A stretch of 64,000 nucleotides of DNA from Aliidongia dinghuensis (GTDB lineage: Bacteria > Pseudomonadota > Alphaproteobacteria > ATCC43930 > CGMCC-115725): positions 186,001 to 250,000 of the forward strand of contig NZ_BMJQ01000011.1 of assembly GCF_014643535.1 (NCBI RefSeq). The letters run 5' to 3'. The notes under the pieces are model-generated. The model was not told the DNA's origin. It saw nothing but the letters and a program-made list of their open reading frames with translations, and searched no databases. How positions within the stretch are numbered: position 1 is the first letter of the stretch; each line of letters opens with the position of its first letter. Below, one piece after another: positions 1 to 64,000 of this stretch. Made by a program: the position numbers and the translations under genes.

Positions 1-100
1 TCGAATGGACCGCGACGGTCGCGATCCCCATCTCGCGGCACGCGCGCAGCACACGCAGCGCGATTTCCCCGCGATTGGCGATCAGCACCTTTTCGATCAT
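1..100 (-). CDS. accC: biotin carboxylase subunit of acetyl-CoA carboxylase, N-terminal fragment
   Basis: The gene runs off the left edge, so only the first 33 codons are present. They begin [20 protein letters not shown], the nearly invariant start of biotin carboxylase, which carboxylates the biotin carried by AccB with ATP and bicarbonate in the first step of fatty-acid synthesis. A CCTCCC run just before the ATG on the minus strand is not a good Shine-Dalgarno sequence, but the gene follows accB by 13 bp on the same strand, so translation is probably coupled. The partner gene directly upstream makes the call secure despite the short length. Confidence 0.93.
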
Positions 101-113
101 GGGAGGGCGACGC

Positions 114-590
114 CTATTCCAGGACCAGGACGACCTGGCCGAATTCGACCGGGTTGCCGTCAGTGACCAGCAGGCGGCCGACCTTGCCGGCCTTGGGCGC
201 GCGGATCTGGTTCATCACCTTCATGGCCTCGATGATCAAGAGCGGCTGGCCGGCGGAGACCGTGTCGCCGACGCGCACGAACGGCGGGGCGCCCGGCTGG
301 GGCGAGAGATAGGCGGTGCCGACCATCGGCGACTTGACGGCGCCCGGGTGGTTGGCGAATTCCGCGTCCGGGTGCGTCGCCGCGTGGGCTTCGGCCGGGA
401 GCGGCTGGGCGGCCGCGGCCGGTGCCGCGATCGGGGCGGCATAGCTCGCGATCGGCGCCGGGCTGCGCGTCACGCGGATGCGGTGCTCGCCCCAGGCATA
501 TTCGATCTCGGTGAGCTTGGCCTCGTCGAGCAGGGTGGCGAGCTTGCGCACGCGCTCTTCATCGACGGTGAAATCGTTGGGTTTGGTCAT
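114..590 (-). CDS. accB: biotin carboxyl carrier protein of acetyl-CoA carboxylase
   Basis: A 158-residue protein carrying the biotin used by acetyl-CoA carboxylase. The C-terminal biotinyl/lipoyl domain (about 85-158) contains EAMKVMNQ, in which Lys124 is the expected biotinylation site. Upstream lie an Ala/Pro-rich flexible linker (about 43-80) and an N-terminal segment typical of AccB. Length matches the family (about 150-165). It lies between aroQ (15 bp upstream) and accC (13 bp downstream) on the same strand, the usual alphaproteobacterial aroQ-accB-accC order, and is probably co-transcribed with both. Confidence 0.97.
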
Positions 591-605
591 GATGTTCCGA
601 AAAAG

Positions 606-1055
606 TCAGGATTCGGTGGCAAGCAGGCGGGCCATCGCGTCGAGCGCCAGCTCGTAGCCGTGGCCGCCCAGGCCGACGATGACGCCGCGCGCGACGCGCG
701 AGACGTAGGAATGATGGCGGAATTCCTCCCGCCGGTGGATGTTCGACAGGTGGACCTCGATGACCGGCAGGTCGCTCGCCGCGAGCGCGTCCATGAGGGC
801 GACCGAGGTATGGCTGTAGCCGGCGGCGTTGATGATGATGCCGTCGGCGCTGTCGCGCGCTTCCTGAACCCAGTCGATCAGCTGGCCTTCGTTGTTGCTC
901 TGGCGGAAATCCAGGTCGAGCTCCAGCGTGTCGGCCCGCTCCAGGCAGGCTTCCTCGATGTCGGCCAGGGTCTCCCTGCCATAGATCGTCGGCTCACGGA
1001 CCCCCAGCAGGTTCAGGTTGGGGCCGTTCAATACCAGGACCGTCGGTCGCGCCAC
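606..1055 (-). CDS. aroQ: type II 3-dehydroquinate dehydratase
   Basis: A 149-residue dodecameric-type (class II) dehydroquinase that converts 3-dehydroquinate to 3-dehydroshikimate. Visible motifs are [10 protein letters not shown] (9-18), the catalytic Tyr25 in [16 protein letters not shown] (76-84) and the active-site His102 in [13 protein letters not shown]. Length is exactly right for the family. It heads the aroQ-accB-accC run on the minus strand. Its product is also the substrate of the dehydroshikimate dehydratase encoded at about 6.4 kb, so this enzyme may serve both aromatic biosynthesis and quinate breakdown. That double role is inference. Confidence 0.97.
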
Positions 1056-1167
1056 TTCGCTCTTATCCAGGATCGCAGGATCGCGGGGTTATAGCACGAG
1101 CGGCCCGCCCGGCAAGCTGCCCCGTGTGACGGACGTGTGACGAAGGGGCGAATCGGCGACGAAGACG

Positions 1168-2136
1168 TCAGGCCGGCGGCCGGGCGAGCGTGAAATAGAT
1201 CATCTCCTCGGCATTGGCGATGTAGAAGCGGAGGTGCTGCAGCAGGTCCATGCCGATGATGACCTGCGGGGCGCCCGCATCGGCGCCGAACGGATGCTCG
1301 AGCGCGCCCGGCGACGTCGGCGGCAGGAGATTGACCGACGCCCTGCGGACCCGGAGCGCGCCCAACTCGAGGCTGTCGAAGGTATAGCGCGAGGCCTCGA
1401 GCCGTTTGCCGACGCTGGTGAGGATCGGACTGTCGACGGCCGAGACGCCGGGGCTGGCCGCCGTCAGTCCGAACAAATCTTCGGCCGTCTGCCATGTCAT
1501 CGCCGTGTGGCTGGTCCCGGTGTCGATGATGCCGGCAAGCGCCTTGCCGTCGATGCGGACCGTGACGTCGATCTTGCGGTCGCGGCCGCGCTTGAACGGG
1601 ATCAGGCTGTACTCGTTCGCCCAATAGACCACCTTGCCGGGGCAGTGCTCTTGGGAAAAAATCCTGATGCGGCCCGCCTCCGGATCGAATTCGAAGTCGT
1701 AAGGCATGAGCGCGTCGACGCCGAGCAGGCCGTCGAACTGGTTGTCGTAGAGCGGGTTCCTCGGGTCCGTGACCGCGACGGAGGGGAGGGTGACCGTCAG
1801 GCCGCCGAGCGTCAGCGAAAGGTTGCGGGAATGCCAGACCGTGACGTCGCCGCCGGGGCCGCGCGCCACGTCCTTGGTGATCCACCGCAGCCCGACGAAG
1901 CCCGGCACGCGGCCCTCGATGATGGTCGAGGAGGCGCCCGTGTCGAAGATCATGCGGAGCGGCGTGTCGCCGTAGCGTGCCATGACCATGATGGCGGGTG
2001 GGTCGCCCAGCCGGGCGATGGGCAGGTCCGCGCTGAGCTGCAGCTCGCAGGCGCCGGCGGCCAAGGCCGGCTCGCCGCTGAGCCAGGCGAGCGCCGCTGC
2101 GGCGATGCCCAGCACCGGTCGCGAATGCGCGCCCAT
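1168..2136 (-). CDS. exported aspartic-protease-like protein with two DTG motifs
   Basis: A 322-residue protein with an N-terminal signal peptide (hydrophobic residues about 8-20, cleavage likely near ALAAGA). Two Asp-Thr-Gly motifs, FDTGASST (64-71) and IDTGTSHT (204-211), are spaced as in a two-lobed pepsin-like or tandem retropepsin-like protease, and each is followed by hydrophobic strands typical of the fold. A GLLGVDAL segment (137-144) resembles the hydrophobic-Gly motif after the first lobe. No substrate can be inferred. It lies alone upstream of aroQ on the same strand with a gap of about 110 bp. Fold assignment is fairly firm; proteolytic activity is not shown. Confidence 0.75.
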   Translation of the reverse strand: MGAHSRPVLGIAAAALAWLSGEPALAAGACELQLSADLPIARLGDPPAIMVMARYGDTPLRMIFDTGASSTIIEGRVPGFVGLRWITKDVARGPGGDVTVWHSRNLSLTLGGLTVTLPSVAVTDPRNPLYDNQFDGLLGVDALMPYDFEFDPEAGRIRIFSQEHCPGKVVYWANEYSLIPFKRGRDRKIDVTVRIDGKALAGIIDTGTSHTAMTWQTAEDLFGLTAASPGVSAVDSPILTSVGKRLEASRYTFDSLELGALRVRRASVNLLPPTSPGALEHPFGADAGAPQVIIGMDLLQHLRFYIANAEEMIYFTLARPPA

Positions 2137-2329
2137 TCCCGTTCGACCTGCCTTCCCGCCCCATGAGGAAGTCTTGCGCCCTGGCGGGCGACTCGCCTGA
2201 GCGGCTGCATACTAACGGCATATGGGAAGGGTTGCCGGCCGGGCAAAGCACGTCGCCGTGAGGGGCGTGCCCAGAAAGAATAGGCGGTGGGTTGCTCCTG
2301 CGCCCCGACGCTTCTTGAGCTCCGACGCC

Positions 2330-2857
2330 CTACGCCCCGACCGGCCGTTTCCCCTTCCGTCCGGGTTCGAGGAACGTGAGCGCGCTCTTTTCCAGAAGCC
2401 GCATGACCCGGTCGAGCTCGGCGCGGTCCGCGTCCGAGAGCGGGGCCAAGAGCTGCTGCTCGATGGCGAGCGCGAAGGGCGCGATCTCCTCGCGAATCGC
2501 CGCCCCCTTGGGCGAGAGCCGAAGGATCGAACGGCGGCGGTCCTGCGCGTCTGTCGCACGCTCCAAGAGGCCTGCCGCCAGCATGCGCTGCACGGCGCGG
2601 CTCACGCGCACCTTGTCCATCTCGGTGCGCTCGGCCGCCTCGTTCGCCGACATGGGCCCGAAGCGCCCGACGACGGCGACGAGGCGCCATTCGGGGATCG
2701 AGAGGCCGAATTTGCGTTGATAGACTCGGGCGATCGCATTCGACACCCGATTCGACAGAATCGACAGGCGATAGGGCAGAAAGTTTTCGAGCGCCAGCGG
2801 ATCCCCCTGCGGCAACTCGTTGTTGTCTTCTGCGATTTTCATTGGCATCGGTTTCAT
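2330..2857 (-). CDS. MarR-family transcriptional regulator
   Basis: A 175-residue winged-helix regulator. The region about 45-110 has the MarR pattern: an IPEWRLVAVVGRFGPMSANE helix pair, then the recognition helix with KVRVSRAVQRM and the wing with DRRRSILRLSPKG. It is divergent from the 4-hydroxyphenylpyruvate dioxygenase gene, and a perfect 14-bp palindrome lies 4 bp before its start codon. The simplest reading is an autoregulated repressor of the neighbouring hppD that responds to an aromatic acid. The ligand is unknown. Confidence 0.88.
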   Translation of the reverse strand: MKPMPMKIAEDNNELPQGDPLALENFLPYRLSILSNRVSNAIARVYQRKFGLSIPEWRLVAVVGRFGPMSANEAAERTEMDKVRVSRAVQRMLAAGLLERATDAQDRRRSILRLSPKGAAIREEIAPFALAIEQQLLAPLSDADRAELDRVMRLLEKSALTFLEPGRKGKRPVGA

Positions 2858-2861
2858 ATGA

Positions 2862-2875
2862 AACTATCTTCTCGC
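2862..2875. promoter_or_regulatory. palindromic operator between marR and hppD
   Basis: The 14-bp sequence GTTTCATATGAAAC is a perfect palindrome sitting between the divergent MarR-type gene (start at 2857) and hppD (start at 2961). MarR dimers typically bind palindromes of this size that overlap their own promoter, so it is the likely operator for both genes. No footprint evidence exists here. Confidence 0.6.
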
Positions 2876-2960
2876 CATTATGGACTGCGCGGTGCCGCCC
2901 CCAAAGCGGATCGACCGGACAGTGCGAAAAAATCATGACACTAAAAATGCGGGAGAAGCC

Positions 2961-4076
2961 ATGACCGTCGCTCCAGATCCTGCCGCTCGCGGCACGAGAA
3001 TCGATCTCTGGGACAATCCCATGCAGACCGATGGCTTCGAATTCGTCGAATATGCGGCCCCCGATCCGGTGGCGCTCGGCCGCCTGTTCGAGCAGATGGG
3101 CTTCGTCAAGGTGGCGCGCCACCGCTCCAAGGACGTGGCGCTCTATCGCCAGGGCGAAGTCAATTTCATCGTCAACGCCGAGAAGGACAGCTTCGCCCAG
3201 GCCTTCGCCAAGCTGCACGGGCCGTGCGCCTGCGCCATGGCGTTCCGCGTCGGCGATGCGGGCTATGCTTACAAGCGCGCGCTCGAGCTGGGGGCGAAGC
3301 CCGTCGAGGGCAAGGTCGGCCCGATGGAGCTGCAGATCCCGGCGATCGAGGGCATCGGCGGCAGCCTGCTCTATCTCGTCGACCGCTACGGGCCCAAGGG
3401 CTCGATCTATGACGTCGATTTCGTGCCGCTGCCGGGCGTCGACCAGAATCCGCCGGGTGTCGGGCTGACATACATCGACCATCTGACCCACAACGTGCAT
3501 CGCGGCCGCATGGTGCAATGGGCCGACTATTACGGGAAGCTGTTCGGTTTCCGCGAGATCCGCTACTTCGACATCGAGGGCAAGCTCACGGGCCTGAAGT
3601 CCAAGGCGATGACGAGCCCGTGCGGCAAGATCCGCATTCCGATCAACGAGAGTTCGGACGACAAGAGCCAGATCGCCGAATATCTCGAGGCCTATCACGG
3701 CGAGGGCATCCAGCACATCGCCCTCGGCACCGGCACGATCTACGACACGGTCGAGACGCTGAAGGGCCGCGGCATCCCGTTCCAGACCGTGCCGGACACT
3801 TATTTCGAGCTGGTCGACAAGCGCCTGCCCGGCCATGGCGAGGACTTGGCCCGGCTCGCCAGGGACCGCATCCTGATCGACGGCGCGCCGGGTTCAGAGA
3901 ATGGCGAGGGCGGCCGGCTGCTGCTGCAGATCTTCACCCAGGAGGTGATCGGCCCGATCTTCTTCGAGATCATCCAGCGCAAGGGTGACGAAGGCTTCGG
4001 CGAGGGCAACTTCAAGGCGCTGTTCGAATCGATGGAGCTCGACCAGATCCGCCGCGGCACGCTCAAGGCAGAGTGA
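2961..4076 (+). CDS. hppD: 4-hydroxyphenylpyruvate dioxygenase
   Basis: A 371-residue Fe(II) dioxygenase that turns 4-hydroxyphenylpyruvate into homogentisate in tyrosine catabolism. It has two tandem VOC domains. The iron ligands are visible in the C-terminal half: His174 in YIDHLTHNV, His252 in IQHIAL and Glu336 in IFFEIIQRKG, with the family C-terminal GFGEGNFKALFESME. The start at 2961 is preceded by GGGAGAAG at a normal distance; an upstream in-frame ATG at 2880 lacks such a site and would add a non-family leader. Control by the divergent MarR regulator is likely. The stop overlaps the tail of the convergent LysR gene by 14 bp. Confidence 0.96.
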   Translation: MTVAPDPAARGTRIDLWDNPMQTDGFEFVEYAAPDPVALGRLFEQMGFVKVARHRSKDVALYRQGEVNFIVNAEKDSFAQAFAKLHGPCACAMAFRVGDAGYAYKRALELGAKPVEGKVGPMELQIPAIEGIGGSLLYLVDRYGPKGSIYDVDFVPLPGVDQNPPGVGLTYIDHLTHNVHRGRMVQWADYYGKLFGFREIRYFDIEGKLTGLKSKAMTSPCGKIRIPINESSDDKSQIAEYLEAYHGEGIQHIALGTGTIYDTVETLKGRGIPFQTVPDTYFELVDKRLPGHGEDLARLARDRILIDGAPGSENGEGGRLLLQIFTQEVIGPIFFEIIQRKGDEGFGEGNFKALFESMELDQIRRGTLKAE

Positions 4077-5001
4077 CGGCCTCGACCGCCGGGACGGCTT
4101 CGGCCGTCTCGGCGGCGTATTCGGCGAGGATCCAGTCGTGGAAGGCGCGGATCTTCGGCTGGTCGCGCCGGACCTTCGGATAGGCGAGAAAATAGCTGCG
4201 CCGGGAATAGAGCCGGTGCGGGAAGGGCTGGACGAGCCGTCCGCTCGCAAGCTCGTCCGCGAAAAAGGGCGGGTTGAGGAGTGCCACCCCCTGGCCCGCG
4301 ACCACGGCATTGCCCAGCATCTGCTGATTGTCGAGCCGGGCGCCTCGGGCAACGCCCGGAGACACTGGATGACCGGCGAGGGCGAACCAGGCTTCCCATG
4401 CGTCGTCGTCCTCGCGGAACAGCGGCAGCTTCAGGAGATCGGCCGGTTTCTCGAGACCGCCGATGCTGGCGATGAGCGCCGGGCTGGTCATCGGGGTGAG
4501 GGCCACCGGCATCAGTCGTTCGGCGATGAGCCCTGGCCAGTCGCCATGGCCGACACGGATCGCGACATCGACTTCCTCGGCGATCAAATCGACGACGCGG
4601 ACCGAGCTGTCGAGCCAGACGGCGAGATCGGGATGGAGCCGCTCGAACCGGCCGAGCCGAGGCACCAGCCAGTTCGACGCGAAGGTGTGCATGGTCGTAA
4701 TCTTGAGCACGCGGGCGGCTTCGCCACGGACCCCGGCGAAGGCTTCGGCGAGGCGACCGAGCGCATCGCTCACCGCGGGCGCCAACTGCTGGCCGGTCTC
4801 GGTCAGCTCGAGCCGGCGGGTGAGCCGCCGGAACAGGGGCGTGCCGACCCGATCCTCCAGCTGCTTGATCTGATAGCTTACCGCCGCCTGGGTCATGCCC
4901 AGCTCGGCCGCGGCCTTGGTGAAGCTCAAATGTCGGGCGGCCGCCTCGAACACCCGCACCGCGGCCAGCGGCGGCAGTTGGAGACCTGATCCCTTATCCA
5001 T
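4063..5001 (-). CDS. LysR-family regulator, GcvA-like
   Basis: A 312-residue LysR-type regulator. The winged helix-turn-helix is at about 10-70 (LPPLAAVRVFEAAARHLSFT and AAVSYQIKQLEDRVGTPLFR), with the GcvA-subgroup opening in which aromatic residues surround a VFEAAARH core. The C-terminal periplasmic-binding-like effector domain follows. It converges on hppD with a 14-bp overlap of the 3' ends. Its target is not obvious. Divergent to it is only the small DUF1127-like gene, so autoregulation plus control of that gene is possible. Confidence 0.88.
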   Translation of the reverse strand: MDKGSGLQLPPLAAVRVFEAAARHLSFTKAAAELGMTQAAVSYQIKQLEDRVGTPLFRRLTRRLELTETGQQLAPAVSDALGRLAEAFAGVRGEAARVLKITTMHTFASNWLVPRLGRFERLHPDLAVWLDSSVRVVDLIAEEVDVAIRVGHGDWPGLIAERLMPVALTPMTSPALIASIGGLEKPADLLKLPLFREDDDAWEAWFALAGHPVSPGVARGARLDNQQMLGNAVVAGQGVALLNPPFFADELASGRLVQPFPHRLYSRRSYFLAYPKVRRDQPKIRAFHDWILAEYAAETAEAVPAVEAVTLP

Positions 5002-5010
5002 AAAGACGCC

Positions 5011-5031
5011 TTATCGATCGACTGCTGATAA
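5011..5031. promoter_or_regulatory. possible LysR-type box
   Basis: TTATC and GATAA form 5-bp inverted arms separated by 11 bases, 10 bp upstream of the LysR start at 5001. The size and position suit a LysR operator, but short AT arms arise by chance and the call is tentative. Confidence 0.3.
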
Positions 5032-5110
5032 CTGGTTTGTCCAGGGAATCTGACGGCACCAATATATCAATCAGTCTTATGGATCGACACGGTTTTCGAA
5101 GGAGGGATCA

Positions 5111-5356
5111 ATGGCCGAGATCATACCGCTCAGGGCCACGTGCTGCGCCGATATTCCGGTCGAGCCGGTCTCGCCGACGGCATGGTTGCAGGTCTGGTTC
5201 CGCCGGCTCGTCACGCGGCGGCGCCGGGTCGGCAATGCCGACGAGCTGCCGGATCGCCTGCGACGCGACATGGGACTGGGTGCCAGGCCCTGGGAGCCGG
5301 GCCGGCATTACAGCGATTACATGACGTCTCAGGGGCTGTCGTCCGGCAACTCGTGA
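5111..5356 (+). CDS. small DUF1127-like protein
   Basis: An 81-residue basic protein. The segment RRRRVGNADELPDRLRRDMGL (about 45-64) resembles the DUF1127 motif, a short Arg-rich amphipathic segment ending in a D-hydrophobic-Gly-Leu box found in many small alphaproteobacterial proteins linked to phosphate and carbon metabolism or RNA turnover. The preceding W-x-x-WFRRL stretch also fits. An AGGAGGG ribosome site lies 4-10 bp before the ATG. It overlaps the convergent downstream LysR gene by 28 bp. The strong ribosome site is the main argument that it is real; function is unknown. Confidence 0.6.
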   Translation: MAEIIPLRATCCADIPVEPVSPTAWLQVWFRRLVTRRRRVGNADELPDRLRRDMGLGARPWEPGRHYSDYMTSQGLSSGNS

Positions 5357-6246
5357 GCCGCGGGCAGGGCGGCGGCGAGCGCGCGCAGCGTGCCGCGGAA
5401 ATCTGCCGCCGCCCGCGACAGGGGGCGCAGGCGATCGCGCACGATGGAAAGGTCGAACCATCGCTCGGGCCGGAACGGCCGCACCGTCAGGTCGGGGAAG
5501 ATGCCGCCCGTGACGCTGAATTCGTCGACCAGCGCCACGCCGGCCCCCGCCTGGACGAGCGCGCAGGCGGTATGGCCGAACCGGACCTCGACCGCAATGT
5601 CGCGCGGCACCCGCGCATCCGCGAACGCCTGCTCGATCAGCTGGCCCTGCGGCGTATCGCGGTCATAAGAAATGAGCGCATGGCCGGCGATGTCGGCCGG
5701 CGTCACGACGGGCAGCGTGGCGAGCACGTGCGTCGCCGGCAGCACGCAGACGAGGCGGCCCCGGCGCAGCCGCTCGACCTGCAGGTTCGGATGATCGCTC
5801 GGGAACATCGAGATGCCGAGGTCCGCCTGGTGGGTCAGCACCCGTTCCAGGAGCGCCGCCTGCGGCAGGATCTCGAGGCTGATGCGCAGGCCCGGGCGCT
5901 GGGCGCGGAACACGGTCACGGCGTTCGGCAGCAACGCCAGCCCTAGGCTCGGGCTGCACACGAGCCGGAGCCGGCCGATCCGGCTCAGTGCCAGATCCTG
6001 CGCCATGTCGCGGATCTGCCGGATCCCGACATAGGCCTTCTCGACCTCCTCATAGAGTGTCAGCGCCTCAACCGTCGGATAGAGCCGTCCCTTGATCCGC
6101 TCGAACAGCTTGATGCCGAGGCGATCCTCGGTATGGCGGATAAGGCGGCTCACGTTCGGCTGCGAGACGTTGAGCGAGCGCGCGGCATCGCTGATGCCGC
6201 CGGTCAGCATGATTGCCCGGAACACCTCAATTTGCCGCAGATTCAT
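5329..6246 (-). CDS. LysR-family regulator of the quinate/shikimate operon
   Basis: A 305-residue LysR regulator. The helix-turn-helix occupies about 1-60 (MNLRQIEVFRAIMLTGGISD, then SQPNVSRLIRHTEDRLGIKL), followed by a substrate-binding effector domain. The ATG at 6246 begins at the canonical MNLRQIEVF; the longer reading from 6354 adds 36 residues with no family match. It is divergent from the dehydroshikimate dehydratase gene with a perfect inverted repeat just before its start codon. It therefore probably senses quinate, shikimate or protocatechuate and activates the operon, by analogy with other LysR-controlled shikimate catabolic genes. Confidence 0.9.
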   Translation of the reverse strand: MNLRQIEVFRAIMLTGGISDAARSLNVSQPNVSRLIRHTEDRLGIKLFERIKGRLYPTVEALTLYEEVEKAYVGIRQIRDMAQDLALSRIGRLRLVCSPSLGLALLPNAVTVFRAQRPGLRISLEILPQAALLERVLTHQADLGISMFPSDHPNLQVERLRRGRLVCVLPATHVLATLPVVTPADIAGHALISYDRDTPQGQLIEQAFADARVPRDIAVEVRFGHTACALVQAGAGVALVDEFSVTGGIFPDLTVRPFRPERWFDLSIVRDRLRPLSRAAADFRGTLRALAAALPAAHELPDDSP

Positions 6247-6252
6247 GGCTAT

Positions 6253-6273
6253 CTCATAACATCGAGTTATGAG
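6253..6273. promoter_or_regulatory. LysR-type operator, perfect inverted repeat
   Basis: CTCATAAC (6253-6260) and GTTATGAG (6266-6273) are perfect 8-bp inverted arms with a 5-base spacer. The centre contains the T-N11-A signature of LysR boxes (ATAAC...GTTAT). A degenerate second copy with CATAAAC and GCATGAG lies at about 6278-6294. The pair sits between the divergent lysR gene and the shikimate operon, overlapping the leader of lysR, which suits autoregulation. Confidence 0.7.
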
Positions 6274-6374
6274 CGAGCATAAACTAGGCATGAGATGTTT
6301 TCCAGCGGCGGCGGTAATCTTCCTGTAAGAGGGCGGGCCGAACGGGTCCCGCATGGTCTATGGGAGGAGCCGAC

Positions 6375-8300
6375 ATGCAGCGCTCGATCGCGACCGTTTC
6401 GCTGAGCGGCACGCTGCCGGAAAAGCTCGAAGCGGCAGCGGCGGCCCGGTTCGACGGGGTTGAGATCTTCGAGAACGATCTCGTCTATTACGACGGCTCC
6501 CCACGCGCGGTCCGCCAGATGGCGGCCGACCTCGGCCTCGACATTCTCCTGTTCCAGCCGTTCCGCGATTTCGAAGGCGCGCCGCGCGACCGGCTCGCGC
6601 GCAACCTCGACCGGGCCGAGCGCAAGTTCGACCTGATGGCGGAACTGGGCGCGCCGGCCATCCTCGTCTGCTCCAACGTCGCGCCCGACGCGATTGGCGA
6701 CGAGGCCGTGCTGGTCGACGACCTGAGGCAGCTTGCCGAACGGGCGGCGAAGCGAGGCCTCAAGATCGGCTACGAGGCGCTCGCCTGGGGCCGGCATGTC
6801 CGGTCCTGGCATCAGGCCTGGCGCATCGTGCAAAAGGTCGATCACCCGAGCCTGGGCCTCATCCTCGACAGTTTCCACACGCTCTCGCTCAAGGACGATC
6901 TCACCGGCCTTGACCAGGTCCCGCCCGACCGGATCACCTTCGTGCAGATCGCCGATGCGCCGATCATGGCCATGGACGTGCTGGAGTGGAGCCGCCACTA
7001 CCGCTGCTTCCCCGGCCAGGGCGCCTTCGACCTCGCGTCCTTCCTGGCGCCGATCGTGGCCGGCGGCTATCGCGGGCCGCTCTCCCTTGAGATCTTCAAC
7101 GACGGTTTCCGCGCGGCGCCGCCGCGGCCCAACGCCGCCGACGGCATGCGCTCGCTCCTCCATCTCGAGGAGGTGACGGCGAGCCATCTTGCGGCGGCAC
7201 CGGCCGCGACGCGGGCCGGGCAGCGCGCGAGCCTGTTCCAGCCGCCGCCGCCGAGCCGCTACGCCGGGTTCGAATTCCTGGAATTCGCCGTCGACGAGAC
7301 GGCGGGCCCGGCGCTCGCCGGGTGGTTCGAGACCCTGGGCTTCACGCACGTAGGCCAGCACCGCTCGAAGAACGTGGCGCTCTATCGTCAGGGCGCCATC
7401 AATCTCGTGCTCAACAGCGAGCCCGATTCCTTCGCGCACGCCTATTTTTTGCTGCACGGCCCGTCGGTCTGCGCCATGGCGCTCGCGGTCGACGATCTGC
7501 AGGGGGCGCTCGACCGGGCGCTGCTCTATCACTGCCAGCCTTACGCCGGCGGCGTCGGCCCGAACGAGAGCGTGATCCCGGCGATCTGCGCGCCCGACGG
7601 CAGCCTGATCTATTTCGTCGAGGAGGGCGCTGCGCCCAGCATCTACGAGACCGATTTCGTGCCGGTCGAGGCGGCGGGCGAGGGCGGGCCTGCGCATCTC
7701 GCTTCGATCGACCATGTCTCGATCGGGCTACCGGACGGCCAGTTCGATCGCTGGCTCCTGTTCTACAAGACGGCACTCGGCTTCGTCGCCGACGACACGT
7801 TCGTCGTGCCCGATCCTTACGGCCTCGTGCGCAGCCGCGCGCTGCACAGCATCGGCGATGCGGTGCGCATCCCGCTCAACATCTCGGAAAGCCGCAACAC
7901 CGTGCTTGCCCGCTCGATCACCGCCTATGGCGGGGCCGGGGTGCAGCATATCGCGTGCGCGACCGGCGATATCCGCGCTGCGGTCGCAACTCTCCGCCAG
8001 CGCGGACTGCGCTTCCTCGCCATCCCGCGCAACTACTACGACGATCTCGCGAGCAAGTTCGGCCTCGCGCAGGAGGTCCTGGACGAGCTTGCTGCTCTCG
8101 ACATTCTCTACGACCGCGACGCCGACGGCGGGGAGTTCCTGCAGGCTTATTCGGAGGCGTTCGGCGGGCGCTTCGTGATCGAGATCGTCGAGCGCCACGG
8201 CTATCGCCAGTACGGCGCCGCGAACGCGCCGGTCCGGCTCGCGGCCCAGGCCGCCTCGGCCAGCCGCTCGCCCTACAGCTTCGACGAATTGGAAGGCTGA
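6375..8300 (+). CDS. qsuB: 3-dehydroshikimate dehydratase fused to an HPPD-like domain
   Basis: A 641-residue two-domain protein. Residues 1-270 form a xylose-isomerase-like TIM barrel with metal ligands Glu134 (GYEALAWG), Asp165 (LILDSFHT), Gln191 (FVQIADA) and Glu239 (LSLEIFND), the set seen in QuiC1/QsuB dehydratases that convert 3-dehydroshikimate to protocatechuate. Residues about 298-641 are a complete HPPD-like double VOC module that keeps an iron triad: His447, His525 and Glu603. GGAGGA lies 6 bp before the ATG at 6375; the in-frame ATG at 6360 is inside that site. It is the first gene of an operon with the shikimate dehydrogenase 3 bp behind. No oxygenase substrate is established for the second module. 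Confidence 0.9.
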   Translation: MQRSIATVSLSGTLPEKLEAAAAARFDGVEIFENDLVYYDGSPRAVRQMAADLGLDILLFQPFRDFEGAPRDRLARNLDRAERKFDLMAELGAPAILVCSNVAPDAIGDEAVLVDDLRQLAERAAKRGLKIGYEALAWGRHVRSWHQAWRIVQKVDHPSLGLILDSFHTLSLKDDLTGLDQVPPDRITFVQIADAPIMAMDVLEWSRHYRCFPGQGAFDLASFLAPIVAGGYRGPLSLEIFNDGFRAAPPRPNAADGMRSLLHLEEVTASHLAAAPAATRAGQRASLFQPPPPSRYAGFEFLEFAVDETAGPALAGWFETLGFTHVGQHRSKNVALYRQGAINLVLNSEPDSFAHAYFLLHGPSVCAMALAVDDLQGALDRALLYHCQPYAGGVGPNESVIPAICAPDGSLIYFVEEGAAPSIYETDFVPVEAAGEGGPAHLASIDHVSIGLPDGQFDRWLLFYKTALGFVADDTFVVPDPYGLVRSRALHSIGDAVRIPLNISESRNTVLARSITAYGGAGVQHIACATGDIRAAVATLRQRGLRFLAIPRNYYDDLASKFGLAQEVLDELAALDILYDRDADGGEFLQAYSEAFGGRFVIEIVERHGYRQYGAANAPVRLAAQAASASRSPYSFDELEG

Positions 8301-8303
8301 ACC

Positions 8304-9167
8304 ATGACTGCCTATGCCGAGCGGCCGTCGGTCCTTTTGGGACTGATCGGCCAGGACATCCAGCGGTCGCGCACGCCCGAGATGCACATGCGGGAGGGGG
8401 AGGCGCAGGGACTGCGCCTCGTCTACCGGCTCATCGACCTGACCCAGCTCGGCCTCGGTCCGGAGGCGCTGCCGGACCTGCTTGCCGCGGCCGAGCGCAT
8501 GGGCTTCTCCGGGCTCAACATCACCCATCCCTGCAAGCAGCTGGTGATCCCGCATCTTCACGAGCTCTCGGACGACGCGCGGGCGCTGGGTGCCGTCAAT
8601 ACTGTGCTGTTCAAGGACGGCAAGCGGATTGGCCACAACACGGACTGGTCGGGCTTCGCCGAACCGTTCCGCCGCAGGATGGCGGGAGCACCCCTCGGCC
8701 GAGTGGTCCAGATCGGCGCCGGCGGCGCCGGCTCGGCCGTGGCGCACGCCGCCATGGTGCTGGGCGTCGAGGAACTGACGATCTTCGACATCGATCCCGA
8801 GCGGGCGCGCCGGGTCGCCGACAATCTCACGGCCCATTTCGGCGCCGGCCGGGCCAAGGCCGGCACTGATCTCGCGGCCGCGATGGCAGTCACCGACGGG
8901 CTCATCAACGCAACCCCGATCGGCATGGACGCGCATCCGGGCATGCCGCTGCCGGCGGAACTGCTGAGGTCCGCGCTCTGGGTCGCCGAGGTGATCTATT
9001 TCCCGCTCGAGACCGAGCTCCTGCGCCGCGCACGGGCGCTCGGCTGCCGCACGATCGACGGCGGCGGCATGGCCGTGTTCCAGGCGGTGGCAGCCTTCCG
9101 CCTCTTTACCGGCAAGGAGCCGGACAGCGATCGGATGATCTCGCAATTCGCGTCAATGGGATCCTGA
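8304..9167 (+). CDS. shikimate/quinate dehydrogenase, probably NAD-dependent
   Basis: A 287-residue AroE-family dehydrogenase. The N-terminal domain has catalytic Lys78 in NITHPCKQ and Asp114 in GHNTDWSGF. The Rossmann glycine motif is GAGGAG (138-143). The second strand ends FDIDPERA (161-168), with Asp where biosynthetic AroE enzymes have the basic NADP-clamp, which points to NAD and so to the oxidative, catabolic direction as in QsuD-type enzymes. It sits 3 bp after the dehydroshikimate dehydratase gene and before a shikimate-type permease, so it should feed imported shikimate or quinate to that dehydratase. Cofactor preference is inference. Confidence 0.88.
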   Translation: MTAYAERPSVLLGLIGQDIQRSRTPEMHMREGEAQGLRLVYRLIDLTQLGLGPEALPDLLAAAERMGFSGLNITHPCKQLVIPHLHELSDDARALGAVNTVLFKDGKRIGHNTDWSGFAEPFRRRMAGAPLGRVVQIGAGGAGSAVAHAAMVLGVEELTIFDIDPERARRVADNLTAHFGAGRAKAGTDLAAAMAVTDGLINATPIGMDAHPGMPLPAELLRSALWVAEVIYFPLETELLRRARALGCRTIDGGGMAVFQAVAAFRLFTGKEPDSDRMISQFASMGS

Positions 9168-9194
9168 ACAACGAAAACACAAGGGGAGGACATT

Positions 9195-10595
9195 ATGCCG
9201 ACTGGCACTGGTTCGCACGGCAGGCACCAATCGAAACGGGCGGCCGCGAGTGGCTGGATTGGATCCGCGCTGGAATACTACGACTTCTTCATCTATGCGA
9301 CCGCGGCGGCGCTCGTATTCCCGCAGCTGTTCTTTCCTTCCACCGACCCGACCGTCGCGATCGTCGCATCGCTGGCGACCTACGGGGTCGGCTATGTGGC
9401 ACGTCCGATCGGCGCGTTCGTGCTCGGCCATTGGGGCGACACTCATGGCCGCAAGAACGTCTTGCTGATTTGCATGTTCATGATGGGCATCTCGACGATG
9501 CTGGTCGGCGTGCTGCCGACCTACAGCCAAGTCGGCATCCTGGCACCGGTCCTGCTGGTGGTCCTGCGCCTCATCCAAGGGTTCGCCGTCGCCGGCGAGA
9601 TTTCCGGCTCGTCGTCGATGATCCTGGAACACGCGCCGTTTGGCCGCCGAGGCTTCTTCTCATCTTTCACGCTCCAAGGCGTGCAGGCGGGCCAGATCTT
9701 CGCCGCCGCCGTGTTCATCCCGCTAGCCCGGACGATGCCTCACGATCAGTTCATGGAATGGGGGTGGCGGGTGCCCTTCCTGCTCAGCGTTCTCGTCATC
9801 ATCGCCGGCTACTTCATCCGTCGCAACGTCGACGAGACCCCGGCCTTCACCGCCGAAGAAACGAAGGGCAGCGTCCCTCGCGCGCCCATCCCGGACGCCT
9901 TCCGGCTCGGCTGGGCCGACATGCTGCGTGTGGTCTGCATGGCGTTGATGAACGTCATCCCCGTGGTCGCCACGGTGTTCGGCGGCGCTTATGCGGTGCA
10001 AAAGGCCTATGGCATCGGCTTCGCAGCCGACGTCTATCTCTGGATCCCGGTCATCGGAAACGTGATCGCGGTGCTCGTGATCCCGTTCGTCGGAAACCTG
10101 TCCGACCGCATCGGCCGCCGGCCGCCCATTATCGTCGGCTCGCTCTGCGCAGGCGCGCTGTCGTTCGGCTATCTCTATGCCATCAGCATCCACAGCGTTA
10201 GCCTGGCGGTGGCTATGTCGGTGCTCATGTGGGGCATCGTCTACCAAGGCTACAACGCGACCTTCCCGTCGTTCTATCCGGAGCTGTTCCAGACCCGGGT
10301 TCGCGTCACGGCCATGGCGATCGCTCAGAACGTCGGGACGACGATCACGGCCCTGCTGCCGGCACTGTTCGCGATCGTCGCTCCCCCCGGTGCTGCCGAC
10401 ATCCCGGTGACGATCGGCGCCCTCACGCTCGGCATCACGGCCATCGCCGCGGTTGCCGCATTCACGGCCCGCGAGACCTACCGCCTGCGGATCGACGACC
10501 TCGGCCATAGGGACGCAGTCCCCATGAGCAAGAGCGAGTACGACAAGTTGCGCGCGCAGTCGTTCGAGCGCGAACGCGCCTCCGTCCCTGCCTAA
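9195..10595 (+). CDS. MHS-family permease, probable shikimate/quinate uptake
   Basis: A 466-residue major facilitator with about 12 hydrophobic segments. The opening SGWIGSALEYYDFFIYATAA and the loop 2/3 motif GHWGDTHGRKNVLL mark the metabolite:H+ symporter (MHS) subfamily that includes ShiA and KgtP. GGGGAGG ends 7 bp before the ATG. It is the last gene of the operon behind the shikimate dehydrogenase, so an imported ring acid such as shikimate, quinate or a related aromatic is the likely substrate. The subfamily is firm and the substrate is inferred from context. Confidence 0.87.
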   Translation: MPTGTGSHGRHQSKRAAASGWIGSALEYYDFFIYATAAALVFPQLFFPSTDPTVAIVASLATYGVGYVARPIGAFVLGHWGDTHGRKNVLLICMFMMGISTMLVGVLPTYSQVGILAPVLLVVLRLIQGFAVAGEISGSSSMILEHAPFGRRGFFSSFTLQGVQAGQIFAAAVFIPLARTMPHDQFMEWGWRVPFLLSVLVIIAGYFIRRNVDETPAFTAEETKGSVPRAPIPDAFRLGWADMLRVVCMALMNVIPVVATVFGGAYAVQKAYGIGFAADVYLWIPVIGNVIAVLVIPFVGNLSDRIGRRPPIIVGSLCAGALSFGYLYAISIHSVSLAVAMSVLMWGIVYQGYNATFPSFYPELFQTRVRVTAMAIAQNVGTTITALLPALFAIVAPPGAADIPVTIGALTLGITAIAAVAAFTARETYRLRIDDLGHRDAVPMSKSEYDKLRAQSFERERASVPA

Positions 10596-10795
10596 GGTCG
10601 GCTGGAAGGCATCCGACGGGCAGTAACGGGCCGGCCCGTGTCGAGTTTGGTGCGTGTTGAAGCGTATGGAGATCGCCTAAGCGACAGAGCCCGAGCTCAG
10701 GTCTTGGATCTCAGCACGCTTGACGGACGGGAACGGCCGGCGCCACGGTGCCGGCCGTGACCCGTTCGCCAAGAGGCGTGCCCACGAGGATGTCC

Positions 10796-11434
10796 ATGAA
10801 GCTGCACGGCTATTACCGCTCGTCCGCGTCCTTCCGCGTGCGGATCGCCCTCAACCTCAAGGGCATCGAGTACGAGACGATCCCGCATCACCTGCGCAAA
10901 GGCGAGCAGCGGGCGCCCGACTACCTGAAGCTCAATCCGCAAGGCTTCGTGCCGGTGCTCGAGGACGACGGCGAGCTCCTGCTGCAGTCCATGGCGATCA
11001 TCGAGTACCTGGACGAGGCCTATCCGTTTCCGCCACTCCTGCCGGGCCACCCGGCCGACCGGGCGCGGGTCCGGGCGATCGCGCAGATGGTGAGCTGCGA
11101 CATCCATCCGATCGACAATCTCCGGGTGCTCCGCTACCTGCGCCATGAGCTGGGTCATGACGAAGCCACGGTGCAGCGCTGGTACAATCACTGGATCGCC
11201 GAAGGCTTCGCGGCGCTCGAGACTTTCCTTGCCGGCTCGGACCAGACCGGCCGCTTCTGCCACGGCGAGACGCCGACGCTCGCCGACGTCTGCCTCGTGC
11301 CGCAGGTCGTGAACTCGCAGAACTTCAAGCTCGACCTCGAGCCCTATCCGACCATCCGCCGGATCCACGAGGCCTGCCTCGGTTACGCCGCCTTCGAGGA
11401 CGCGTTGCCGAAGAACCAGCCCGACGCGGAATAA
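10796..11434 (+). CDS. maiA: maleylacetoacetate isomerase
   Basis: A 212-residue zeta-class glutathione transferase that isomerises maleylacetoacetate to fumarylacetoacetate in homogentisate breakdown. The N-terminal thioredoxin fold opens MKLHGYYRSSASFRVRIALN with the zeta signature SSxSxRVRIAL, and LLQSMAIIEYLDE is the glutathione-site segment. ATG 10796 gives the family start; ATG 10790 would add two residues, and GAGG at 10786-10789 is better spaced for 10796. It belongs to the same pathway as hppD, but homogentisate dioxygenase and fumarylacetoacetase are not in the window. About 200 bp separate it from the permease gene, so it may have its own promoter. Confidence 0.93.
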   Translation: MKLHGYYRSSASFRVRIALNLKGIEYETIPHHLRKGEQRAPDYLKLNPQGFVPVLEDDGELLLQSMAIIEYLDEAYPFPPLLPGHPADRARVRAIAQMVSCDIHPIDNLRVLRYLRHELGHDEATVQRWYNHWIAEGFAALETFLAGSDQTGRFCHGETPTLADVCLVPQVVNSQNFKLDLEPYPTIRRIHEACLGYAAFEDALPKNQPDAE

Positions 11435-11447
11435 GGGACGGGCGCCC

Positions 11448-12197
11448 TCAGCCCTTGCGGACCGCGGCGATCGCGTCCTGGAAGTCCTTGAGCTCGACCG
11501 CACCCGGCAGCAGCGTGTCGCCGATCACGAAGCTCGGCGTGCCGGTGATATCGAGCGTCTTCGCCAGATCGTAATTATGCTTCAGGATCGCGTCGATCTC
11601 GGGCGATTCGGCTTCCTTCTTGACCTGGGCCGGATCGAGCCCGACCGATTTCGCGACCTCGAGCGTCCGGTCGTCGTCGACCTTGGTCTTGAGCGCGAAC
11701 ATCGCCTCATGGAATTCGGCGTATTTGCCGTGCTTGCGCGCGACCAGCGCAACGCGCGAGGCGAAGACCGATTCCTTGCCGAGGATCGGGAATTCCTTCA
11801 TGACCACGCGCACCTTCTGGTCCTGCCCGATCAACGTCTGCAGGGTCGGCGCCGTCACCTTGCAGTAGGGGCAGCGGTAGTCGAAGAATTCGACGATGGT
11901 CACGTCGCCCTTGGGATTGCCGATGACCGGCGAGGTCGGGTCCTGCTCCAGCTCCTCGCGATGGGACTGGATCAGCGCCTTGGTCTGGCTTTCCTCGTCC
12001 TGCTTCATGCTCGCCTCGGCATGCGCGATCGCATCGATCAATGCCTTGGGATTGTTCATGAAGTAGTCGTGGATCAGCTTGTTGACCTGGTCGGTCTGGG
12101 CCTGGGTCAACGCGTCGTCAGCCCGCGACATGGCCGGGACGGCGGCGAGGGCCAGGACCGGCAGCAGCAACAGGGAACGGCGGAGCGAATGGATCAT
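11448..12197 (-). CDS. DsbA-family periplasmic thiol:disulfide protein
   Basis: A 249-residue exported thioredoxin-fold protein. A signal peptide covers about 1-26 (hydrophobic core LLLLPVLALAAV, cleavage after SRA). The active site is Cys109-Pro-Tyr-Cys112 in FFDYRCPYCK, and the cis-Pro loop is GTPSFVIGD. The Com1-like helical N-terminal region (27-85) is typical of the alphaproteobacterial form. The start at 12197 gives the signal peptide directly. It converges on maiA and follows the M48 protease gene on the same strand. It would form or rearrange disulfides in the periplasm. Confidence 0.92.
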   Translation of the reverse strand: MIHSLRRSLLLLPVLALAAVPAMSRADDALTQAQTDQVNKLIHDYFMNNPKALIDAIAHAEASMKQDEESQTKALIQSHREELEQDPTSPVIGNPKGDVTIVEFFDYRCPYCKVTAPTLQTLIGQDQKVRVVMKEFPILGKESVFASRVALVARKHGKYAEFHEAMFALKTKVDDDRTLEVAKSVGLDPAQVKKEAESPEIDAILKHNYDLAKTLDITGTPSFVIGDTLLPGAVELKDFQDAIAAVRKG

Positions 12198-12339
12198 CGG
12201 GTCATACTCTAGGGCATCCTCGGCGGCGCCGAGGGACGGCCGCCACCATGGGCGCCACCATAGGCGCCCGGCAGCACCGGCGGCAACCCTGGCCGGCGCG
12301 CCGGAGCGATCCCGATTTGGTGATCGCTGCCCTTGGCGA

Positions 12340-13707
12340 TCAGCCGTTGTCGGGGTTGACCTTGGCCTCGCGGCGGATGTCGTCGGCCCGGAGCCAGCCC
12401 GGCGAGCCGCGCGGCAGAAGCTGCGAGGCGCGGGTCGCCTGCATCCCGGCGGCCTTGCGGTCGCCCGCGAGCAGCGCCTCTTCGGCGAGCGCCAGTGCGG
12501 CATTGCCGATGTTGCCGGTCCGCCCCTCGGCGATGCCCAGCTGGTGCCAGCCGTCCGAGTTGGTATTGTCCATGCGCACGGCCTCGCGCAAGAGGCCGAC
12601 CGCGTCGGCCGCCATGGCCTTGTCGCCCTCGTTCTCGAGTTCCGCCGTCGCGAGCTCGACCTTGAGCAGCGGCTCCTTGGGCAGGAGGGTGACGGCTCGC
12701 TTGTAGGGCGCCACCGCGTCGCGGATGTGGCCGCTCTCGAACAGGATCTGCCCCTTCAGCTCCTGGAAATAAGGATCGTCGGGCTTTTCCTTGATGAGGC
12801 TGTCCATCTCGGCCATGGCCTTGTCGTGCATCGGCACGCGGTGATAGGCGATGGCGCGGGCGTAGCGGGCGTAAAGGCTCTGGTCGCTCTCCGGATAGAG
12901 CTGCGTCACCTGGCCTGGCGGCAGGAGGAAGCCGCGCAGCTTCGCCAGCATGCGCTTGTGCATCTCGTCGAAGCCCGGTGGGTCCGGCGCGTCGGACGAC
13001 TTGGAATGCGCAACATGATCGCGCACGAAATCCACGCGGCTGCTGGTCAGGGGATGGGTGCGCAGGTACGGGTCCTGGTTCGCCGGCAGCAGGTATTCTT
13101 CCTTTTCAAGGATCTGGAAGAATTCGAGCAGGCCGCGCGAGGATTGGTTGGTGCGGTCGAGGAAGCCCACGCCGGCCTGGTCGGCACGCTCCTCCTGGCC
13201 GATCGAATAGGCGAAGAGCGAGCGCAGGCCCATGGATTGGCCGGCGGCGGCACCGGCGGCCGCGACCGAGCCGTCGCGCGCCACGACCGAGGCGGCGGCA
13301 CCCAGGACGAAGGCGATGATGCTCTGCGCGGTCGCGTTGTCGAGCGCCTCCTGGCTGCGCGCCAGATGACCGCCTGCCATGTGGCCAGTTTCGTGCGCGA
13401 TCACGCCCACCACTTGGTTCGCCCGTTGGCTCTTGAGCAAGAGCCCTGTATTGATGAACAGACGTTGCCCACCCGCCACGAAGGCATTGATCTGAGGATC
13501 GTTCACCAAATAGATCTGGACGAAATCGGCATCGAGCCCCGCTGCACGGAACAGGGGCGTGGCATAGGCACGGATCGTATTTTCGATCTCGGCATCACGG
13601 ATCAGGCCCGGCGCATCCTGTGCGGCGGCGGGACGACTGAACGTGACGGCCGCGATCATCGCCAGGACGAGGACCCGGGAGAGAATGGCATTCAGCAAGA
13701 GCGGCAT
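12340..13707 (-). CDS. exported M48-family zinc metalloprotease with TPR-like tail, BepA-type
   Basis: A 455-residue periplasmic protease. A signal peptide (about 1-30) precedes an M48 domain with the zinc motif His105-Glu106-x-x-His109 (IAHETGHMAGGH) and a probable third ligand in QEERADQAG. The C-terminal third has TPR-like helical repeats (YARAIAYHRVPMHDKAMAEM, then further repeats about 34 residues apart), the BepA/YfgC arrangement for outer-membrane protein quality control. The ATG at 13707 was preferred; an in-frame TTG lies 18 bp upstream. It is divergent from the GGT-like gene and precedes dsbA. Confidence 0.92.
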   Translation of the reverse strand: MPLLLNAILSRVLVLAMIAAVTFSRPAAAQDAPGLIRDAEIENTIRAYATPLFRAAGLDADFVQIYLVNDPQINAFVAGGQRLFINTGLLLKSQRANQVVGVIAHETGHMAGGHLARSQEALDNATAQSIIAFVLGAAASVVARDGSVAAAGAAAGQSMGLRSLFAYSIGQEERADQAGVGFLDRTNQSSRGLLEFFQILEKEEYLLPANQDPYLRTHPLTSSRVDFVRDHVAHSKSSDAPDPPGFDEMHKRMLAKLRGFLLPPGQVTQLYPESDQSLYARYARAIAYHRVPMHDKAMAEMDSLIKEKPDDPYFQELKGQILFESGHIRDAVAPYKRAVTLLPKEPLLKVELATAELENEGDKAMAADAVGLLREAVRMDNTNSDGWHQLGIAEGRTGNIGNAALALAEEALLAGDRKAAGMQATRASQLLPRGSPGWLRADDIRREAKVNPDNG

Positions 13708-13741
13708 CCTTTCGACGTCGGCCAATATCGAGCCGATCGCC

Positions 13742-15115
13742 GTGCGGCGTCAATCTGCCGGACGGACGCGCCGGCACGTCGCCCGCGCCACGGTCAGCGG
13801 GCTCGTGGCCCTGTCGCTCACCGGGTCGCTCACCGGCTGCAGCTGGTTTTCGGCCGATGCGCCGGCCGAGATCGCCAAGCCGATCTCGACCCGCTATCTG
13901 GGCTCGGTCGTCGCGGATGAGCCGGAGGCGGTCGGCCTCGGCGACCAGATGCTGCGGCTCAACGGCAATGCGGCCGATGCCGCGGCCGCGGTCGCCCTCA
14001 TGCTGACGGTCACGCTGCCGTCGCGCGCCGGGCTCATGGGCGGCGGCGCTTGCCTCGTGCGCAATACCGAAAGCGCCGAGGTCGAGGCGATCAACTTCCT
14101 GCCGCAGGCGGTTCCTGGCAGCGCCATCGAGGTGCCGGGCCTGGTGCGCGGCATCGCGGCGCTGCAGGCCCGGTACGGTGTGCTCGACTGGCGCCAGGTC
14201 GTGGTCGGCGTCGAGCGGATCGCACAGTCGGGCGTGCCGGTGGCGCAACAGCTGACGGCCGATGCCGGCGCGGCAGGCGTCGCGCTGCCGCCAGGCCCGC
14301 GCCATTCGGAGCCCGATCTGGCAGCGGTGTTCAGCCAGCTGCGCCTCAACGGTGCCAGCGACTTCTACACGGGCAATGTGGCGCGCCAGCTCGTCGCTGC
14401 CGGCGTGCCGGCGCAGCCGCTTGCGAGCTATGCGCCGACCTGGCACCCGGCGACCCGCGTCGCTGCCCGGAACGACTGGCTCTATTTCGCGCCCGGATCG
14501 GCGGGACGGGTTGCCGCCGCCAGCTTCAGCGCGCTGCTCGACGATTCGGCGGCGGTGTCCGATCCGGTCGCCCGTTACCGCATCGCGCGCGCGGCTTCCG
14601 CCACGGCTGAGGCCTCGATCATCCCCGGCGCCAGCGTGGCGGCGGACGAGCCGTCCGCGAGCACGGGCTTCATCGTCGCCGACGCCTCCGGTCGCGTCGT
14701 CACCTGCACGCTCTCCATGGGCAAGCTGTTCGGCACTCGGCAGAAGCTCGCGGCGCCGGCGCTCTATGCCGCGGCGCCGATCGCCGGCGACCCTGCGGCC
14801 CAACTCGGCCTCGTGCCGGCCATCGCCTATAATGCCAACGTCAACCAGGTGCTGGGCATCTATGCCGGCAGTGGCGGCACCTCGGCCCCGGCCGACGTGG
14901 CGGCCATCGCCTTCGGCGTGCTGCGCAAGGATGATCCGGCGCCTGTCGCGGTCGAGGACCTGCGCCGGCCGGACGACACCGGTGCCACGCAGGTGCCGGA
15001 CCGGGTGGCGGCTCTCGCCTGCCCGAACGGATTGGTGCGCAGCCCCAAGACCTGCACCATTGCCAAGGATCCGCGCGGCTGGGGCTTCGCGCAGACGGTC
15101 GATCTGTTGAGGTAG
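13742..15115 (+). CDS. gamma-glutamyltransferase-like lipoprotein, catalytic Thr not conserved
   Basis: A 457-residue protein if read from GTG 13742. That start gives a clear lipoprotein signal: basic residues, a hydrophobic core and the lipobox Leu-Thr-Gly-Cys33. Residues 70-106 (LRLNGNAADAAAAVALMLTV through GLMGGGACLV) match the start of the gamma-glutamyltransferase (GGT) fold, and PGLVRGI and DWRQVV are also GGT-like. At the autoprocessing site, where GGT has Thr-Thr-His-hydrophobic-Ser, this protein reads Ser307-Thr-Gly-Phe. It is also about 100 residues short for the family. It may be an inactive or altered Ntn-hydrolase relative. It is 2 bp before the aminotransferase gene. Confidence 0.75.
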   Translation: MRRQSAGRTRRHVARATVSGLVALSLTGSLTGCSWFSADAPAEIAKPISTRYLGSVVADEPEAVGLGDQMLRLNGNAADAAAAVALMLTVTLPSRAGLMGGGACLVRNTESAEVEAINFLPQAVPGSAIEVPGLVRGIAALQARYGVLDWRQVVVGVERIAQSGVPVAQQLTADAGAAGVALPPGPRHSEPDLAAVFSQLRLNGASDFYTGNVARQLVAAGVPAQPLASYAPTWHPATRVAARNDWLYFAPGSAGRVAAASFSALLDDSAAVSDPVARYRIARAASATAEASIIPGASVAADEPSASTGFIVADASGRVVTCTLSMGKLFGTRQKLAAPALYAAAPIAGDPAAQLGLVPAIAYNANVNQVLGIYAGSGGTSAPADVAAIAFGVLRKDDPAPVAVEDLRRPDDTGATQVPDRVAALACPNGLVRSPKTCTIAKDPRGWGFAQTVDLLR

Positions 15116-15117
15116 CG

Positions 15118-16266
15118 ATGACGCTGAAGCGTGGGACGCGGGGGCAGATCCCGTCGTTCCTGGTCATGGACGTGCTGCGCGAGGCCAACCGGCTCGCCCA
15201 TGAGGGTGCCGACATCCTGCATCTGGAGGTCGGCCAGCCGTCGACCGGCGCGCCGGAAGGCGTCGTCGCCGAGGCGACGCGCCTGCTGCGCGCCTCGCCC
15301 CTGGGCTATACCGATGCGCTGGGTGTGCCGCGCCTCAGGGAACGCATCGCCGAGCACTACAAGGCGACCTATGGCGTCGCGGTCGACCCGGGCCAGGTCG
15401 CGGTCACGGTCGGCGCGTCCGGCGCCTTTCTCCTGAGCTTCCTTGCGGCGTTCGACGCAGGCGACCGCGTGGCGCTCGCGGCACCCGGCTATCCGGCCTA
15501 TCGCCACATCCTGACCGCACTCGACATCGAGGCGGTCGAGATCGAGGCAACGGAGGAGGATCGCTTCCAGCCGACGCCGGCGCTGCTTGACAAGGTCCCG
15601 GGCCGAATCGACGGGCTGATCGTCGCGAGCCCGTCCAATCCGACCGGCACCATGATCCCGCCGGCCGAGTTCGCGGCCCTCTCCGCCTATTGCGCGAAGC
15701 GTGGCATCCGGCTCATCTCGGACGAGATCTATCACGGCATTACCTATGGCATGGCGCCGACGACCGCGGCGTCGGTGGCACCCGACGCCTTCGTTATCAA
15801 TAGCTTCTCCAAATATTTCTCGATGACCGGCTGGCGCCTGGGCTGGATGATCGTGCCGGCGGATCTGGTGCGCGCCGTCGAATGCCTGGCGCAGAACATG
15901 GTAATATCGGCGCCGACGCTGTCGCAGGCGGCGGCGATCGCCGCGTTCGATTGCCATGACGAGCTGCAGACGAACGTCCGCCGGTACGCGGCCAATCGCG
16001 AGCTCCTGCTGAACGAGCTGCCCAAGGCAGGCTTCTCGCATTTCGCGCCGCCGGACGGGGCGTTCTATCTCTATGCCGACGTCGCGAGCCTGACCAACGA
16101 CAGCCAGGAATTCTGCCGCCGCATGCTGGTCGAGACCGGCGTCGCGGCGGCACCCGGCAAGGATTTCGACGGCGGGCGCGGCAACCGCTTCGTCCGGTTC
16201 TCCTTCGCCGGCTCGACCGAGACCATGGCGACGGCAGCCCAGCGGCTCGCCGCCTGGCGCCGCTGA
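15118..16266 (+). CDS. class I/II pyridoxal-phosphate aminotransferase
   Basis: A 382-residue fold-type I aminotransferase of the aspartate aminotransferase superfamily. The cofactor residues are in place: SPSNPTG (Asn174), SDEIYHG (Asp202, Tyr205) and the Schiff-base Lys232 in SFSKYFSMTGWRLGW, with the carboxylate-binding Arg near RFVRFSF at the C-terminus. It follows the GGT-like gene after 2 bp and precedes the methyltransferase by 16 bp, so the three are probably one transcript. The amino donor and keto acid cannot be read from sequence. Confidence 0.92.
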   Translation: MTLKRGTRGQIPSFLVMDVLREANRLAHEGADILHLEVGQPSTGAPEGVVAEATRLLRASPLGYTDALGVPRLRERIAEHYKATYGVAVDPGQVAVTVGASGAFLLSFLAAFDAGDRVALAAPGYPAYRHILTALDIEAVEIEATEEDRFQPTPALLDKVPGRIDGLIVASPSNPTGTMIPPAEFAALSAYCAKRGIRLISDEIYHGITYGMAPTTAASVAPDAFVINSFSKYFSMTGWRLGWMIVPADLVRAVECLAQNMVISAPTLSQAAAIAAFDCHDELQTNVRRYAANRELLLNELPKAGFSHFAPPDGAFYLYADVASLTNDSQEFCRRMLVETGVAAAPGKDFDGGRGNRFVRFSFAGSTETMATAAQRLAAWRR

Positions 16267-16282
16267 CGAGGCGGGGCTCGGG

Positions 16283-17032
16283 ATGGATCCTCGGTTCAAA
16301 GCGACGACGATCGGCCATGCCGATCATCGTTTCTGCAGCCCGCTGTCAGCCGAAAAGGCAGCACGGCTGATCGATCTCCTGGACCTGTCGCCAGGCGCGC
16401 GCGTCGTCGACATCGGCTGCGGCAAGGCGACATTGCTGCTCGACGTGCTCGAGCGCTATCCGGACGCGACGGGGGTCGGGGTCGACATCAACGCCGCCTT
16501 CCTCGACGAGGGCGAGGCGATCGCCCAGGAGCGCGGACTCGCCGGCCGGGTGACCCTGATCGACGAGGACGCGACCATTCATCTCGCCCATGACGAGGGG
16601 TTCGCGGCCGCGATCTGCCTGAGCGCGAGCCACGCGCTCGGCGATTACGGCGGCTTGCTCGCGACCGCCTTCTCCGTGCTCGATCCAGGCGGGCTGCTGC
16701 TGGTCGGCGAGGGCTATTGGCGTCAGCAGCCGCATCGCTCTTACCTGGCCGTGCTCGGCGCTGACGAGGAGGAGCTTACCGATCACGCCGGCAATGCGGA
16801 GCGGGCGGTGCGCGCCGGCTTCCAGGTGCTTTACACCACGACGGCCAACCCAGACGAATGGGACGAATACGAAGGGCTCTATTGCCGGGCGAAGCTGCGC
16901 TGGGCCGCTGCAAACCCGCGCGATCCGGACGCGGCCACCATCGCGGCAGATGCCCAGCGCTGGCACGACGCCTATCTGCGCTGGGGTCGCCAGACCCTCG
17001 GCATTGGCTACTACCTGTTGCGCCGGCCGTAG
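16283..17032 (+). CDS. class I SAM-dependent methyltransferase
   Basis: A 249-residue methyltransferase. Motif I, VVDIGCGKATLLLDV, is at about 41-55, the acidic end of strand 2 is GVGVDIN, and motif IV-like AAICLSASHALGDYG is at about 110-124. It resembles cyclopropane/UbiE-type enzymes in layout, but no substrate signature is visible. It is the last gene of a three-gene run with the GGT-like and aminotransferase genes, and a stem-loop with a T tract lies about 80 bp downstream. Confidence 0.82.
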   Translation: MDPRFKATTIGHADHRFCSPLSAEKAARLIDLLDLSPGARVVDIGCGKATLLLDVLERYPDATGVGVDINAAFLDEGEAIAQERGLAGRVTLIDEDATIHLAHDEGFAAAICLSASHALGDYGGLLATAFSVLDPGGLLLVGEGYWRQQPHRSYLAVLGADEEELTDHAGNAERAVRAGFQVLYTTTANPDEWDEYEGLYCRAKLRWAAANPRDPDAATIAADAQRWHDAYLRWGRQTLGIGYYLLRRP

Positions 17033-17112
17033 CGTTCCACAGGGGGCGAGCTGACCGGGCCGGCGTGAAGCCCCCCGCCGCTGGTCTGGTGTTGTGCGGG
17101 GGCCGAGAAGGA

Positions 17113-17140
17113 CCGGCGAAACGCCGGCCCTCCGGCTTTT
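17113..17140 (+). terminator. rho-independent terminator after the methyltransferase gene
   Basis: Two alternative stems overlap: CCGGCG-AAA-CGCCGG (17113-17127) and GCCGG-CCCT-CCGGC followed by TTTT (17123-17140). The second has the T run expected for intrinsic termination of the plus-strand operon. It lies just before the convergent VOC gene. Confidence 0.6.
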
Positions 17141-17148
17141 ATCGAAGG

Positions 17149-17649
17149 CTAGGTCCCGATCGGCCGTGCTACGGCGTGATTGAGGGCGGCCTGGATGTCG
17201 CCCTCCCAGGCCGCGCGCGGCAGTTCGTAGACCAGCTCGATCTCGTTGCCGTCCGGGTCGCTCAGATGGACGCTATGGGTGGCGCCGCGCTCGATCTGGC
17301 GGTGCAGCGCCACGCCCTGGCCCATCAGGAACCGGACCTGCCGCTGCCATGCCTCGCGGCTCGGATAGGTAATGGCGACATGGTGCAGCACCTGGGGATG
17401 CGGAGCGAGGTCGGCCGGCATCGACGGTTGCTCGATGAGGGCAACGTCATGATGCCGGAGCTTGCCGTCCTGTTCGCCGCTATAGAAGCGCATGCGCGCG
17501 ACGGGCTGGCCGTCCGGTCCTGTTCGCTGCCAGGTGCCGACCTGGCGGAAGCCGAGACAGCCGGTCCAGAAGCGATGGGCGCGATCGAGGTCGCGCACGT
17601 TGAGGACGAGGTGATTGAGGCCGCTCGGGGTTTCAGGCTGAAGCGTCAT
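17149..17649 (-). CDS. VOC-family (glyoxalase/dioxygenase fold) protein
   Basis: A 166-residue single vicinal-oxygen-chelate protein. The first metal-ligand strand is GLNHLVLNVRDL (His near residue 12), a second is VLHHVAITY, and the end SDPDGNEIELVYE carries the usual C-terminal Glu ligand. The ATG at 17649 has GGAG at normal spacing; the 58 extra residues in the longer reading have no VOC character. It resembles biphenyl-diol-type extradiol dioxygenases and glyoxalases, so the reaction is undefined. It is divergent from the TetR gene 243 bp away. Confidence 0.82.
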   Translation of the reverse strand: MTLQPETPSGLNHLVLNVRDLDRAHRFWTGCLGFRQVGTWQRTGPDGQPVARMRFYSGEQDGKLRHHDVALIEQPSMPADLAPHPQVLHHVAITYPSREAWQRQVRFLMGQGVALHRQIERGATHSVHLSDPDGNEIELVYELPRAAWEGDIQAALNHAVARPIGT

Positions 17650-17836
17650 CGGGGTCTCCAGTGAGGGAGCGCCTCGGCCGCGGCAGGAAAGACGTTCCAA
17701 CGGCATGGCCTCGGCGCCGCCGAACGGTCGAGGCCGGAATGGCATCGTCGGTTCGGGCTTGCGCGTTGGTTGACGTTGAACGCTTACGGTTGCGATCGAT
17801 TCGCAACGGATGCTGTGTAGCATCCGCCCGCAGCGG

Positions 17837-17866
17837 TTGACAAGCGATATCGGGCAGCCGTATATA
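17837..17866 (+). promoter_or_regulatory. sigma-70-type promoter of the tetR gene
   Basis: TTGACA (17837-17842), an 18-base spacer and TATATA (17861-17866) form a near-consensus promoter 26 bp before the tetR start. Its -10 element overlaps the left arm of the operator, so bound repressor would block polymerase. Confidence 0.65.
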
Positions 17867-17883
17867 GAAAGAACGTTCTATAT
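17862..17883. promoter_or_regulatory. TetR operator, perfect inverted repeat
   Basis: ATATAGAA (17862-17869) and TTCTATAT (17876-17883) are perfect 8-bp inverted arms around AGAACG. A nested 10-bp palindrome, AGAACGTTCT, spans 17870-17879. The site overlaps the -10 region and ribosome site of tetR, as expected for autorepression. Confidence 0.7.
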
Positions 17884-17892
17884 GGAGTGGCC

Positions 17893-18450
17893 ATGCGTGC
17901 GACGACGGAAGAGGTGCGGGATCGGTTGCTGGATGCGGCGGAGCGGCTCATCTATCGCGATGGCATCCATGGCACCGGCGTCGACACGATCCTCTCCGAG
18001 GCGTCGGTCGCCCGCATGAGCCTCTACAACCAGTTCGGCAACAAGGACGGCCTCGTGCTGGCGGCGCTGGAACGGCGCGATCGGCGCTGGATGGTCTGGT
18101 ACGAGGCGCGGGTGACGGCGCTGGCACCGGCCGGGCGCGGGCGGGTGCTGGCATTGTTCGATGCGCTGGGCGAGTGGTTCCGCGAGCCGGATTTCCACGG
18201 CTGCGCCTTCATCAATGCCGCGGGCGAGCTGGCGGACCCGGCGCATGAGGTCCGCCATCTGGCCGCCCGGCACAAGCAGGCGCTCGCGCGCTTCGTTACC
18301 GAGGTTGCGGCGGCGGCCGATGTGCCGACGCTCGCTCGTCCGCTGTTTCTGCTGGTCGAGGGGGCCATCGTGACCGCCATGGTCGAAGGCTACCCCGACG
18401 CCGCGGCGGACGCCCGCGCCGCGGCCGAGCATATGCTCGCTGCCGGGTGA
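17893..18450 (+). CDS. TetR-family transcriptional regulator
   Basis: A 185-residue TetR regulator. The helix-turn-helix is at about 5-50 (VRDRLLDAAERLIYRDGIHG and ARMSLYNQFGNKDGLV), of the AcrR/TetR type with a Tyr-Asn-Gln-Phe recognition region. The C-terminal ligand domain has a conserved-looking GCAFINAAGEL segment seen in TetR proteins near DUF1348 or oxidoreductase genes. GGAG lies 5 bp before ATG 17893. Matching operator sequence stands before both this gene and the next, so it likely represses itself and the DUF1348 gene. Confidence 0.9.
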   Translation: MRATTEEVRDRLLDAAERLIYRDGIHGTGVDTILSEASVARMSLYNQFGNKDGLVLAALERRDRRWMVWYEARVTALAPAGRGRVLALFDALGEWFREPDFHGCAFINAAGELADPAHEVRHLAARHKQALARFVTEVAAAADVPTLARPLFLLVEGAIVTAMVEGYPDAAADARAAAEHMLAAG

Positions 18451-18475
18451 GGGTTTGAGCCTGTAGTATATCGAT

Positions 18476-18485
18476 CGTTCTATAT
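18476..18485. promoter_or_regulatory. second TetR half-operator before the DUF1348 gene
   Basis: CGTTCTATAT here is identical to the right half of the operator before tetR (17874-17883), and lies 13 bp upstream of the GTG start of the DUF1348 gene inside an AT-rich stretch. The left half is degenerate. It suggests shared control. Confidence 0.5.
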
Positions 18486-18498
18486 ATAGGAGAATATC

Positions 18499-18921
18499 GT
18501 GCCTGCACCTATCATCAAGCCGCCGTTCACCGAAGAGACCGCCCGCGCCAAGGTCAAGGCCGCGGAGGATGCCTGGAATACGCGCGATCCGGACCGAGTG
18601 GCGCTCGCCTATACGCCCGACTCCGATTGGCGCAATCGCGATCGGTTCATCCGCGGCCGAGACGAGATCCGCGCGTTCCTCCGCGAGAAATGGGCGCGCG
18701 AGCAGGATTACTATCTGCAGAAAGAGCTGTTCTGCTTCTCCGACACGCGCATCGCCGTCTGCTTCCAGTACGAATGGCACGATGCCGACGGGCAATGGTG
18801 GCGGTCCTACGGCAACGAGAACTGGGACTTCGATGCCGAGGGGCTGATGGAGCGGCGCCAAGCCAGCATCAACGACGTGAAGATCGCCGAGGCCGACCGG
18901 AAGTTCCGCGGCAAGCGGTAG
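18499..18921 (+). CDS. DUF1348 / NTF2-like (SnoaL-fold) protein
   Basis: A 140-residue protein that matches the DUF1348 pattern: [20 protein letters not shown], then [20 protein letters not shown] and [20 protein letters not shown]. The fold is the NTF2-like cone used by SnoaL and ketosteroid isomerase, and the family has no defined reaction. The start is GTG with AGGAGA 7 bp upstream. It lies directly behind tetR with a copy of the operator half-site between them, so it is probably the regulator's target. A composite palindromic repeat begins 9 bp after the stop. Confidence 0.88.
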
Positions 18922-18930
18922 GGGCACTAC

Positions 18931-19042
18931 GTCATCCCCGCGAAGGCGGGGATCCAGGGTTGCTCCGAAGGCGTTGGCCGATGCTGACACCAACCACGAG
19001 CCCCGAGAAGCCGCTCTGGATTCCTGCCTGCGCGGGAATGAC
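18931..19042. repeat. composite palindromic intergenic repeat, copy 1
   Basis: The ends are GTCATCCCCGCGAAGGCGGG (18931-18950, continuing GATCCAG) and the opposite-facing CTGGATTCCTGCCTGCGCGG (19017-19036, continuing GAATGAC). Each end can also fold on itself. The inner 60 bp are unlike the inner parts of copies at 37.1 and 57.6 kb. This is a REP/ERIC-like non-coding mobile element of the common alphaproteobacterial type. Confidence 0.8.
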
Positions 19043-19059
19043 GGAGGGATGAAATGAGA

Positions 19060-19088
19060 AGCCCCGGATGGCGGGACCATCCGGGGCT
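19060..19088 (-). terminator. stem-loop terminator after rne
   Basis: AGCCCCGGATGG (19060-19071) and CCATCCGGGGCT (19077-19088) form a perfect 12-bp stem with a 5-base loop, 23 bp beyond the rne stop. On the minus strand it is followed by TCTCATTTC, a weak T-rich tract. It may also act on the plus strand. Confidence 0.65.
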
Positions 19089-19111
19089 CTCTGTTTCGCA
19101 CGCCTCAGCGG

Positions 19112-22100
19112 TTACTCGATCAGGCGCTTCCACCAGCCACGGCGCGGCGGCGAGGGCGGCTCGACCGGGATCGGCTCGGCGGCTGCCGCGGCCGGTTCGG
19201 CTGCTGCTGGTTCCGCCTCGACGGCCAGCGGCGCATCGGCAACCTGGGCCGCCACGGGCTCCGGCTCCGGCACGATCGCCGGTGCCACCGGCGCTTCGGC
19301 CGCCGCAGGCTCGACGGCTGGAGGCTCGGCGACTGGGGGTTCGGCGATCGGGGGTTCGGCGATCGGGGGTTCGGCGATCGGGGGCTCGAGGGCCGCCGGT
19401 TCGGCGGGAAGTTCGACCGCCGAAGGCTCTGCCGTAGCCGGCTCGACCGGCGCTTCCGCCGCCTTCTTGCGCGGCGCGCGACGACGCTTTGGCTTCTCGG
19501 CCACCTCCGTTGCCGGCTCGGCCGGTGCTGCGGCTTCCGCCGCGACCACTTCGGCCGGGGCCTCCGCTGCCGCTTCCGTGGCCTTCTTGCGCGGCGCGCG
19601 ACGGCGCTTGGGCTTTTCCTCGGCGGCCGCTTCGGCCTGTGCCGCTGCGGGCTCGGACGCGATCTCGGTCACGACGGGCGCCGCAGCAGCCTCGCCCGAC
19701 GGAGCCTCGACCGACGGAGCCTCGACCGGCTCGGCCGTAACCGGTGCGGGCGCTGCCGGTTGGTCCTCGCCCCCTTCCATGTCGAACAGCGGCTCGCGAC
19801 CGTCGCGGGCGAAATCGAGCGCGGAAGGATAAGCGAGCGGATCGTCATCGGCCGGATAGCCCGCTTGAGGCGCCGCCGAACCGGTCTCCTCGTCGCGCCG
19901 CCGCCGGCGGCCGCCGCGCTTGCCGCGCCGGCGACGCTTGCGCTCGGCATCGGACACGCCGTCATGGCCCGCGGCCTCGACCGGCGCCGGTGCGCCCTCT
20001 GCTTCCTCGCCGTCGGCCGCTGCTTCGTCCGGGCCTTCGGCGCCCTCTTCCTCGTCCTCGTCGGCGCTCTCCTCGCCGTCTTGCATCTGCGCCTGCTCGT
20101 CGCCGCCGCGCCGCCGCTTGCGCCGCCGCCGCTTGCGCCGCGGGCGATCCTCGTCGCCGCCGGCCTCGGCACTCTCGGCATGCTCGCCGACCGCGGCTTG
20201 CTCGCGGACCTCGCCCTCGGCCTCGGCGGCCTCGTCGAGCCCTTCCTCGATATATTCCTCTTCCTCTTCCTCCGGCACGGGGGTCGCCGTCGGCATCGGC
20301 AGCGCGTCCAGCTCCTGCTGGGTGAGCGCGCGCACGCGCTCCAGCCGGAACGCCGGCGGCACCAGCGTGTCGTCCTGCAGGACCATGACGCGGAAGCCGT
20401 AGCGCTGCTCGATCATCGACAGCGTGTCGCGCTTCTGGTTCAGCACATAGAGCGCGATCGGCGTCGGCACGTAGATCGCGATCTCCGCGGTGCGGCGGCG
20501 GATGCCTTCTTCCTCGAGCGCGCGCAGCACGACGAGCGCCGTCGATTCGGTCGAGCGGATCGTCCCGGTGCCGTTGCAGTGCGGGCAGACCTGGGTCGAG
20601 GCCTCGATCAGGCTCGAGCGCAGGCGCTGGCGCGACAGTTCCAGGAGGCCGAACGGGCTGATGCGGCCGAGCTGGATGCGCGCCCGGTCGTTCTTCATCG
20701 CCTCCTTGAGCTTGCGCTCGACGGCGCCCTGGTTGCGGCCGTCCTCCATGTCGATGAAGTCGATGACGACGAGGCCGGCCAGGTCACGCAAGCGGAGCTG
20801 GCGTGCGATTTCCTCGGCGGCCTCGAGGTTGGTCTTGGTCGCCGTCTCCTCGATGTTGCGCTCTTTGGTCGAGCGGCCGGAGTTGACATCGATCGAGACC
20901 AGCGCCTCGGTCGGGTTGATGACGATGTAGCCGCCCGAGCGCAGCTGGACGACCGGGTTATGGATCTGGTCGATCTGGGCGTCGACCTGGAAACGGTGGA
21001 ACAGCGGGATCGCCGGGTCGCGATAGGGCCGGACGCGTGCGGCATGGCTCGGCATGAGCATGCGCATGAATTCCTTGGCCGTGCGGTAACCGTCCTCGCC
21101 CTCGACCAGCACCTCTTCGATGTCGCGGCTGTAGAGGTCGCGGATCGCGCGCTTGATCAGGCTGCCTTCCTCATAGATGAGCGCCGGCGCCGACGACTGC
21201 AGGGTCATCTCGCGGATCTCGTCCCAGAGCCGCAGCAGATACTCGTAGTCGCGCCTGATCTCGGCCTTGGAGCGCTCGCTGCCGGCGGTACGGACGATGA
21301 CGCCCATGCCCTCCGGCACCTCCAGCTCCTCCATCAGCTCCTTCAGGCGCCGACGGTCGGTGGCCGAGGTAATCTTGCGCGACACGCCGCCGCCACGGCC
21401 CGCGTTCGGCATCAGCACGCAATAGCGGCCGGCGAGCGACAGATATGTGGTGAGCGCCGCACCCTTGTTGCCGCGCTCCTCCTTCGTCACCTGGATCAGC
21501 AGGATCTGCCGGCGCTTGATGACTTCCTGGATCTTGTAGGTGCGGTAGTGCCGGGTGCGCGGGCGCGTCTGCACTTCCTCGAAATCGTCGCCGCCCACGG
21601 TCTCGACCGTGATCGGCGCCTCTTCCGTCTGCTGGATGTGGCTGGCGTGCTCAGCCTCGGAGACGGCGCCTTCGACGGTTTCGACCGTCGTTGGCGTCGC
21701 GATATCCTCGACCGTCGCCTCTTGTGCCGGATCGAACGGGGCCGGATCGAACGGTACGGGCTCGGTCACCTGGACCGCATAGACGGCGCCGACGGCGATG
21801 CCATCGGTCGCAGCCTGGGCCGGCGGCTCGTAGGCGGCCGGCGCGGGGGCGACTGGTGCGGGGGCGTCCGGCGCGAGAGTGACCGGCGCGGGCGCCGACT
21901 CGAAGTCGGGCTCGCCCGCCTCGGCATGCGGCGTGTGGCCGTCGTCATCCGGCTGCTCGGCATGCTCGTGGCGGTCGTCATACCCGTGCCGGGCGTCATA
22001 CCCGTTGCCGTCGCCGGGCTCGTCCCCGTCGTGCTGGTCGTAGTGTTCCTGCCGGTCGTGGTGTTCATGTGCGTCCGAGGCGGCGGACTCGTCGTGGCCG

Positions 22101-22396
22101 TGCTCCTCGTCATAGCGCTCGGCCGCGAGCATCGCTTCGCGGTCGCCGATCGGGATCCGGTAATAGTCCGGATGGATCTCGCTGAAGGCGAGGAAGCCGT
22201 GGCGGTTGCCGCCGTATTCGACGAAGGCCGCCTGCAAGGACGGCTCTACCCGCGTCACTTTCGCGAGGTAGATGTTGCCCTTGATCTGTTTCTTGGTGGA
22301 AGTCTCGAAGTCGAATTCCTCGAGACGGTTGCCGTTGAGAACGACGACCCGGGTTTCTTCGGGATGCGTCGCATCGATCAGCATGCGTCGTGCCAT
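19112..22396 (-). CDS. rne: ribonuclease E
   Basis: A 1094-residue RNase E/G endonuclease, the scaffold of RNA decay and rRNA/tRNA processing. The start MARRMLIDATHPEETRVVVL at 22396 is the family start; an ATG 141 bp upstream is rejected. The S1 domain is split by an acidic, His-rich insert at about 92-280. The catalytic DNase-I-like domain has Asp in VSIDVNSGRS (about 500) and VVIDFIDMEDGRN, and the zinc-link CPHCNGTG is at about 604. Residues beyond about 700 are disordered, with Arg/Lys-rich blocks alternating with acidic and Pro/Ala/Glu repeats, ending RRGWWKRLIE. The divergent neighbour is PBP1A. Confidence 0.97.
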   Translation of the reverse strand: MARRMLIDATHPEETRVVVLNGNRLEEFDFETSTKKQIKGNIYLAKVTRVEPSLQAAFVEYGGNRHGFLAFSEIHPDYYRIPIGDREAMLAAERYDEEHGHDESAASDAHEHHDRQEHYDQHDGDEPGDGNGYDARHGYDDRHEHAEQPDDDGHTPHAEAGEPDFESAPAPVTLAPDAPAPVAPAPAAYEPPAQAATDGIAVGAVYAVQVTEPVPFDPAPFDPAQEATVEDIATPTTVETVEGAVSEAEHASHIQQTEEAPITVETVGGDDFEEVQTRPRTRHYRTYKIQEVIKRRQILLIQVTKEERGNKGAALTTYLSLAGRYCVLMPNAGRGGGVSRKITSATDRRRLKELMEELEVPEGMGVIVRTAGSERSKAEIRRDYEYLLRLWDEIREMTLQSSAPALIYEEGSLIKRAIRDLYSRDIEEVLVEGEDGYRTAKEFMRMLMPSHAARVRPYRDPAIPLFHRFQVDAQIDQIHNPVVQLRSGGYIVINPTEALVSIDVNSGRSTKERNIEETATKTNLEAAEEIARQLRLRDLAGLVVIDFIDMEDGRNQGAVERKLKEAMKNDRARIQLGRISPFGLLELSRQRLRSSLIEASTQVCPHCNGTGTIRSTESTALVVLRALEEEGIRRRTAEIAIYVPTPIALYVLNQKRDTLSMIEQRYGFRVMVLQDDTLVPPAFRLERVRALTQQELDALPMPTATPVPEEEEEEYIEEGLDEAAEAEGEVREQAAVGEHAESAEAGGDEDRPRRKRRRRKRRRGGDEQAQMQDGEESADEDEEEGAEGPDEAAADGEEAEGAPAPVEAAGHDGVSDAERKRRRRGKRGGRRRRRDEETGSAAPQAGYPADDDPLAYPSALDFARDGREPLFDMEGGEDQPAAPAPVTAEPVEAPSVEAPSGEAAAAPVVTEIASEPAAAQAEAAAEEKPKRRRAPRKKATEAAAEAPAEVVAAEAAAPAEPATEVAEKPKRRRAPRKKAAEAPVEPATAEPSAVELPAEPAALEPPIAEPPIAEPPIAEPPVAEPPAVEPAAAEAPVAPAIVPEPEPVAAQVADAPLAVEAEPAAAEPAAAAAEPIPVEPPSPPRRGWWKRLIE
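19329..19388. repeat. four tandem 15-bp units inside rne
   Basis: Four consecutive 15-bp units of the type GCGATCGGGGGTTCG encode the pentapeptide (Glu-Pro-Pro-Ile/Val-Ala) in the disordered C-terminal region of RNase E. Units two and three are identical, so copy number could change by slippage without breaking the frame. Confidence 0.85.
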
Positions 22397-22969
22397 CAGG
22401 CATGTACTCCGGAGCACGGCCGGTCTCACGCCGTGCGAAGACCGGCGTGGCAGCGCGCTCTCGTTTGGCCGGGCCGGCGGAACCCTCGAAAACATCCTGC
22501 CGAACGGCGATCTTATGCTCGCCATGGCTGGGTTCATCGGGTCCCCGCAATCCGGACGAATTCGCCGAATCTGGCCGCGGGGGTTTCATCACAGGATCCT
22601 CTGGAGATCTACGCCCCCGCCGGAACCCGGTCGGAGCGCTAAGGGCCGCATCCGACGATCGGGCATTCCGGGGCGACGTCGCCGTTTCGATCTCGTCGAT
22701 TCGGCTCCCCCAGGGATTTTCGCAAAACCGACAATAAAGAGCGCCGACCGGATCGACAACCCTTAAAGCGTTGGCCCTGATGATTGGCCAACTGCCGAGA
22801 ATTTGGCGAAATCGTGGCGACTGCAGCGCTTCACTCTGCCGGAACCTACGGGGCAGCCGCGACGTAAATACGCTTGGCAAGGCCGGTCGCAAAGCGCCAT
22901 ACCGGACGAGCCGGGAAGGGGTCTTTTGACCCGCCGGCCGCCGGTTGGTTCGGCGCCCGCTCTTGTCCG
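22397..22969. other. 573-bp intergenic region between rne and PBP1A genes
   Basis: No credible gene is seen. The region must hold the promoters of both divergent genes and a long rne leader; RNase E genes are often autoregulated through such a leader, but no specific structure was established here. One candidate rne promoter is listed separately. The apparent open frames here are shadows without ribosome sites. Confidence 0.5.
22731..22759 (-). promoter_or_regulatory. candidate rne promoter
   Basis: On the minus strand TTGTCG (22759-22754) and TATTGT (22736-22731) are separated by 17 bases, a reasonable -35/-10 pair in the AT-richest part of the gap. It would give an rne leader of about 330 nt. 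Confidence 0.4.
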
Positions 22970-25699
22970 ATGAGCTCGTTGCCGCGCATGCGCTATGTTC
23001 AATCGCTGCTGTTCACGCTGTTTCTGCTCCTGGCGCTTGGCGCCGGGGCTGGATTCGTCGTCTATCAGCACTACGCCGCCGACCTGCCCGACTTCCAGCA
23101 GCTCGCCGACTACCAGCCGCCGATCACGACGCGCGTCCATGCCGGCGATGGCCGGCTGCTCGCGGAATATGCGACGGAGCGCCGTGTGTTCGTGCCGATC
23201 TCGGCCATCCCGCCGCGCGTGGTCCAGGCGATGCTGGCGGCGGAGGACCGGGAGTTCTTCAGCCACGGCGGCGTCAATCCGGCGGCCATGGTGCGCGCGG
23301 CGATCCAGAACCTGATGCATGCCGGGCAGGGGCGCCGCCAGATCGGCGCCTCCACCATCACGCAGCAGGTCGCGAAGAACATGCTGCTGGGCGACCAGTA
23401 CAGCTACGTCCGCAAGATCAAGGAAGCGATCCTCGCGGTGCGCATGGAGCAGGCGCTCTCGAAGGAGCGCATCCTCGAGCTCTACATGAACGAGATCAAT
23501 TTCGGCCGCGGCGCCTACGGCATCGCGACCGGTGCGCTCGTCTATTTCAACAAGTCGGTCGACGAGCTCACCGTCTCCGAGGCGGCGTTCCTTGCCGGCG
23601 CGGTCAAGGGCCCGACCAACTATGATCCGGCGCGCCACTACGACGCGGCCAAGGCGCGGCGCGACTACGTCATCGACGGCATGTGGAAGATCGGCGCCAT
23701 CACCGAGGCCGAGGCGAAGGCGGCCGAGGCCGAGCCGATCGTGCTCCGCAAGCGTGACGAGACCCAGGTCTTCTCCGCTCCCTATTTCACCGAAGAGGTG
23801 CGGCGCGAGCTCATCCAGCGCTTCGGCGAGGACAAGGTCTACAAGTCCGGCCTGTCGGTCCGTACCAGCCTCGATCCGATCCTGCAGACCTATGCCGACA
23901 AGGCGCTCCGGGACGGGCTCGTGACCTATGACCGGCGCCACGGCTGGCGCGGCCCCGTCACCCATCTCGACATCAATCCCGACGCCAAGGGCTGGAACCA
24001 GGCGCTGGCGGCCGTGCCGGTGCCGGGCGGTTCGGTGCCCTGGAAGCTGGCGCTCGTGCGCGAGGTCAAGCCCGACGCCGCCGAGATCGGCTTTGCCGAC
24101 GGTTCGACCGGCACCATCCCGATGAAGGAGATGGAATGGGCCCGGCCGACGCTCGAGGATCAGCGTGTGGGTGTGACGCCCAAGACCGCCGAGCAGGTGG
24201 TGAAGCGCGGCGACGTCGTGCTGGTCGAGGCGGTGATGAGCGAGCCGCCGGTCCCAGCCAAGCCCACCACGGCCAAGCCCGTCGCCAAGGGCAAGGGCGC
24301 GAAGCCGGTTGCCGAACCGTCGCCGCCAGTTGCAACGCCCACTGCGGTGCCCGCCAGCCCGCCGACGATCGCCCATTGGGCGCTCCGCCAGATCCCGAAC
24401 GTGTCGGGTGCCATGGTGGCGCTCGATCCCCACACCGGCCGCGTGCTCGCCATGGACGGCGGCTGGTCCTACGAGACGAGCCAGTTCAACCGGGCGACCC
24501 AGGCCTATCGGCAGATCGGCTCGACCTTCAAGCCGTTCGCCTATCTGGCCGCGCTCGACAATGGCATGACGCCCTCGACGCTCATCCTCGACGACCCGAT
24601 CGAGATGGAGCAGGGGCCGGGCCTGCCCTTGTGGCGGCCGCATAATTTCGAGGGCGGCGAGGCGCCGGGCCCGCAGCCGCTGCGCGTCGCGATCGAGAAG
24701 TCCCTGAACCTCATGACCGTGCGCATGGCGACGACGATCGGCATCGACAAGATCGCGCCCTATGTCGAGCGGCTCGGGCTCATGGACAAGATGCCGCTGC
24801 TCTATTCCCAGGTGCTGGGCGCCGGCCAGACGACGCCGCTCAAGCTCGCGACCGCCTACGCCATGATCGACAATGGCGGCAAGCGCATCACGCCGTCGCT
24901 GATCGACCGGGTCGAGGACCGCGAGGGCAAGCTCGTGTTCAAGCACGATACGCGGGAATGCCCGCGCTGTGGCGACTACGACTGGGCGCCGGACGGTGAA
25001 GTGCCGACCCTGCCGGACGAGCGCGAGCAGGTGCTGGACCCGGCGACGGCCTACCAGATGGTCAACATCATGCAGGGCGTCATCCAGCGCGGCACGGCGG
25101 CCAATTCCGTCGGCAGCTATCTCAAGATGCCGCTCGCCGGCAAGACCGGTACCACGAACGACATGTTCGACACCTGGTTCGTCGGCTACACGCCCGACCT
25201 GGTGGTTGCGGTCTATGTCGGCTTCGATACGCCGCGCACCTTGGGCCGGCTGGAGCAGGGTGCGCGCACTGCGGCACCGCTCTTCACCGAATTCATGACC
25301 GATGCCTTGAAGGACAAGCCGCCGGTCGATTTCCGCATCCCGCCGGGCGTGCGCCTGGTGCGCGTCAATGCGGCGACCGGCAAGCTCGCCGAGGGCGGCG
25401 AGCGCAACATGATCTGGGAGGCGTTCAAACCCGGGACCGAGCCAACGCCGAACGATCAGGTCGTCGACGGCAGCGGCATCGACGTGGGCTCGATCGGCGA
25501 TGCTCAGCAGAGCAACGCGCCGGCCGACGAGGACCAGGCCGTGCTGCAGGCCGGCCAGCCGCAGCAGCCGACGGCGATCACAGGCGCCGTGCCGCCTGGT
25601 ATGGGCGCGGTCCCGCCGCCGCCCGGGCCGACCTCGGCCTCGCCCCTGCCGCCGCCGCCGACCACGGCACCGTCGACGGGGACGGGCGGTCTGTATTAG
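22970..25699 (+). CDS. mrcA: penicillin-binding protein 1A, bifunctional peptidoglycan synthase
   Basis: A 909-residue class A PBP. One membrane segment (about 10-33) anchors a GT51 glycosyltransferase domain with catalytic Glu92 in AAEDREFFSHGG and the QVAKNMLLG motif. The transpeptidase domain has Ser518-Thr-Phe-Lys521, Ser578-Leu-Asn580 and Lys725-Thr-Gly-Thr. Between them is an OB-like PBP1A insert with a Pro/Ala/Lys-rich loop, and the C-terminus ends in a Pro-rich tail. The start is uncertain: ATG 22970 and ATG 22988 both give a short cytoplasmic tail, and neither has a strong ribosome site. The rne - PBP1A - prfB order is typical of alphaproteobacteria. Confidence 0.95.
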   Translation: MSSLPRMRYVQSLLFTLFLLLALGAGAGFVVYQHYAADLPDFQQLADYQPPITTRVHAGDGRLLAEYATERRVFVPISAIPPRVVQAMLAAEDREFFSHGGVNPAAMVRAAIQNLMHAGQGRRQIGASTITQQVAKNMLLGDQYSYVRKIKEAILAVRMEQALSKERILELYMNEINFGRGAYGIATGALVYFNKSVDELTVSEAAFLAGAVKGPTNYDPARHYDAAKARRDYVIDGMWKIGAITEAEAKAAEAEPIVLRKRDETQVFSAPYFTEEVRRELIQRFGEDKVYKSGLSVRTSLDPILQTYADKALRDGLVTYDRRHGWRGPVTHLDINPDAKGWNQALAAVPVPGGSVPWKLALVREVKPDAAEIGFADGSTGTIPMKEMEWARPTLEDQRVGVTPKTAEQVVKRGDVVLVEAVMSEPPVPAKPTTAKPVAKGKGAKPVAEPSPPVATPTAVPASPPTIAHWALRQIPNVSGAMVALDPHTGRVLAMDGGWSYETSQFNRATQAYRQIGSTFKPFAYLAALDNGMTPSTLILDDPIEMEQGPGLPLWRPHNFEGGEAPGPQPLRVAIEKSLNLMTVRMATTIGIDKIAPYVERLGLMDKMPLLYSQVLGAGQTTPLKLATAYAMIDNGGKRITPSLIDRVEDREGKLVFKHDTRECPRCGDYDWAPDGEVPTLPDEREQVLDPATAYQMVNIMQGVIQRGTAANSVGSYLKMPLAGKTGTTNDMFDTWFVGYTPDLVVAVYVGFDTPRTLGRLEQGARTAAPLFTEFMTDALKDKPPVDFRIPPGVRLVRVNAATGKLAEGGERNMIWEAFKPGTEPTPNDQVVDGSGIDVGSIGDAQQSNAPADEDQAVLQAGQPQQPTAITGAVPPGMGAVPPPPGPTSASPLPPPPTTAPSTGTGGLY

Positions 25700-25711
25700 A
25701 AACCCTGCTTC

Positions 25712-25737
25712 GCGCCCGGGCGATCCGGTCCGGGCGC
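25712..25737 (+). terminator. stem-loop between PBP1A and prfB
   Basis: GCGCCCGG (25712-25719) pairs perfectly with CCGGGCGC (25730-25737) and is followed by CGTTCTT. It lies 12 bp after the PBP1A stop and 25 bp before the prfB start, so it may attenuate rather than fully end transcription into prfB. Confidence 0.55.
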
Positions 25738-25761
25738 CGTTCTTGACCGATGGAGTGACGC

Positions 25762-26890
25762 ATGCGTGCGGAAATTCAAGCGGTGGCCGACGAGATCCGC
25801 TCGTCGTTGGCCCTGCTGAGGAGGCATCTTTGACTGGGAGAAATCTCTCCGTCGCCTCGATGAACTGAACGCCCGGGCCGAAGACCCGAACCTGTGGAAC
25901 GACGCCGCCGCCGCGCAGGAGGTGATGCGCGAGCGCAACCGGCTCGACACTGCTGTTAATGGCTATCGCAAGATCGAGGCCGAGCTCGCGGATACGCTCG
26001 AGATGATCGAGCTTGCCGAGGCCGAGGGCGAGGCGGAACTGGTCGCCGAGGCCGAGGCCAAGCTTGCGGCCTTGAAGGCCGAGGTCGCGAAGCGCGAGCT
26101 CGAAAGCCTCTTGTCGGGCGACGCCGACGCCAACGACTGCTATCTCGAGATCCATGCCGGTGCCGGCGGGACCGAGGCCCAGGACTGGGCCCTGATGCTG
26201 GTGCGCATGTACACGCGCTGGGCCGAGGACCACGGCTACAAGACCGACTGGCTGGAAGAGAGCCCGGGCGAAGAGGCGGGTCTCAAGTCCGCGACGCTCA
26301 AGATCATGGGCACCAACGCCTATGGCTGGCTCAAGACCGAGAGCGGCGTGCACCGGCTCGTGCGCATCTCGCCGTTCGACAGCCAGGCGCGGCGCCAGAC
26401 CAGCTTTGCATCGGCCTGGGTCTATCCGGTGATCGACGACAAGATCGAGATCGACATCCAGGAAAAGGACTGCCGCATCGACACGTTCCGGGCTTCGGGC
26501 GCCGGCGGCCAGCACGTCAACAAGACCGACTCGGCGATCCGCATCACCCATATCCCGACCGGGATCGTGGTGTCATGCCAGCAGGACCGCTCGCAGCACC
26601 GCAACCGGGCGATCGCCTGGGACATGCTGCGGGCGCGCCTCTACGAGGCCGAGCTGCAGAAGCGCGAGGCCGCGACCGATGCCTTGAACGCCACCAAGAC
26701 CGACATCGGCTGGGGCCACCAGATCCGCTCCTACGTGCTGCAGCCCTACCAGATGGTGAAGGACCTGCGCACCGGGGCCGAGACTGGCAATTCGGGGGCG
26801 GTGCTGAACGGCGATATCGACATGTTCCTCGAAGCCTCGCTCGCCTCGCGCTTGAAGGGCGTCGAGGGCAATGTGAGCGATCTCGACTGA
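25762..26890 (+). CDS. prfB: peptide chain release factor 2, with programmed +1 frameshift
   Basis: The factor that releases peptides at UGA and UAA. Translation starts at ATG 25762 (GGAG 7 bp upstream) and meets an in-frame TGA at 25831 after 23 codons. Shifting +1 at CTT-T continues as [20 protein letters not shown] to the stop at 26890, for 375 residues in total. The stop-recognition tripeptide Ser-Pro-Phe is in [12 protein letters not shown], and the peptidyl-transferase-centre motif Gly248-Gly-Gln250 is in [10 protein letters not shown]. An ORF caller that ignores the shift would start wrongly at about 25922 and lose the N-terminal domain. Cellular RF2 controls its own frameshift. Confidence 0.96.
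25819..25834 (+). promoter_or_regulatory. RF2 autoregulatory frameshift site
   Basis: AGGAGG (25819-25824), CAT, then CTT-TGA-C. The Shine-Dalgarno-like hexamer sits 3 bases before the slippery CTT, the same spacing as in E. coli prfB. The in-frame stop is UGA followed by C, the weak context used for autoregulation by RF2. Confidence 0.93.
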
Positions 26891-26899
26891 CGCGATCGA

Positions 26900-26927
26900 G
26901 AGGCCGCCGTCTTCGGGCGGCGGCCTC
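26900..26927. terminator. bidirectional stem-loop between prfB and the HAF-repeat gene
   Basis: GAGGCCGCCG (26900-26909) and CGGCGGCCTC (26918-26927) form a perfect 10-bp stem between two convergent genes. There is no strong T run on either side. Confidence 0.6.
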
Positions 26928-26935
26928 GCATCCCC

Positions 26936-28018
26936 CTATTGCAGCGAGAAAACCAGGTTCTGCGGTGTCCCCAAGTTCCGGGGTGTCCAGAGCGTCGCCC
27001 GCCAGCCGCCGTCCGGGTTGGTGGAATAGCCGGCGATCTGGCCGCGCTCGTTGATCGCCGCTGCCGCGCTGTCGGCGTAACCCGGCAACGGCGGCAGTTG
27101 CACCACCTGCCCCGCCGTCCAGAGCACGCCCCGACCATGGCCGACCGCCGGAAAATAGGCGCTGCCGGCGATCTGGCCGCGGTTGTTGATCGCCGCAGCG
27201 TCGCTGTAGCTGGCGCCGGGTGGCGTCAGATCGGTCATCGTGCCGTCGCTGTAGAGAAAGGCGTGGTATGTTGCGCCGATCACCTGTCCGACGACCTGGC
27301 CTCGGTCGTTGATCCCTTCGGCATTGCTGCTTTCCGTGGTTGCCGTGGGGGCGAGATCGAGGATCGTGCCGTGGGCGAACACGGCCGCGTGGTTGATGCC
27401 GCTGCCCACATCGGCCGTTCCGGCCGCAATGCCGAGGTCGTTCAAGGCATAGGCGATGCTGTAGCTGCCGTTCGGCAGCAGGCCCAGGTCGGTGGCGGCC
27501 CCGCCTTGGTAAAGCAGGGCGTGGGTCTGGCCGCTGATGATGCCATAGCCGGCGCCCTGGCCGCGCTGATTGATGGCGAGGCCGAAGGCGACGCTGCCGC
27601 CGGGCGCGCTGATGAGCTGCGTCTGGCCGCGCGCGAACAGCGCTGCGAAGGGCATCGGGTCGAGCCCCGGCTGAGACACGCCGGTGATGCCGATGCCGAG
27701 GCCGGCATCGTTGATCGCATAGCCGTTGGTGAAGTTCTGGCCCGGCGGAACGCCGAGATCGACGACCTTACCGTGGGTAAACAGCACCGCATGGGACAGA
27801 TCGGACATGTCCTCGCGGTCGGAGAAGGCCGAGCCGATCACCTCGCCCCAGTCATTGATCCCGGCCGCGATGCTGTAGGCCTGGCCGGGCAGGGCGCCCA
27901 GGTCTACCGCCTGATAGGTGGGGGTGGCGCTGGACTGGGCACCGCTCTCGGCGCTGGCCAGAAGGCCGAGCGCCAGCAAAGGCACGAACAGGCGGAACCG
28001 GGCGCGGTCGCGTTTCAT
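26936..28018 (-). CDS. exported HAF-repeat protein
   Basis: A 360-residue exported protein with a signal peptide (about 1-28). The mature part is a string of about seven 45-50-residue repeats, each with the pattern hydrophobic-AxxINxxGxxxGxA followed by a HAxL-x-Tyr/Phe segment and a DLG step, such as ATDLGLLPNGSYSIAYALND. This is the bacterial extracellular HAF repeat, thought to form a propeller-like structure. GGGAGG lies 6 bp before ATG 28018; the longer frame adds a non-signal leader. Function is unknown, and it stands alone and convergent to prfB. Confidence 0.82.
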   Translation of the reverse strand: MKRDRARFRLFVPLLALGLLASAESGAQSSATPTYQAVDLGALPGQAYSIAAGINDWGEVIGSAFSDREDMSDLSHAVLFTHGKVVDLGVPPGQNFTNGYAINDAGLGIGITGVSQPGLDPMPFAALFARGQTQLISAPGGSVAFGLAINQRGQGAGYGIISGQTHALLYQGGAATDLGLLPNGSYSIAYALNDLGIAAGTADVGSGINHAAVFAHGTILDLAPTATTESSNAEGINDRGQVVGQVIGATYHAFLYSDGTMTDLTPPGASYSDAAAINNRGQIAGSAYFPAVGHGRGVLWTAGQVVQLPPLPGYADSAAAAINERGQIAGYSTNPDGGWRATLWTPRNLGTPQNLVFSLQ

Positions 28019-28414
28019 CGATGCCTCCCTTAGGGGGATGTTCGAAGCCGCTGCCGTGGCCGGCGGAAAGACGCCGCCCGCCGCTTCCCCTGAGGCGGCG
28101 GCGCCCCGTCTTCCGCAACTTGTGGCTATAGTCTGAGCCCGCTTTCTACCTTCGGCAAGGGCGCTCTCGCTGTTGGTCTCAAACCCCCAGAAAGGATTCC
28201 GCACCGATCGACCGGGAGCCGTTGGCCTTGCCGTCGAGGCCGTCATTCCAAACCCGTGCGAGATCGCGCATTTCGCGGGTGGGAACGGGGAGGTGGATGT
28301 ACCCAGGCATCACCTGCCTCCAGGATTCTGGGATGGTCTTCGACACCGCCCTGGCGGAGCCGGGCGGTCATCGTCGTCCATCGGCGCGCAATGTCACTGC
28401 AGACCACGGTATCT
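28019..28414. other. 396-bp gap between the HAF-repeat and aldo/keto reductase genes
   Basis: Apart from the ribosome site and presumed promoter of the HAF-repeat gene, nothing is recognised. The open frames crossing it are Arg/Pro-rich shadows with no start signal. Confidence 0.4.
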
Positions 28415-29245
28415 TCAGGCTGAGGCGGCGTCCCAGTCCGGCGCGAAGGGCGGGCGGACGAGGCGCTGATCCTTCGGCAGGGCCGCGATCGAACGGCGGT
28501 CCTCGTCGTCGAGCCGGATCGTCAGCGCCTCCAGATTGGCCTGCTGGCTTTCCTTCCGGGCGGCCTTGGGAATGGCCAGGACGTTCGGCTGATCCAGCAG
28601 CCAGGCGATCGCGACCTGCGCTCCGGTCGCGCCGTGCTTGCGGCCGATGGCGGCGAGGGTCTCGTCGGCGGCGGCCCGGCCCTGCGCTAACGGCGCATAG
28701 GCCGTGAGCGCGATGCCGTGGCTGCGCAGATAGGCCAGCATCGGCTGCTGAGACAGGAAGGGGTGGTATTCCACCTGATGGACCGCGAGCGGCGCGCCGA
28801 TCTCGTCCACGGCCTTGCGGATCATCGGCAGGTTGAAGTTGCACACGCCGATCCCCTTGACCAGCCCATCGGCGCGCAGCCGCATCAGCGCCTCCAGGGT
28901 CGCGGCCATGTCCATGTCGCGGGCCGGCCAATGGACCAGATAGAGATCGACATGGTCGAGCCGCAGCTTGTTCAGGCTGGTCTCGAACGCCCGGCGCAGC
29001 GCGTCCGGCGCCAATTGGTCGTGCCAGACCTTGGTCGTGACGAACAACTCGCTCCGCTTGACGCCCGAGGCGGCGATGGCCGCGCCGACGGCGGCTTCGT
29101 TCTCGTACATCGCGGCGGTGTCGATATGCCGGTACCCCAGCGCGATGGCGCTTTCAACGACCGGCTGTGCATCCCCGCCCGGCATCCGGAAGGTGCCGAG
29201 GCCCAGGCGGGGAATGTCGATGCCCTGGCTCTGGATCGTCTGCAT
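28415..29245 (-). CDS. aldo/keto reductase
   Basis: A 276-residue NADPH-dependent aldo/keto reductase of the 2,5-diketo-D-gluconate reductase type. The opening GIDIPRLGLGTFRMPGGDAQ, the catalytic Tyr in YRHIDTAAMYENEAAVG with its Asp, the Lys in TTKVWHDQ and the His in DLYLVHWPA make up the tetrad, and AIPKAARKESQQANLE is the cofactor region. AGGAG lies 6 bp before ATG 29245; a TTG two codons upstream is less likely. It is the last of three minus-strand genes that face a LysR gene, so it may be detoxifying or catabolic. Confidence 0.93.
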   Translation of the reverse strand: MQTIQSQGIDIPRLGLGTFRMPGGDAQPVVESAIALGYRHIDTAAMYENEAAVGAAIAASGVKRSELFVTTKVWHDQLAPDALRRAFETSLNKLRLDHVDLYLVHWPARDMDMAATLEALMRLRADGLVKGIGVCNFNLPMIRKAVDEIGAPLAVHQVEYHPFLSQQPMLAYLRSHGIALTAYAPLAQGRAAADETLAAIGRKHGATGAQVAIAWLLDQPNVLAIPKAARKESQQANLEALTIRLDDEDRRSIAALPKDQRLVRPPFAPDWDAASA

Positions 29246-29272
29246 GGTCAACTCCTCTCAAAGGTTGCCGAA

Positions 29273-30139
29273 TTAGGCCGCGGCGGCTTTCACCAGCTTC
29301 GCGATCACCTCGGCGAGGGGCGTGTTTCCCTTGATCGCCGAGCGGCCCTGGTCGGCGAATTCGATCCAGCCCTCGTTGAAGCCGTCGAGCATGCGGATGC
29401 GCGGCGTCGGGTTCTTCATGCCCTGCGAGACGAAGAGCGTCTCCCAGCTTGCGCGGGGCACGATCGCGACACGCACCGGTTGTCCCAACGCCGAGGCAAA
29501 GGCCTCTGCCAGATCGTTCGGCGACACGCGCGCCGGTCCCTCCAGTTCGACGACCCGCGTGCCGTTCCAATCCTCCACCAGGAGATCGGCGGCGACGCTG
29601 CCGACATCTTGCGTCGCGACCATCGGGAAGGCCCGGCCGGCCGGCTGCAGGAAGCTGTGCAGCACCCCTTCCCGTGCCGAAGCCACATCCCACAGGGCAT
29701 TCTCCATGAACCAGCCGGGCCGCAGGAACGTCACCGGCAGGCCGGTAGCGCGGACAGCCTCTTCCATCAGGGTGCGCTGGGTCAGGAGGTTGTCGTGCGG
29801 CGCGTCGGCGCCGATGGTCGACAGGCACAGCACCTTCTTCGGCCTGGCTTTGTCGAGCGCGGCGGTAAGGGCATCGATGACCACCCGGGCCTCGGGATAG
29901 CCCGGCGCCGGGTCGAATTCGGAAGGCGGCAGGATGAAGACGCCGTCCGCGCCCTCGAAGGCGGCGGCGAGCCGGTCCGGCTCTTCCATCCCGGCCAGCG
30001 CGACCTGGCAGCCACGTGCCGACCAGGCCTCCGCCTTCGCCGCGTCGCGCAGGACTGCGCGCACCGACCGGCCCTGGGCCAGCAGCTTGCGGCCGAGCGC
30101 GCCGCCCACCTTGCCGGTGATTCCTGTGATTGCGTACAT
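29273..30139 (-). CDS. NmrA-like NAD(P)-binding protein
   Basis: A 288-residue atypical short-chain dehydrogenase-like protein. The N-terminal nucleotide motif is GITGKVGGALG (5-15), followed by RAVLRDAAKAEAW. The usual catalytic Tyr-x-x-x-Lys is not evident, as in NmrA/HSCARG and quinone-oxidoreductase-2-like proteins that sense or reduce with NADPH. It sits 27 bp upstream of the aldo/keto reductase start and 33 bp downstream of the serine hydrolase stop, all on the minus strand, suggesting one operon. Confidence 0.85.
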   Translation of the reverse strand: MYAITGITGKVGGALGRKLLAQGRSVRAVLRDAAKAEAWSARGCQVALAGMEEPDRLAAAFEGADGVFILPPSEFDPAPGYPEARVVIDALTAALDKARPKKVLCLSTIGADAPHDNLLTQRTLMEEAVRATGLPVTFLRPGWFMENALWDVASAREGVLHSFLQPAGRAFPMVATQDVGSVAADLLVEDWNGTRVVELEGPARVSPNDLAEAFASALGQPVRVAIVPRASWETLFVSQGMKNPTPRIRMLDGFNEGWIEFADQGRSAIKGNTPLAEVIAKLVKAAAA

Positions 30140-30172
30140 GATGTCTCTCCCTAGGATCGTGAGGGGTTGGGC

Positions 30173-31453
30173 TCAGGCCAGACCGGCATGGAGTTCGCGC
30201 TCGAAGGTGCCGTAGAGGGCGACGACCTTCGGGTCGTAGAAGGGCAGGATCTGGGTGAAGAGAGCGCCGGTGACCTTTCGCACCGGATCGAGCCAGAAAT
30301 AGCAGTTCAGCAATCCGGCCCAAGAGATGCTGCTGGCGGAGCGGCCGTTGGGGCCTGGCTGCGTGTTGATGTCGAAGGAGAAGCCCCATTTGTGGGGCTG
30401 GCCGGGGAACTGATCGAAGCTGTGCGAATAGGCCGGCTGGGACGAACGCATCTCGTGGACGTTCAGGGCACCGATCTGGTTCTGCATCATCAGCGCGACC
30501 GTTTCCGGCTTGAGCACCTGGACGCCGTGGAACGTGCCGCCATCCAGCAGCATCTGCAGGAAGGTCATGTAGTCGCGCGGTGTGCTGAAGGCGCCGCCGC
30601 CGCCCATGAAGAATTCCGGCCGCTGCGGCATCTCGAACGCCATCGGCGCGAGCGAGCCGTCGGTCTGGCGGGCGTGGCAGGTCGCGACGCGCCGCTTTTG
30701 CTTCGAGTCGATGAGGAAACCGGAATTCGCCATGCCGAGCGGGGCGAAGATGTTCTCGCGGAAATAGATCTCCAGCGACTGGTCGGTGACCGCCTCGACC
30801 AGCTTGCCGACCCAATCCATGCCGATGCCGTATTGCCAGCGATCGCCCGGATCAAACTCCAGCGGTGCCGTGAACGCCGCGTTCTTGCAGGTGGCGATGT
30901 CGGGCATCCCGGTCGCCTGCTCGTAGCGGCCGAGCCCCTCGCTCCAGATCGAATAGCTGTAGCCGGCGGTGTGCGTCAGCAGGTGGCGCACCTTGATCGC
31001 GCCCCTCGCCGGGCGCAAGCGGGGCTTGCCGGCGGCGTCGAAACCGTCGAGCACCATCGGCTTGGCCAATTCGGGCAGATACGTCGCGGCGTCGTCATTG
31101 GGGTGGATGCGGCCCCGCTCGATGAGTTGCATGCAGGCCGTGGCGGTAAGCGCCTTGGTCATCGACAGCAGCCAGAACACCGTGTCGGGGGCCATCGGCG
31201 AACCCGCCTTGACGTCCGCCTTACCGAAGGCGCCCTCATAGACAAGGCCATGCGCGGTGGCGCCGACGGCCACGACGCCCGCGACGTCCCCGGATGTCAC
31301 CGCCTGCTTCAGCGCGGCGTCGATCCTCCTGGTGCCGGCGAAAGCCGCGAGCGGCCGAGCCTGGGCGGCGAAGGGCCAGCCGGCGTCGAGAGACGCGGCG
31401 GCGGCCAGAAGACCACCCCGCGCCAACATGGCTCTGCGCGATATCCCGTGCAT
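30173..31453 (-). CDS. exported serine hydrolase of the class C beta-lactamase/esterase family
   Basis: A 426-residue protein with a twin-arginine-like signal (ISRRAMLARGG, about 4-14). The nucleophile motif is Ser97-Met-Thr-Lys100 (LLSMTKAL), and HTAGYSYS (161-168) supplies the Tyr of the Tyr-x-Asn site, here Tyr165 followed by Ser-Tyr. Such proteins are mostly esterases or D-aminopeptidase-like rather than true beta-lactamases. It heads the three-gene minus-strand cluster and is divergent from the LysR gene, which probably controls it. Confidence 0.88.
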   Translation of the reverse strand: MHGISRRAMLARGGLLAAAASLDAGWPFAAQARPLAAFAGTRRIDAALKQAVTSGDVAGVVAVGATAHGLVYEGAFGKADVKAGSPMAPDTVFWLLSMTKALTATACMQLIERGRIHPNDDAATYLPELAKPMVLDGFDAAGKPRLRPARGAIKVRHLLTHTAGYSYSIWSEGLGRYEQATGMPDIATCKNAAFTAPLEFDPGDRWQYGIGMDWVGKLVEAVTDQSLEIYFRENIFAPLGMANSGFLIDSKQKRRVATCHARQTDGSLAPMAFEMPQRPEFFMGGGGAFSTPRDYMTFLQMLLDGGTFHGVQVLKPETVALMMQNQIGALNVHEMRSSQPAYSHSFDQFPGQPHKWGFSFDINTQPGPNGRSASSISWAGLLNCYFWLDPVRKVTGALFTQILPFYDPKVVALYGTFERELHAGLA

Positions 31454-31605
31454 CTCTCACTCCCTGGAAGAACCGGCGGCGGGTCTATCTACGGCTTGAA
31501 ATGGCAGTGAGGCGAACGCATTAAGATCAAAATAATGATGACTGAAAATCACTGTCCGGTAATGTCGGTGGCTTCGCTGGCCATGCGTGCGTCGGGGAGG
31601 CGATC

Positions 31606-32532
31606 TTGACGTTCGATACGCGACTGCTGACGGGGGCGGGCGTGCTCGCCGCCGTGACGGAGACCGGGAATTTCGCGCGCGCCGCGGAAATGCTGGGATT
31701 GACGCCGTCGGGCGTCAGCCGGGCCGTGGCGCGACTCGAAGCGCGCGTCGGCGTGCGGCTGTTCGACCGCAGCCCGCGGGAGGTGGTCTTAACGGAGGAA
31801 GGACGCCGCTTCCACGCACAGGTGATGCCGCTTCTGGCGGGGCTCGAAGAGGCCGCCGCCGATGCGGCCGGCACCGCGATCGTGGTCGCCGGCCGGCTGC
31901 GCATCTCCGTCGATCCGTGGTTCGCGCGCACGGTGTTGGCGCCGAGGATGCAGGAATTCCTGGCGCGCCACCCGCTCTTGTCGGTCGATCTCATGACCAG
32001 CAATTATCGCGAGGAGATGATGGCCGGCATCGACGTGGCCGTGCGTTTCGGACCGCCGGAGACCTCGTCCCTGATCGCGCGGCAGTTGCTCGAGGTCCCC
32101 GTCCTGACCTGTGCCGCGCCGGCATATCTCGAGAAGCACGGCATGCCGGCGACGCCGCACGATCTCGTCCATCACGAGGTGCTGCTGTTTCGCGACCCCT
32201 CGACCGGTCGGCCTTTCCCGTGGGAGTTCCATGGCCATGGCGAGGTGCTCGAAATCAAGGCGTCGGGGCGGCTGATGATGGACGATCCCTCGGCTGCCCT
32301 TGCCGCCTGCATTGCCGGCCAGGGCATCTTCCAGAGCCTCGCGATCGGCATGGTGCCGTTTCTTAGCCGAGGAGAACTTGTGCAGATTTTGCCCGATTGG
32401 TCGGAAGAGCTTTATCCGCTCTTCGCCTATCACCCGTCGCGTCATCTACCGCCGGCCAAGGTCCGGGCATTCCTCGATTTCGTCCGCGAGATCGCCAACA
32501 CCGGAAGCGCCTGGGCTGGAAGCGTCTCCTGA
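31606..32532 (+). CDS. LysR-family regulator of the divergent hydrolase/oxidoreductase cluster
   Basis: A 308-residue LysR regulator of the CrgA/DsdC-like subgroup. The helix-turn-helix is at about 5-65 (FARAAEMLGLTPSGVSRAVA, ARVGVRLFDRSPREVVLTEE) and the effector domain follows. The start is TTG 31606, supported by GGGGAGG 5 bp upstream. It is divergent from the serine hydrolase - NmrA - aldo/keto reductase genes with an AT-richer 150-bp gap, the usual arrangement for a LysR activator and its target operon. Confidence 0.9.
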   Translation: MTFDTRLLTGAGVLAAVTETGNFARAAEMLGLTPSGVSRAVARLEARVGVRLFDRSPREVVLTEEGRRFHAQVMPLLAGLEEAAADAAGTAIVVAGRLRISVDPWFARTVLAPRMQEFLARHPLLSVDLMTSNYREEMMAGIDVAVRFGPPETSSLIARQLLEVPVLTCAAPAYLEKHGMPATPHDLVHHEVLLFRDPSTGRPFPWEFHGHGEVLEIKASGRLMMDDPSAALAACIAGQGIFQSLAIGMVPFLSRGELVQILPDWSEELYPLFAYHPSRHLPPAKVRAFLDFVREIANTGSAWAGSVS

Positions 32533-32655
32533 CGGTCGCGCTTCGGGGATGGTGACATAAGGTTTCAGCGCTGCCCGTGGCCGCGCCGGTGGCTGCAATC
32601 CCGGCCGGCATCCGAAGCCAGCATCTGAAATGGATGCGGCTTACGAGCAGGAGAC

Positions 32656-33297
32656 TTAGGGCGCGATCGAGATGAACCGGCTCGGGAAGATCGCGAGCGG
32701 GCTCCGGCCCCAGCCGCGGAGGCGCGGGTTCAGCAGATATTGCGTCGTTTCGTGCGCCCAGGGGATGACCGCCTGGTCCTTGAGCGCGGTCACGTCGCGG
32801 TGGACGGTCTGCGTCCGGCCGGCGAGCAGGCGCAGCTTCAGCTTGCCCGCGCTGGTCCAGGCCGCGGCGAACAGCCGCTTCGCCTCGGCCACACGCTCCG
32901 GCTGGTCCGCGGCCGGCGGCTCCTCCGGTGCCGCATAGCTCGCCGCCGTCTTGGGATCGACGATCCGGCGCAGGCTGTAGAGGAAATCCACCGACGTTAC
33001 CGCGCTGCCGTCCGACCAGCGCTCGTCGGCGCGGAGCGTGAAGGTCCAGGAGAGATGATCGGCGCTCTCGCTCCAGCTCTCGGCCGCGCCGGGAATGAGC
33101 CCACCCTCGGCGTCGAGCGTGGTCAACGGCTCGAACAGATCATTGCAGATGCGGAAATCGACGAGCCCGTCGATCAGATGCGGATCGAGCGCCACCGGCT
33201 CCGCGAAGAGCGGCACGCGCAGCACCTGCTCGGCCGAGGCGAAGGCGGGCGCGGTGAGGAGCAGGGCGGCGGCCGTCAAGAATGCACGAAACGCCAT
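32656..33297 (-). pseudogene. internally deleted oligopeptide ABC transporter substrate-binding protein
   Basis: A 213-residue reading frame with a signal peptide and the opening of a family 5 (DppA/OppA) binding protein: LDPHLIDGLVDFRICNDLFE, then AESWSESADHLSWTFTLRAD and WSDGSAVTSVDFLYSLRRI. At about residue 145 it jumps to what looks like the C-terminal end of the same family (VIPWAHETTQYLLNPRLRGW, ending PSRFISIAP). Intact members have about 520-540 residues, so roughly 300 central residues, including most of the peptide-binding surface, are missing without loss of frame. No permease or ATPase gene is nearby. It is most likely a decayed gene, though a short exported product could still be made. 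Confidence 0.7.
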
Positions 33298-33408
33298 GCT
33301 GGCTCCGGGGAGGTCAGGTCGGTTGGGCAGAGCGTGCGGTCGGGTTGCTTGGCAATAGGCGACTCGCTGACGGTATTTGGCAATATGGTCGGGAATGGTC
33401 GTATTGAC

Positions 33409-33930
33409 TCAAGACGACACTGAGTCAGGCTGTTGCTCAGCTCGCCAAGCTTCCAGAGCGGCCGCCTGCCTCTCCGGCGTAATTCCGTATTTGGCATAGA
33501 GCGGTGTCAGCAATGCCTCCAGCGCGCGGTTCGCCGCAGAAAAGTCCCTGCCGTAGCCTTCTAAATCGGCGATGAGCTTGTTGCGACCTTCGTCAGTTTG
33601 GAAGAATCGGACGTTGTCGCGGAAATAATGGTGAACGAGGAATCGTCGCCGCTCCAAAGCAAGGAGCAGCTGCTTTTCCAATGTGTCGGGGATGGTCGTG
33701 ACCTTCTTCAGCTCACGGATAAGATTACCCATGGTCAGTGCGATCCGGCTGTCAAAGAACGCATCGAATTCGCGACTCCAATCGATATGGGATTTTATAT
33801 TTGAGACATTCTTTGGGATGAAATCGATCAGAAGAAGAGCGTTTACGAGGCCATTTTCAAGCACCTGGGCGAGGTAGATGGCTAGGCCGAAATGGGCATA
33901 GATCTCTTTATGATGTTCGTTCTCGTTCAT
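33409..33930 (-). CDS. orphan protein with HEPN-like R-x4-H motif
   Basis: A 173-residue, mostly helical protein with no confident family name. The opening EIYAHFGLAIYLAQVLENGL and the later ERRRFLVHHYFRDN look like a recurring bacterial hypothetical family. Arg96-Phe-Leu-Val-His-His101 fits the R-x4-H pattern of HEPN ribonuclease-like helical domains. Codon use is visibly more AT-rich than the neighbours. It lies 79 bp upstream (in map terms, before) of a second orphan with a comparable motif on the same strand. RNase activity is inference from a short motif only. Confidence 0.6.
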   Translation of the reverse strand: MNENEHHKEIYAHFGLAIYLAQVLENGLVNALLLIDFIPKNVSNIKSHIDWSREFDAFFDSRIALTMGNLIRELKKVTTIPDTLEKQLLLALERRRFLVHHYFRDNVRFFQTDEGRNKLIADLEGYGRDFSAANRALEALLTPLYAKYGITPERQAAALEAWRAEQQPDSVSS

Positions 33931-34009
33931 GCCCCAACGTCTCTTAATGTTTGAGATTTATTATGCTGTAACCATAGATTAAAGCTATGCTTGGTGACTG
34001 TGCTTGACG

Positions 34010-34771
34010 CTAACGCCTCAACTCATCGAGCACTTTTCCCGCGATTTCTTCAATCGTGTGGAAATCGACCAGCATTTCGCGATGGAACGCGATGAAGCCG
34101 GGGCTCTCCAGAGGGGAGTGCGTCATGATCGGCTCGAATTGCCCTAATGCGTCTTGGGCATCGTCGAGCCGCACCGCTAGTTCAATGTCGTGGGCTATGA
34201 AGGCCTGAGCCTTCTCATTCTCAAGGCGCTCGTATTCATCCCTAGTGGCGCTGGTGATGAGGTAGGGCGGTATGTAAATTGGGACGCGATGGGCAAGCGC
34301 ATGACGAAAGTCCGCCAAATAGCTGAACCAATCGTCAAGCGTCGCCAGATAGTGAGAAAGCTCCGGTGAAAGGGCAGTGCGCAGGTCCTTTCCAGGATCT
34401 AAACCGATCTGCAGAGCCCGAAAGCTCTTGCCATCTGCCCGAACCAACTGCCGCTCGCCAACTAAGATATGTGCGAGATTGTCCAAGCTTCCAAATGCAT
34501 TGAATAGGAACGCCTGGATATTGATGGTGGCGTCGGTTCGCTCGTCGTTGGACGGCCGCTCGGTGCGCTCGAGCGGAATCGCTGCGAAGACGTTGTGGAT
34601 GCAACGCGCTAGCGTGGAAACGCGGCGGCAAAAACCCTGCTTGGCATATTCAAGCGCTTTGGGATCGCGATAGGGATACGCGATAAATTTGCCCAACAAG
34701 GCTTGTGTCTTTGTCGGGATGAGGCGGGAAGCTTCCTGCCATACTTCGATCTGCTCGTTGGAAAATGGCAT
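34010..34771 (-). CDS. orphan helical protein with R-x4-H motif
   Basis: A 253-residue hypothetical protein, mainly alpha-helical. Near the middle, [19 protein letters not shown] contains Arg156-His-Ala-Leu-Ala-His161, again an R-x4-H arrangement with a polar second residue as in HEPN domains. An earlier helix, [17 protein letters not shown] (87-103), could pair with it. The gene is AT-richer than its surroundings. It is transcribed toward the 173-residue orphan gene with 79 bp between. Function is unknown, and it may have arrived together with that neighbour. Confidence 0.6.
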
Positions 34772-34852
34772 GCGTCGCAGTTCCGAAGTTGCTGTGGCAG
34801 AACCCTTTTCGAGCAGTTGCTCCGTCGCTGGAGGGAGGCGATGGGGGATGGC

Positions 34853-37036
34853 CTACCCCCGCCGCGCCCGCTGCCCCTGGGCCGCCTTCTTCGGCCCCCG
34901 CCCCGTGTGCTGCATGAACGGCGTCGTGCCGCCCGGCTTGCGGCCCTCGGGCCCCCGGCTCTGCGGCCGTGCTGGACCCTTGCCCGTGCCCGGCGGTTGC
35001 CAGGCCGGCACGAGTTGATGCATGCCGGGGCCGATGAGATCCGCGCGGCCCATGGCCTTGAGCGCCTCGCGCAGCACGGGCCAGTTCTCCGGGTCGTGGT
35101 AGCGCAGGAACGCCTTGTGCAGCCGCCGCTGCTTCAGGCCCTTGGCCGAGAACACCGGCTCGCCGCCGTTGCGGCGGATGGGCTTAAGCGGGTTCTGCTC
35201 CGTATGGTACATGGTCGCCGAGAGCGACATGGGCGAGGGCAGGAAGGTCTGCACCTGGTCGGCGCGGAACTTGTTGCGCTTCAGCCAGAGCGCCAGGTTC
35301 ATCATGTCTTCGTCGGTCGTCCCCGGATGGGCCGCGATGAAGTAGGGGATGAGGTAGTATTTCTTGCCGGCCGCCTTGGCGTATTTATCGAACAGTTCCT
35401 TGAACCGGTCGTAGGCGCCCATGCCCGGCTTCATCATCTTGGAGAGCGGCCCGTCCTCGGTATGCTCGGGCGCGATCTTCAGGTACCCGCCCACATGGTG
35501 GGTGACGAGCTCCTTGACGTATTCCGGGCTCTTGACCGCCAGGTCGTAGCGCAGGCCGGACGCGATATGGATCTTCTTGACGCCCTTGATCGCGCGCGCC
35601 TTGCGGTAAAGCTCGATCAGCGGCGTGTGATCTGTGTTCAGGTTCTTGCAGATGTCCGGATAGACGCAGGACGGTCGGCGGCAGACCGCCTCGATCTTCG
35701 GGTCCTTGCAGGCGAGCCGGTACATGTTCGCGGTCGGCCCGCCCATGTCCGAGATGACGCCGGTGAAGCCCTCGACCTTGTCGCGGATCTCCTCGATCTC
35801 GCGCAGGATCGATTTTTCCGACCGGCTCTGGATGATGCGGCCCTCGTGCTCGGTGATCGAGCAGAAGGAGCAGCCGCCGAAGCAGCCGCGCATGATGTTG
35901 ACCGAGAAGCGGATCATGTCCCAGGCCGGGATCTTGGCCTCGCCGTATGCGGGATGCGGCGCCCGCGCATAGGGCAGATCATAGACGCCGTCCATCTCCG
36001 GCGTTTCGAGCGGGATCGGCGGCGCGTTCAGCCACAGTTCCTTGTCGCCGTGCCGCTGGACCAGCGGCCGGGCGTTCCCGGGATTGCTCTCCTGGTGCAG
36101 GATGCGGGACGCATGGGCATAGAGGATGCGGTCGTCCTTGACCTGCTCGAACGCCGGCAGGCGCACGACGGTGGACGCGAGGTCGCCGCGGCCGCGCTTT
36201 GCTTCCACGGGCGGGATCTGGGCGGCCTCGGGGGCGGGCGTATTGCGCAATTCCTCCGAGATCGCCCAGGGGCCGCTGTCGGCCGTCAGTTCCGGCACCT
36301 TCTCGTCGACGAGATCGGGTGCCAAGACCGTGAAGCCGTCCGGCACCCGGTCCACCAGGAACGCGGTGCCGCGGATGTCGCGGATCTCGCGCACCTTCTC
36401 GCCGGCCGCCGCCCGATGGGCGATCTCGATGATGGCGCGCTCGGCATTGCCATAGACCAGGATGTCAGCCTTGGCGTCGACCAGGACGGAGCGGCGCACC
36501 TTTTCCGACCAATGGTCGTATTGCGCGATGCGCCGGAGCGACGCCTCGATGCCGCCGAGCACGATCGGCGCGTCCTTGAAGGCCTCGCGGCAGCGCTGGC
36601 TATAGACCAGCACGGCGCGGTCCGGCCGCTTGCCCATGGCGCCGTCCGGCGTGTAGCTGTCGTTGTGCCGGAGCCGCCGGTCGGACGTGTAATGGTTGAC
36701 CAGGCTGTCCATGTTACCGGCGGTCACGCCGAAGAACAGGTTGGGCTTGCCCAGCGCCTTGAACGCCTCGGCGCTCGTCCAGTCCGGCTGGGCGATGATG
36801 CCGACGCGGAACCCCTGCGCCTCCAAGAGCCGGCCGATGATCGCCATGCCGAAGCTCGGATGGTCGATATAGGCGTCGCCGGTCACGATGATAATATCGC
36901 AGCTGTCCCAGCCGAGCTTGTCCATCTCCGCCCGGGTCATGGGCAAGAACGGCGCGGGGCCGAAGCGCTTCGCCCAGAACCTGGGGTAGGTGAAGAGATT
37001 CTTGGCGGCGAGCATGGCCCCGACCCGACTGGTCAT
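34853..37036 (-). CDS. ygiQ: YgiQ-family radical SAM protein
   Basis: A 727-residue UPF0313/YgiQ protein. The N-terminal B12-binding-like region has [20 protein letters not shown], and the radical SAM cluster motif is Cys-x3-Cys-x2-Cys in [18 protein letters not shown]. Family segments such as [20 protein letters not shown] and [19 protein letters not shown] are present. The basic, Gly/Arg/Pro-rich tail is common in the family. Start ATG 37036 (alternative 37015) was chosen because the longer reading runs into an intergenic repeat. The reaction is not established. Confidence 0.95.
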
Positions 37037-37133
37037 TCTGGTGACGCGAATCCGGCAGTAATACGCCTCAGGCCCGCCCGCGCAAGGGGGCGGAGGGCAG
37101 GGCTGTGTCTGAGGCGGGGATGCTTTAACGGGC

Positions 37134-37245
37134 GTCATCCCCGCGAAGGCGGGGATCCAGTCCGTTACGTGCGGCAGCGCGGACAAAGAGTCTTATCGCC
37201 GCAGACGCGGCTCTTGGCTGGATTCCCGCCTCTCGCGGGAATGAC
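37134..37245. repeat. composite palindromic intergenic repeat, copy 2
   Basis: The ends GTCATCCCCGCGAAGGCGGG (from 37134) and CTGGATTCCCGCCTCTCGCG (from 37218) face each other, as in copy 1. The inner segment (GTGCGGCAGCGCGGACAAAG, then GACGCGGCTCTTGG) is closely similar to the reverse complement of the inner segment of copy 3 at 57.6 kb, so the two are the same element in opposite orientation. Confidence 0.85.
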
Positions 37246-37287
37246 GTGGCGGGTTGCGCTTGAGCCGCCGCTAGCGGCCCGAAGCAA

Positions 37288-37707
37288 TCAGCCGGCGCGT
37301 CCCACCGCGTCGAGGAGGTCGGTGTTGGTGTAGGTCGTGCCGGCGATGCCCCAGAGCCCGTCGATCGCGTGCACCATGTTGACGAAGATGCGTTCCTTCG
37401 GGTGCCTGCCACCGGTCGCGCGCGAGACGATCTCAGTCGCGTCCGCCACGAAGCCTTGCTTCTGCTCCGGCGTCGCAAGGGCGAAGGACGGTACCTTGAG
37501 CTCGATGACGACGATGTCGTTCGGCTTGCCGCCCGCGAAGGACTTGCCCTTCGGGATGACGTTGATCTCGCCGATGACGTTCGGGGTCAGGAACGCATTG
37601 CCGACGAGCTGGTGCCGATTGAGGAAGGCGTGGGTCAGTTCGGCGAAGACCTGCTGCTCGGCGTCGCCCGAGAGGACACCTTCGGTCGCATGGACGGTGA
37701 TGGGCAT
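37288..37707 (-). CDS. tautomerase-superfamily protein
   Basis: A 139-residue protein that starts Met-Pro-Ile, so that after Met removal Pro1 would be the catalytic base of the 4-oxalocrotonate tautomerase superfamily. It has the length of the double beta-alpha-beta members (MIF/cis-CaaD-like), and a C-terminal RIFVNMVHAIDGLWGIAG segment. It lies 106 bp after the tetR stop on the same strand, and the gap carries a perfect palindrome shared in part with the tetR promoter, so it is probably the regulator's target. The substrate is unknown. Confidence 0.82.
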   Translation of the reverse strand: MPITVHATEGVLSGDAEQQVFAELTHAFLNRHQLVGNAFLTPNVIGEINVIPKGKSFAGGKPNDIVVIELKVPSFALATPEQKQGFVADATEIVSRATGGRHPKERIFVNMVHAIDGLWGIAGTTYTNTDLLDAVGRAG

Positions 37708-37747
37708 AGCGATTCTCCTCAGTTGGCGTCAGCATTTGCGTTTAAAC

Positions 37748-37773
37748 ACCGATCGCTCTCTATTGATAGAGAG
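37748..37773. promoter_or_regulatory. TetR operator before the tautomerase gene
   Basis: CTCTCTAT (37756-37763) and ATAGAGAG (37766-37773) are perfect 8-bp inverted arms around TG. The left part, ACCGATCGCTCTCT (37748-37761), recurs exactly upstream of tetR at 38438-38451. Position 40-65 bp before the tautomerase start suits repression. Confidence 0.68.
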
Positions 37774-37813
37774 GATTCGCTCCATAAGCAAGGCGAATAA
37801 AGAGTGATTGCTC

Positions 37814-38416
37814 TTAAAGCGTCGAGGCGGACGGCTGTTCCGGACTGGCGAGCTTGACGACGGCCGGCGTCAGGGCGTCGACGATGCGTGCGACGAGCGT
37901 CGGGTCCGGCACGGCACGCGAGAGCGTCACGCCGCCGGTGAGCAGGGCGAGTGCGATCCATGCACGGGTCTCACGCCCGTCCGCCGTCTCGCCGGGCAGG
38001 CCTGCGGCCATGGCGCGCATCACTTCGAGAAGTGCCGTCTGGAACGCCTCCCGCGTTTCCGCCGGCGCGCGGGCGGCTTCGGGCGCGAAGCTCGGCAGCG
38101 CGCAGGCATCCTCGGCGCAGCCGATCTTGGGATCGCTGAAATAGAACTGGGCGAAGTGCCCGAGCCAATCCTCGCCGCCCTCGGCCCGGCACTGGTCGAT
38201 GCCATCGCGCAGCTCGGCCAAGCCCGACGTCACGACCGCGCGGAACGCATCGGCCTTGGTCGCGAAATGCCCGTAGAAAGCGCCGTTGGTGACGCCGGCG
38301 GCCTTGGCGAGCCCGTCGATGCCCAGGCCCTCGTAACCTTCGGCGCGGAAGCGGCGCGCGGCGGCGTCCAGGATCTTCCGGCGGGTTTCTTCCTTGTGCT
38401 CGGCCGAATATCGCAT
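37814..38416 (-). CDS. TetR-family transcriptional regulator
   Basis: A 200-residue TetR regulator. The helix-turn-helix is at about 5-55 (ETRRKILDAAARRFRAEGYE and AAGVTNGAFYGHFATKADAF). The C-terminal domain has the GCAEDACALPSFAPE segment common in TetR proteins beside oxidoreductase or tautomerase genes. GAGGAA lies about 7 bp before ATG 38416; the much longer frame above it is an antisense shadow of the DUF455 gene. Identical 14-bp boxes before tetR and before the tautomerase gene indicate autoregulation and control of that gene. Confidence 0.9.
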   Translation of the reverse strand: MRYSAEHKEETRRKILDAAARRFRAEGYEGLGIDGLAKAAGVTNGAFYGHFATKADAFRAVVTSGLAELRDGIDQCRAEGGEDWLGHFAQFYFSDPKIGCAEDACALPSFAPEAARAPAETREAFQTALLEVMRAMAAGLPGETADGRETRAWIALALLTGGVTLSRAVPDPTLVARIVDALTPAVVKLASPEQPSASTL

Positions 38417-38437
38417 CGCCGTTCCTCGAACTTTTAT

Positions 38438-38451
38438 ACCGATCGCTCTCT
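38438..38451. promoter_or_regulatory. TetR box upstream of tetR
   Basis: ACCGATCGCTCTCT is repeated exactly from the operator at 37748-37761. The right arm here is degenerate (TTTGATTCTGGAGATAG against TATTGATAGAGAG), so it may be a weaker site. It lies 22 bp before the tetR start. Confidence 0.55.
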
Positions 38452-38502
38452 TTGATTCTGGAGATAGGGCGGAATCCTCACCGGTCCAAGCACATTCCGC
38501 GG

Positions 38503-39345
38503 CTAGGAGGCGTCGCCGCCTGGTGCGGCCAGCGGCTCGTAGAAATCCGCCGGCAGGCCTGCGGCGGCGCGGGCGTCGGTGTTGAACGGGCGTTTCAAGG
38601 CGCCCTTGAAGTGGCGGCGCACGAGATCCTGCCAGGTCGGCTCCGGGGCGAGCCCGCGTTCGGCGCAGATGGCGTCGAACCAGCGGCGGCCGATTGCGAC
38701 ATGGCCGATCTCGTCGCGGTAAATCACGCGCAATGCCGCGGCGCTGGCCGTGTCGCCGAACTTGTCGAGGCCCCCGATCATCTGCGGCGTCACGTCGAGG
38801 CCGCGCGCCTCCAGCACCAGGGGCACGATGGCGAGGCGGGCCAAGAGGTCGTGCGCAGTTACCTCGGCCGCCTGCCAGAGGCCGTCGTGGGCCGGCAGGT
38901 CGCCGTAAGCGGCGTCGAGGGCGGCGAGCCGGTCGGCCAAGAGCCCGTGATGCGTCGCCTCCTCGTCGGAGACCTTGACCCAATCGTCCCAGAATTGGCG
39001 TGGTCGCGCCAATTCTGGGACGACTGGGTCGGCGAAGCGGGCGACCAGGTCCCAGACCAGGTCGAGCGCATTGAGCTCGATATGCGCCAGCGCATGGAGC
39101 AGCGCCACGCGGCTCTGGAGCGAGCCGCCCGAACGGCGCTTCGGCATGTCGCGCGGCAGGCGCAGTTCGGGCGTGGCCGGGCGGGCCGGACGCGCGGGCG
39201 GCAGCGCGCCGGATCCGACGGGCAACGCACCGGCGCGCCAGGCCGCGGCCAGATCATGGGTCAGCCGGATCTTCCCGGCCGGTTCCGCGGTCTTAAGGAT
39301 CTCGACCGCGCCCTCGGTCAGGCTTGTGGGCAGGCTCGCCGCCAT
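38503..39345 (-). CDS. DUF455-family ferritin-like protein
   Basis: A 280-residue protein of the DUF455 family, a ferritin-like di-iron helical bundle. Probable ligands are in HALAHIELNALDL, DEEATHHGLL and IYRDEIGHVAIGRRWF. It is the third gene of the glnE - bcp - DUF455 run, 6 bp after bcp, a conserved alphaproteobacterial arrangement. Between LVARFA and WVKVSDEE the protein has DPVVPELARPRQFWDD, encoded by two arms of a 24-bp inverted repeat. About 10 residues there look like an insertion relative to the usual helix. Its enzymatic role is not known. Confidence 0.85.
   Translation of the reverse strand: MAASLPTSLTEGAVEILKTAEPAGKIRLTHDLAAAWRAGALPVGSGALPPARPARPATPELRLPRDMPKRRSGGSLQSRVALLHALAHIELNALDLVWDLVARFADPVVPELARPRQFWDDWVKVSDEEATHHGLLADRLAALDAAYGDLPAHDGLWQAAEVTAHDLLARLAIVPLVLEARGLDVTPQMIGGLDKFGDTASAAALRVIYRDEIGHVAIGRRWFDAICAERGLAPEPTWQDLVRRHFKGALKRPFNTDARAAAGLPADFYEPLAAPGGDAS
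38977..39030. repeat. 24-bp inverted repeat within the DUF455 coding sequence
   Basis: Positions 38977-39000 and 39007-39030 are reverse complements at 23 of 24 positions, with a 6-base spacer. The inner 16 bp, CGTCCCAGAATTGGCG against CGCCAATTCTGGGACG, are perfect. It is far longer than expected by chance inside a coding sequence. Confidence 0.9.
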
Positions 39346-39351
39346 GCCGCG

Positions 39352-39812
<461 letters not shown>

Positions 39813-39816
<4 letters not shown>

Positions 39817-42800
39817 GGTCCTTTGGTCTCCGTTGATTGCTGGCCGGGCGATTGTCTATCGGGCGGTTGCAGTTCGGGATGGGCCCGGCGCGCCCGCTTG
39901 GCCGGGCGGGCGACGAGCCGTTCATAGAGTGCCAGGCCGCGCGCCGCCACCTCGTCGAGCCGCGCATAGGCCAGCGCCGGGTCCTTGGTGCCGGTCGCGC
40001 GCGTGAGCGCGCGGGCGAGCAGGTCGGCTGTGGCGCTCTGCTCGGCATCCTTGCCGACGGCGACTCGCAGCATGCCCTGGACCTGATGCCAGAACGCGAG
40101 CCCCTCCAGGAGCTCGGCGCCGACCTCCGGGTCGATCCGATGGGCGGTGATCAGCCGGCGAAAGGCCGCATTGGTCGCGGTCGCGAGCACGCTCGGGTCT
40201 TCGGGAGCGACGCGCAACTGCAGATACTGTGCAATGAATTCCAGGTCGACCAGGCCGCCGCGCCGGTGCTTGGCGTCCCATGGCGTGGGCTTCAGATGTG
40301 CCTTCTCGATGCGGATGCGCATGTCGTCGACGTCGATGAGCAGCCGGTCTGCGTCCCGGGGCTTGGTCAGCAGGGTTCGGATCGTCGCCTCGGTCTCGCG
40401 GGCGAGGCTCGCGTCGCCGGCAACCGCCCGGGCGCGAGTCAGCGCCATATGCTCCCAGGTCCAGGCCTGCTCCTCGTGGTAGCGCAGGAACCCGTCGAGC
40501 TTCGAGGCGATCGGCCCGGCATTGCCCGAGGGCCTGAGCCGCATGTCGACCTCGTAGAGATTGCCCTCGCCGGTTGGCGCCTGCAGCGCGTTGATGAGCC
40601 GCTGGCCGAGCCGCGCGTAATAGGTCGTGTAGGCGAGCGGCTTCGCCCCGTCCGAGTTCTCGATGCCGTCGGGCACCGAATAGAGGAAGATCAGGTCGAG
40701 GTCGGAGAGCTGGTTCAGCTCCGATGAGCCGAGCTTGCCCAGGCCCAGCACCAGGAATCGCCCGCCCGGCACGTGGCCATGCTGGCGGGCGAATTCTTCC
40801 TCGACGCGCGGCAGCAGGGTCTGGATGACGATGTCGGCCACGGCCGAGAAATGCTTGGCCGAGCGCCAACCTTCGATGCGCCCCTGCAGCAGCTGCACGC
40901 CGATCTGGAACTTGCGGTCGTTGGCCCAGCGCCGGGTCAGGTCGAGCAGGTCCTCGTAGTCGCGCGCCCGCGCCACGGCGAGGCTCAGGTCACGGGTGAG
41001 CGCGCGATGGAGCGCCCGCTCCTCGGTCGGCAGCGGGATGAAGAACGCGCCGCTGATGACGCCGTCGAGCAACAGCGGCCGGCGCGCCAGCTGGACCGCG
41101 AGCTGGGGTGATTCTCCCATGATCTCCGCCACCAGCTGAAGCAGGTCCGGGTGATGCTGGAACAGCGAGAACATCTGCACGCCGGCCGGCAGGCGGCTCA
41201 GGAACTCGTCGAACCGGATGAAGGCGAAATCCGGGTCGGCCGTCTTGCCGAGCACACGCAGCAGGGCGGGCGTCAGCTCGGTCAGAAGTTCGCGTGCCCG
41301 GGCGCTGCGCGTCGCGCGGATGCGGCCATGATGCCAGCCGCGGATCGCGTCCGCGACCGGCTCGGGCGACTTGAAGCCCATGGCCCTGAGCGTGGCCAGC
41401 GTGTCCGGGTCGAGCTCCTTGCCGGTGAAGACCAGGTTGCCCTCCGCCGAAAGTGCCGGCGCGCCGCGGAACAGCTCGGCGAAATGCCGGCGCACGACGG
41501 CGAGCTCGCGGCCGAGATCCGCCGCGAAGGATGCGGCGTCCGGGAAGCCCAGGAAGATCGCAAGCCGGCCGAGCGCCTGCGGATCGGTCGGCAGGCTGTG
41601 GGTCTGCGCGTCGTCGATCATCTGCAGCCGATGCTCGACCCGGCGCAGCACGCGATAGGCATGGGCGAGATCGTCGGCGATCGGGTCGGCGAGCCGCCCG
41701 GTCGCGACCAGGCCCTCGAGCGTCTCGATCGTGCCTGGGCTCCGGAGCGTCGGCACGCGGCCGCCCCAGATCAGCTGCTGGGTCTGGGCGAAGAACTCGA
41801 TCTCGCGGATGCCGCCGTGGCCGAGCTTGATGTTGTGGCCGGCGAGGCCCGCCGCGGGGGCGCCATGGCGGGCGTCGATCTGGCGCTTGATCGAATGGAT
41901 GTCGCGGATGGCGGCGAAATCCAGGTGCTTGCGCCAGATGAAGGGCCCGAGCGTCTTGAGGAATGCCTGGCCGGCCGGGATGTCGCCCGCCACCGGGCGC
42001 GCCTTGATCATGGCGGCGCGTTCCCAGTTCTGGCCGAGGCTGCCGTAGTAGGTTTCGGCGGCGGCGACCGAGACCGCGGGCGGCGTCGAGGCCGGATCGG
42101 GCCGGAGCCTCAAGTCGGTGCGGAACACGTAGCCGTCGACGGTGCGCTCCTCCAGCAGCTTGACCAGGTCGCGCGCCAGCCGCGCCATCAGCGGCTGGAT
42201 CGCGTCGCGGCCGCGATAGTCCATCCGGTCGGCGTCATAGAGGATGATGAGGTCGATGTCGGAGGAATAGTTGAGCTCGTGGGCACCGAGCTTGCCCATG
42301 CCGAGCACGATGACGCCGCTGTCGCGCTCGGGCTCGTCCGGATGGGGCAGCGCCAGCTGGCCGCTGGTGTGGGCGCCGACTAGGAGATGGCGCACGGCCG
42401 CGCCCAGCGCCGCGTCGGCAAGCGCGCTCAAGGCGCCCGTGACGCGTTCGAGCGGCCAGAGCTCGGCAATATCGGCAAGTGCGATCACGAGTGCCGCGCG
42501 GCGCTTCGCGGCGCGCAGCCGCGTCATGATCTCGGCACGCGGCTCGTGGCCCGTAAGGGCGGCCACTTCCTCGAGCACACGCGCGAGCGCCGGCTCGATC
42601 CCCGTCGTCATGGCGGCGAGCGCGACTTCGGGTTCGCGGAGGGCCAAGCGGGTGAGGTACGGCGAATTGCCGAAGACGGCGTCGAGCCAGGCATGCGTCG
42701 TCGGGTCGGCCGCGACCGCGGCCATGCCGCGACCAAGCGGCTCGCCCGTCTCGGATTCAGCTGTCGCGGCTTCGGCCGCCGCAGTCCAGCGCTCCCATTC

Positions 42801-42881
42801 GATCGCGGCCTGGCCGGCATCGGCCGGGACCGGCAGGCGCGTCCTCTGGACGCGCTCGGCCGATATCAGTGGCTCCGTCAT
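39813..42881 (-). CDS. glnE: bifunctional glutamine synthetase adenylyltransferase/deadenylase
   Basis: A 1022-residue enzyme that adds or removes AMP on glutamine synthetase in response to PII signals. It has two nucleotidyltransferase domains, each with the catalytic Gly-x6-Asp-x-Asp pattern: GMGKLGAHELNYSSDIDLII (194-213, deadenylylase half) and GLGKLGSSELNQLSDLDLIF (about 710-730, adenylylase half), each followed by a helical GlnE domain. The true start is ATG 42881 (MTEPLISAERVQ); the frame stays open far upstream only as an antisense shadow of the YhdP-like gene. It leads the glnE - bcp - DUF455 operon. Confidence 0.96.
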
Positions 42882-42941
42882 CCCGGTTCCCCTCGTGGTT
42901 CCTTGACGTAGCGCCCGGCGCGGGCGACCGCAAGCGACCGC

Positions 42942-45900
42942 ATGGCCGAGACGCGACGCTTGCGCCGGCCGCGCGGGCAGGGCACCTCTATCCCGATGAG
43001 CGACGACGCGGAGATCACATCGGCCGATGAATCGGCCACCCCGGCCGAGGTGGGGCGTTCGCGAGTCCGCCGTTCGTTCTGGTTGCATCTGCTGTTGTGG
43101 GGCGTCGAGTTCGTTGGGGGCCTCGTGGCGCTGGCGCTGCTCACCGTCGGCCTCCTGGCGCTCCGCCTGCAATGGGGCCCGCTTGAGCTCGGTTTCCTCA
43201 AGCCGGAGCTCGTCGCCTGGCTCAATACGCGGTCGGACCCGCTCGCGGTCGAGATCGACCGCACCTCGCTCGCCTGGAGCGCCGGCCGCTCGACCGCGGA
43301 ATTGGTCGCGAGCGGCGTGCGTGTCACCGATCCGGCCGGCATCACCGTCGTGTCGCTGCCGAAGCTGTCTGTCACCGTGGCGCTCCGCGGGTTGTTGGCC
43401 GGCCGGGTCGAGCCGACGCGAATCGCGCTCATCGGGCCGGAGTTGAAGGTGCTGAGGACGCCGCAGGGGGCGATCGGCGTCGATCTCGGCCAGGGCACGC
43501 CGTCGGCGCCGGTCTCGGCCGCGGCGGCGCCGCCGCCCGAGTCGCTCATCACCCTGCTGCACGGCTTCGCCGACAAGCCGCAACCGAACGATCCGCTGCG
43601 CCTCTTGAACCAGCTCTCGATCCTGCAGGCCTCGGTCACGGTCGACGATCGAGAGAGCGACGTGGTCTGGCACATCACCGACGGTGAGCTCGACCTCACG
43701 CGCACGCCCGAGGGCCTGAGCGGCGAGACCTCCGCCTCGTTCGGCCTCGGGCAAGGCACGAGCAAGGCGGTCGGCCGTATTCATTACGACAACGCAACGG
43801 ATGACGCGCGGTTCAGCATCTCGCTTGAGGGGCTGGACCCGGCCAAATGGGCGTCGGCCCTGCCGCCCGAACTCTCGATCGCCTCCGAGGTGCGCCTGCC
43901 GTTGTCGGGCTCGCTCGACGGCCGCGCGCAATTGTTCGCGGCCCGGCTGGGCGACGTGCATTTCCGGCTCGAGGGCGGTGCCGGTGCCGTGGTCGATCCG
44001 CAGCTGGCCGGCGGTCGGCTCGCGGTCAAGGCGCTTGCCGTCGAGGCGGACTACAACCCGAGCGCCCGTCGGCTGACGCTTGGCCGCCTGCATCTCGACA
44101 TGGATGGGCCGATGCTCGACGCCCATGCCACGCTCGACGGCGTCCAGCCGGCGCTGGCCGAGCCGTCGGTCGACGATCTGCCGCTCGCCGGCGGCCTCAC
44201 CATCACCGGCATGTCGATGGAGCGCCTCGCCCGGACCTGGCCCGAGGGCGTCGCCGAACATCCCCGGGAATGGATCGTCGCCAATCTCACGGGCGGCAAG
44301 GTCGACCGGCTGGACCTGACCGCGACCGCCGCGGTCGAGCGTTTCCCGTTGCGCCTCGGCCATCTCGCCTTCAAGGGCAAGATGGGCCTCTCCGGCTTCA
44401 CGGTCGATTACCTGCACGGCCTGCCCAAGCTGCAGGGCGTCGACGCCCAGGTCGACTTCAGCCAGGACCAGATGGATTTCGCCGTGTCGTCCGGCGGCTT
44501 GCTTGGCTTGCACGTGCCCCAGGCGGCGATCCGCATCGACGGGTTCGATGCCGACGTGCAGCGCATGACGGTCGACGTCGGCATCCAGGGGCCGGTGCCG
44601 GACGTGCTGACCGTGCTCGACCAGAAGCCCTTGGGCTATGCCAAGAAGATCGGGCTCGAGCCGAAGCGGACCGCGGGCACGGCCGACGGCACGCTGCATC
44701 TGGCGCTGCCGCTGAAGCGCGATCTGGGCTTCGACGAGATCGACTATGCCGCCAAGGCGGAGCTCGCAGGGCTCGGCGTCAAGAACGCGGTGTTCAATCG
44801 CGACGTGACGGACGGGCGCTTCGCGCTCACGCTCGACAAGTCGGCGCTGGTGCTCGACGGCGCCGGCAAGCTCGACGGCGTGCCGGCCGAGGCGCGCTGG
44901 GTCGAGCGGCTGGGCGGCAATCTGCCGGCGCGCAGCCAGGTGACGGCCCGGGCACTCGTCGACGACCGGGCGCGCCAGCGCTTCGGCATCGATCCGGTGC
45001 CGGACATCCTGCATGGGCCGGCCGGGGTCAACGTCACCTACCAGGCGTTCGACGAGCATCGCGCGCGGGTCGACGCCACGCTCGATCTGACCCCGTCGCG
45101 CCTCACCATCGACACGGTCGACTGGACGAAGGCCGCGGGTGTCGCCGGCCGCGCCAGCGTCGGCTTCGACATGATCGACGGGACGATCGGCCGGCTCGAT
45201 CCGCTCAAGGTCTCGGCCGGCGACCTCGATCTCGACGCGACACTGACGCTCGACGCCGGCCAGGTCCAGCGGGCCGACATCGCACATGTCAAGCTGGGCG
45301 GGACCGATGCGGCTGGCACGGTCGATCGCCAACCCGACGGCACCTGGAAGATCCAGGCTGCCGGCGGGGCCATCGATGTCGGGCCGCTCTTGAAGAAGCT
45401 CGGCGAGCCGACGCCGCCCGACACGCCCAAGGCCGACAAGCCCAAGACCGACGGGCCGACGCTCGCCATCGCCGCCACGACCGGGCGCCTTATCCTCGGA
45501 TCGGGCCGCGAGATGCGGACGGTGCATTTCGACGGGCTGGTGGCGCACGACCGGCTCGAATACGGCAAGCTCGACGGCGAGCTCGGCGTGAAGGGGGCGG
45601 CCACCTTCCATCTCGACCGGCTCGAAGCCGGCGGCGGCTTCGCGCTCGACACCGACGATTTCGGCGCGTTGCTCAAGGTGTTCGACGTGTCGGACAACGT
45701 CGTCGGCGGCAAATTCCAGATGAAGGGCCAGGCGGTCGCCGACGGCGACTTCAGGCGCTATTCCGGCAAGGCAGAGGCCAACGACTATCGTGTGATCCGC
45801 GCGCCGTTCATGGCGCGCATGCTGTCGATCGCGAGCCTGACCTCGATCGCGAGCCTGCTGTCGGGCGACGGGCTGCCGTTCTCGATCCTCAAGACGGACT

Positions 45901-46295
45901 TCACGCTCGAGAACGGCCGGCTCACCCTCAAGGACGGCCATGCGTCGGGCGGCGCGCTCGGCATCAATGCCGACGGCTGGATCGACCTCGACCATAGTCA
46001 GCTGGACCTCAGCGGCACCCTGGTGCCGGCCTATACACTGAACAGCCTGCTCAACAATATTCCGGTGCTGGGCGACCTCATCACCGGCGGCGAGGGCACC
46101 GGCCTGTTTGCCGCCAACTATCGCCTGTCGGGCTCGCTCGATGATCCGGGGATCAGCGTCAATCCGTTGAGCGCGCTCGCCCCCGGCTTCCTCAGGCGGC
46201 TATTCCTGTTCGACGCGCCCGGCCCCTCGACACCCGATCCGCGCAACGCGCCACCAGCGGAGCCGACGCCCCAGCCGTCCGACGCGAAGCCCTAG
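42942..46295 (+). CDS. AsmA/YhdP-like envelope protein (DUF3971 type)
   Basis: A protein of up to 1117 residues with a single N-terminal membrane segment (about 45-72) and a long beta-rich periplasmic part of the AsmA-like/YhdP class, thought to form bridge-like lipid-transport grooves between the membranes. The DUF3971 region begins LLALRLQWGPLELGFLKPEL. The C-terminal AsmA-like segment has GVKGAATFHLDRLEAGGGFA, FQMKGQAVADGDFRRYSGKA and LDLSGTLVPAYTLNSLLNNI. ATG 42996 (MSDDAEIT) is an alternative start 54 bp downstream; neither has a strong ribosome site. It is divergent from glnE by about 60 bp and followed by two strong stem-loops. Confidence 0.85.
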   Translation: MAETRRLRRPRGQGTSIPMSDDAEITSADESATPAEVGRSRVRRSFWLHLLLWGVEFVGGLVALALLTVGLLALRLQWGPLELGFLKPELVAWLNTRSDPLAVEIDRTSLAWSAGRSTAELVASGVRVTDPAGITVVSLPKLSVTVALRGLLAGRVEPTRIALIGPELKVLRTPQGAIGVDLGQGTPSAPVSAAAAPPPESLITLLHGFADKPQPNDPLRLLNQLSILQASVTVDDRESDVVWHITDGELDLTRTPEGLSGETSASFGLGQGTSKAVGRIHYDNATDDARFSISLEGLDPAKWASALPPELSIASEVRLPLSGSLDGRAQLFAARLGDVHFRLEGGAGAVVDPQLAGGRLAVKALAVEADYNPSARRLTLGRLHLDMDGPMLDAHATLDGVQPALAEPSVDDLPLAGGLTITGMSMERLARTWPEGVAEHPREWIVANLTGGKVDRLDLTATAAVERFPLRLGHLAFKGKMGLSGFTVDYLHGLPKLQGVDAQVDFSQDQMDFAVSSGGLLGLHVPQAAIRIDGFDADVQRMTVDVGIQGPVPDVLTVLDQKPLGYAKKIGLEPKRTAGTADGTLHLALPLKRDLGFDEIDYAAKAELAGLGVKNAVFNRDVTDGRFALTLDKSALVLDGAGKLDGVPAEARWVERLGGNLPARSQVTARALVDDRARQRFGIDPVPDILHGPAGVNVTYQAFDEHRARVDATLDLTPSRLTIDTVDWTKAAGVAGRASVGFDMIDGTIGRLDPLKVSAGDLDLDATLTLDAGQVQRADIAHVKLGGTDAAGTVDRQPDGTWKIQAAGGAIDVGPLLKKLGEPTPPDTPKADKPKTDGPTLAIAATTGRLILGSGREMRTVHFDGLVAHDRLEYGKLDGELGVKGAATFHLDRLEAGGGFALDTDDFGALLKVFDVSDNVVGGKFQMKGQAVADGDFRRYSGKAEANDYRVIRAPFMARMLSIASLTSIASLLSGDGLPFSILKTDFTLENGRLTLKDGHASGGALGINADGWIDLDHSQLDLSGTLVPAYTLNSLLNNIPVLGDLITGGEGTGLFAANYRLSGSLDDPGISVNPLSALAPGFLRRLFLFDAPGPSTPDPRNAPPAEPTPQPSDAKP

Positions 46296-46304
46296 AGCCG
46301 GATC

Positions 46305-46340
46305 GAATTGAGTGGAATCGCATTGCGATCCACTCAATTC
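46305..46340. terminator. long stem-loop after the YhdP-like gene
   Basis: GAATTGAGTGGA (46305-46316) pairs perfectly with TCCACTCAATTC (46329-46340), and the inner TCGCA/TGCGA extends the stem to 17 pairs with one bulged A. It lies 10 bp after the YhdP-like stop, between convergent genes. Confidence 0.7.
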
Positions 46341-46366
46341 GTGAATCCGTCTCTAATCAAATGTTT

Positions 46367-46415
46367 AGAGTGCGATTCACGCATTGGCTGGTTCCAGCCA
46401 ATGCGACCGCACTCT
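46367..46415. terminator. second stem-loop, before the deoR stop
   Basis: AGAGTGCG (46367-46374) pairs with CGCACTCT (46408-46415) outside a perfect 12-bp inner stem, CGCATTGGCTGG (46380-46391) with CCAGCCAATGCG (46394-46405). It overlaps the deoR stop codon. Together with the stem-loop 26 bp away it probably insulates two convergent transcripts, or is a small repeat element. Confidence 0.65.
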
Positions 46416-47199
46416 AGCCGACGACCAGGTCGACGCCGGCCCGCACGCAGGCCGCCGCCAGCGTCGCGGGCGGCGCCTCGTTGGCGACCAGATGGCGGAT
46501 GTCCTCGAGCGGGGCGATGCGTGCCACGGCGCGGCGGCCGAACTTCGTCGCGTCGCCGACCGCGATCGTCCGGTCGGCGCGGCGCAGCGCCGCGCGCTTC
46601 ACCGCGATCTTGTCGAGGTCGAAATCCATCGGCGCACCATCGGCGTCGAAGCCGGAGAGCCCCAGGACGGCGCAGTCGAAATGGATCTCGCCGATGGCGG
46701 CCACGGTCTCGGCACCGACGAGCGAGCCGTCGGGGCCGCGCGACGTGCCGCCGAACACATGCAGCTCGATGTCGCCGTGGCCGGCGAGGATCATGGCCGT
46801 GGCGAGGCTCGTCGTGAACGCGCGGCAGCGGGCGCCGCGGTTGCGCAGCTCCCGCGCCACCGCCTCGACCGTCGTGCCGACGTCGAGGAAGACCGAAGCG
46901 CCGTCGGGCACCAGGGCGGCCGCCGCCTTGCCGATCCTGACCTTGCCCTCGGCTGCCCGGTTGTGCTTCTCGGCATATCCCAGCCGCACCGTCGTGTCGG
47001 TCGCCCCGGCGCCGCCGTGGAAGCGCTGCAAGAGGCGCGTCTTGTCGAGCTGGATGATGTCGCGGCGAATCGACTGGGTCGACACCGAGAAATGCTGCGC
47101 CAGCGCCTCGATCGTGGCGAAGCCCTTCTCGCCGACGATCTCCACGATCTCGCGCTGGCGCGGGGTGATCTCGTCGGCCATGCCGTTCGTGGTGGTCAT
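46414..47199 (-). CDS. DeoR/GlpR-family transcriptional regulator
   Basis: A 261-residue regulator. The N-terminal DeoR helix-turn-helix is at about 12-65 (RQREIVEIVGEKGFATIEAL, then VSTQSIRRDIIQLDKTRLLQ with the HGGA wing), followed by the sugar-phosphate-binding domain with LDVGTTVEAVARELRN and the D-AD...F-AD-like end DRTIAVGDATKFGRRAVARI. DeoR proteins usually sense a phosphorylated sugar or polyol. It is divergent from the SLOG-ABC transporter genes, with a perfect palindrome between, and is their likely repressor. Confidence 0.93.
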   Translation of the reverse strand: MTTTNGMADEITPRQREIVEIVGEKGFATIEALAQHFSVSTQSIRRDIIQLDKTRLLQRFHGGAGATDTTVRLGYAEKHNRAAEGKVRIGKAAAALVPDGASVFLDVGTTVEAVARELRNRGARCRAFTTSLATAMILAGHGDIELHVFGGTSRGPDGSLVGAETVAAIGEIHFDCAVLGLSGFDADGAPMDFDLDKIAVKRAALRRADRTIAVGDATKFGRRAVARIAPLEDIRHLVANEAPPATLAAACVRAGVDLVVG

Positions 47200-47214
47200 G
47201 CGTCGATCCTCTCG

Positions 47215-47230
47215 TGTAAGTTAACTTACA
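47215..47230. promoter_or_regulatory. DeoR operator, perfect 16-bp palindrome
   Basis: TGTAAGTTAACTTACA is self-complementary over all 16 bases. It is 15 bp upstream of the deoR start and 44 bp upstream of the SLOG gene start, so it can control both divergent transcripts. Confidence 0.75.
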
Positions 47231-47274
47231 TACGCGCCCCGTTCGCGGGCGGCAAGACCAAAGGATCTCGAGAA

Positions 47275-47904
47275 ATGACCAGTCCGATGATGTGGCACCC
47301 GGCCACACAGGTGCTGACCAAGGATGACCAGGCATTCGACCCTGCAACGCTTTCCTGGGCCGTCCAGAGCGTCGGGCCCGAGGCCGGCGAGCCGGTGACG
47401 CCGGGCGAAGCGTTGCGGCGGCTTGCGGAAACGCATCGGCTCCGCCGCGTACCGATCGGCATCATCGGGCCGCGCGAGGCGACGGCGGAGCAGTGCCGGA
47501 TCGCCGAAGCGATGGGGCTCGAACTGGCGCGGCACGGGCTGCAGATGCTGTGCGGCGGCAAGTCAGGCGTGATGGAGGCCGCGTGCCGCGGCCACGCGCG
47601 CGGCGGCGGGCTGCCGATCGGCCTGCTGCCCGACGAGGAATGGCACGCGGCCAATCCCCATGTCGCCATCCCGATCGCGACCGGCATCGGCCCAGCACGC
47701 AATGCCATCATCGCGCGGGCGTGTCTGGTGCTGGTCGCGATCGGCGGCGGTGTCGGGACGCTCTCGGAAATGGCGCTGGGCCTGCAATTCAGCCGCCTGG
47801 TGCTGGCGCTGGCCGATGCGCCGCACATCGACGGCGTGGCTCGGCTCGCAAGCGTGGACGAGGTGCTTGAGCGGATCGCCGGGCGAATCTTGTCGGCTGT
47901 GTAA
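47275..47904 (+). CDS. SLOG/LOG-type Rossmann-fold nucleotide-binding protein
   Basis: A 209-residue protein with the TIGR00725/LOG-like pattern: PIGIIGPREATAEQ (60-73), CGGKSGVMEAACRGHARGGG (93-112), GIGPARNAIIARAC (137-150) and IGGGVGTLSEM (156-166). This is the nucleotide-binding cleft of lysine-decarboxylase-like LOG phosphoribohydrolases, although the exact PGGxGT motif is GGGVGT here. It could cleave the N-glycosidic bond of a nucleotide or sense a nucleotide-like ligand. GGATCTCGAG before ATG 47275 is a weak ribosome site. It is the first gene downstream of the DeoR operator and 90 bp before an ABC importer, so it probably acts on the imported compound. Confidence 0.78.
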   Translation: MTSPMMWHPATQVLTKDDQAFDPATLSWAVQSVGPEAGEPVTPGEALRRLAETHRLRRVPIGIIGPREATAEQCRIAEAMGLELARHGLQMLCGGKSGVMEAACRGHARGGGLPIGLLPDEEWHAANPHVAIPIATGIGPARNAIIARACLVLVAIGGGVGTLSEMALGLQFSRLVLALADAPHIDGVARLASVDEVLERIAGRILSAV

Positions 47905-47994
47905 ATTTTCTTCCATTCGTCATAAATTCATCATCCCGCTTCGCTATATGTAGCCGGCGCCCATGACGGCGTGCCATGCCTTGGAGCCGCCATC

Positions 47995-48783
47995 TTGCGG
48001 ATCGTCGCGATTGCATATTTGACCTTCCTGGCGGCGCCAGTGCTGCTGCTGGCGCTCGGCGCGTTCGGCGAGAGCTGGAGCAACACGCTCTTGCCGAGCG
48101 GCTTCACCGGCCGCTGGTTCGCGCAGGTCGCGGGCGACCCGAGCTTCCGCCGCGCTTTTGCGACCAGCCTTGAGATCGTCGGCTCGACCTGCGTGCTCAA
48201 CCTGCTGATCGGCCTGCCGCTCGCCTATGCGATCCAGGCCGGCGCCCGCGGCGGCGTCCGGGTCGCCGCCCGGCTGGTGACGCTGCTGCCGGTCGCCGTG
48301 CCCGAGCTGGTGCTGGCGTTCGGCTTCATCGTGGTCTTCTCGTCGGACGCGCTGCCCTGGCTCGGCAGCTTCTGGCTCCTGGCCGCGGGCCATCTCGTCA
48401 TGACGCTGCCCTACACGGTGACAGCGCTCACGGCGGACATGGACCAGCTGCGCCTCGACGAATTCGAGCACGCCGCCGCGACGCTCGGCGCTTCGTTCGC
48501 CGCACGCATCCGCGACATCACCGTGCCGCTGCTCGGCCCGAGCCTGCTGTCCTCGACACTCACCGTCGCGGCGCTGTCGATCGGCGAGTTCCAGCTGTCG
48601 AACCTCGTTTCGGGCTTCCTCAGCCGGACCTATCCGGTCGTGCTGCTGCAGGCCTTCTATGGCGCTACCGGCTTTGCCTGTGCCGCGACCATTGTGCTCC
48701 TCGCCCTCGCGGTCACGGCCTCGCTCGCGAGCAGCCTCACGGCCCGGCTCGCGGGCGCCAACCGCAGAAAGACTGCTGCATGA
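47995..48783 (+). CDS. ABC importer permease
   Basis: A 262-residue inner-membrane permease with about six hydrophobic segments and the EAA loop for ATPase contact (EHAAATLGASFAARIRDITV). It belongs to the group that serves spermidine/putrescine, iron, thiamine or phosphonate importers. The start is uncertain: TTG 47995 has GGAG 8-11 bp upstream and gives a clean membrane start; GTG 47971 would add 8 residues. Its stop overlaps the ATPase start (ATGA), so the two are translationally coupled. Confidence 0.85.
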   Translation: MRIVAIAYLTFLAAPVLLLALGAFGESWSNTLLPSGFTGRWFAQVAGDPSFRRAFATSLEIVGSTCVLNLLIGLPLAYAIQAGARGGVRVAARLVTLLPVAVPELVLAFGFIVVFSSDALPWLGSFWLLAAGHLVMTLPYTVTALTADMDQLRLDEFEHAAATLGASFAARIRDITVPLLGPSLLSSTLTVAALSIGEFQLSNLVSGFLSRTYPVVLLQAFYGATGFACAATIVLLALAVTASLASSLTARLAGANRRKTAA

Positions 48784-49814
48784 GCCTCACTTACAAGAGC
48801 GTCAGCTATACCTATCCGGGGGCTGGAGCCGGTGTGTTCGACATCTCGCTCGAGATCGGCCGAGGCGAACTGCTCGCCATCATCGGCGCGTCGGGTTCCG
48901 GCAAGTCGACCATCCTCAAGCTCTTGGCCGGCTTCGTCATGCCTGACGCCGGACAGGTGCTGATCGACGGCCGGGACGTGAGCCGGCTTTCGCCAGAGGC
49001 GCGTCACCTCGGCGTCGTGTTCCAGTCCTACGCGCTCTTTCCGCATATGCGCCTCTGGGAGAACGTCGCCTACCCCTTGAAGATCCGCGGAACTGCGAAG
49101 CGCGAGCGGCGTGCCCGCGCGAACGAGATGCTCGAGCGGGTCGGCATGGGGGCAAGGGCCGAGGATTTCCCGTCAGCGCTCTCCGGCGGCCAGCAGCAGC
49201 GCGTAGCGCTGGCGCGCGCGCTCGTGTTCGAGCCGAGCGGCCTCTTGCTCGACGAGCCGCTATCGGCGCTCGACGCAGGCCTGCGCGTCGAGATGCGCGA
49301 CGAGATCCTGCGCGTGCAGCGCTCGGCCGGGATCGCGACCCTGCTTGTGACTCACGACCAGGAAGAGGCGCTGTCGATCGCCGACAAGGTTGCGGTGATG
49401 CGCGACGGCCGCCTCGTCCAGGTCGGCACGCCCCAAGCCCTCTACGAGACGCCGGTCAGCGCTGCGGTCGCGGCCTTCGTCGGCCAGTCGAACCTCTGGC
49501 CGAGCAAGGTCGCGGGTGCAGGCCTCGTCGAGACCGCGTTTGGGCCACTCGCCTGCGACACCGGCACTCGCTCGGCAGGTGAGGCGGTCACCGTGTTCGT
49601 CCGCCCGGAACGGATCGCGCCGCTGCCATCCGGTGAGGCAGACGGCCCCGGCCGCTTCGCTGGCACCGTTGCCGCCGATCGCTACCTGGGCCCGATCCGC
49701 CGCATCGACCTCGCGGTTGCAGGCGGGCTCATCCGCCTCGAGACCCATCAGCGGGAGCCCGTGACGGCGGTCGCGATCCCGCCAGACGCCATTCGCCTGC
49801 TGCCTGCCCATTGA
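48780..49814 (+). CDS. ABC importer ATP-binding protein
   Basis: A 344-residue ATPase. Walker A is GASGSGKS (36-43), the signature is LSGGQQQR (134-141), Walker B is GLLLDEP (154-160), and the switch His lies in LLVTHDQEEAL. A TOBE-like regulatory domain fills the C-terminal 110 residues, as in PotA/FbpC/UgpC-type importers. It overlaps the permease gene upstream by 4 bp and precedes the binding-protein gene by 27 bp. Confidence 0.95.
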   Translation: MSLTYKSVSYTYPGAGAGVFDISLEIGRGELLAIIGASGSGKSTILKLLAGFVMPDAGQVLIDGRDVSRLSPEARHLGVVFQSYALFPHMRLWENVAYPLKIRGTAKRERRARANEMLERVGMGARAEDFPSALSGGQQQRVALARALVFEPSGLLLDEPLSALDAGLRVEMRDEILRVQRSAGIATLLVTHDQEEALSIADKVAVMRDGRLVQVGTPQALYETPVSAAVAAFVGQSNLWPSKVAGAGLVETAFGPLACDTGTRSAGEAVTVFVRPERIAPLPSGEADGPGRFAGTVAADRYLGPIRRIDLAVAGGLIRLETHQREPVTAVAIPPDAIRLLPAH

Positions 49815-49841
49815 ACCGATCGAGTCCGGAGGACCAAGTCC

Positions 49842-50918
49842 ATGAACCGACGCCATTTCCTGTCCTGCGCCACGGCTGTGGCCGCACTCGCCGCGTCCGG
49901 CACCGCCTTCGCCTTCGACGGCGCGGAGCTCTACCCCGGTGAGCAGGTGCTTTACGACGCGGCCAAGAAGGAAGGCCTCGTCGTCTCGTTCGACACGGGC
50001 CCGACCTGGGCCAACTGGGCGGCCGAGTTCAAGGCGTTCCAGGCGCGCTATCCGGGCGTCGAGATGGTCTATAACGACCTGGGCTCGGCCGCGACGGTCG
50101 TGGCACTCGACAAGTCGCGCAACCGGCCGCAGGCCGACACGGCCTATTATTTCGCGTCGTCAGCGCTCGACGCGGTCAAGGCCGGCGTCGTCAGCGACTT
50201 CAAGCCGGTCAATTTCGAGCGCCTGCCGGAGACGCTGCGCCATCCGGCCGGGCAATGGTTCACCGTGCATACGCTGAATGTCGCCTTCCTGGTCAACAAG
50301 AAGCTGGTCAAGACCATGCCGGAGAGCTGGGCCGACCTGCTGAAGCCGGAATACAAGAACGCCATCGTCTATCAGGACCCGCGCTCGACCGGCCAGGGCC
50401 AGGTCATCGCGTTTGCGGCTGCCTTCGGCAACGGCGGCAGCATGGACGACGTGGCGCCAGGCATCGACTATCTGGGCAAGCTCACCAAGGCCGGCAACGT
50501 GCTGCGCACCGTCGGCACCACGCCCTACGCCCAGTTCCTCAAGGGCGAGATCCCGATCTGGATCGGCTATGAGAACGACGGGTTGAAGGCGAAGTTCGTC
50601 GACGGCATGGGCGACGACGTGGCGCTCGCCATTCCCAGGGAGGGCTCGGCTGCCGCCCCCTATGCGGTCTCGCTGGTCAAGAACGGGCCGAACCCGAATG
50701 CCGGCAAGCTCTGGCTCAATTTCATCATGACCGATGCTGGACAGAAGATCTTCGCTGAAGGCTACGTGCGGCCGTCGGTGCCGGGCGTTGCCCTGCCGGC
50801 CGCGGTCGCCGACAAGATGCCGGCCGCACCGCAGATCCATCCGATCGACATCGCCAAGGCGACGGCCAAGAAGGCCGAGATCGACGCCGGCTGGGCCAAG
50901 GCGGTGCTGGGCCAGTGA
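49842..50918 (+). CDS. ABC importer periplasmic substrate-binding protein
   Basis: A 358-residue exported binding protein. The signal peptide is about 1-24 (MNRRHFLSCATAVAALAASG, cleavage near AFA). The mature part has the AfuA/COG1840-type layout: EGLVVSFDTGPTWANWAAEF, then DTAYYFASSALDAVKAGVVS, and a WADLLKPEYKNAIVYQDPRS hinge segment. Relatives bind ferric ions, phosphonates, polyamines or small sugars. No Tyr pair for ferric iron is obvious, so the ligand is open. AGTCCGGAGGACC supplies the ribosome site. Its stop overlaps the second permease start. Confidence 0.9.
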   Translation: MNRRHFLSCATAVAALAASGTAFAFDGAELYPGEQVLYDAAKKEGLVVSFDTGPTWANWAAEFKAFQARYPGVEMVYNDLGSAATVVALDKSRNRPQADTAYYFASSALDAVKAGVVSDFKPVNFERLPETLRHPAGQWFTVHTLNVAFLVNKKLVKTMPESWADLLKPEYKNAIVYQDPRSTGQGQVIAFAAAFGNGGSMDDVAPGIDYLGKLTKAGNVLRTVGTTPYAQFLKGEIPIWIGYENDGLKAKFVDGMGDDVALAIPREGSAAAPYAVSLVKNGPNPNAGKLWLNFIMTDAGQKIFAEGYVRPSVPGVALPAAVADKMPAAPQIHPIDIAKATAKKAEIDAGWAKAVLGQ

Positions 50919-51739
50919 AGACCGCGCGCACCTCCAGCCGCACGCTCGCCGTCCTGGCCATGCCGGGCGCCCTCGTGCTGGCGCTGTTCTTCGTCCTACC
51001 GGTCGGGGCCGTGCTGGTCGGCGCCTTCACGGACGGCGGCAGCGCCTTCGGCCGGCTCGTCGCCGATCCGGTGTTCTGGAACGGGTTGCGCGGCACGCTC
51101 GTGCTCGGCACGGCGGCGCCGCTCTTCTCGCTCGCGGTCGGGTTCTCAGTGGCACTGACGCTCGCCCGCCTGGCGCCGGGCGTGCGGACGGCGGCACTCG
51201 TCGCCATCTCGCTGCCGCTCACCTTCTCCGGCCTGATCGTCGCCTACGGCTTCATCCTGCTCCTCGGCCGCGCCGGCTTCGTGACGCTGTTGCTGGCAAA
51301 GCTCGGCTTCGACCCGGCGGTCGTGGGTGGGTTCATCTATTCGCCGCTCGGGCTCGGTCTTGCCTATTCCTACTACCTGGTGCCGCGGGTGGTGCTGATC
51401 GTCTTGCCGGCGATCGGCAATTTCGACCTGAGCCAGCTCCGGGCGGCCCGCTCGCTCGGCGCAGGGGCCTTCCGCTCGGTCGTCGAGATCATGCTGCCGC
51501 AGATCCTGCCGAGCCTGGTCGCCGCCTTCTGCCTGACGTCGGCCGTGGCGGTCGGCGCCTACGGCACGGCCTTGGCTTTGGTCGGGACCCAGGTGAATAT
51601 CCTGCCGCTGGTGCTCTATAGCAAAGTGTCGGAAACGGGCACGGATCTGCCGGCTGCTTCGGCCGCCTCGCTGGTCCTGGTCGCGATCTGCGCGCTTGTC
51701 GTCTCGCTGGGCGAGATGGTCCGGCCGAACCGGAGATGA
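50915..51739 (+). CDS. second ABC importer permease
   Basis: A 274-residue permease with about six membrane segments, and the EAA loop is RAARSLGAGAFRSVVEIMLP. It pairs with the permease at 48.0 kb to form the heterodimeric channel. The start overlaps the binding-protein stop by 4 bp (ATGA), giving an unusual permease - ATPase - binding protein - permease order. The small cupin gene begins 16 bp after the stop. Confidence 0.92.
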   Translation: MKTARTSSRTLAVLAMPGALVLALFFVLPVGAVLVGAFTDGGSAFGRLVADPVFWNGLRGTLVLGTAAPLFSLAVGFSVALTLARLAPGVRTAALVAISLPLTFSGLIVAYGFILLLGRAGFVTLLLAKLGFDPAVVGGFIYSPLGLGLAYSYYLVPRVVLIVLPAIGNFDLSQLRAARSLGAGAFRSVVEIMLPQILPSLVAAFCLTSAVAVGAYGTALALVGTQVNILPLVLYSKVSETGTDLPAASAASLVLVAICALVVSLGEMVRPNRR

Positions 51740-51755
51740 GGCAGGAGAGGGCTTG

Positions 51756-52049
51756 ATGACGTCAGAGGCAGTTGCGGTCGGCCATGTCGACAATGACGAC
51801 GTGCGGGTCACCGAATGGCGCTTTGCCCCGGGTGCGGCGACCGGCCAGCACCGCCATGACTACGACTATGTGGTGGTGCCGCTGACAGGCGGGCTGCTGA
51901 AGGCGATCGCGGCCGCCGGCGAGACCGTGGCCGAGCTGGTGCCGGGCAAGGCCTATTTCCGCAAGGCCGGCGTCGAGCACAATGTGGTGAATGCTGGCAG
52001 CGAACCCTTCGCCTTCGTCGAGATCGAGCTCAAGCACCGGCCCGGCTGA
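51756..52049 (+). CDS. small cupin protein, BauB-like
   Basis: A 97-residue single cupin barrel. The first cupin motif, WRFAPGAATGQHRHDYDYVV, gives two His and an acidic residue, and the second is around KAGVEHNVVNAGSEPFAFVE. It resembles small cupins such as BauB, found in amino-acid or polyamine degradation clusters. GGAGAGG ends 5 bp before ATG 51756; the 20 extra residues of the longer frame are translation of the previous gene's end. As the last gene of the DeoR-SLOG-ABC set it may act on or sense the imported compound. Confidence 0.82.
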   Translation: MTSEAVAVGHVDNDDVRVTEWRFAPGAATGQHRHDYDYVVVPLTGGLLKAIAAAGETVAELVPGKAYFRKAGVEHNVVNAGSEPFAFVEIELKHRPG

Positions 52050-52059
52050 GGCGGATTTC

Positions 52060-53223
52060 CTAGCGCCGGGTGCCGACGAGCGAGGCGGTCGAGAAATCGG
52101 TGTCGCTGGTGTCGGCGCCGATCATGTTGGCTCCGTCGAACCGGGCGCCCTTGACGTTGCAATTGACGAGCCGTGCGCCCAGCAGGTTGGCCGGCCATTT
52201 GCGGCCAGTCGGCTTGCGTTCGTGGTTGAGGATGTCGGCCTCGGTGAAGTCGGCATCGCTCAGGTTCGAGCCCTCGAGCACCGCGTTCTTGAAGCAGGTG
52301 CCGCGCAGCTGCGCGCCGGTCATGTCGCAGTTGGCGAGATGGGCGTCCGTGAAGTCGCACAGCAGGAAGTTGCCGCCGCGCATGTTGACGCCGTCGAGGT
52401 TGGCCCCCTTGAACACGGCGGCCGACAGGTCGAGGTTGGCCAGCACGAAGCCGCGCAGGTCCTGGTCGGTGAAGTTCGCCTGGCTGCCCTTGGCGCCGAA
52501 GGTCTGTGCCCAGGTGCAATGGCGCGCGATCGCGAGGCGCAAGTCCGGGTCGAGCCGCTTTTGCGCGCCGCCCTCGGCATCGAGCCCCATGGAAAGCTCG
52601 GTATTGGCGCCCTCGAGCGAGCAGTTGGTGAGATCGGCCGCGGTGAGACAGGCGGCGCGCAGGTCGGCGCCGGCGAGATTGGCGCCGCTGAGGTCCGCAC
52701 CCGTCAGGTCGGCGCCGCGCAGGTTGGCGCGCGACAGGTCGACGCCGCGCAGGATGGCGCCGGCGAGCAGCGCGCCCTTGAACGCGGCCCCGTCGCCGAC
52801 CGCGTTCGACAGGTCGGCGTTGGTCAAATCGGCTCCGGTGCGGCGACCCAGCTGCTCGGCCATCTTGCGGTCGCCCGGCCGGGCGTCGAACAGAAGGCCG
52901 CCGGTCAAGTCGGCACCGGTGAAATCGGCTTCGGCCAGCATGGCGTTCTTGAAATTGGCGCCGCGCAGGTCGGCCTTCTTGAAATTGGCGCGGAACAGCG
53001 TGGCGCTGTCGAAGCTCGCCGCGAACAGGTCGGCACTCTCGAAATCGCCGCTGCTGATGTCGGCATAGTCGAAGCGCGCGCCGGGCAGGCGGGCCCGGGT
53101 CAACGTGCAGCCGGTAAAGCTGACGCCGGCGAAATCGGCCCACGGCTTGTCGAGCCGTGTGCCGCCGCGGGCGCGCAGCCAGAGCATGTGGGCCTTGAGC
53201 GCTTCGAGAAGATCCTGGGACAT
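52060..53223 (-). CDS. pentapeptide-repeat protein
   Basis: A 387-residue protein made almost wholly of A(D/N)Lxx repeats from about residue 28 on, such as ADFTGADLTGG and ANLRGADLTGADLSGANLAG. These predict a right-handed four-sided beta-helix. An interruption of about 60 residues at roughly 195-225 (DAEGGAQKRLDPDLRLAIAR) splits the helix in two. Such proteins can mimic DNA, act as scaffolds or be structural, and no partner is encoded nearby. It converges on the cupin gene with 10 bp between. Confidence 0.88.
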   Translation of the reverse strand: MSQDLLEALKAHMLWLRARGGTRLDKPWADFAGVSFTGCTLTRARLPGARFDYADISSGDFESADLFAASFDSATLFRANFKKADLRGANFKNAMLAEADFTGADLTGGLLFDARPGDRKMAEQLGRRTGADLTNADLSNAVGDGAAFKGALLAGAILRGVDLSRANLRGADLTGADLSGANLAGADLRAACLTAADLTNCSLEGANTELSMGLDAEGGAQKRLDPDLRLAIARHCTWAQTFGAKGSQANFTDQDLRGFVLANLDLSAAVFKGANLDGVNMRGGNFLLCDFTDAHLANCDMTGAQLRGTCFKNAVLEGSNLSDADFTEADILNHERKPTGRKWPANLLGARLVNCNVKGARFDGANMIGADTSDTDFSTASLVGTRR

Positions 53224-53294
53224 GAGCCTTGGACGAGCCGCCGATCAATGTTCTGCGATCAATTTTCCGCCCCGGGCTTCAGTCCCGGAGGTCT

Positions 53295-53320
53295 CACCGC
53301 GGGCGTGCCATGGCCCGCGG
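53295..53320. terminator. stem-loop downstream of tyrS
   Basis: ACCGCGGGC (53295-53303) and GCCCGCGGT (53312-53320) form a perfect 9-bp stem with an 8-base loop, 80 bp beyond the tyrS stop. There is no T run, so termination strength is doubtful. The same 177-bp gap must hold the promoter of the pentapeptide-repeat gene. Confidence 0.45.
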
Positions 53321-53400
53321 TATCAAATTACGTGCGGCAGCGAGTCTGTCCCGAACATCCTTCAAAATTTATGAATAAGCGACTGTCACACAAGCGGCGG

Positions 53401-54654
53401 TCACACCGGCACGATCAGCGCGTGCCGCTTCTTGCCGGCGGTGAGCTTGATCACGCCTTCGGCATTGACGTCGTCGGGGCCGGCGTTCTGGCGCTCGTCG
53501 GTGATGGCGACGTCGTTCATCCGGCCGCCGCCGCCCTTGATGAGCCGGCGCGCCTCGCCGTTGGAGCTGGCGAGGCCGGCGCGCACGAACAGCTCGACCA
53601 CGCCGAGGCCACTTTCGAGCTCCGCGCGCGGCACCTCGACCCGGGCGAGCGCGTCGCCGGTCGAGCCTTCCTCGAACACGCGGCGCGCGGTCTCGGCCGC
53701 CGCCTCGGCCGCGGCGCGGCCGTGGGCAAGCGCCGTCACCTCGTTTGCCAGCACCTTCTTTGCTTCGTTGATGCCGGCGCCGTCCAGGCCGCCGAGCCGC
53801 CGGATCTCGTCGAGCGGCAGATCGGTGAACAGCTTGAGGAACTTGACGACGTCGTCATCCTCGGTGTTGCGCCAGTACTGCCAGAAGTCGTAGGGCGGCA
53901 GCTTGTCGGCATTGAGCCAGACGGCGCCGGCGGCGGTCTTGCCCATCTTGGCGCCGGACGACGTGGTGAGCAGCGGCGAGGTGAAGCCGAAGAGCTCCTT
54001 GCCCAGCACGCGCCGGCCGAGCTCGACGCCATTCACGATGTTGCCCCACTGGTCGGAGCCGCCCAGCTGCAGGCTGCAGCCGGTGCGGCGCGCCAGCTCG
54101 ACGAAGTCGTAGGCCTGCAGGATCATGTAGTTGAATTCGAGGAACGACAGCGGCTGCTCGCGATCGAGTCGCAATTTGACGCTGTCGAAGCTCAGCATGC
54201 GGTTGACCGAGAAATGACGGCCGTAGTCGCGCAGGAACGGGATGTACTGCAGCCCGTCGAGCCAGTCGGCGTTGTTGAGCATGATCGCATCGGTCGGCCC
54301 GTCGCCGAACGTGAGGTACTGGCTGAACACCTTCCTGATGCCGGCCATGTTGTGGGCGATCTGCTCGTCGGTCAGCAGCGACCGCGCCTCGTCCTTGCCC
54401 GACGGGTCGCCGATCCGCGTGGTGCCGGCGCCCATCAGCACGATCGGCTTGTGGCCGGTCTGCTGCATCCGCCGTAGAGTCATGATCTGCAGGAGGCTGC
54501 CGACGTGCAGGCTGTCCGCCGTGCAGTCGAAGCCGATATAGCCGGTGACGATCCCAGCGCAGGCAGCCTTGTCCAGTGCTTCCAGATCGGTGCACTGGTG
54601 GAAATGGCCGCGGTCGACGAGAGTCTTCAGAAGCTGCGATTGAGGCTCGGTCAT
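53401..54654 (-). CDS. tyrS: tyrosyl-tRNA synthetase
   Basis: A 417-residue class I synthetase that charges tRNA-Tyr. The HIGH-equivalent is His50-Val-Gly in [10 protein letters not shown], the tyrosine pocket includes [11 protein letters not shown] (196-206), and the KMSKS-equivalent is Lys236-Met-Gly-Lys-Thr. The C-terminal S4-like RNA-binding domain is at about 345-417 ([20 protein letters not shown]). Length fits the TyrRS-1 type. It is divergent from anmK, and the two genes are neighbours in many proteobacteria. Confidence 0.97.
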
Positions 54655-54764
54655 GATCGTCCGGTTCGTGAAGGGCCGGGCTAGGGGCGCCGGTTGAGCG
54701 GGTAACGGGATTTGGTGGGTCAGGGGTTTAGCATGGGCCTTCGGGCTTTCGGAAGGGTGGGGCG

Positions 54765-55853
54765 ATGAGCGGGCACGGCATGCGGGCTATCGGTTTGATG
54801 AGCGGCACCTCGCTCGACGGTATCGACGCGGCGCTGATCGAGACCGACGGCATCGACCGGGTGCATCCCGGCCCGTCGCTGACCGTGCCCTATCCGGCCG
54901 AGTTCCGCGACGCGTTGCGCGGCATCCTGGGTGCCACCGAGGCGACGGAGACGGTGCGCGCGGTCGAGCGGCGCCTGACCGAGCTCCATGCCGAGGCGGT
55001 CGCCGAGCTGCGCCGGCGCCACGACCTCGCCCATGTCGACGTGATCGGCTTCCACGGCCACACGATCCTGCACCGGCCGGACCAGCACCGGACCTGGCAG
55101 ATCGGCGACGGCGCGCTCTTGGCACGGCTCGCGGGCGTGCCGGTCGTGTCCGACTTCCGCTCGGCCGACGTCGCGGCGGGCGGCGAGGGCGCGCCGCTGG
55201 TGCCGGTCTATCACCGGGCGCTGGTGGCAAGCCTGCCGAAGCCGCTCGCCGTCCTCAACATCGGCGGTGTCGCCAACCTCACCTGGATCGGGCGCGGGGC
55301 GGAGGATCTCATCGCCTTCGACACGGGGCCCGGCAACGCGCTCATCGACGACTGGATGCGCGCCAAGACGGGGGCTGCATTCGACGCCGGCGGCGAGACC
55401 GCGACGAGCGGCCGGATCGACGACGAATTCGTCGCCCGCTTCCTCACCCACGATTTCTTCTCGCGCCGGCCGCCAAAGTCGCTCGACCGGGACGATTTCG
55501 CCCGCTTCCGGCCCGATCATCTCGACCCGGCCGACGGCGCCGCGACACTCGCCGCTTGCACGGTCGCGGCCGTGCTGGCCGGGCGCCGCTTCCTGCCGGC
55601 AGCCCCGCTGCGCTGGCTCGTCACCGGCGGCGGCCGGCACAATCGTGCCGTGATGAAGGGGCTCGCCGCCGGCTTCAACGTGCCGGTCGAGCCGGTCGAC
55701 ATGCTGGGCTGGAACGGCGACGCGCTCGAGGCGCATGCGTTCGGCTATCTGGCCGTGCGCAGCCTCGCGGGGCTGCCCCTGAGCTTCCCGGGCACGACGC
55801 GCGTGCCGCGGCCGCAGGCCGGCGGACGGCTCGACCGTCCGCCGGTGTTCTGA
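54765..55853 (+). CDS. anmK: anhydro-N-acetylmuramic acid kinase
   Basis: A 362-residue kinase that opens and phosphorylates 1,6-anhydro-MurNAc in cell-wall recycling. The phosphate-binding start is [18 protein letters not shown] (7-24), followed by [35 protein letters not shown] and the C-terminal [12 protein letters not shown], all family motifs. It is divergent from tyrS. The last codon and stop fall in the first unit of a 17-bp tandem repeat. Confidence 0.96.
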
Positions 55854-55898
55854 TCAAGGACGGGTTCTGATCGAGGACGGGTTCTGATCGAGGACGGC
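55848..55898. repeat. three tandem 17-bp units over the anmK stop codon
   Basis: Three consecutive units of TTCTGATCGAGGACGGG (the first has A for G at position 9, and the third ends in C). Each carries the anmK end Phe-stop (TTC TGA), so the repeat duplicated the gene's terminus without altering the protein. Confidence 0.85.
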
Positions 55899-55906
55899 AG
55901 TGCCGC

Positions 55907-56572
55907 TCAGCGCTTCGGCTGCGGGATCAGCGTCTCTTCCAGGTGGGTGTCCAGGTAGTCGGAGACTGCGGCCTCCAGCTCCTCCATCTGGTCGTTGAAG
56001 AAGTGGGTGGCGCCCTTGATGATGCGATAGTCGATCTTGATGTCGCGCTGGTGCGACAGCTTGTTGACGAGCTTCTGCACGGATTCGACCGGCACCAGAT
56101 CGTCCTTCTCGCCGTGGATGATCAGGCCTGAGGAGGGACAGGGTGCCAGGAACGAGAAGTCGAACGTGCTGGCCGGCGGTGCGATCGAGATGAAGCTGTC
56201 GATCTCCGGCCGGCGCATCAGCAGCTGCATGCCGATCCAGGCGCCGAACGAGAAGCCGCCGATCCAGCAGCCGGCCGCATTCGGATTGTAGGTCTGCAGC
56301 CAGTCGAGCGCGGACGCGGCATCCGAGAGCTCGCCCTCGCCCCGGTCGAAGCTGCCCTGGCTGCGGCCGACGCCGCGGAAATTGAAGCGCAGCGTGGAGA
56401 AGCCACGCTTGGTGAAGGCACGGAACAGCGCATAGACGATCCTGTTGTTCATCGTGCCGCCATGCTGCGGATGGGGGTGCAGCAGGAGCGCGATCGGCGC
56501 GTTCGTTTCCTTCGAATGCTGGTAACGGCCCTCGATCCGCCCTTCCGGGCCGTTGATTATAACCTCAGGCAT
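55907..56572 (-). CDS. alpha/beta hydrolase, COG2945 type
   Basis: A 221-residue alpha/beta hydrolase. The oxyanion-strand signature is ALLLHPHPQHGGTMNNRIVY, the nucleophile elbow is GGFSFGAW (Gly-Phe-Ser-Phe-Gly), the acid is in HGEKDDLVPVE and the His is in GATHFF. The family is often annotated as a predicted serine esterase with no known substrate. It is divergent from cysE. In several Rhodospirillales it flanks the iron-sulfur assembly genes, as here. Confidence 0.9.
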   Translation of the reverse strand: MPEVIINGPEGRIEGRYQHSKETNAPIALLLHPHPQHGGTMNNRIVYALFRAFTKRGFSTLRFNFRGVGRSQGSFDRGEGELSDAASALDWLQTYNPNAAGCWIGGFSFGAWIGMQLLMRRPEIDSFISIAPPASTFDFSFLAPCPSSGLIIHGEKDDLVPVESVQKLVNKLSHQRDIKIDYRIIKGATHFFNDQMEELEAAVSDYLDTHLEETLIPQPKR

Positions 56573-56689
56573 GCTGGCAAAATCCTCCGGCAGTCACGCC
56601 CACAATCCTGAAAAGCTGAAATTCCTACCCCTGCGGGACAGCGGGCGCGCCGGTGTAGCACGCATCCACCACCCCCGGGGCTGCCAATC

Positions 56690-56718
56690 TTGATGGGGTC
56701 GGTCCGATAAACTATATG
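56690..56718 (+). promoter_or_regulatory. candidate promoter of the cysE/isc transcript
   Basis: TTGATG (56690-56695), a 17-base spacer and TATATG (56713-56718) form a plausible -35/-10 pair 115 bp before cysE. The embedded GATAAACTATAT is AT-rich and could be a regulator site, but no clear IscR-type palindrome was found. Confidence 0.5.
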
Positions 56719-56832
56719 GAGTGACAGGGTAGGGACGCTGCCGCAAGCGTGAAGGTGTTCCCGCGGCGAATGGCTGCTGCGATCAATTGCGTTCACGAGC
56801 CTATCATGGCGGACCTATCATGGCGGGATCCC

Positions 56833-57579
56833 ATGTTTCTTGAACATCTGCGCGACGACATTCGAGCCGTGATGGTGCGTGATCCCGCGGCCCGTTCCTT
56901 CTGGGAAGTGGCGCTGTGCTATCCCGGCATCCAGGCCGTGACCGCCCATCGGGTGGCCAACTGGCTGTGGCGGCATGACCGCAAGCTGCTGGCGCGGTGG
57001 CTGAGCCAGATCGCGCGCACGCTGACCGGCATCGAGATCCATCCCTCGGCAAAGATCGGCCGCCGGCTGTTCATCGATCATGGCATGGGCGTTGTGATCG
57101 GCGCCACGGCCGAGGTCGGCGACGACGTGACCCTCTATCAGGGCGTCACGCTCGGCGGCACCAAGCTCCACAAGGGCAAGCGCCATCCGACGCTCGGCGA
57201 CAATGTCATCGTCGGCTCGGGTGCCCAGGTGCTGGGCGGCTTCACCGTCGGCGACGGCGCCCGGATCGGCGCCAATGCGGTCGTGGTGGCGCCGGTCGAG
57301 GCGCATACCACGGTGGTCGGCATTCCGGCGAAGCCGGTGTCGCGCGGCGCCGGCCGCGACATTCATTGCGACGACAGTTTCGTGCCCTACGGCACGCCGT
57401 GCGAAGACCTGCCCGATCCGGTCGCCCGCGCGCTCAAGGGCTTGCTCGACGAGGTCGCGACGCTCCGTGCCCGCGTCAACCAGCTCGAGGCGCGTGAGGC
57501 GCGCGTGGCCTTCAAGGAGCCGGCACCGGAACTGGCCGAACCCGAACTGGCCGAAACGGCGCCGCGCCGTCGCAATTGA
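56833..57579 (+). CDS. cysE: serine O-acetyltransferase
   Basis: A 248-residue enzyme that makes O-acetylserine, the precursor of cysteine. The C-terminal left-handed beta-helix has hexapeptide repeats (IEIHPSAKIGRRLFIDHGMG, then GVVIGATAEVGDDVTLYQGV) with the catalytic His in FIDHGMG and the GGTKLHKGKRHPT loop. ATG 56833 (MFLEHLRDDIRAVMVRDPA) matches family starts; ATG 56806 is possible. A Glu/Ala/Pro tail is extra. The cysteine made here would feed the two desulfurases downstream, from which it is separated by a composite repeat. Confidence 0.95.
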   Translation: MFLEHLRDDIRAVMVRDPAARSFWEVALCYPGIQAVTAHRVANWLWRHDRKLLARWLSQIARTLTGIEIHPSAKIGRRLFIDHGMGVVIGATAEVGDDVTLYQGVTLGGTKLHKGKRHPTLGDNVIVGSGAQVLGGFTVGDGARIGANAVVVAPVEAHTTVVGIPAKPVSRGAGRDIHCDDSFVPYGTPCEDLPDPVARALKGLLDEVATLRARVNQLEAREARVAFKEPAPELAEPELAETAPRRRN

Positions 57580-57597
57580 TGGTGCAACTTCGTTATC

Positions 57598-57706
57598 GTC
57601 ATTCCCGCGCAGGCGGGAATCCAGCAAGAGCCGCGTCCGCGGCGACGAGACTCATATCCGCGCTGCCGCGCGTAAAGGGCTGGATCCCCGCCTTCGCGGG
57701 GATGAC
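57598..57706. repeat. composite palindromic intergenic repeat, copy 3
   Basis: The ends GTCATTCCCGCGCAGGCGGG (from 57598) and CTGGATCCCCGCCTTCGCGG (from 57680) face each other. The inner part is closely similar to the reverse complement of copy 2 (37.1 kb), so this copy is inverted relative to it. It lies between cysE and the first desulfurase gene, 18 bp after the cysE stop. Confidence 0.85.
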
Positions 57707-57735
57707 GGCGTTGGCGTGAGCAAGGTTCAGCTGCC

Positions 57736-58863
57736 ATGCCCACCCCCTTCGTCTTCCTCGATCACAACGCCACGACGCCGCTTCGGCCGGCCGTGATTGC
57801 GGCCATGGTCGAGGTCATGGGCGAGGCCGGCAATCCGTCGTCGGTCCATGCCCAGGGCCGCGCCGCGCGCCGCCGGGTCGAGACTGCGCGCCGGCAGGTG
57901 GCGGCCGCGATCGGCCTGCCCGCGGGCGGCGAGATCGTCTTCACTTCGGGCGGGACCGAGGCCAATCACCTGGCGCTGCGCGGCCTCAAGGCCGCAGGCC
58001 CGGTGCTGCGTTCGGCGATCGAGCATGATTCCGTGCGCGCCGCCGTGCCGGACGCGGCCCTGATCCCGGTCACGGCGGACGGCGTCGTCGATCTCCAGGC
58101 GCTCAAACGGCTGCTGGCCGATGGTGCGGCACTTGTGTCGGTCATGGCCGCCAACAACGAGACCGGCGTGCTGCAGCCGATCGCCGAGGTGGTACGGCTC
58201 GCCCATGCTGCGGGCGCGCTCGTCCACTGCGACGCGATCCAGATCATGGGCAAGGCGCCGTTCGACATGGCGGCGCTGGGCGTCGATCTTGCGACGGTCT
58301 CCGCTCACAAGTTCGGCGGGCCGCAGGGTGTCGCGGCACTGGCCATCGCGCCGAAGGTGCCGCTCGCCGCCCTCCAGACCGGTGGTGGTCAGGAGAAGGG
58401 CTATCGCGCCGGCACCGAGAATGTCGCCGGCATCGTGGGCTTCGGTCTTGCGATCGCGGCGGCTATGGCGGAGCTCGACGCCTACGGCCGACTTGCGGCC
58501 CTGCGCGACCGGATCGCGGAGCGGCTCAGCGCGCTCGACCCGGGCGCTGTCGCGTTCGGTGCCGCGGCCCCGCGTGTCGCCAACACGCTCTCGATCGCCA
58601 TGCCGGGCGTGAAGGCCGAGACCCAGGTCATGGCGCTCGACCTTGCCGGCATCGGCGTCAGCGCCGGATCCGCCTGCTCGTCCGGCAAGGTACGGACCAG
58701 CCACGTGCTGACCGCCATGGGCGTGGCGCCGGAGCTGGCCGCGACGGCGATCCGCATCAGCCTCGGCCGCGACACGACGGCGGATGACGTCGAGCGGCTC
58801 ATCGAAGCCTGGGCGGCATTGCGCGCCCGGAGTCGCCAGAGAGCAGGGCGGAGTGCAGCATGA
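57736..58863 (+). CDS. cysteine desulfurase, NifS/IscS family (first copy)
   Basis: A 375-residue PLP enzyme that takes sulfur from cysteine as a persulfide. The opening FLDHNATTPLRP, PLP-binding Lys192 in SAHKFGGPQG, GGGQEKGYRAGTENV (217-230) and the persulfide Cys314 in SAGSACSSGKVRTSHVL are all intact. Its substrate loop is of the longer NifS/IscS (group I) type. It differs clearly from the second desulfurase, whose start it overlaps by 4 bp (ATGA). The division of labour between the two is unknown. Confidence 0.94.
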   Translation: MPTPFVFLDHNATTPLRPAVIAAMVEVMGEAGNPSSVHAQGRAARRRVETARRQVAAAIGLPAGGEIVFTSGGTEANHLALRGLKAAGPVLRSAIEHDSVRAAVPDAALIPVTADGVVDLQALKRLLADGAALVSVMAANNETGVLQPIAEVVRLAHAAGALVHCDAIQIMGKAPFDMAALGVDLATVSAHKFGGPQGVAALAIAPKVPLAALQTGGGQEKGYRAGTENVAGIVGFGLAIAAAMAELDAYGRLAALRDRIAERLSALDPGAVAFGAAAPRVANTLSIAMPGVKAETQVMALDLAGIGVSAGSACSSGKVRTSHVLTAMGVAPELAATAIRISLGRDTTADDVERLIEAWAALRARSRQRAGRSAA

Positions 58864-60080
58864 CCAACGGGGCGCGCGTGCCTGAAGACGCGATCTATCT
58901 CGACTATCAATCGACCACGCCGACCGATCCGCGCGTGGTCGAGGCGATGATGCCCTATCTGGTGCAGCGCTTCGGCAATCCGCATTCCGGGACCCACGCG
59001 TTCGGCCATGAGGCGGCGGATGCGGTCGAGCGGGCGCGCGAGCAGGTGGCGGCTCTGATCGGCGCCGAGGCGCGCGAGATCGTCTTCACCTCGGGCGCCA
59101 CAGAATCGAACAATCTCGCGATCAAGGGCGCCGCCCGGTTCCTGAAGGACCGCCGGCCCAAGCTGGTGACGGTCGCGACCGAGCATAAATGCGTGCTGGA
59201 GAGCGCACGCTCGCTCGCAGCCGAGGGCGTCGAGGTGACGGTGCTGCCGGTCGAGCGCGATGGGCGGCTCGATCTCGACCGGCTTTCGGCCGCGGTCGAC
59301 GATCGCACGGCACTCGTCTCGGTCATGGCGGTCAACAACGAGATCGGCACGATCCAGGACCTGGCTGCGATCGGCCGGATCACGCGCGCGGCCGGCGCCT
59401 TGCTCCATACCGACGCGGCCCAGGCATTCGGCAAGGTCCCGCTCGACGTCCAGGCTGAGGCGATCGACCTGATGTCGATCTCCGGCCACAAGGTCTATGC
59501 ACCGAAGGGCATCGGCGCGCTCTATGTTCGCCGCCGGCCGCGCGTACGGCTCGAGCCGCTGTTTTCGGGCGGTGGGCAGGAGCGGGGCCTGCGTTCCGGC
59601 ACGCTCGCCCCGGCCCAGGTCGTGGCTCTGGGTGCGTCAGCCGAGATCGCCGGTCGGGAGATGGCGGTGGAGTCCCAGCGGCTCGCCGGGCTCGCGACGC
59701 GTTTCCTCGCCCGGCTCGACGGCGTGCCGGGCGGCTTCGTGATCCACGGCGACCGGGTCCATCGCATTCCCGGCAATCTCAACATCGGCTTTCCGGGCAT
59801 CGCGGCGCTCGAGCTCATGGCGGCGGTGCCGGAACTGGCGCTCTCGGTCGGCTCCGCCTGCACCTCGGCCGAGGTCGAGCCGTCCTACGTGCTGAGCGCG
59901 CTCGGGCTCGACGCGGCTACCGCCGGCTCGGCGCTGCGGATCGGTTTCGGCCGCTTCACGAGCGCGGCCGAGATCGACCGGGCCGCCGACCGGCTCGCGT
60001 CGGCGGTGGCAGGGCTGCGCGGCACGGGGTTGCAGGCTGCGCTCGAAACCGCCACATACCAGCAGGAATTAGAGCGTTAA
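58860..60080 (+). CDS. iscS: cysteine desulfurase, IscS type (second copy)
   Basis: A 406-residue group I desulfurase. The opening IYLDYQSTTPTDPRVVEAMM and FGNPHSGTHAFGHEA are typical of IscS. PLP-binding Lys211 is in SISGHKVYAPKG, GGGQERGLRSGTLA is at 237-250, and the persulfide Cys334 is in SVGSACTSAEVEPSYVL, matching the IscS loop that hands sulfur to IscU, IscA or MnmA/TusA. It is coupled to the first copy and lies 67 bp before iscA. Of the two it is the better candidate for housekeeping IscS. Confidence 0.95.
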   Translation: MTNGARVPEDAIYLDYQSTTPTDPRVVEAMMPYLVQRFGNPHSGTHAFGHEAADAVERAREQVAALIGAEAREIVFTSGATESNNLAIKGAARFLKDRRPKLVTVATEHKCVLESARSLAAEGVEVTVLPVERDGRLDLDRLSAAVDDRTALVSVMAVNNEIGTIQDLAAIGRITRAAGALLHTDAAQAFGKVPLDVQAEAIDLMSISGHKVYAPKGIGALYVRRRPRVRLEPLFSGGGQERGLRSGTLAPAQVVALGASAEIAGREMAVESQRLAGLATRFLARLDGVPGGFVIHGDRVHRIPGNLNIGFPGIAALELMAAVPELALSVGSACTSAEVEPSYVLSALGLDAATAGSALRIGFGRFTSAAEIDRAADRLASAVAGLRGTGLQAALETATYQQELER

Positions 60081-60147
60081 GCGCTTAGGAAACTGTCCGG
60101 GGCAATGATAGCCTCAGGCGGAGTTGGACGACGGGAGCGGTTCGGCG

Positions 60148-60486
60148 ATGGCACGGTTCCAGGCGATGAGCGTCACCGACGCGGCGGCGACGCGGGTGCG
60201 CGAGCTCTTGTCCCAGCGCGACAAGCCGGCGCTCGGCATTCGGGTCGGCGTGCGCAGCCGCGGCTGCTCGGGCATGAGCTACACGATCGAATATGCCGAG
60301 GAGAAAGGCCGCTTCGACGAAGTGGTCGAGGACAAGGGCGTCATGATCCTGATCGACCCCAAGGCGACGATGTTCCTGATCGGCACCGAGATGGACTATG
60401 TCGACGACACGCTCCAGTCCGGCTTCACCTTCAAGAACCCCAATGAAAAGGGCCGCTGCGGCTGCGGCGAATCCTTCCACGTCTGA
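60148..60486 (+). CDS. iscA: A-type iron-sulfur carrier
   Basis: A 112-residue HesB/IscA/SufA-type carrier that delivers [4Fe-4S] clusters. The three conserved cysteines are Cys40 in RSRGCSGMSY and Cys104/Cys106 in GRCGCGESF, the last being the FeS_assembly signature. ATG 60148 gives the usual length with GGAG 10 bp upstream; a TTG 24 bp earlier is less likely. It directly follows iscS. No iscU scaffold gene lies between them, unlike in canonical isc operons. Confidence 0.95.
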   Translation: MARFQAMSVTDAAATRVRELLSQRDKPALGIRVGVRSRGCSGMSYTIEYAEEKGRFDEVVEDKGVMILIDPKATMFLIGTEMDYVDDTLQSGFTFKNPNEKGRCGCGESFHV

Positions 60487-60516
60487 TCCGGCTTCAACCG
60501 AGGCCGACGCCGACCC

Positions 60517-61314
60517 ATGCCGACGCTGATCCAGATCGAAGAGCCGAGCCGCAGCCGCGATCCGCTCGAGGACCGGGGCATCGCGCTCGGGCTCGAGCTG
60601 GGGCCAAGCGGCCTGCGGCTCGCAATCGCGGTCGGCGGCAATGTCGAGATCGTGCCGGGTCCTGCGGGCGGCGACTTCCTCGCGGGCCAAGTGGGCTATG
60701 ACGCCGACGGCGATCTGGTCGCCGGTGTCGCCGGCCTCGCCGATGTTTCGCGCATCGACGGCGGCGTGCTCGCCATTCCCGATCAGCTCGACGCGCGCGG
60801 CAAAATGGCGACGGAACGGCTTGCCGTGCTGATCGCGACGGCCCGGCACAACTTGGCACTCATGGCCAAGCGTCCGGTGACCCGGGCGGTCGCGACCGTG
60901 CCGCTCGGACATGGCCCGGCGGCGCGCGCCGCCATGCTGCAGGCGGTCGAGGCCGGCGGCCTCGAGCTTCTGCGTCTGGTGGAGGTGCCCGTCGCGGCGG
61001 CCCTGGGATTGGGGCTCGAAACGCAGGGCGACCACGACTATCTCTGGATCGCGCGCGGTGTCGCCGGTTTCGAGGCCGGCGTGATTGCCGTGGCCGGCGG
61101 CGCCGTCCGGCTTGCCGACTATGATCTCGCCGACCGGATCGAGGGGCTGGCGGGCTTCGTTGGCCGGCAGGACCGGATCGCCGGCCTGCTGCTCGATCGC
61201 GTGACGGCGGCAGAAGCAGCGAGCCTCACCGCGGCACCCGTGGTCGACGGTTACGTGCCGGAACGGTCGGCGGTGATCGGTGCCGCCCTGATGGCGGAAG
61301 CGCTCGCCGCCTAA
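60517..61314 (+). CDS. shrunken HscA/Hsp70-like protein without substrate-binding domain
   Basis: A 265-residue protein whose opening, MPTLIQIEEPSRSRDPLEDR, copies the HscA start. It continues with a degenerate Hsp70 nucleotide-binding domain. The phosphate-1 loop reads ALGLELGPSGLR (24-34) where active chaperones have GIDLGTTNS, the region 124-167 (AVATVPLGHGPAARAAMLQA, then LRLVEVPVAAALGLGL) matches the HscA helix-loop, phosphate-2 reads IARGVAGFEAG (178-188) instead of DLGGGTFD, and the end SAVIGAALMAEAL (251-263) matches the adenosine motif. The whole substrate-binding domain and about 100 residues of the ATPase are absent. It sits where hscA belongs, between iscA and fdx, and is intact as a reading frame. 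Confidence 0.75.
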   Translation: MPTLIQIEEPSRSRDPLEDRGIALGLELGPSGLRLAIAVGGNVEIVPGPAGGDFLAGQVGYDADGDLVAGVAGLADVSRIDGGVLAIPDQLDARGKMATERLAVLIATARHNLALMAKRPVTRAVATVPLGHGPAARAAMLQAVEAGGLELLRLVEVPVAAALGLGLETQGDHDYLWIARGVAGFEAGVIAVAGGAVRLADYDLADRIEGLAGFVGRQDRIAGLLLDRVTAAEAASLTAAPVVDGYVPERSAVIGAALMAEALAA

Positions 61315-61459
61315 AGCTTCCGCGGGGCTGTTTGTTGGCGGAGTCTGGCGAGACTTGCAGCGAATCCGCTTTACCTCGCGCGGCGGCTGGGAGATATCGA
61401 CAGCCTCTTGATGACATTCCCGCGACTTTCGGGTTCGCGACCAGGCGAAGAGACGTTTC

Positions 61460-61792
61460 ATGCCGAAGATGGTTTTCGTTGATACCCAGGGCAACCGCCG
61501 CGAAGTTGACGCGCCGACGGGCCTGTCCGTGCTCGAGATCGCGCACAAGCACGGCATCGACCTGGAAGGCGCCTGCGAGGGCTCGCTCGCCTGCTCGACC
61601 TGCCATGTCATCGTCGATTCCAGCTGGTTCGAGGTGCTGAAGGATCCGACCGAGGACGAGGAGGATATGCTCGACCTGGCGTTCGGCCTCACCAAGACCT
61701 CGCGGCTCGGCTGCCAGATCGTCATGAGCGAGGAGCTCGACGGTCTGGTCGTGTCGCTGCCGCCGGGGTCGCGCAACCTTCTGAACAAGTAG
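61460..61792 (+). CDS. fdx: ISC-type [2Fe-2S] ferredoxin
   Basis: A 110-residue adrenodoxin-type ferredoxin that donates electrons to iron-sulfur assembly. Cluster ligands are Cys39, Cys45 and Cys48 in [14 protein letters not shown] and Cys85 in RLGCQIVMS. The family segments [17 protein letters not shown] and [11 protein letters not shown] are intact. A 145-bp gap to the HscA-like gene may contain an extra promoter. The next gene, mnmA, is 20 bp downstream. Confidence 0.96.
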
Positions 61793-61812
61793 GGCCTGGG
61801 GGCGCCCGCGCC

Positions 61813-62970
61813 ATGGCCACGCCGCTCGACAGCAGCCTGAGCCGCACCGTCGCTGGCCGCATCGTCGTCGGCATGTCCGGCGGCGTCGACAGCGCGGTGA
61901 CCGCGGCCGTGCTGGCGGAGCAGGGGCACGACGTCATCGGCGTGACGCTGCAGCTCTACGACCACGGCATGACGGTCGGCAAGAAGGGCGCCTGCTGTGC
62001 CGGCCAGGACATCTACGATGCCGCGCGCGTCGCCGAGCAGCTCGGCATCCCGCACTATGTGCTGGATTATGAATCGCGCTTCCGCCAGTCGGTGATCGAC
62101 GATTTCGCCGACACGTACATGGCCGGCGAGACGCCGATCCCCTGCGTGCGCTGCAACCAGACGGTCAAGTTCACCGACCTGATGCGGGTGGCGCAGGACC
62201 TGGGCGCCGACGCGCTCGCGACCGGCCATTACGTCCGCCGGATCGGGGGGCCGAACGGGGCAGAGCTGCATCGCGGCAGCGATCCCTCGCGCGACCAGAG
62301 CTATTTTCTGTTTGCGACGACGCGGGAGCAGCTCGAATTCCTGCGCTTTCCCCTGGGTCTGCAGACCAAGACCGAGACGCGCGCCATCGCCGAGCGCCTG
62401 GGCCTCGCCGTCGCCGACAAGCCCGATAGCCAGGACATCTGCTTCGTGCCCGAAGGCTCGTACGCGAGCCTGGTGGCGAAGCTTCGGCCGGGCGCCTTGA
62501 CGCCGGGCGAGATCGTCGATCTCGCTGGCAATGTGCTGGGCCGGCACGACGGTATTATCAATTTCACGGTCGGTCAGCGCCGCGGCCTCGCCCTCGGCGG
62601 CCATGCCGACCGGCTGTTCGTGATCCGGCTCGAGCCCGACCGGGCGCGCGTGGTCGTGGGCCCGCGCGAGGCGCTTGCCACCAGCCTCGTGCACCTGGGC
62701 GAGATGAACTGGCTCGATGCCGCAGCCGAGACGGCCGAGGGCCGGCCGGTGCTGGTCAAGTTGCGCTCGGCCCAGCCGCCAGTGCCGGCGCGGCTGACGG
62801 CGACCGGCCCGGACACGGCGGAGCTGGTGCTGGAGGCGGCAGCGCCGACCGGCGTGGCGCCGGGTCAGGCCGGCGTCATCTATGACGGCGACCGGGTTTT
62901 GGGCGGCGGCTGGATCAAGCGCAACCGCTCTGCAGCGGATGCGCAGCTCGTCGCTATCGAGCATGCTTGA
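61813..62970 (+). CDS. mnmA: tRNA-specific 2-thiouridylase
   Basis: A 385-residue enzyme that thiolates U34 of tRNA-Lys, -Glu and -Gln using sulfur relayed from IscS. The PP-loop is [10 protein letters not shown] (20-29), the catalytic Cys114 is in [10 protein letters not shown], the second active Cys210 is in [11 protein letters not shown], and GHYVRR and DQSYFLF are further family motifs. It ends the isc run, so the sulfur donor and an acceptor are encoded in one direction. It is followed at 39 bp by a tRNA gene. Confidence 0.97.
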
Positions 62971-63009
62971 CAGACGGCCGGCATTTTCCGATAACGCGGC
63001 CTCTCCTGT

Positions 63010-63086
63010 GGCGGGATAGCTCAGTTGGTCAGAGCAGGGGAATCATAATCCCAAGGTCGCTGGTTCAAATCCAGTTCCCGCTACCA
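63010..63086 (+). tRNA. tRNA with CAU anticodon (Met elongator or Ile2)
   Basis: A 77-nt cloverleaf with encoded CCA. Acceptor GGCGGGA pairs with TCCCGCT, D-stem is GCTC/GAGC, anticodon loop is ATCATAA with CAT at 63044-63046, and T-stem is GCTGG/CCAGT with loop TTCAAAT. The first anticodon-stem pair (G-A) is mismatched. CAU can be elongator methionine, or isoleucine if C34 is modified to lysidine; the T arm looks Ile2-like and the anticodon arm Met-like, so the identity is left open. Confidence 0.92.
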
Positions 63087-63114
63087 AATTTATCAAGCAC
63101 TTAGCTTAGAATCA

Positions 63115-63142
63115 GGGCCGCGAAAGCGGCCCTTTTTCTTTT
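63115..63142 (+). terminator. rho-independent terminator after the tRNA
   Basis: GGGCCGC (63115-63121), GAAA loop, GCGGCCC (63126-63132), then TTTTTCTTTT. It is a textbook intrinsic terminator 28 bp beyond the tRNA. Confidence 0.93.
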
Positions 63143-63433
63143 CGGGGCAACGCCTGGGGCAACAAATTGCCAATTTGGGTTGCCCGTTGCCCCGCCTGAA
63201 AATCACGACCGCCCCCGGGCAGGGGCCCCGTTGCCGGGGACCGCTGGGCCGAAATCAAGCCGCGCGGCTATACCCACGCGCGCGATCGCGCGCCGCTGCC
63301 GTCGCCACCGGGCCGAGTGTCGTGGACGGGTCAAACGGATTAGCTGACCCAGCGCCAGGAGAGCCCGTCCTGATCGGTTGTCCGTTCAGTGCCGGTTCAA
63401 ACCAGATCCGAAGTAGTCGACACCCGCAGACGC
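63143..63433. other. non-coding stretch with nested inverted repeats after the tRNA
   Basis: GGGGCAACG (63144-63152) and CGTTGCCCC (63185-63193) are perfect 9-bp inverted arms. Between them lie a second GGGGCAAC, AAATTGCCAATTT (a palindrome around its central C) and GTTGCCC. Such structured sequence just 3' of a tRNA can be an attachment-site remnant, but no integrase gene is in view. The remainder of the stretch shows nothing recognisable. Confidence 0.45.
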
Positions 63434-64000
63434 TCAGCCCTTCTTCTTTCGCAGCTCGAGCAGCCCGAGCAGGATCTCGTCGCGGTAGGCCTCCAACTCG
63501 GGGAGCGAACGATTTTTGACCTCCTCGTGGACGCCCTCGATGATCTTTGCTCGGACCTCGGGCGTGATCTCTGGCGTGCCGAGCACCTTCCACCATGCGG
63601 TCAGCGGACCGGTGAACTGATCGAAAAAGTGCTCGATGCCGCCGGCGCCGCCGCCCAGGTGGTAGAGCAGGGCCGGCCCCATGATGCCCCAGCGAAGCCC
63701 TGGCCCCCAGGACACGGCGGCATCGACGTCGCCGACGCTGACGACGCCTTCGGAAACGAGATGGACGACCTCTCGGAACAGCGCCGCCGCCAGTCGATTG
63801 GCGACGTGTCCCGGCACTTCCTTCCGCACGTGGATCGCCCGCTTGCCCAGGCCCGTGTAGAACGCCATCGCCCGTTCGATGGTTTCCGCCGAGGTCTTCG
63901 ATCCGCCGACGATCTCGACCAGCGGCACGAGATGCGGTGGGTTGAACGGATGGCCGATGACGCACCGCTCCGGGTGATGCTCGCAGGCGGATTGGATGTC
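63434..64000 (-). CDS. 3-hydroxyacyl-CoA dehydrogenase family protein, N-terminal part outside window
   Basis: The gene enters from the right edge and ends at 63434, giving the last 188 residues. The visible part has the family boundary motif CVIGHPFNPPHLVPLVEIVG, then the linker helix GKRAIHVRKEVPGHVANRLA and a C-terminal dimerisation domain with GVVSVGDVDAAVSWGPGLRW. This form resembles L-carnitine dehydrogenase and L-gulonate 3-dehydrogenase more than the fatty-acid oxidation enzyme. The open frame beginning at 63928 is only an internal GTG; the sequence reads through to the window edge. The Rossmann domain is not visible, so the substrate class is uncertain. Confidence 0.88.
   Translation of the reverse strand, partial: DIQSACEHHPERCVIGHPFNPPHLVPLVEIVGGSKTSAETIERAMAFYTGLGKRAIHVRKEVPGHVANRLAAALFREVVHLVSEGVVSVGDVDAAVSWGPGLRWGIMGPALLYHLGGGAGGIEHFFDQFTGPLTAWWKVLGTPEITPEVRAKIIEGVHEEVKNRSLPELEAYRDEILLGLLELRKKKG

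Follow-up and report, generated by a model that had tools for sequence, protein, structure and literature searches.

An in-frame palindromic insertion, probably templated by neighbouring codons, in a bacterial DUF455 gene

Introduction

A gene of the DUF455 family in Aliidongia dinghuensis carries two stretches of 24 nt that are nearly the reverse complement of each other, and both are translated in frame within the same protein. How did a coding sequence come to hold an inverted copy of its own codons? An earlier note on this DNA had taken the pair for a templated inverted duplication, i.e. a quasi-palindrome event, that stayed in frame. The correction of quasi-palindromes by template switching is established in E. 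coli, according to the passages of PMC7202029 available to us. Here, we analyse the repeat in its window (the whole stretch of DNA under study, 64 kb), in the whole genome of 7.37 Mb and among its homologues. The features are the following (positions in the window).

38503-39345, minus strand: DUF455 (PF04305) gene, 280 aa (open reading frame and Pfam match)
38977-39000 and 39007-39030: arms of the inverted repeat inside the DUF455 (PF04305) gene, loop of 6 nt
38977-39000, minus strand: downstream arm in the gene (putative template arm), codons for RQFWDDWV, old and conserved
39001-39006, minus strand: loop of 6 nt, CGACCA, residues RP
39007-39030, minus strand: upstream arm in the gene (putative copied arm), codons for DPVVPELA
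39010-39024, minus strand: net insertion of 15 nt, GTC GTC CCA GAA TTG, encoding VVPEL (codon alignment with the genus-mate)
38983 versus 39024: sole mismatch between the arms, plus-strand letters A and C

Results

The inverted repeat

The inverted-repeat scan recovered both arms where the earlier note had placed them, with complementarity at 23 of 24 positions (96%) between arms of 24 nt each, separated by a 6-nt spacer. In the translated reading frame the upstream arm gives DPVVPELA and the downstream arm RQFWDDWV. At +1 for each match and -2 for each mismatch, loops being allowed from 3 to 30 nt, the repeat reaches a score of 21. The runner-up in the real 64-kb window scores 13, and the best repeat in each of 20 windows simulated by an order-2 Markov model of the 64 kb scores 10-15. 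This is the strongest short-loop inverted repeat of the window, and it lies above what is expected by chance. Elsewhere in the same genome, 20 repeats reach a score of 14 and the highest is 17, all below 21, in 60 stretches from 12 contigs, of each of which the first 100 kb were scanned (1.2 Mb out of 7.37 Mb, the window being left out).

The coding-strand RNA of the region (94 nt) folds with a minimum free energy of -60.6 kcal/mol, against -33.2 ± 3.8 for 200 shuffles (z = -7.18). All 24 arm positions pair in this fold, because the single mismatch forms a G-U pair in the coding-strand RNA. The plus strand at 38965-39048 also yields a VPELA..RQFWDDWV segment, a weak self-match (E = 2e-4) that arises because it is a by-product of the palindrome.

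The host gene and its family

The host protein matches Pfam DUF455 with E = 1e-96 and 323.7 bits, against a curated cut-off of 34.3, over residues 19-270 and positions 2-247 of the 247 of the model. No NCBIfam family matched it at E = 0.001, and a sequence search for a solved relative gave none at E up to 1. The family is mentioned in one passage of the part of PMC4520260 available to us.

We aligned 43 sequences, i.e. the query and 42 others hand-picked from the best 80 of 565 homologous loci. Residues E90, E129, H132, E179, E212 and H215 are invariant in this alignment, and D120, D121 and W122 nearly so. The RQFWDDWV of the downstream arm lands on the conserved DDW region of the family, and it matches the genus-mate at the level of codons. 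The ferritin-like fold is a helical bundle with Glu and E-x-x-H positions. The top PDB matches in a structure search were symerythrin (3qhb, E = 0.081) and bacterioferritins; these are weak, with no match at E <= 0.001. By their resemblance to ferritin-like proteins, to which the structural matches are weak, the invariant Glu and His residues may bind metal.

Comparison with a genus-mate

The homologous gene of the one genus-mate with a sequenced genome (G001, locus L030) lacks exactly the 15 nt of the insertion, and its protein reads ADPALPREFWDDW in this place. Its codons are GAT CCG - GCC CTG CCA CGC GAA TTC TGG GAC GAC TGG GTC; those of the query are GAC CCA [GTC GTC CCA GAA TTG] GCG CGA CCA CGC CAA TTC TGG GAC GAT TGG GTC. 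The downstream arm thus aligns with the genus-mate codon for codon. The earlier note had proposed a gain of about ten residues, and had found no family counterpart for DPVVPELA. Relative to the genus-mate, the net gain is of five residues (15 nt). The lack of a counterpart stands for VVPEL and fails for the outer DP and the inner A, which are matched in the genus-mate sequence ADPALPREFWDDW.

Elsewhere in the upstream arm there are three silent differences between the two genomes (GAT/GAC, CCG/CCA and GCC/GCG, genus-mate first). All three favour perfect pairing in the query, whichever state is the older. Hence, the copied tract may extend over all 24 nt instead of just 15. The genus-mate is an imperfect nearest comparator, because its gene has an out-of-frame deletion of 134 nt further downstream, which removes the conserved E212/H215 region; it is nonetheless in frame across the insertion site. 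This deletion reflects either a pseudogene or an assembly error.

The two genes differ at 38 of 96 fourfold sites (170 codons compared), and the arms of the repeat at 1 of 24 positions. This contrast suggests that the event took place well after the split from the genus-mate, unless repeated correction kept the arms alike.

Source of the inserted nucleotides

The 15-nt insert is the reverse complement of CAATTCTGGGACGAC. When compared with the rest of the gene, 14 of the 15 nt, contiguous, are identical to the reverse complement of the neighbouring codons, in support of the templated inverted duplication proposed in the earlier note. The 15th falls on position 38983, where the Asp codon of the template arm is now GAT; the insert fits GAC, as found in the genus-mate, and the copied arm holds the complement of GAC. 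Among 20 000 random five-codon inserts, none reached a match of 14 nt to the reverse complement within ±60 nt and one reached 13, under a simple null whose codons were drawn from four genes of the window, the DUF455 gene among them.

In the whole 7.37-Mb genome, a 16-nt core covering most of the insert has exact matches only in the two arms. With one or two mismatches allowed, there are four further matches, against five for a reversed-pattern control. A dispersed repeat was considered and rejected, as no scattered copies were found in the genome. An exact 22-nt piece had no match in viral contigs. The copied arm and the loop include codons that are rare in the four window genes (CCA 5%, TTG 6.5% and CGA 2.2%) and, despite these, also common ones (GTC, GAC and GCG). 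At third codon positions, the G+C content of the insert is 0.60, versus 0.90 in the comparison.

Homologues and genomes of the order

We compared 104 distinct proteins across the site, the query included. They derive from the best 80 of 565 confirmed homologues and from loci of a separate search, after removal of L001, L002, L034 and L035, of matches not spanning residues 95-130 and of identical proteins. VVPEL is absent from the insertion place in all 103 other distinct homologues of this set (best 80 of 565 plus further loci), and from L178, which was looked at separately. Nor did we find, in the same set drawn from the best 80 of 565 and further loci, any homologue with the same residues from unrelated codons, the observation that the earlier note had named as speaking against its reading. 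The string VPEL does occur in L116, but in the N-terminal part and not at the insertion place; we take it as a coincidence.

The linker aligned to residues 105-120 has 11 residues in 79 of these 104 proteins, 9-10 in 11, 14-15 in 11 and 16 in three: the query, L065 and L107. Other longer linkers carry unrelated residues. Judged from these sequences, the length of the query linker is rare, not unique. Since 2 of the 103 other homologues (best 80 of 565 plus further loci) have unrelated linkers of the same length, the loop tolerates insertions. This loop between two DUF455 helices is prone to indels: ten relatives, including Nitrospirillum and Niveispirillum, have a linker longer by four residues that contains PDG (L041, L042, L045, L046, L048, L052, L054, L055, L061 and L095), and in L065 and L107 it is longer by five. 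Local direct or inverted matches in the long linkers of L065, L107 and L041 span at most 5-7 nt, which gives no signal of templating. In the matched regions of the 104 distinct homologous genes, with the query left out, the best repeat scores 13, against 21.

A 41-nt pattern of the hairpin, with up to three mismatches, was found in 1 of the 43 genomes of the order. The DUF455 gene is present in 23 of the 39 genomes of the family (including that of the query) and in none of the four from the second family of the order. Of the 42 genomes without the hairpin, 22 are therefore informative, as only these showed a DUF455 match. An older, shared insertion was rejected, as it was seen neither in the 103 other homologues (best 80 of 565 plus further loci), nor in L178, nor in the other 42 genomes of the order.

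Predicted effect on the protein

In the AlphaFold2 model (mean pLDDT 89.7; 79 and 88 in two blocks around the insert), residues 104-115 lie between helices 76-103 and 116-142 and include a three-residue helical turn at 110-112. VVPEL (108-112) is predicted to lengthen this inter-helix loop. E90 is inside the first of the flanking helices, E129 and H132 inside the second, and E179, E212 and H215 come further on. The modelled helix 116-142, which carries E129 and H132, directly follows the predicted loop, in agreement with the helix junction beside a conserved Glu/His helix anticipated by the earlier note. As the extra residues fall in a length-tolerant loop between predicted helices, the protein probably still works, and the insertion may well be neutral.

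Discussion

How the insertion may have arisen

The insert matches its neighbour, and on this ground we hold that a quasi-palindrome template switch very probably made the 15-nt insertion on this lineage, after the split from the genus-mate. The new sequence is the reverse complement of adjacent older sequence, and the relatives, i.e. the homologues (best 80 of 565 plus further loci) and the genomes of the order, lack the new copy. We infer the switch itself, the exact switch points and the order of events. The starting point would have been a short imperfect inverted repeat, with an outer stem close to GACCCA/TGGGTC and an inner one close to GCG/CGC around a 6-nt loop. The genus-mate departs from these proposed stems with GATCCG for GACCCA and GCC for GCG, and has CTG where the loop has CGA. 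Its outer stem pairs at 4 of 6 positions (GATCCG/TGGGTC) and its inner one at 2 of 3 (GCC/CGC), the genus-mate not being the ancestor itself.

During replication through this imperfect repeat, the polymerase would have switched template, written a backward copy of the downstream arm where the upstream one was due, and gone back to the original template. The return would have filled in 15 nt that had no prior partner, turning the quasi-palindrome into a near-perfect palindrome of 24 bp. The frame stayed open because 15 nt make whole codons and no stop codon lies in the copied strand. The mismatch between the arms is best read as a later synonymous change, from GAC to GAT, in the template arm. 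As it is the sense upstream arm that would have been rewritten, either the nascent antisense strand, having copied the downstream arm, folded back on itself, or the nascent sense strand moved across to the other strand; the two routes fit the data alike.

Alternative explanations

The insertion might instead be an artefact of assembly, amplification or library preparation, in which the consensus took up an inverted copy from a fold-back chimera. Such chimeras are a known class of artefact, and the feature was seen in a single genome (1 of the 43 of the order), known from an assembly consensus. However, the arms differ at one silent Asp codon, where the copied arm keeps the state of the genus-mate, and the frame is kept with no stop and with the gene in register with its relatives on both sides. 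The site is also inside a contig of 289,174 nt, and the 20 other short-loop repeats found in the 60 stretches of the assembly are all weaker. These points are all indirect; together they make an assembly error unlikely.

Selection on the hairpin is a different possibility, with a strong mRNA stem acting on translation, decay or early termination. The very stable fold (-60.6 kcal/mol versus -33.2 ± 3.8 in shuffles) is what this would predict, but such stability is an automatic result of an inverted copy. The hairpin was found in only one of the 43 genomes, and a search of positions 36000-42000 of the window against Rfam gave nothing at E up to 0.1. We regard this explanation as very improbable. 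The in-frame insertion of a mobile palindromic element is hardly credible: transposable elements of this type are kept within Rickettsia proteins, as mentioned in a passage of PMC6649704, but here the 16-nt core has no second copy in the whole genome beyond the two arms, and one arm is conserved family sequence, so that just 15 nt were gained and not a whole element.

Known parallels

With a template switch as the preferred reading, the case resembles the quasi-palindrome reporters in E. coli lacZ, in which, according to the passages of PMC7202029 at hand, copying between arms makes an imperfect repeat near-perfect and changes its length. Those reporters register the loss of a 4-bp frameshift next to an 18-bp repeat, whereas the present gain of 15 nt is in frame and lies in an uncharacterised gene of a natural genome. 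As with the template-switch RNA hairpins of PMC8794818 and the yeast protein changes of PMC8604942, the process is deduced from comparative sequence. The former counts, among its classes in rRNA genes, insertions in one half of a stem. In the available parts of these papers, PMC8794818 deals with RNA genes and PMC8604942 with protein substitutions in yeast, indels being left out, while the present case is an insertion in a bacterial protein gene.

Further parallels come from passages of PMC6649704. The Rickettsia palindromic elements that it mentions also place a palindrome in frame within a bacterial protein gene, but they are described as transposable, whereas the palindrome of the query is single-copy and would be locally templated. 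The coding palindromes of nematomorph mitochondria are likewise inverted repeats within genes, and in a few cases insertions are tolerated opposite a conserved arm. In contrast to the present repeat, where one arm only is conserved, they reach 284 bp, are numerous, and have conserved residues in both arms. Among the matches listed for open-licence literature on quasipalindromes or template switching, DUF455 and in-frame palindromic insertion (titles and abstract openings), none names this case.

It is likely that a natural in-frame template switch gave a bacterial, probably ferritin-like, protein a five-residue loop segment in one step. If so, this class of mutation also supplies insertions to bacterial proteins, not only substitutions or frameshifts. 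The locus adds one tidy example to a known class of mutation and is not a new system, and the palindrome alone leaves the view of DUF455 or of the organism unchanged. It would be a clean case in which a gene's own codons, read from the opposite strand, supplied new protein sequence, and a possible worked example for genome-wide screens aimed at templated insertions into bacterial proteins.

Other inverted repeats of this genome

The window also contains, at 46304-46341, a perfect inverted repeat whose arms measure 13 nt and whose loop measures 12 nt; it is within the range of the Markov controls. Two other coding palindromes were seen in the same genome. One, at 2892-2938 of L134, has perfect 16-nt arms and a 15-nt loop, within the open reading frame of a replication initiator (PF10134). 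The other, at 19710-19748 of L145, has arms of 18 nt that differ by one mismatch, and a loop of 3 nt; it lies in an ABC transporter ATPase gene (PF00005), just ahead of the Walker A motif.
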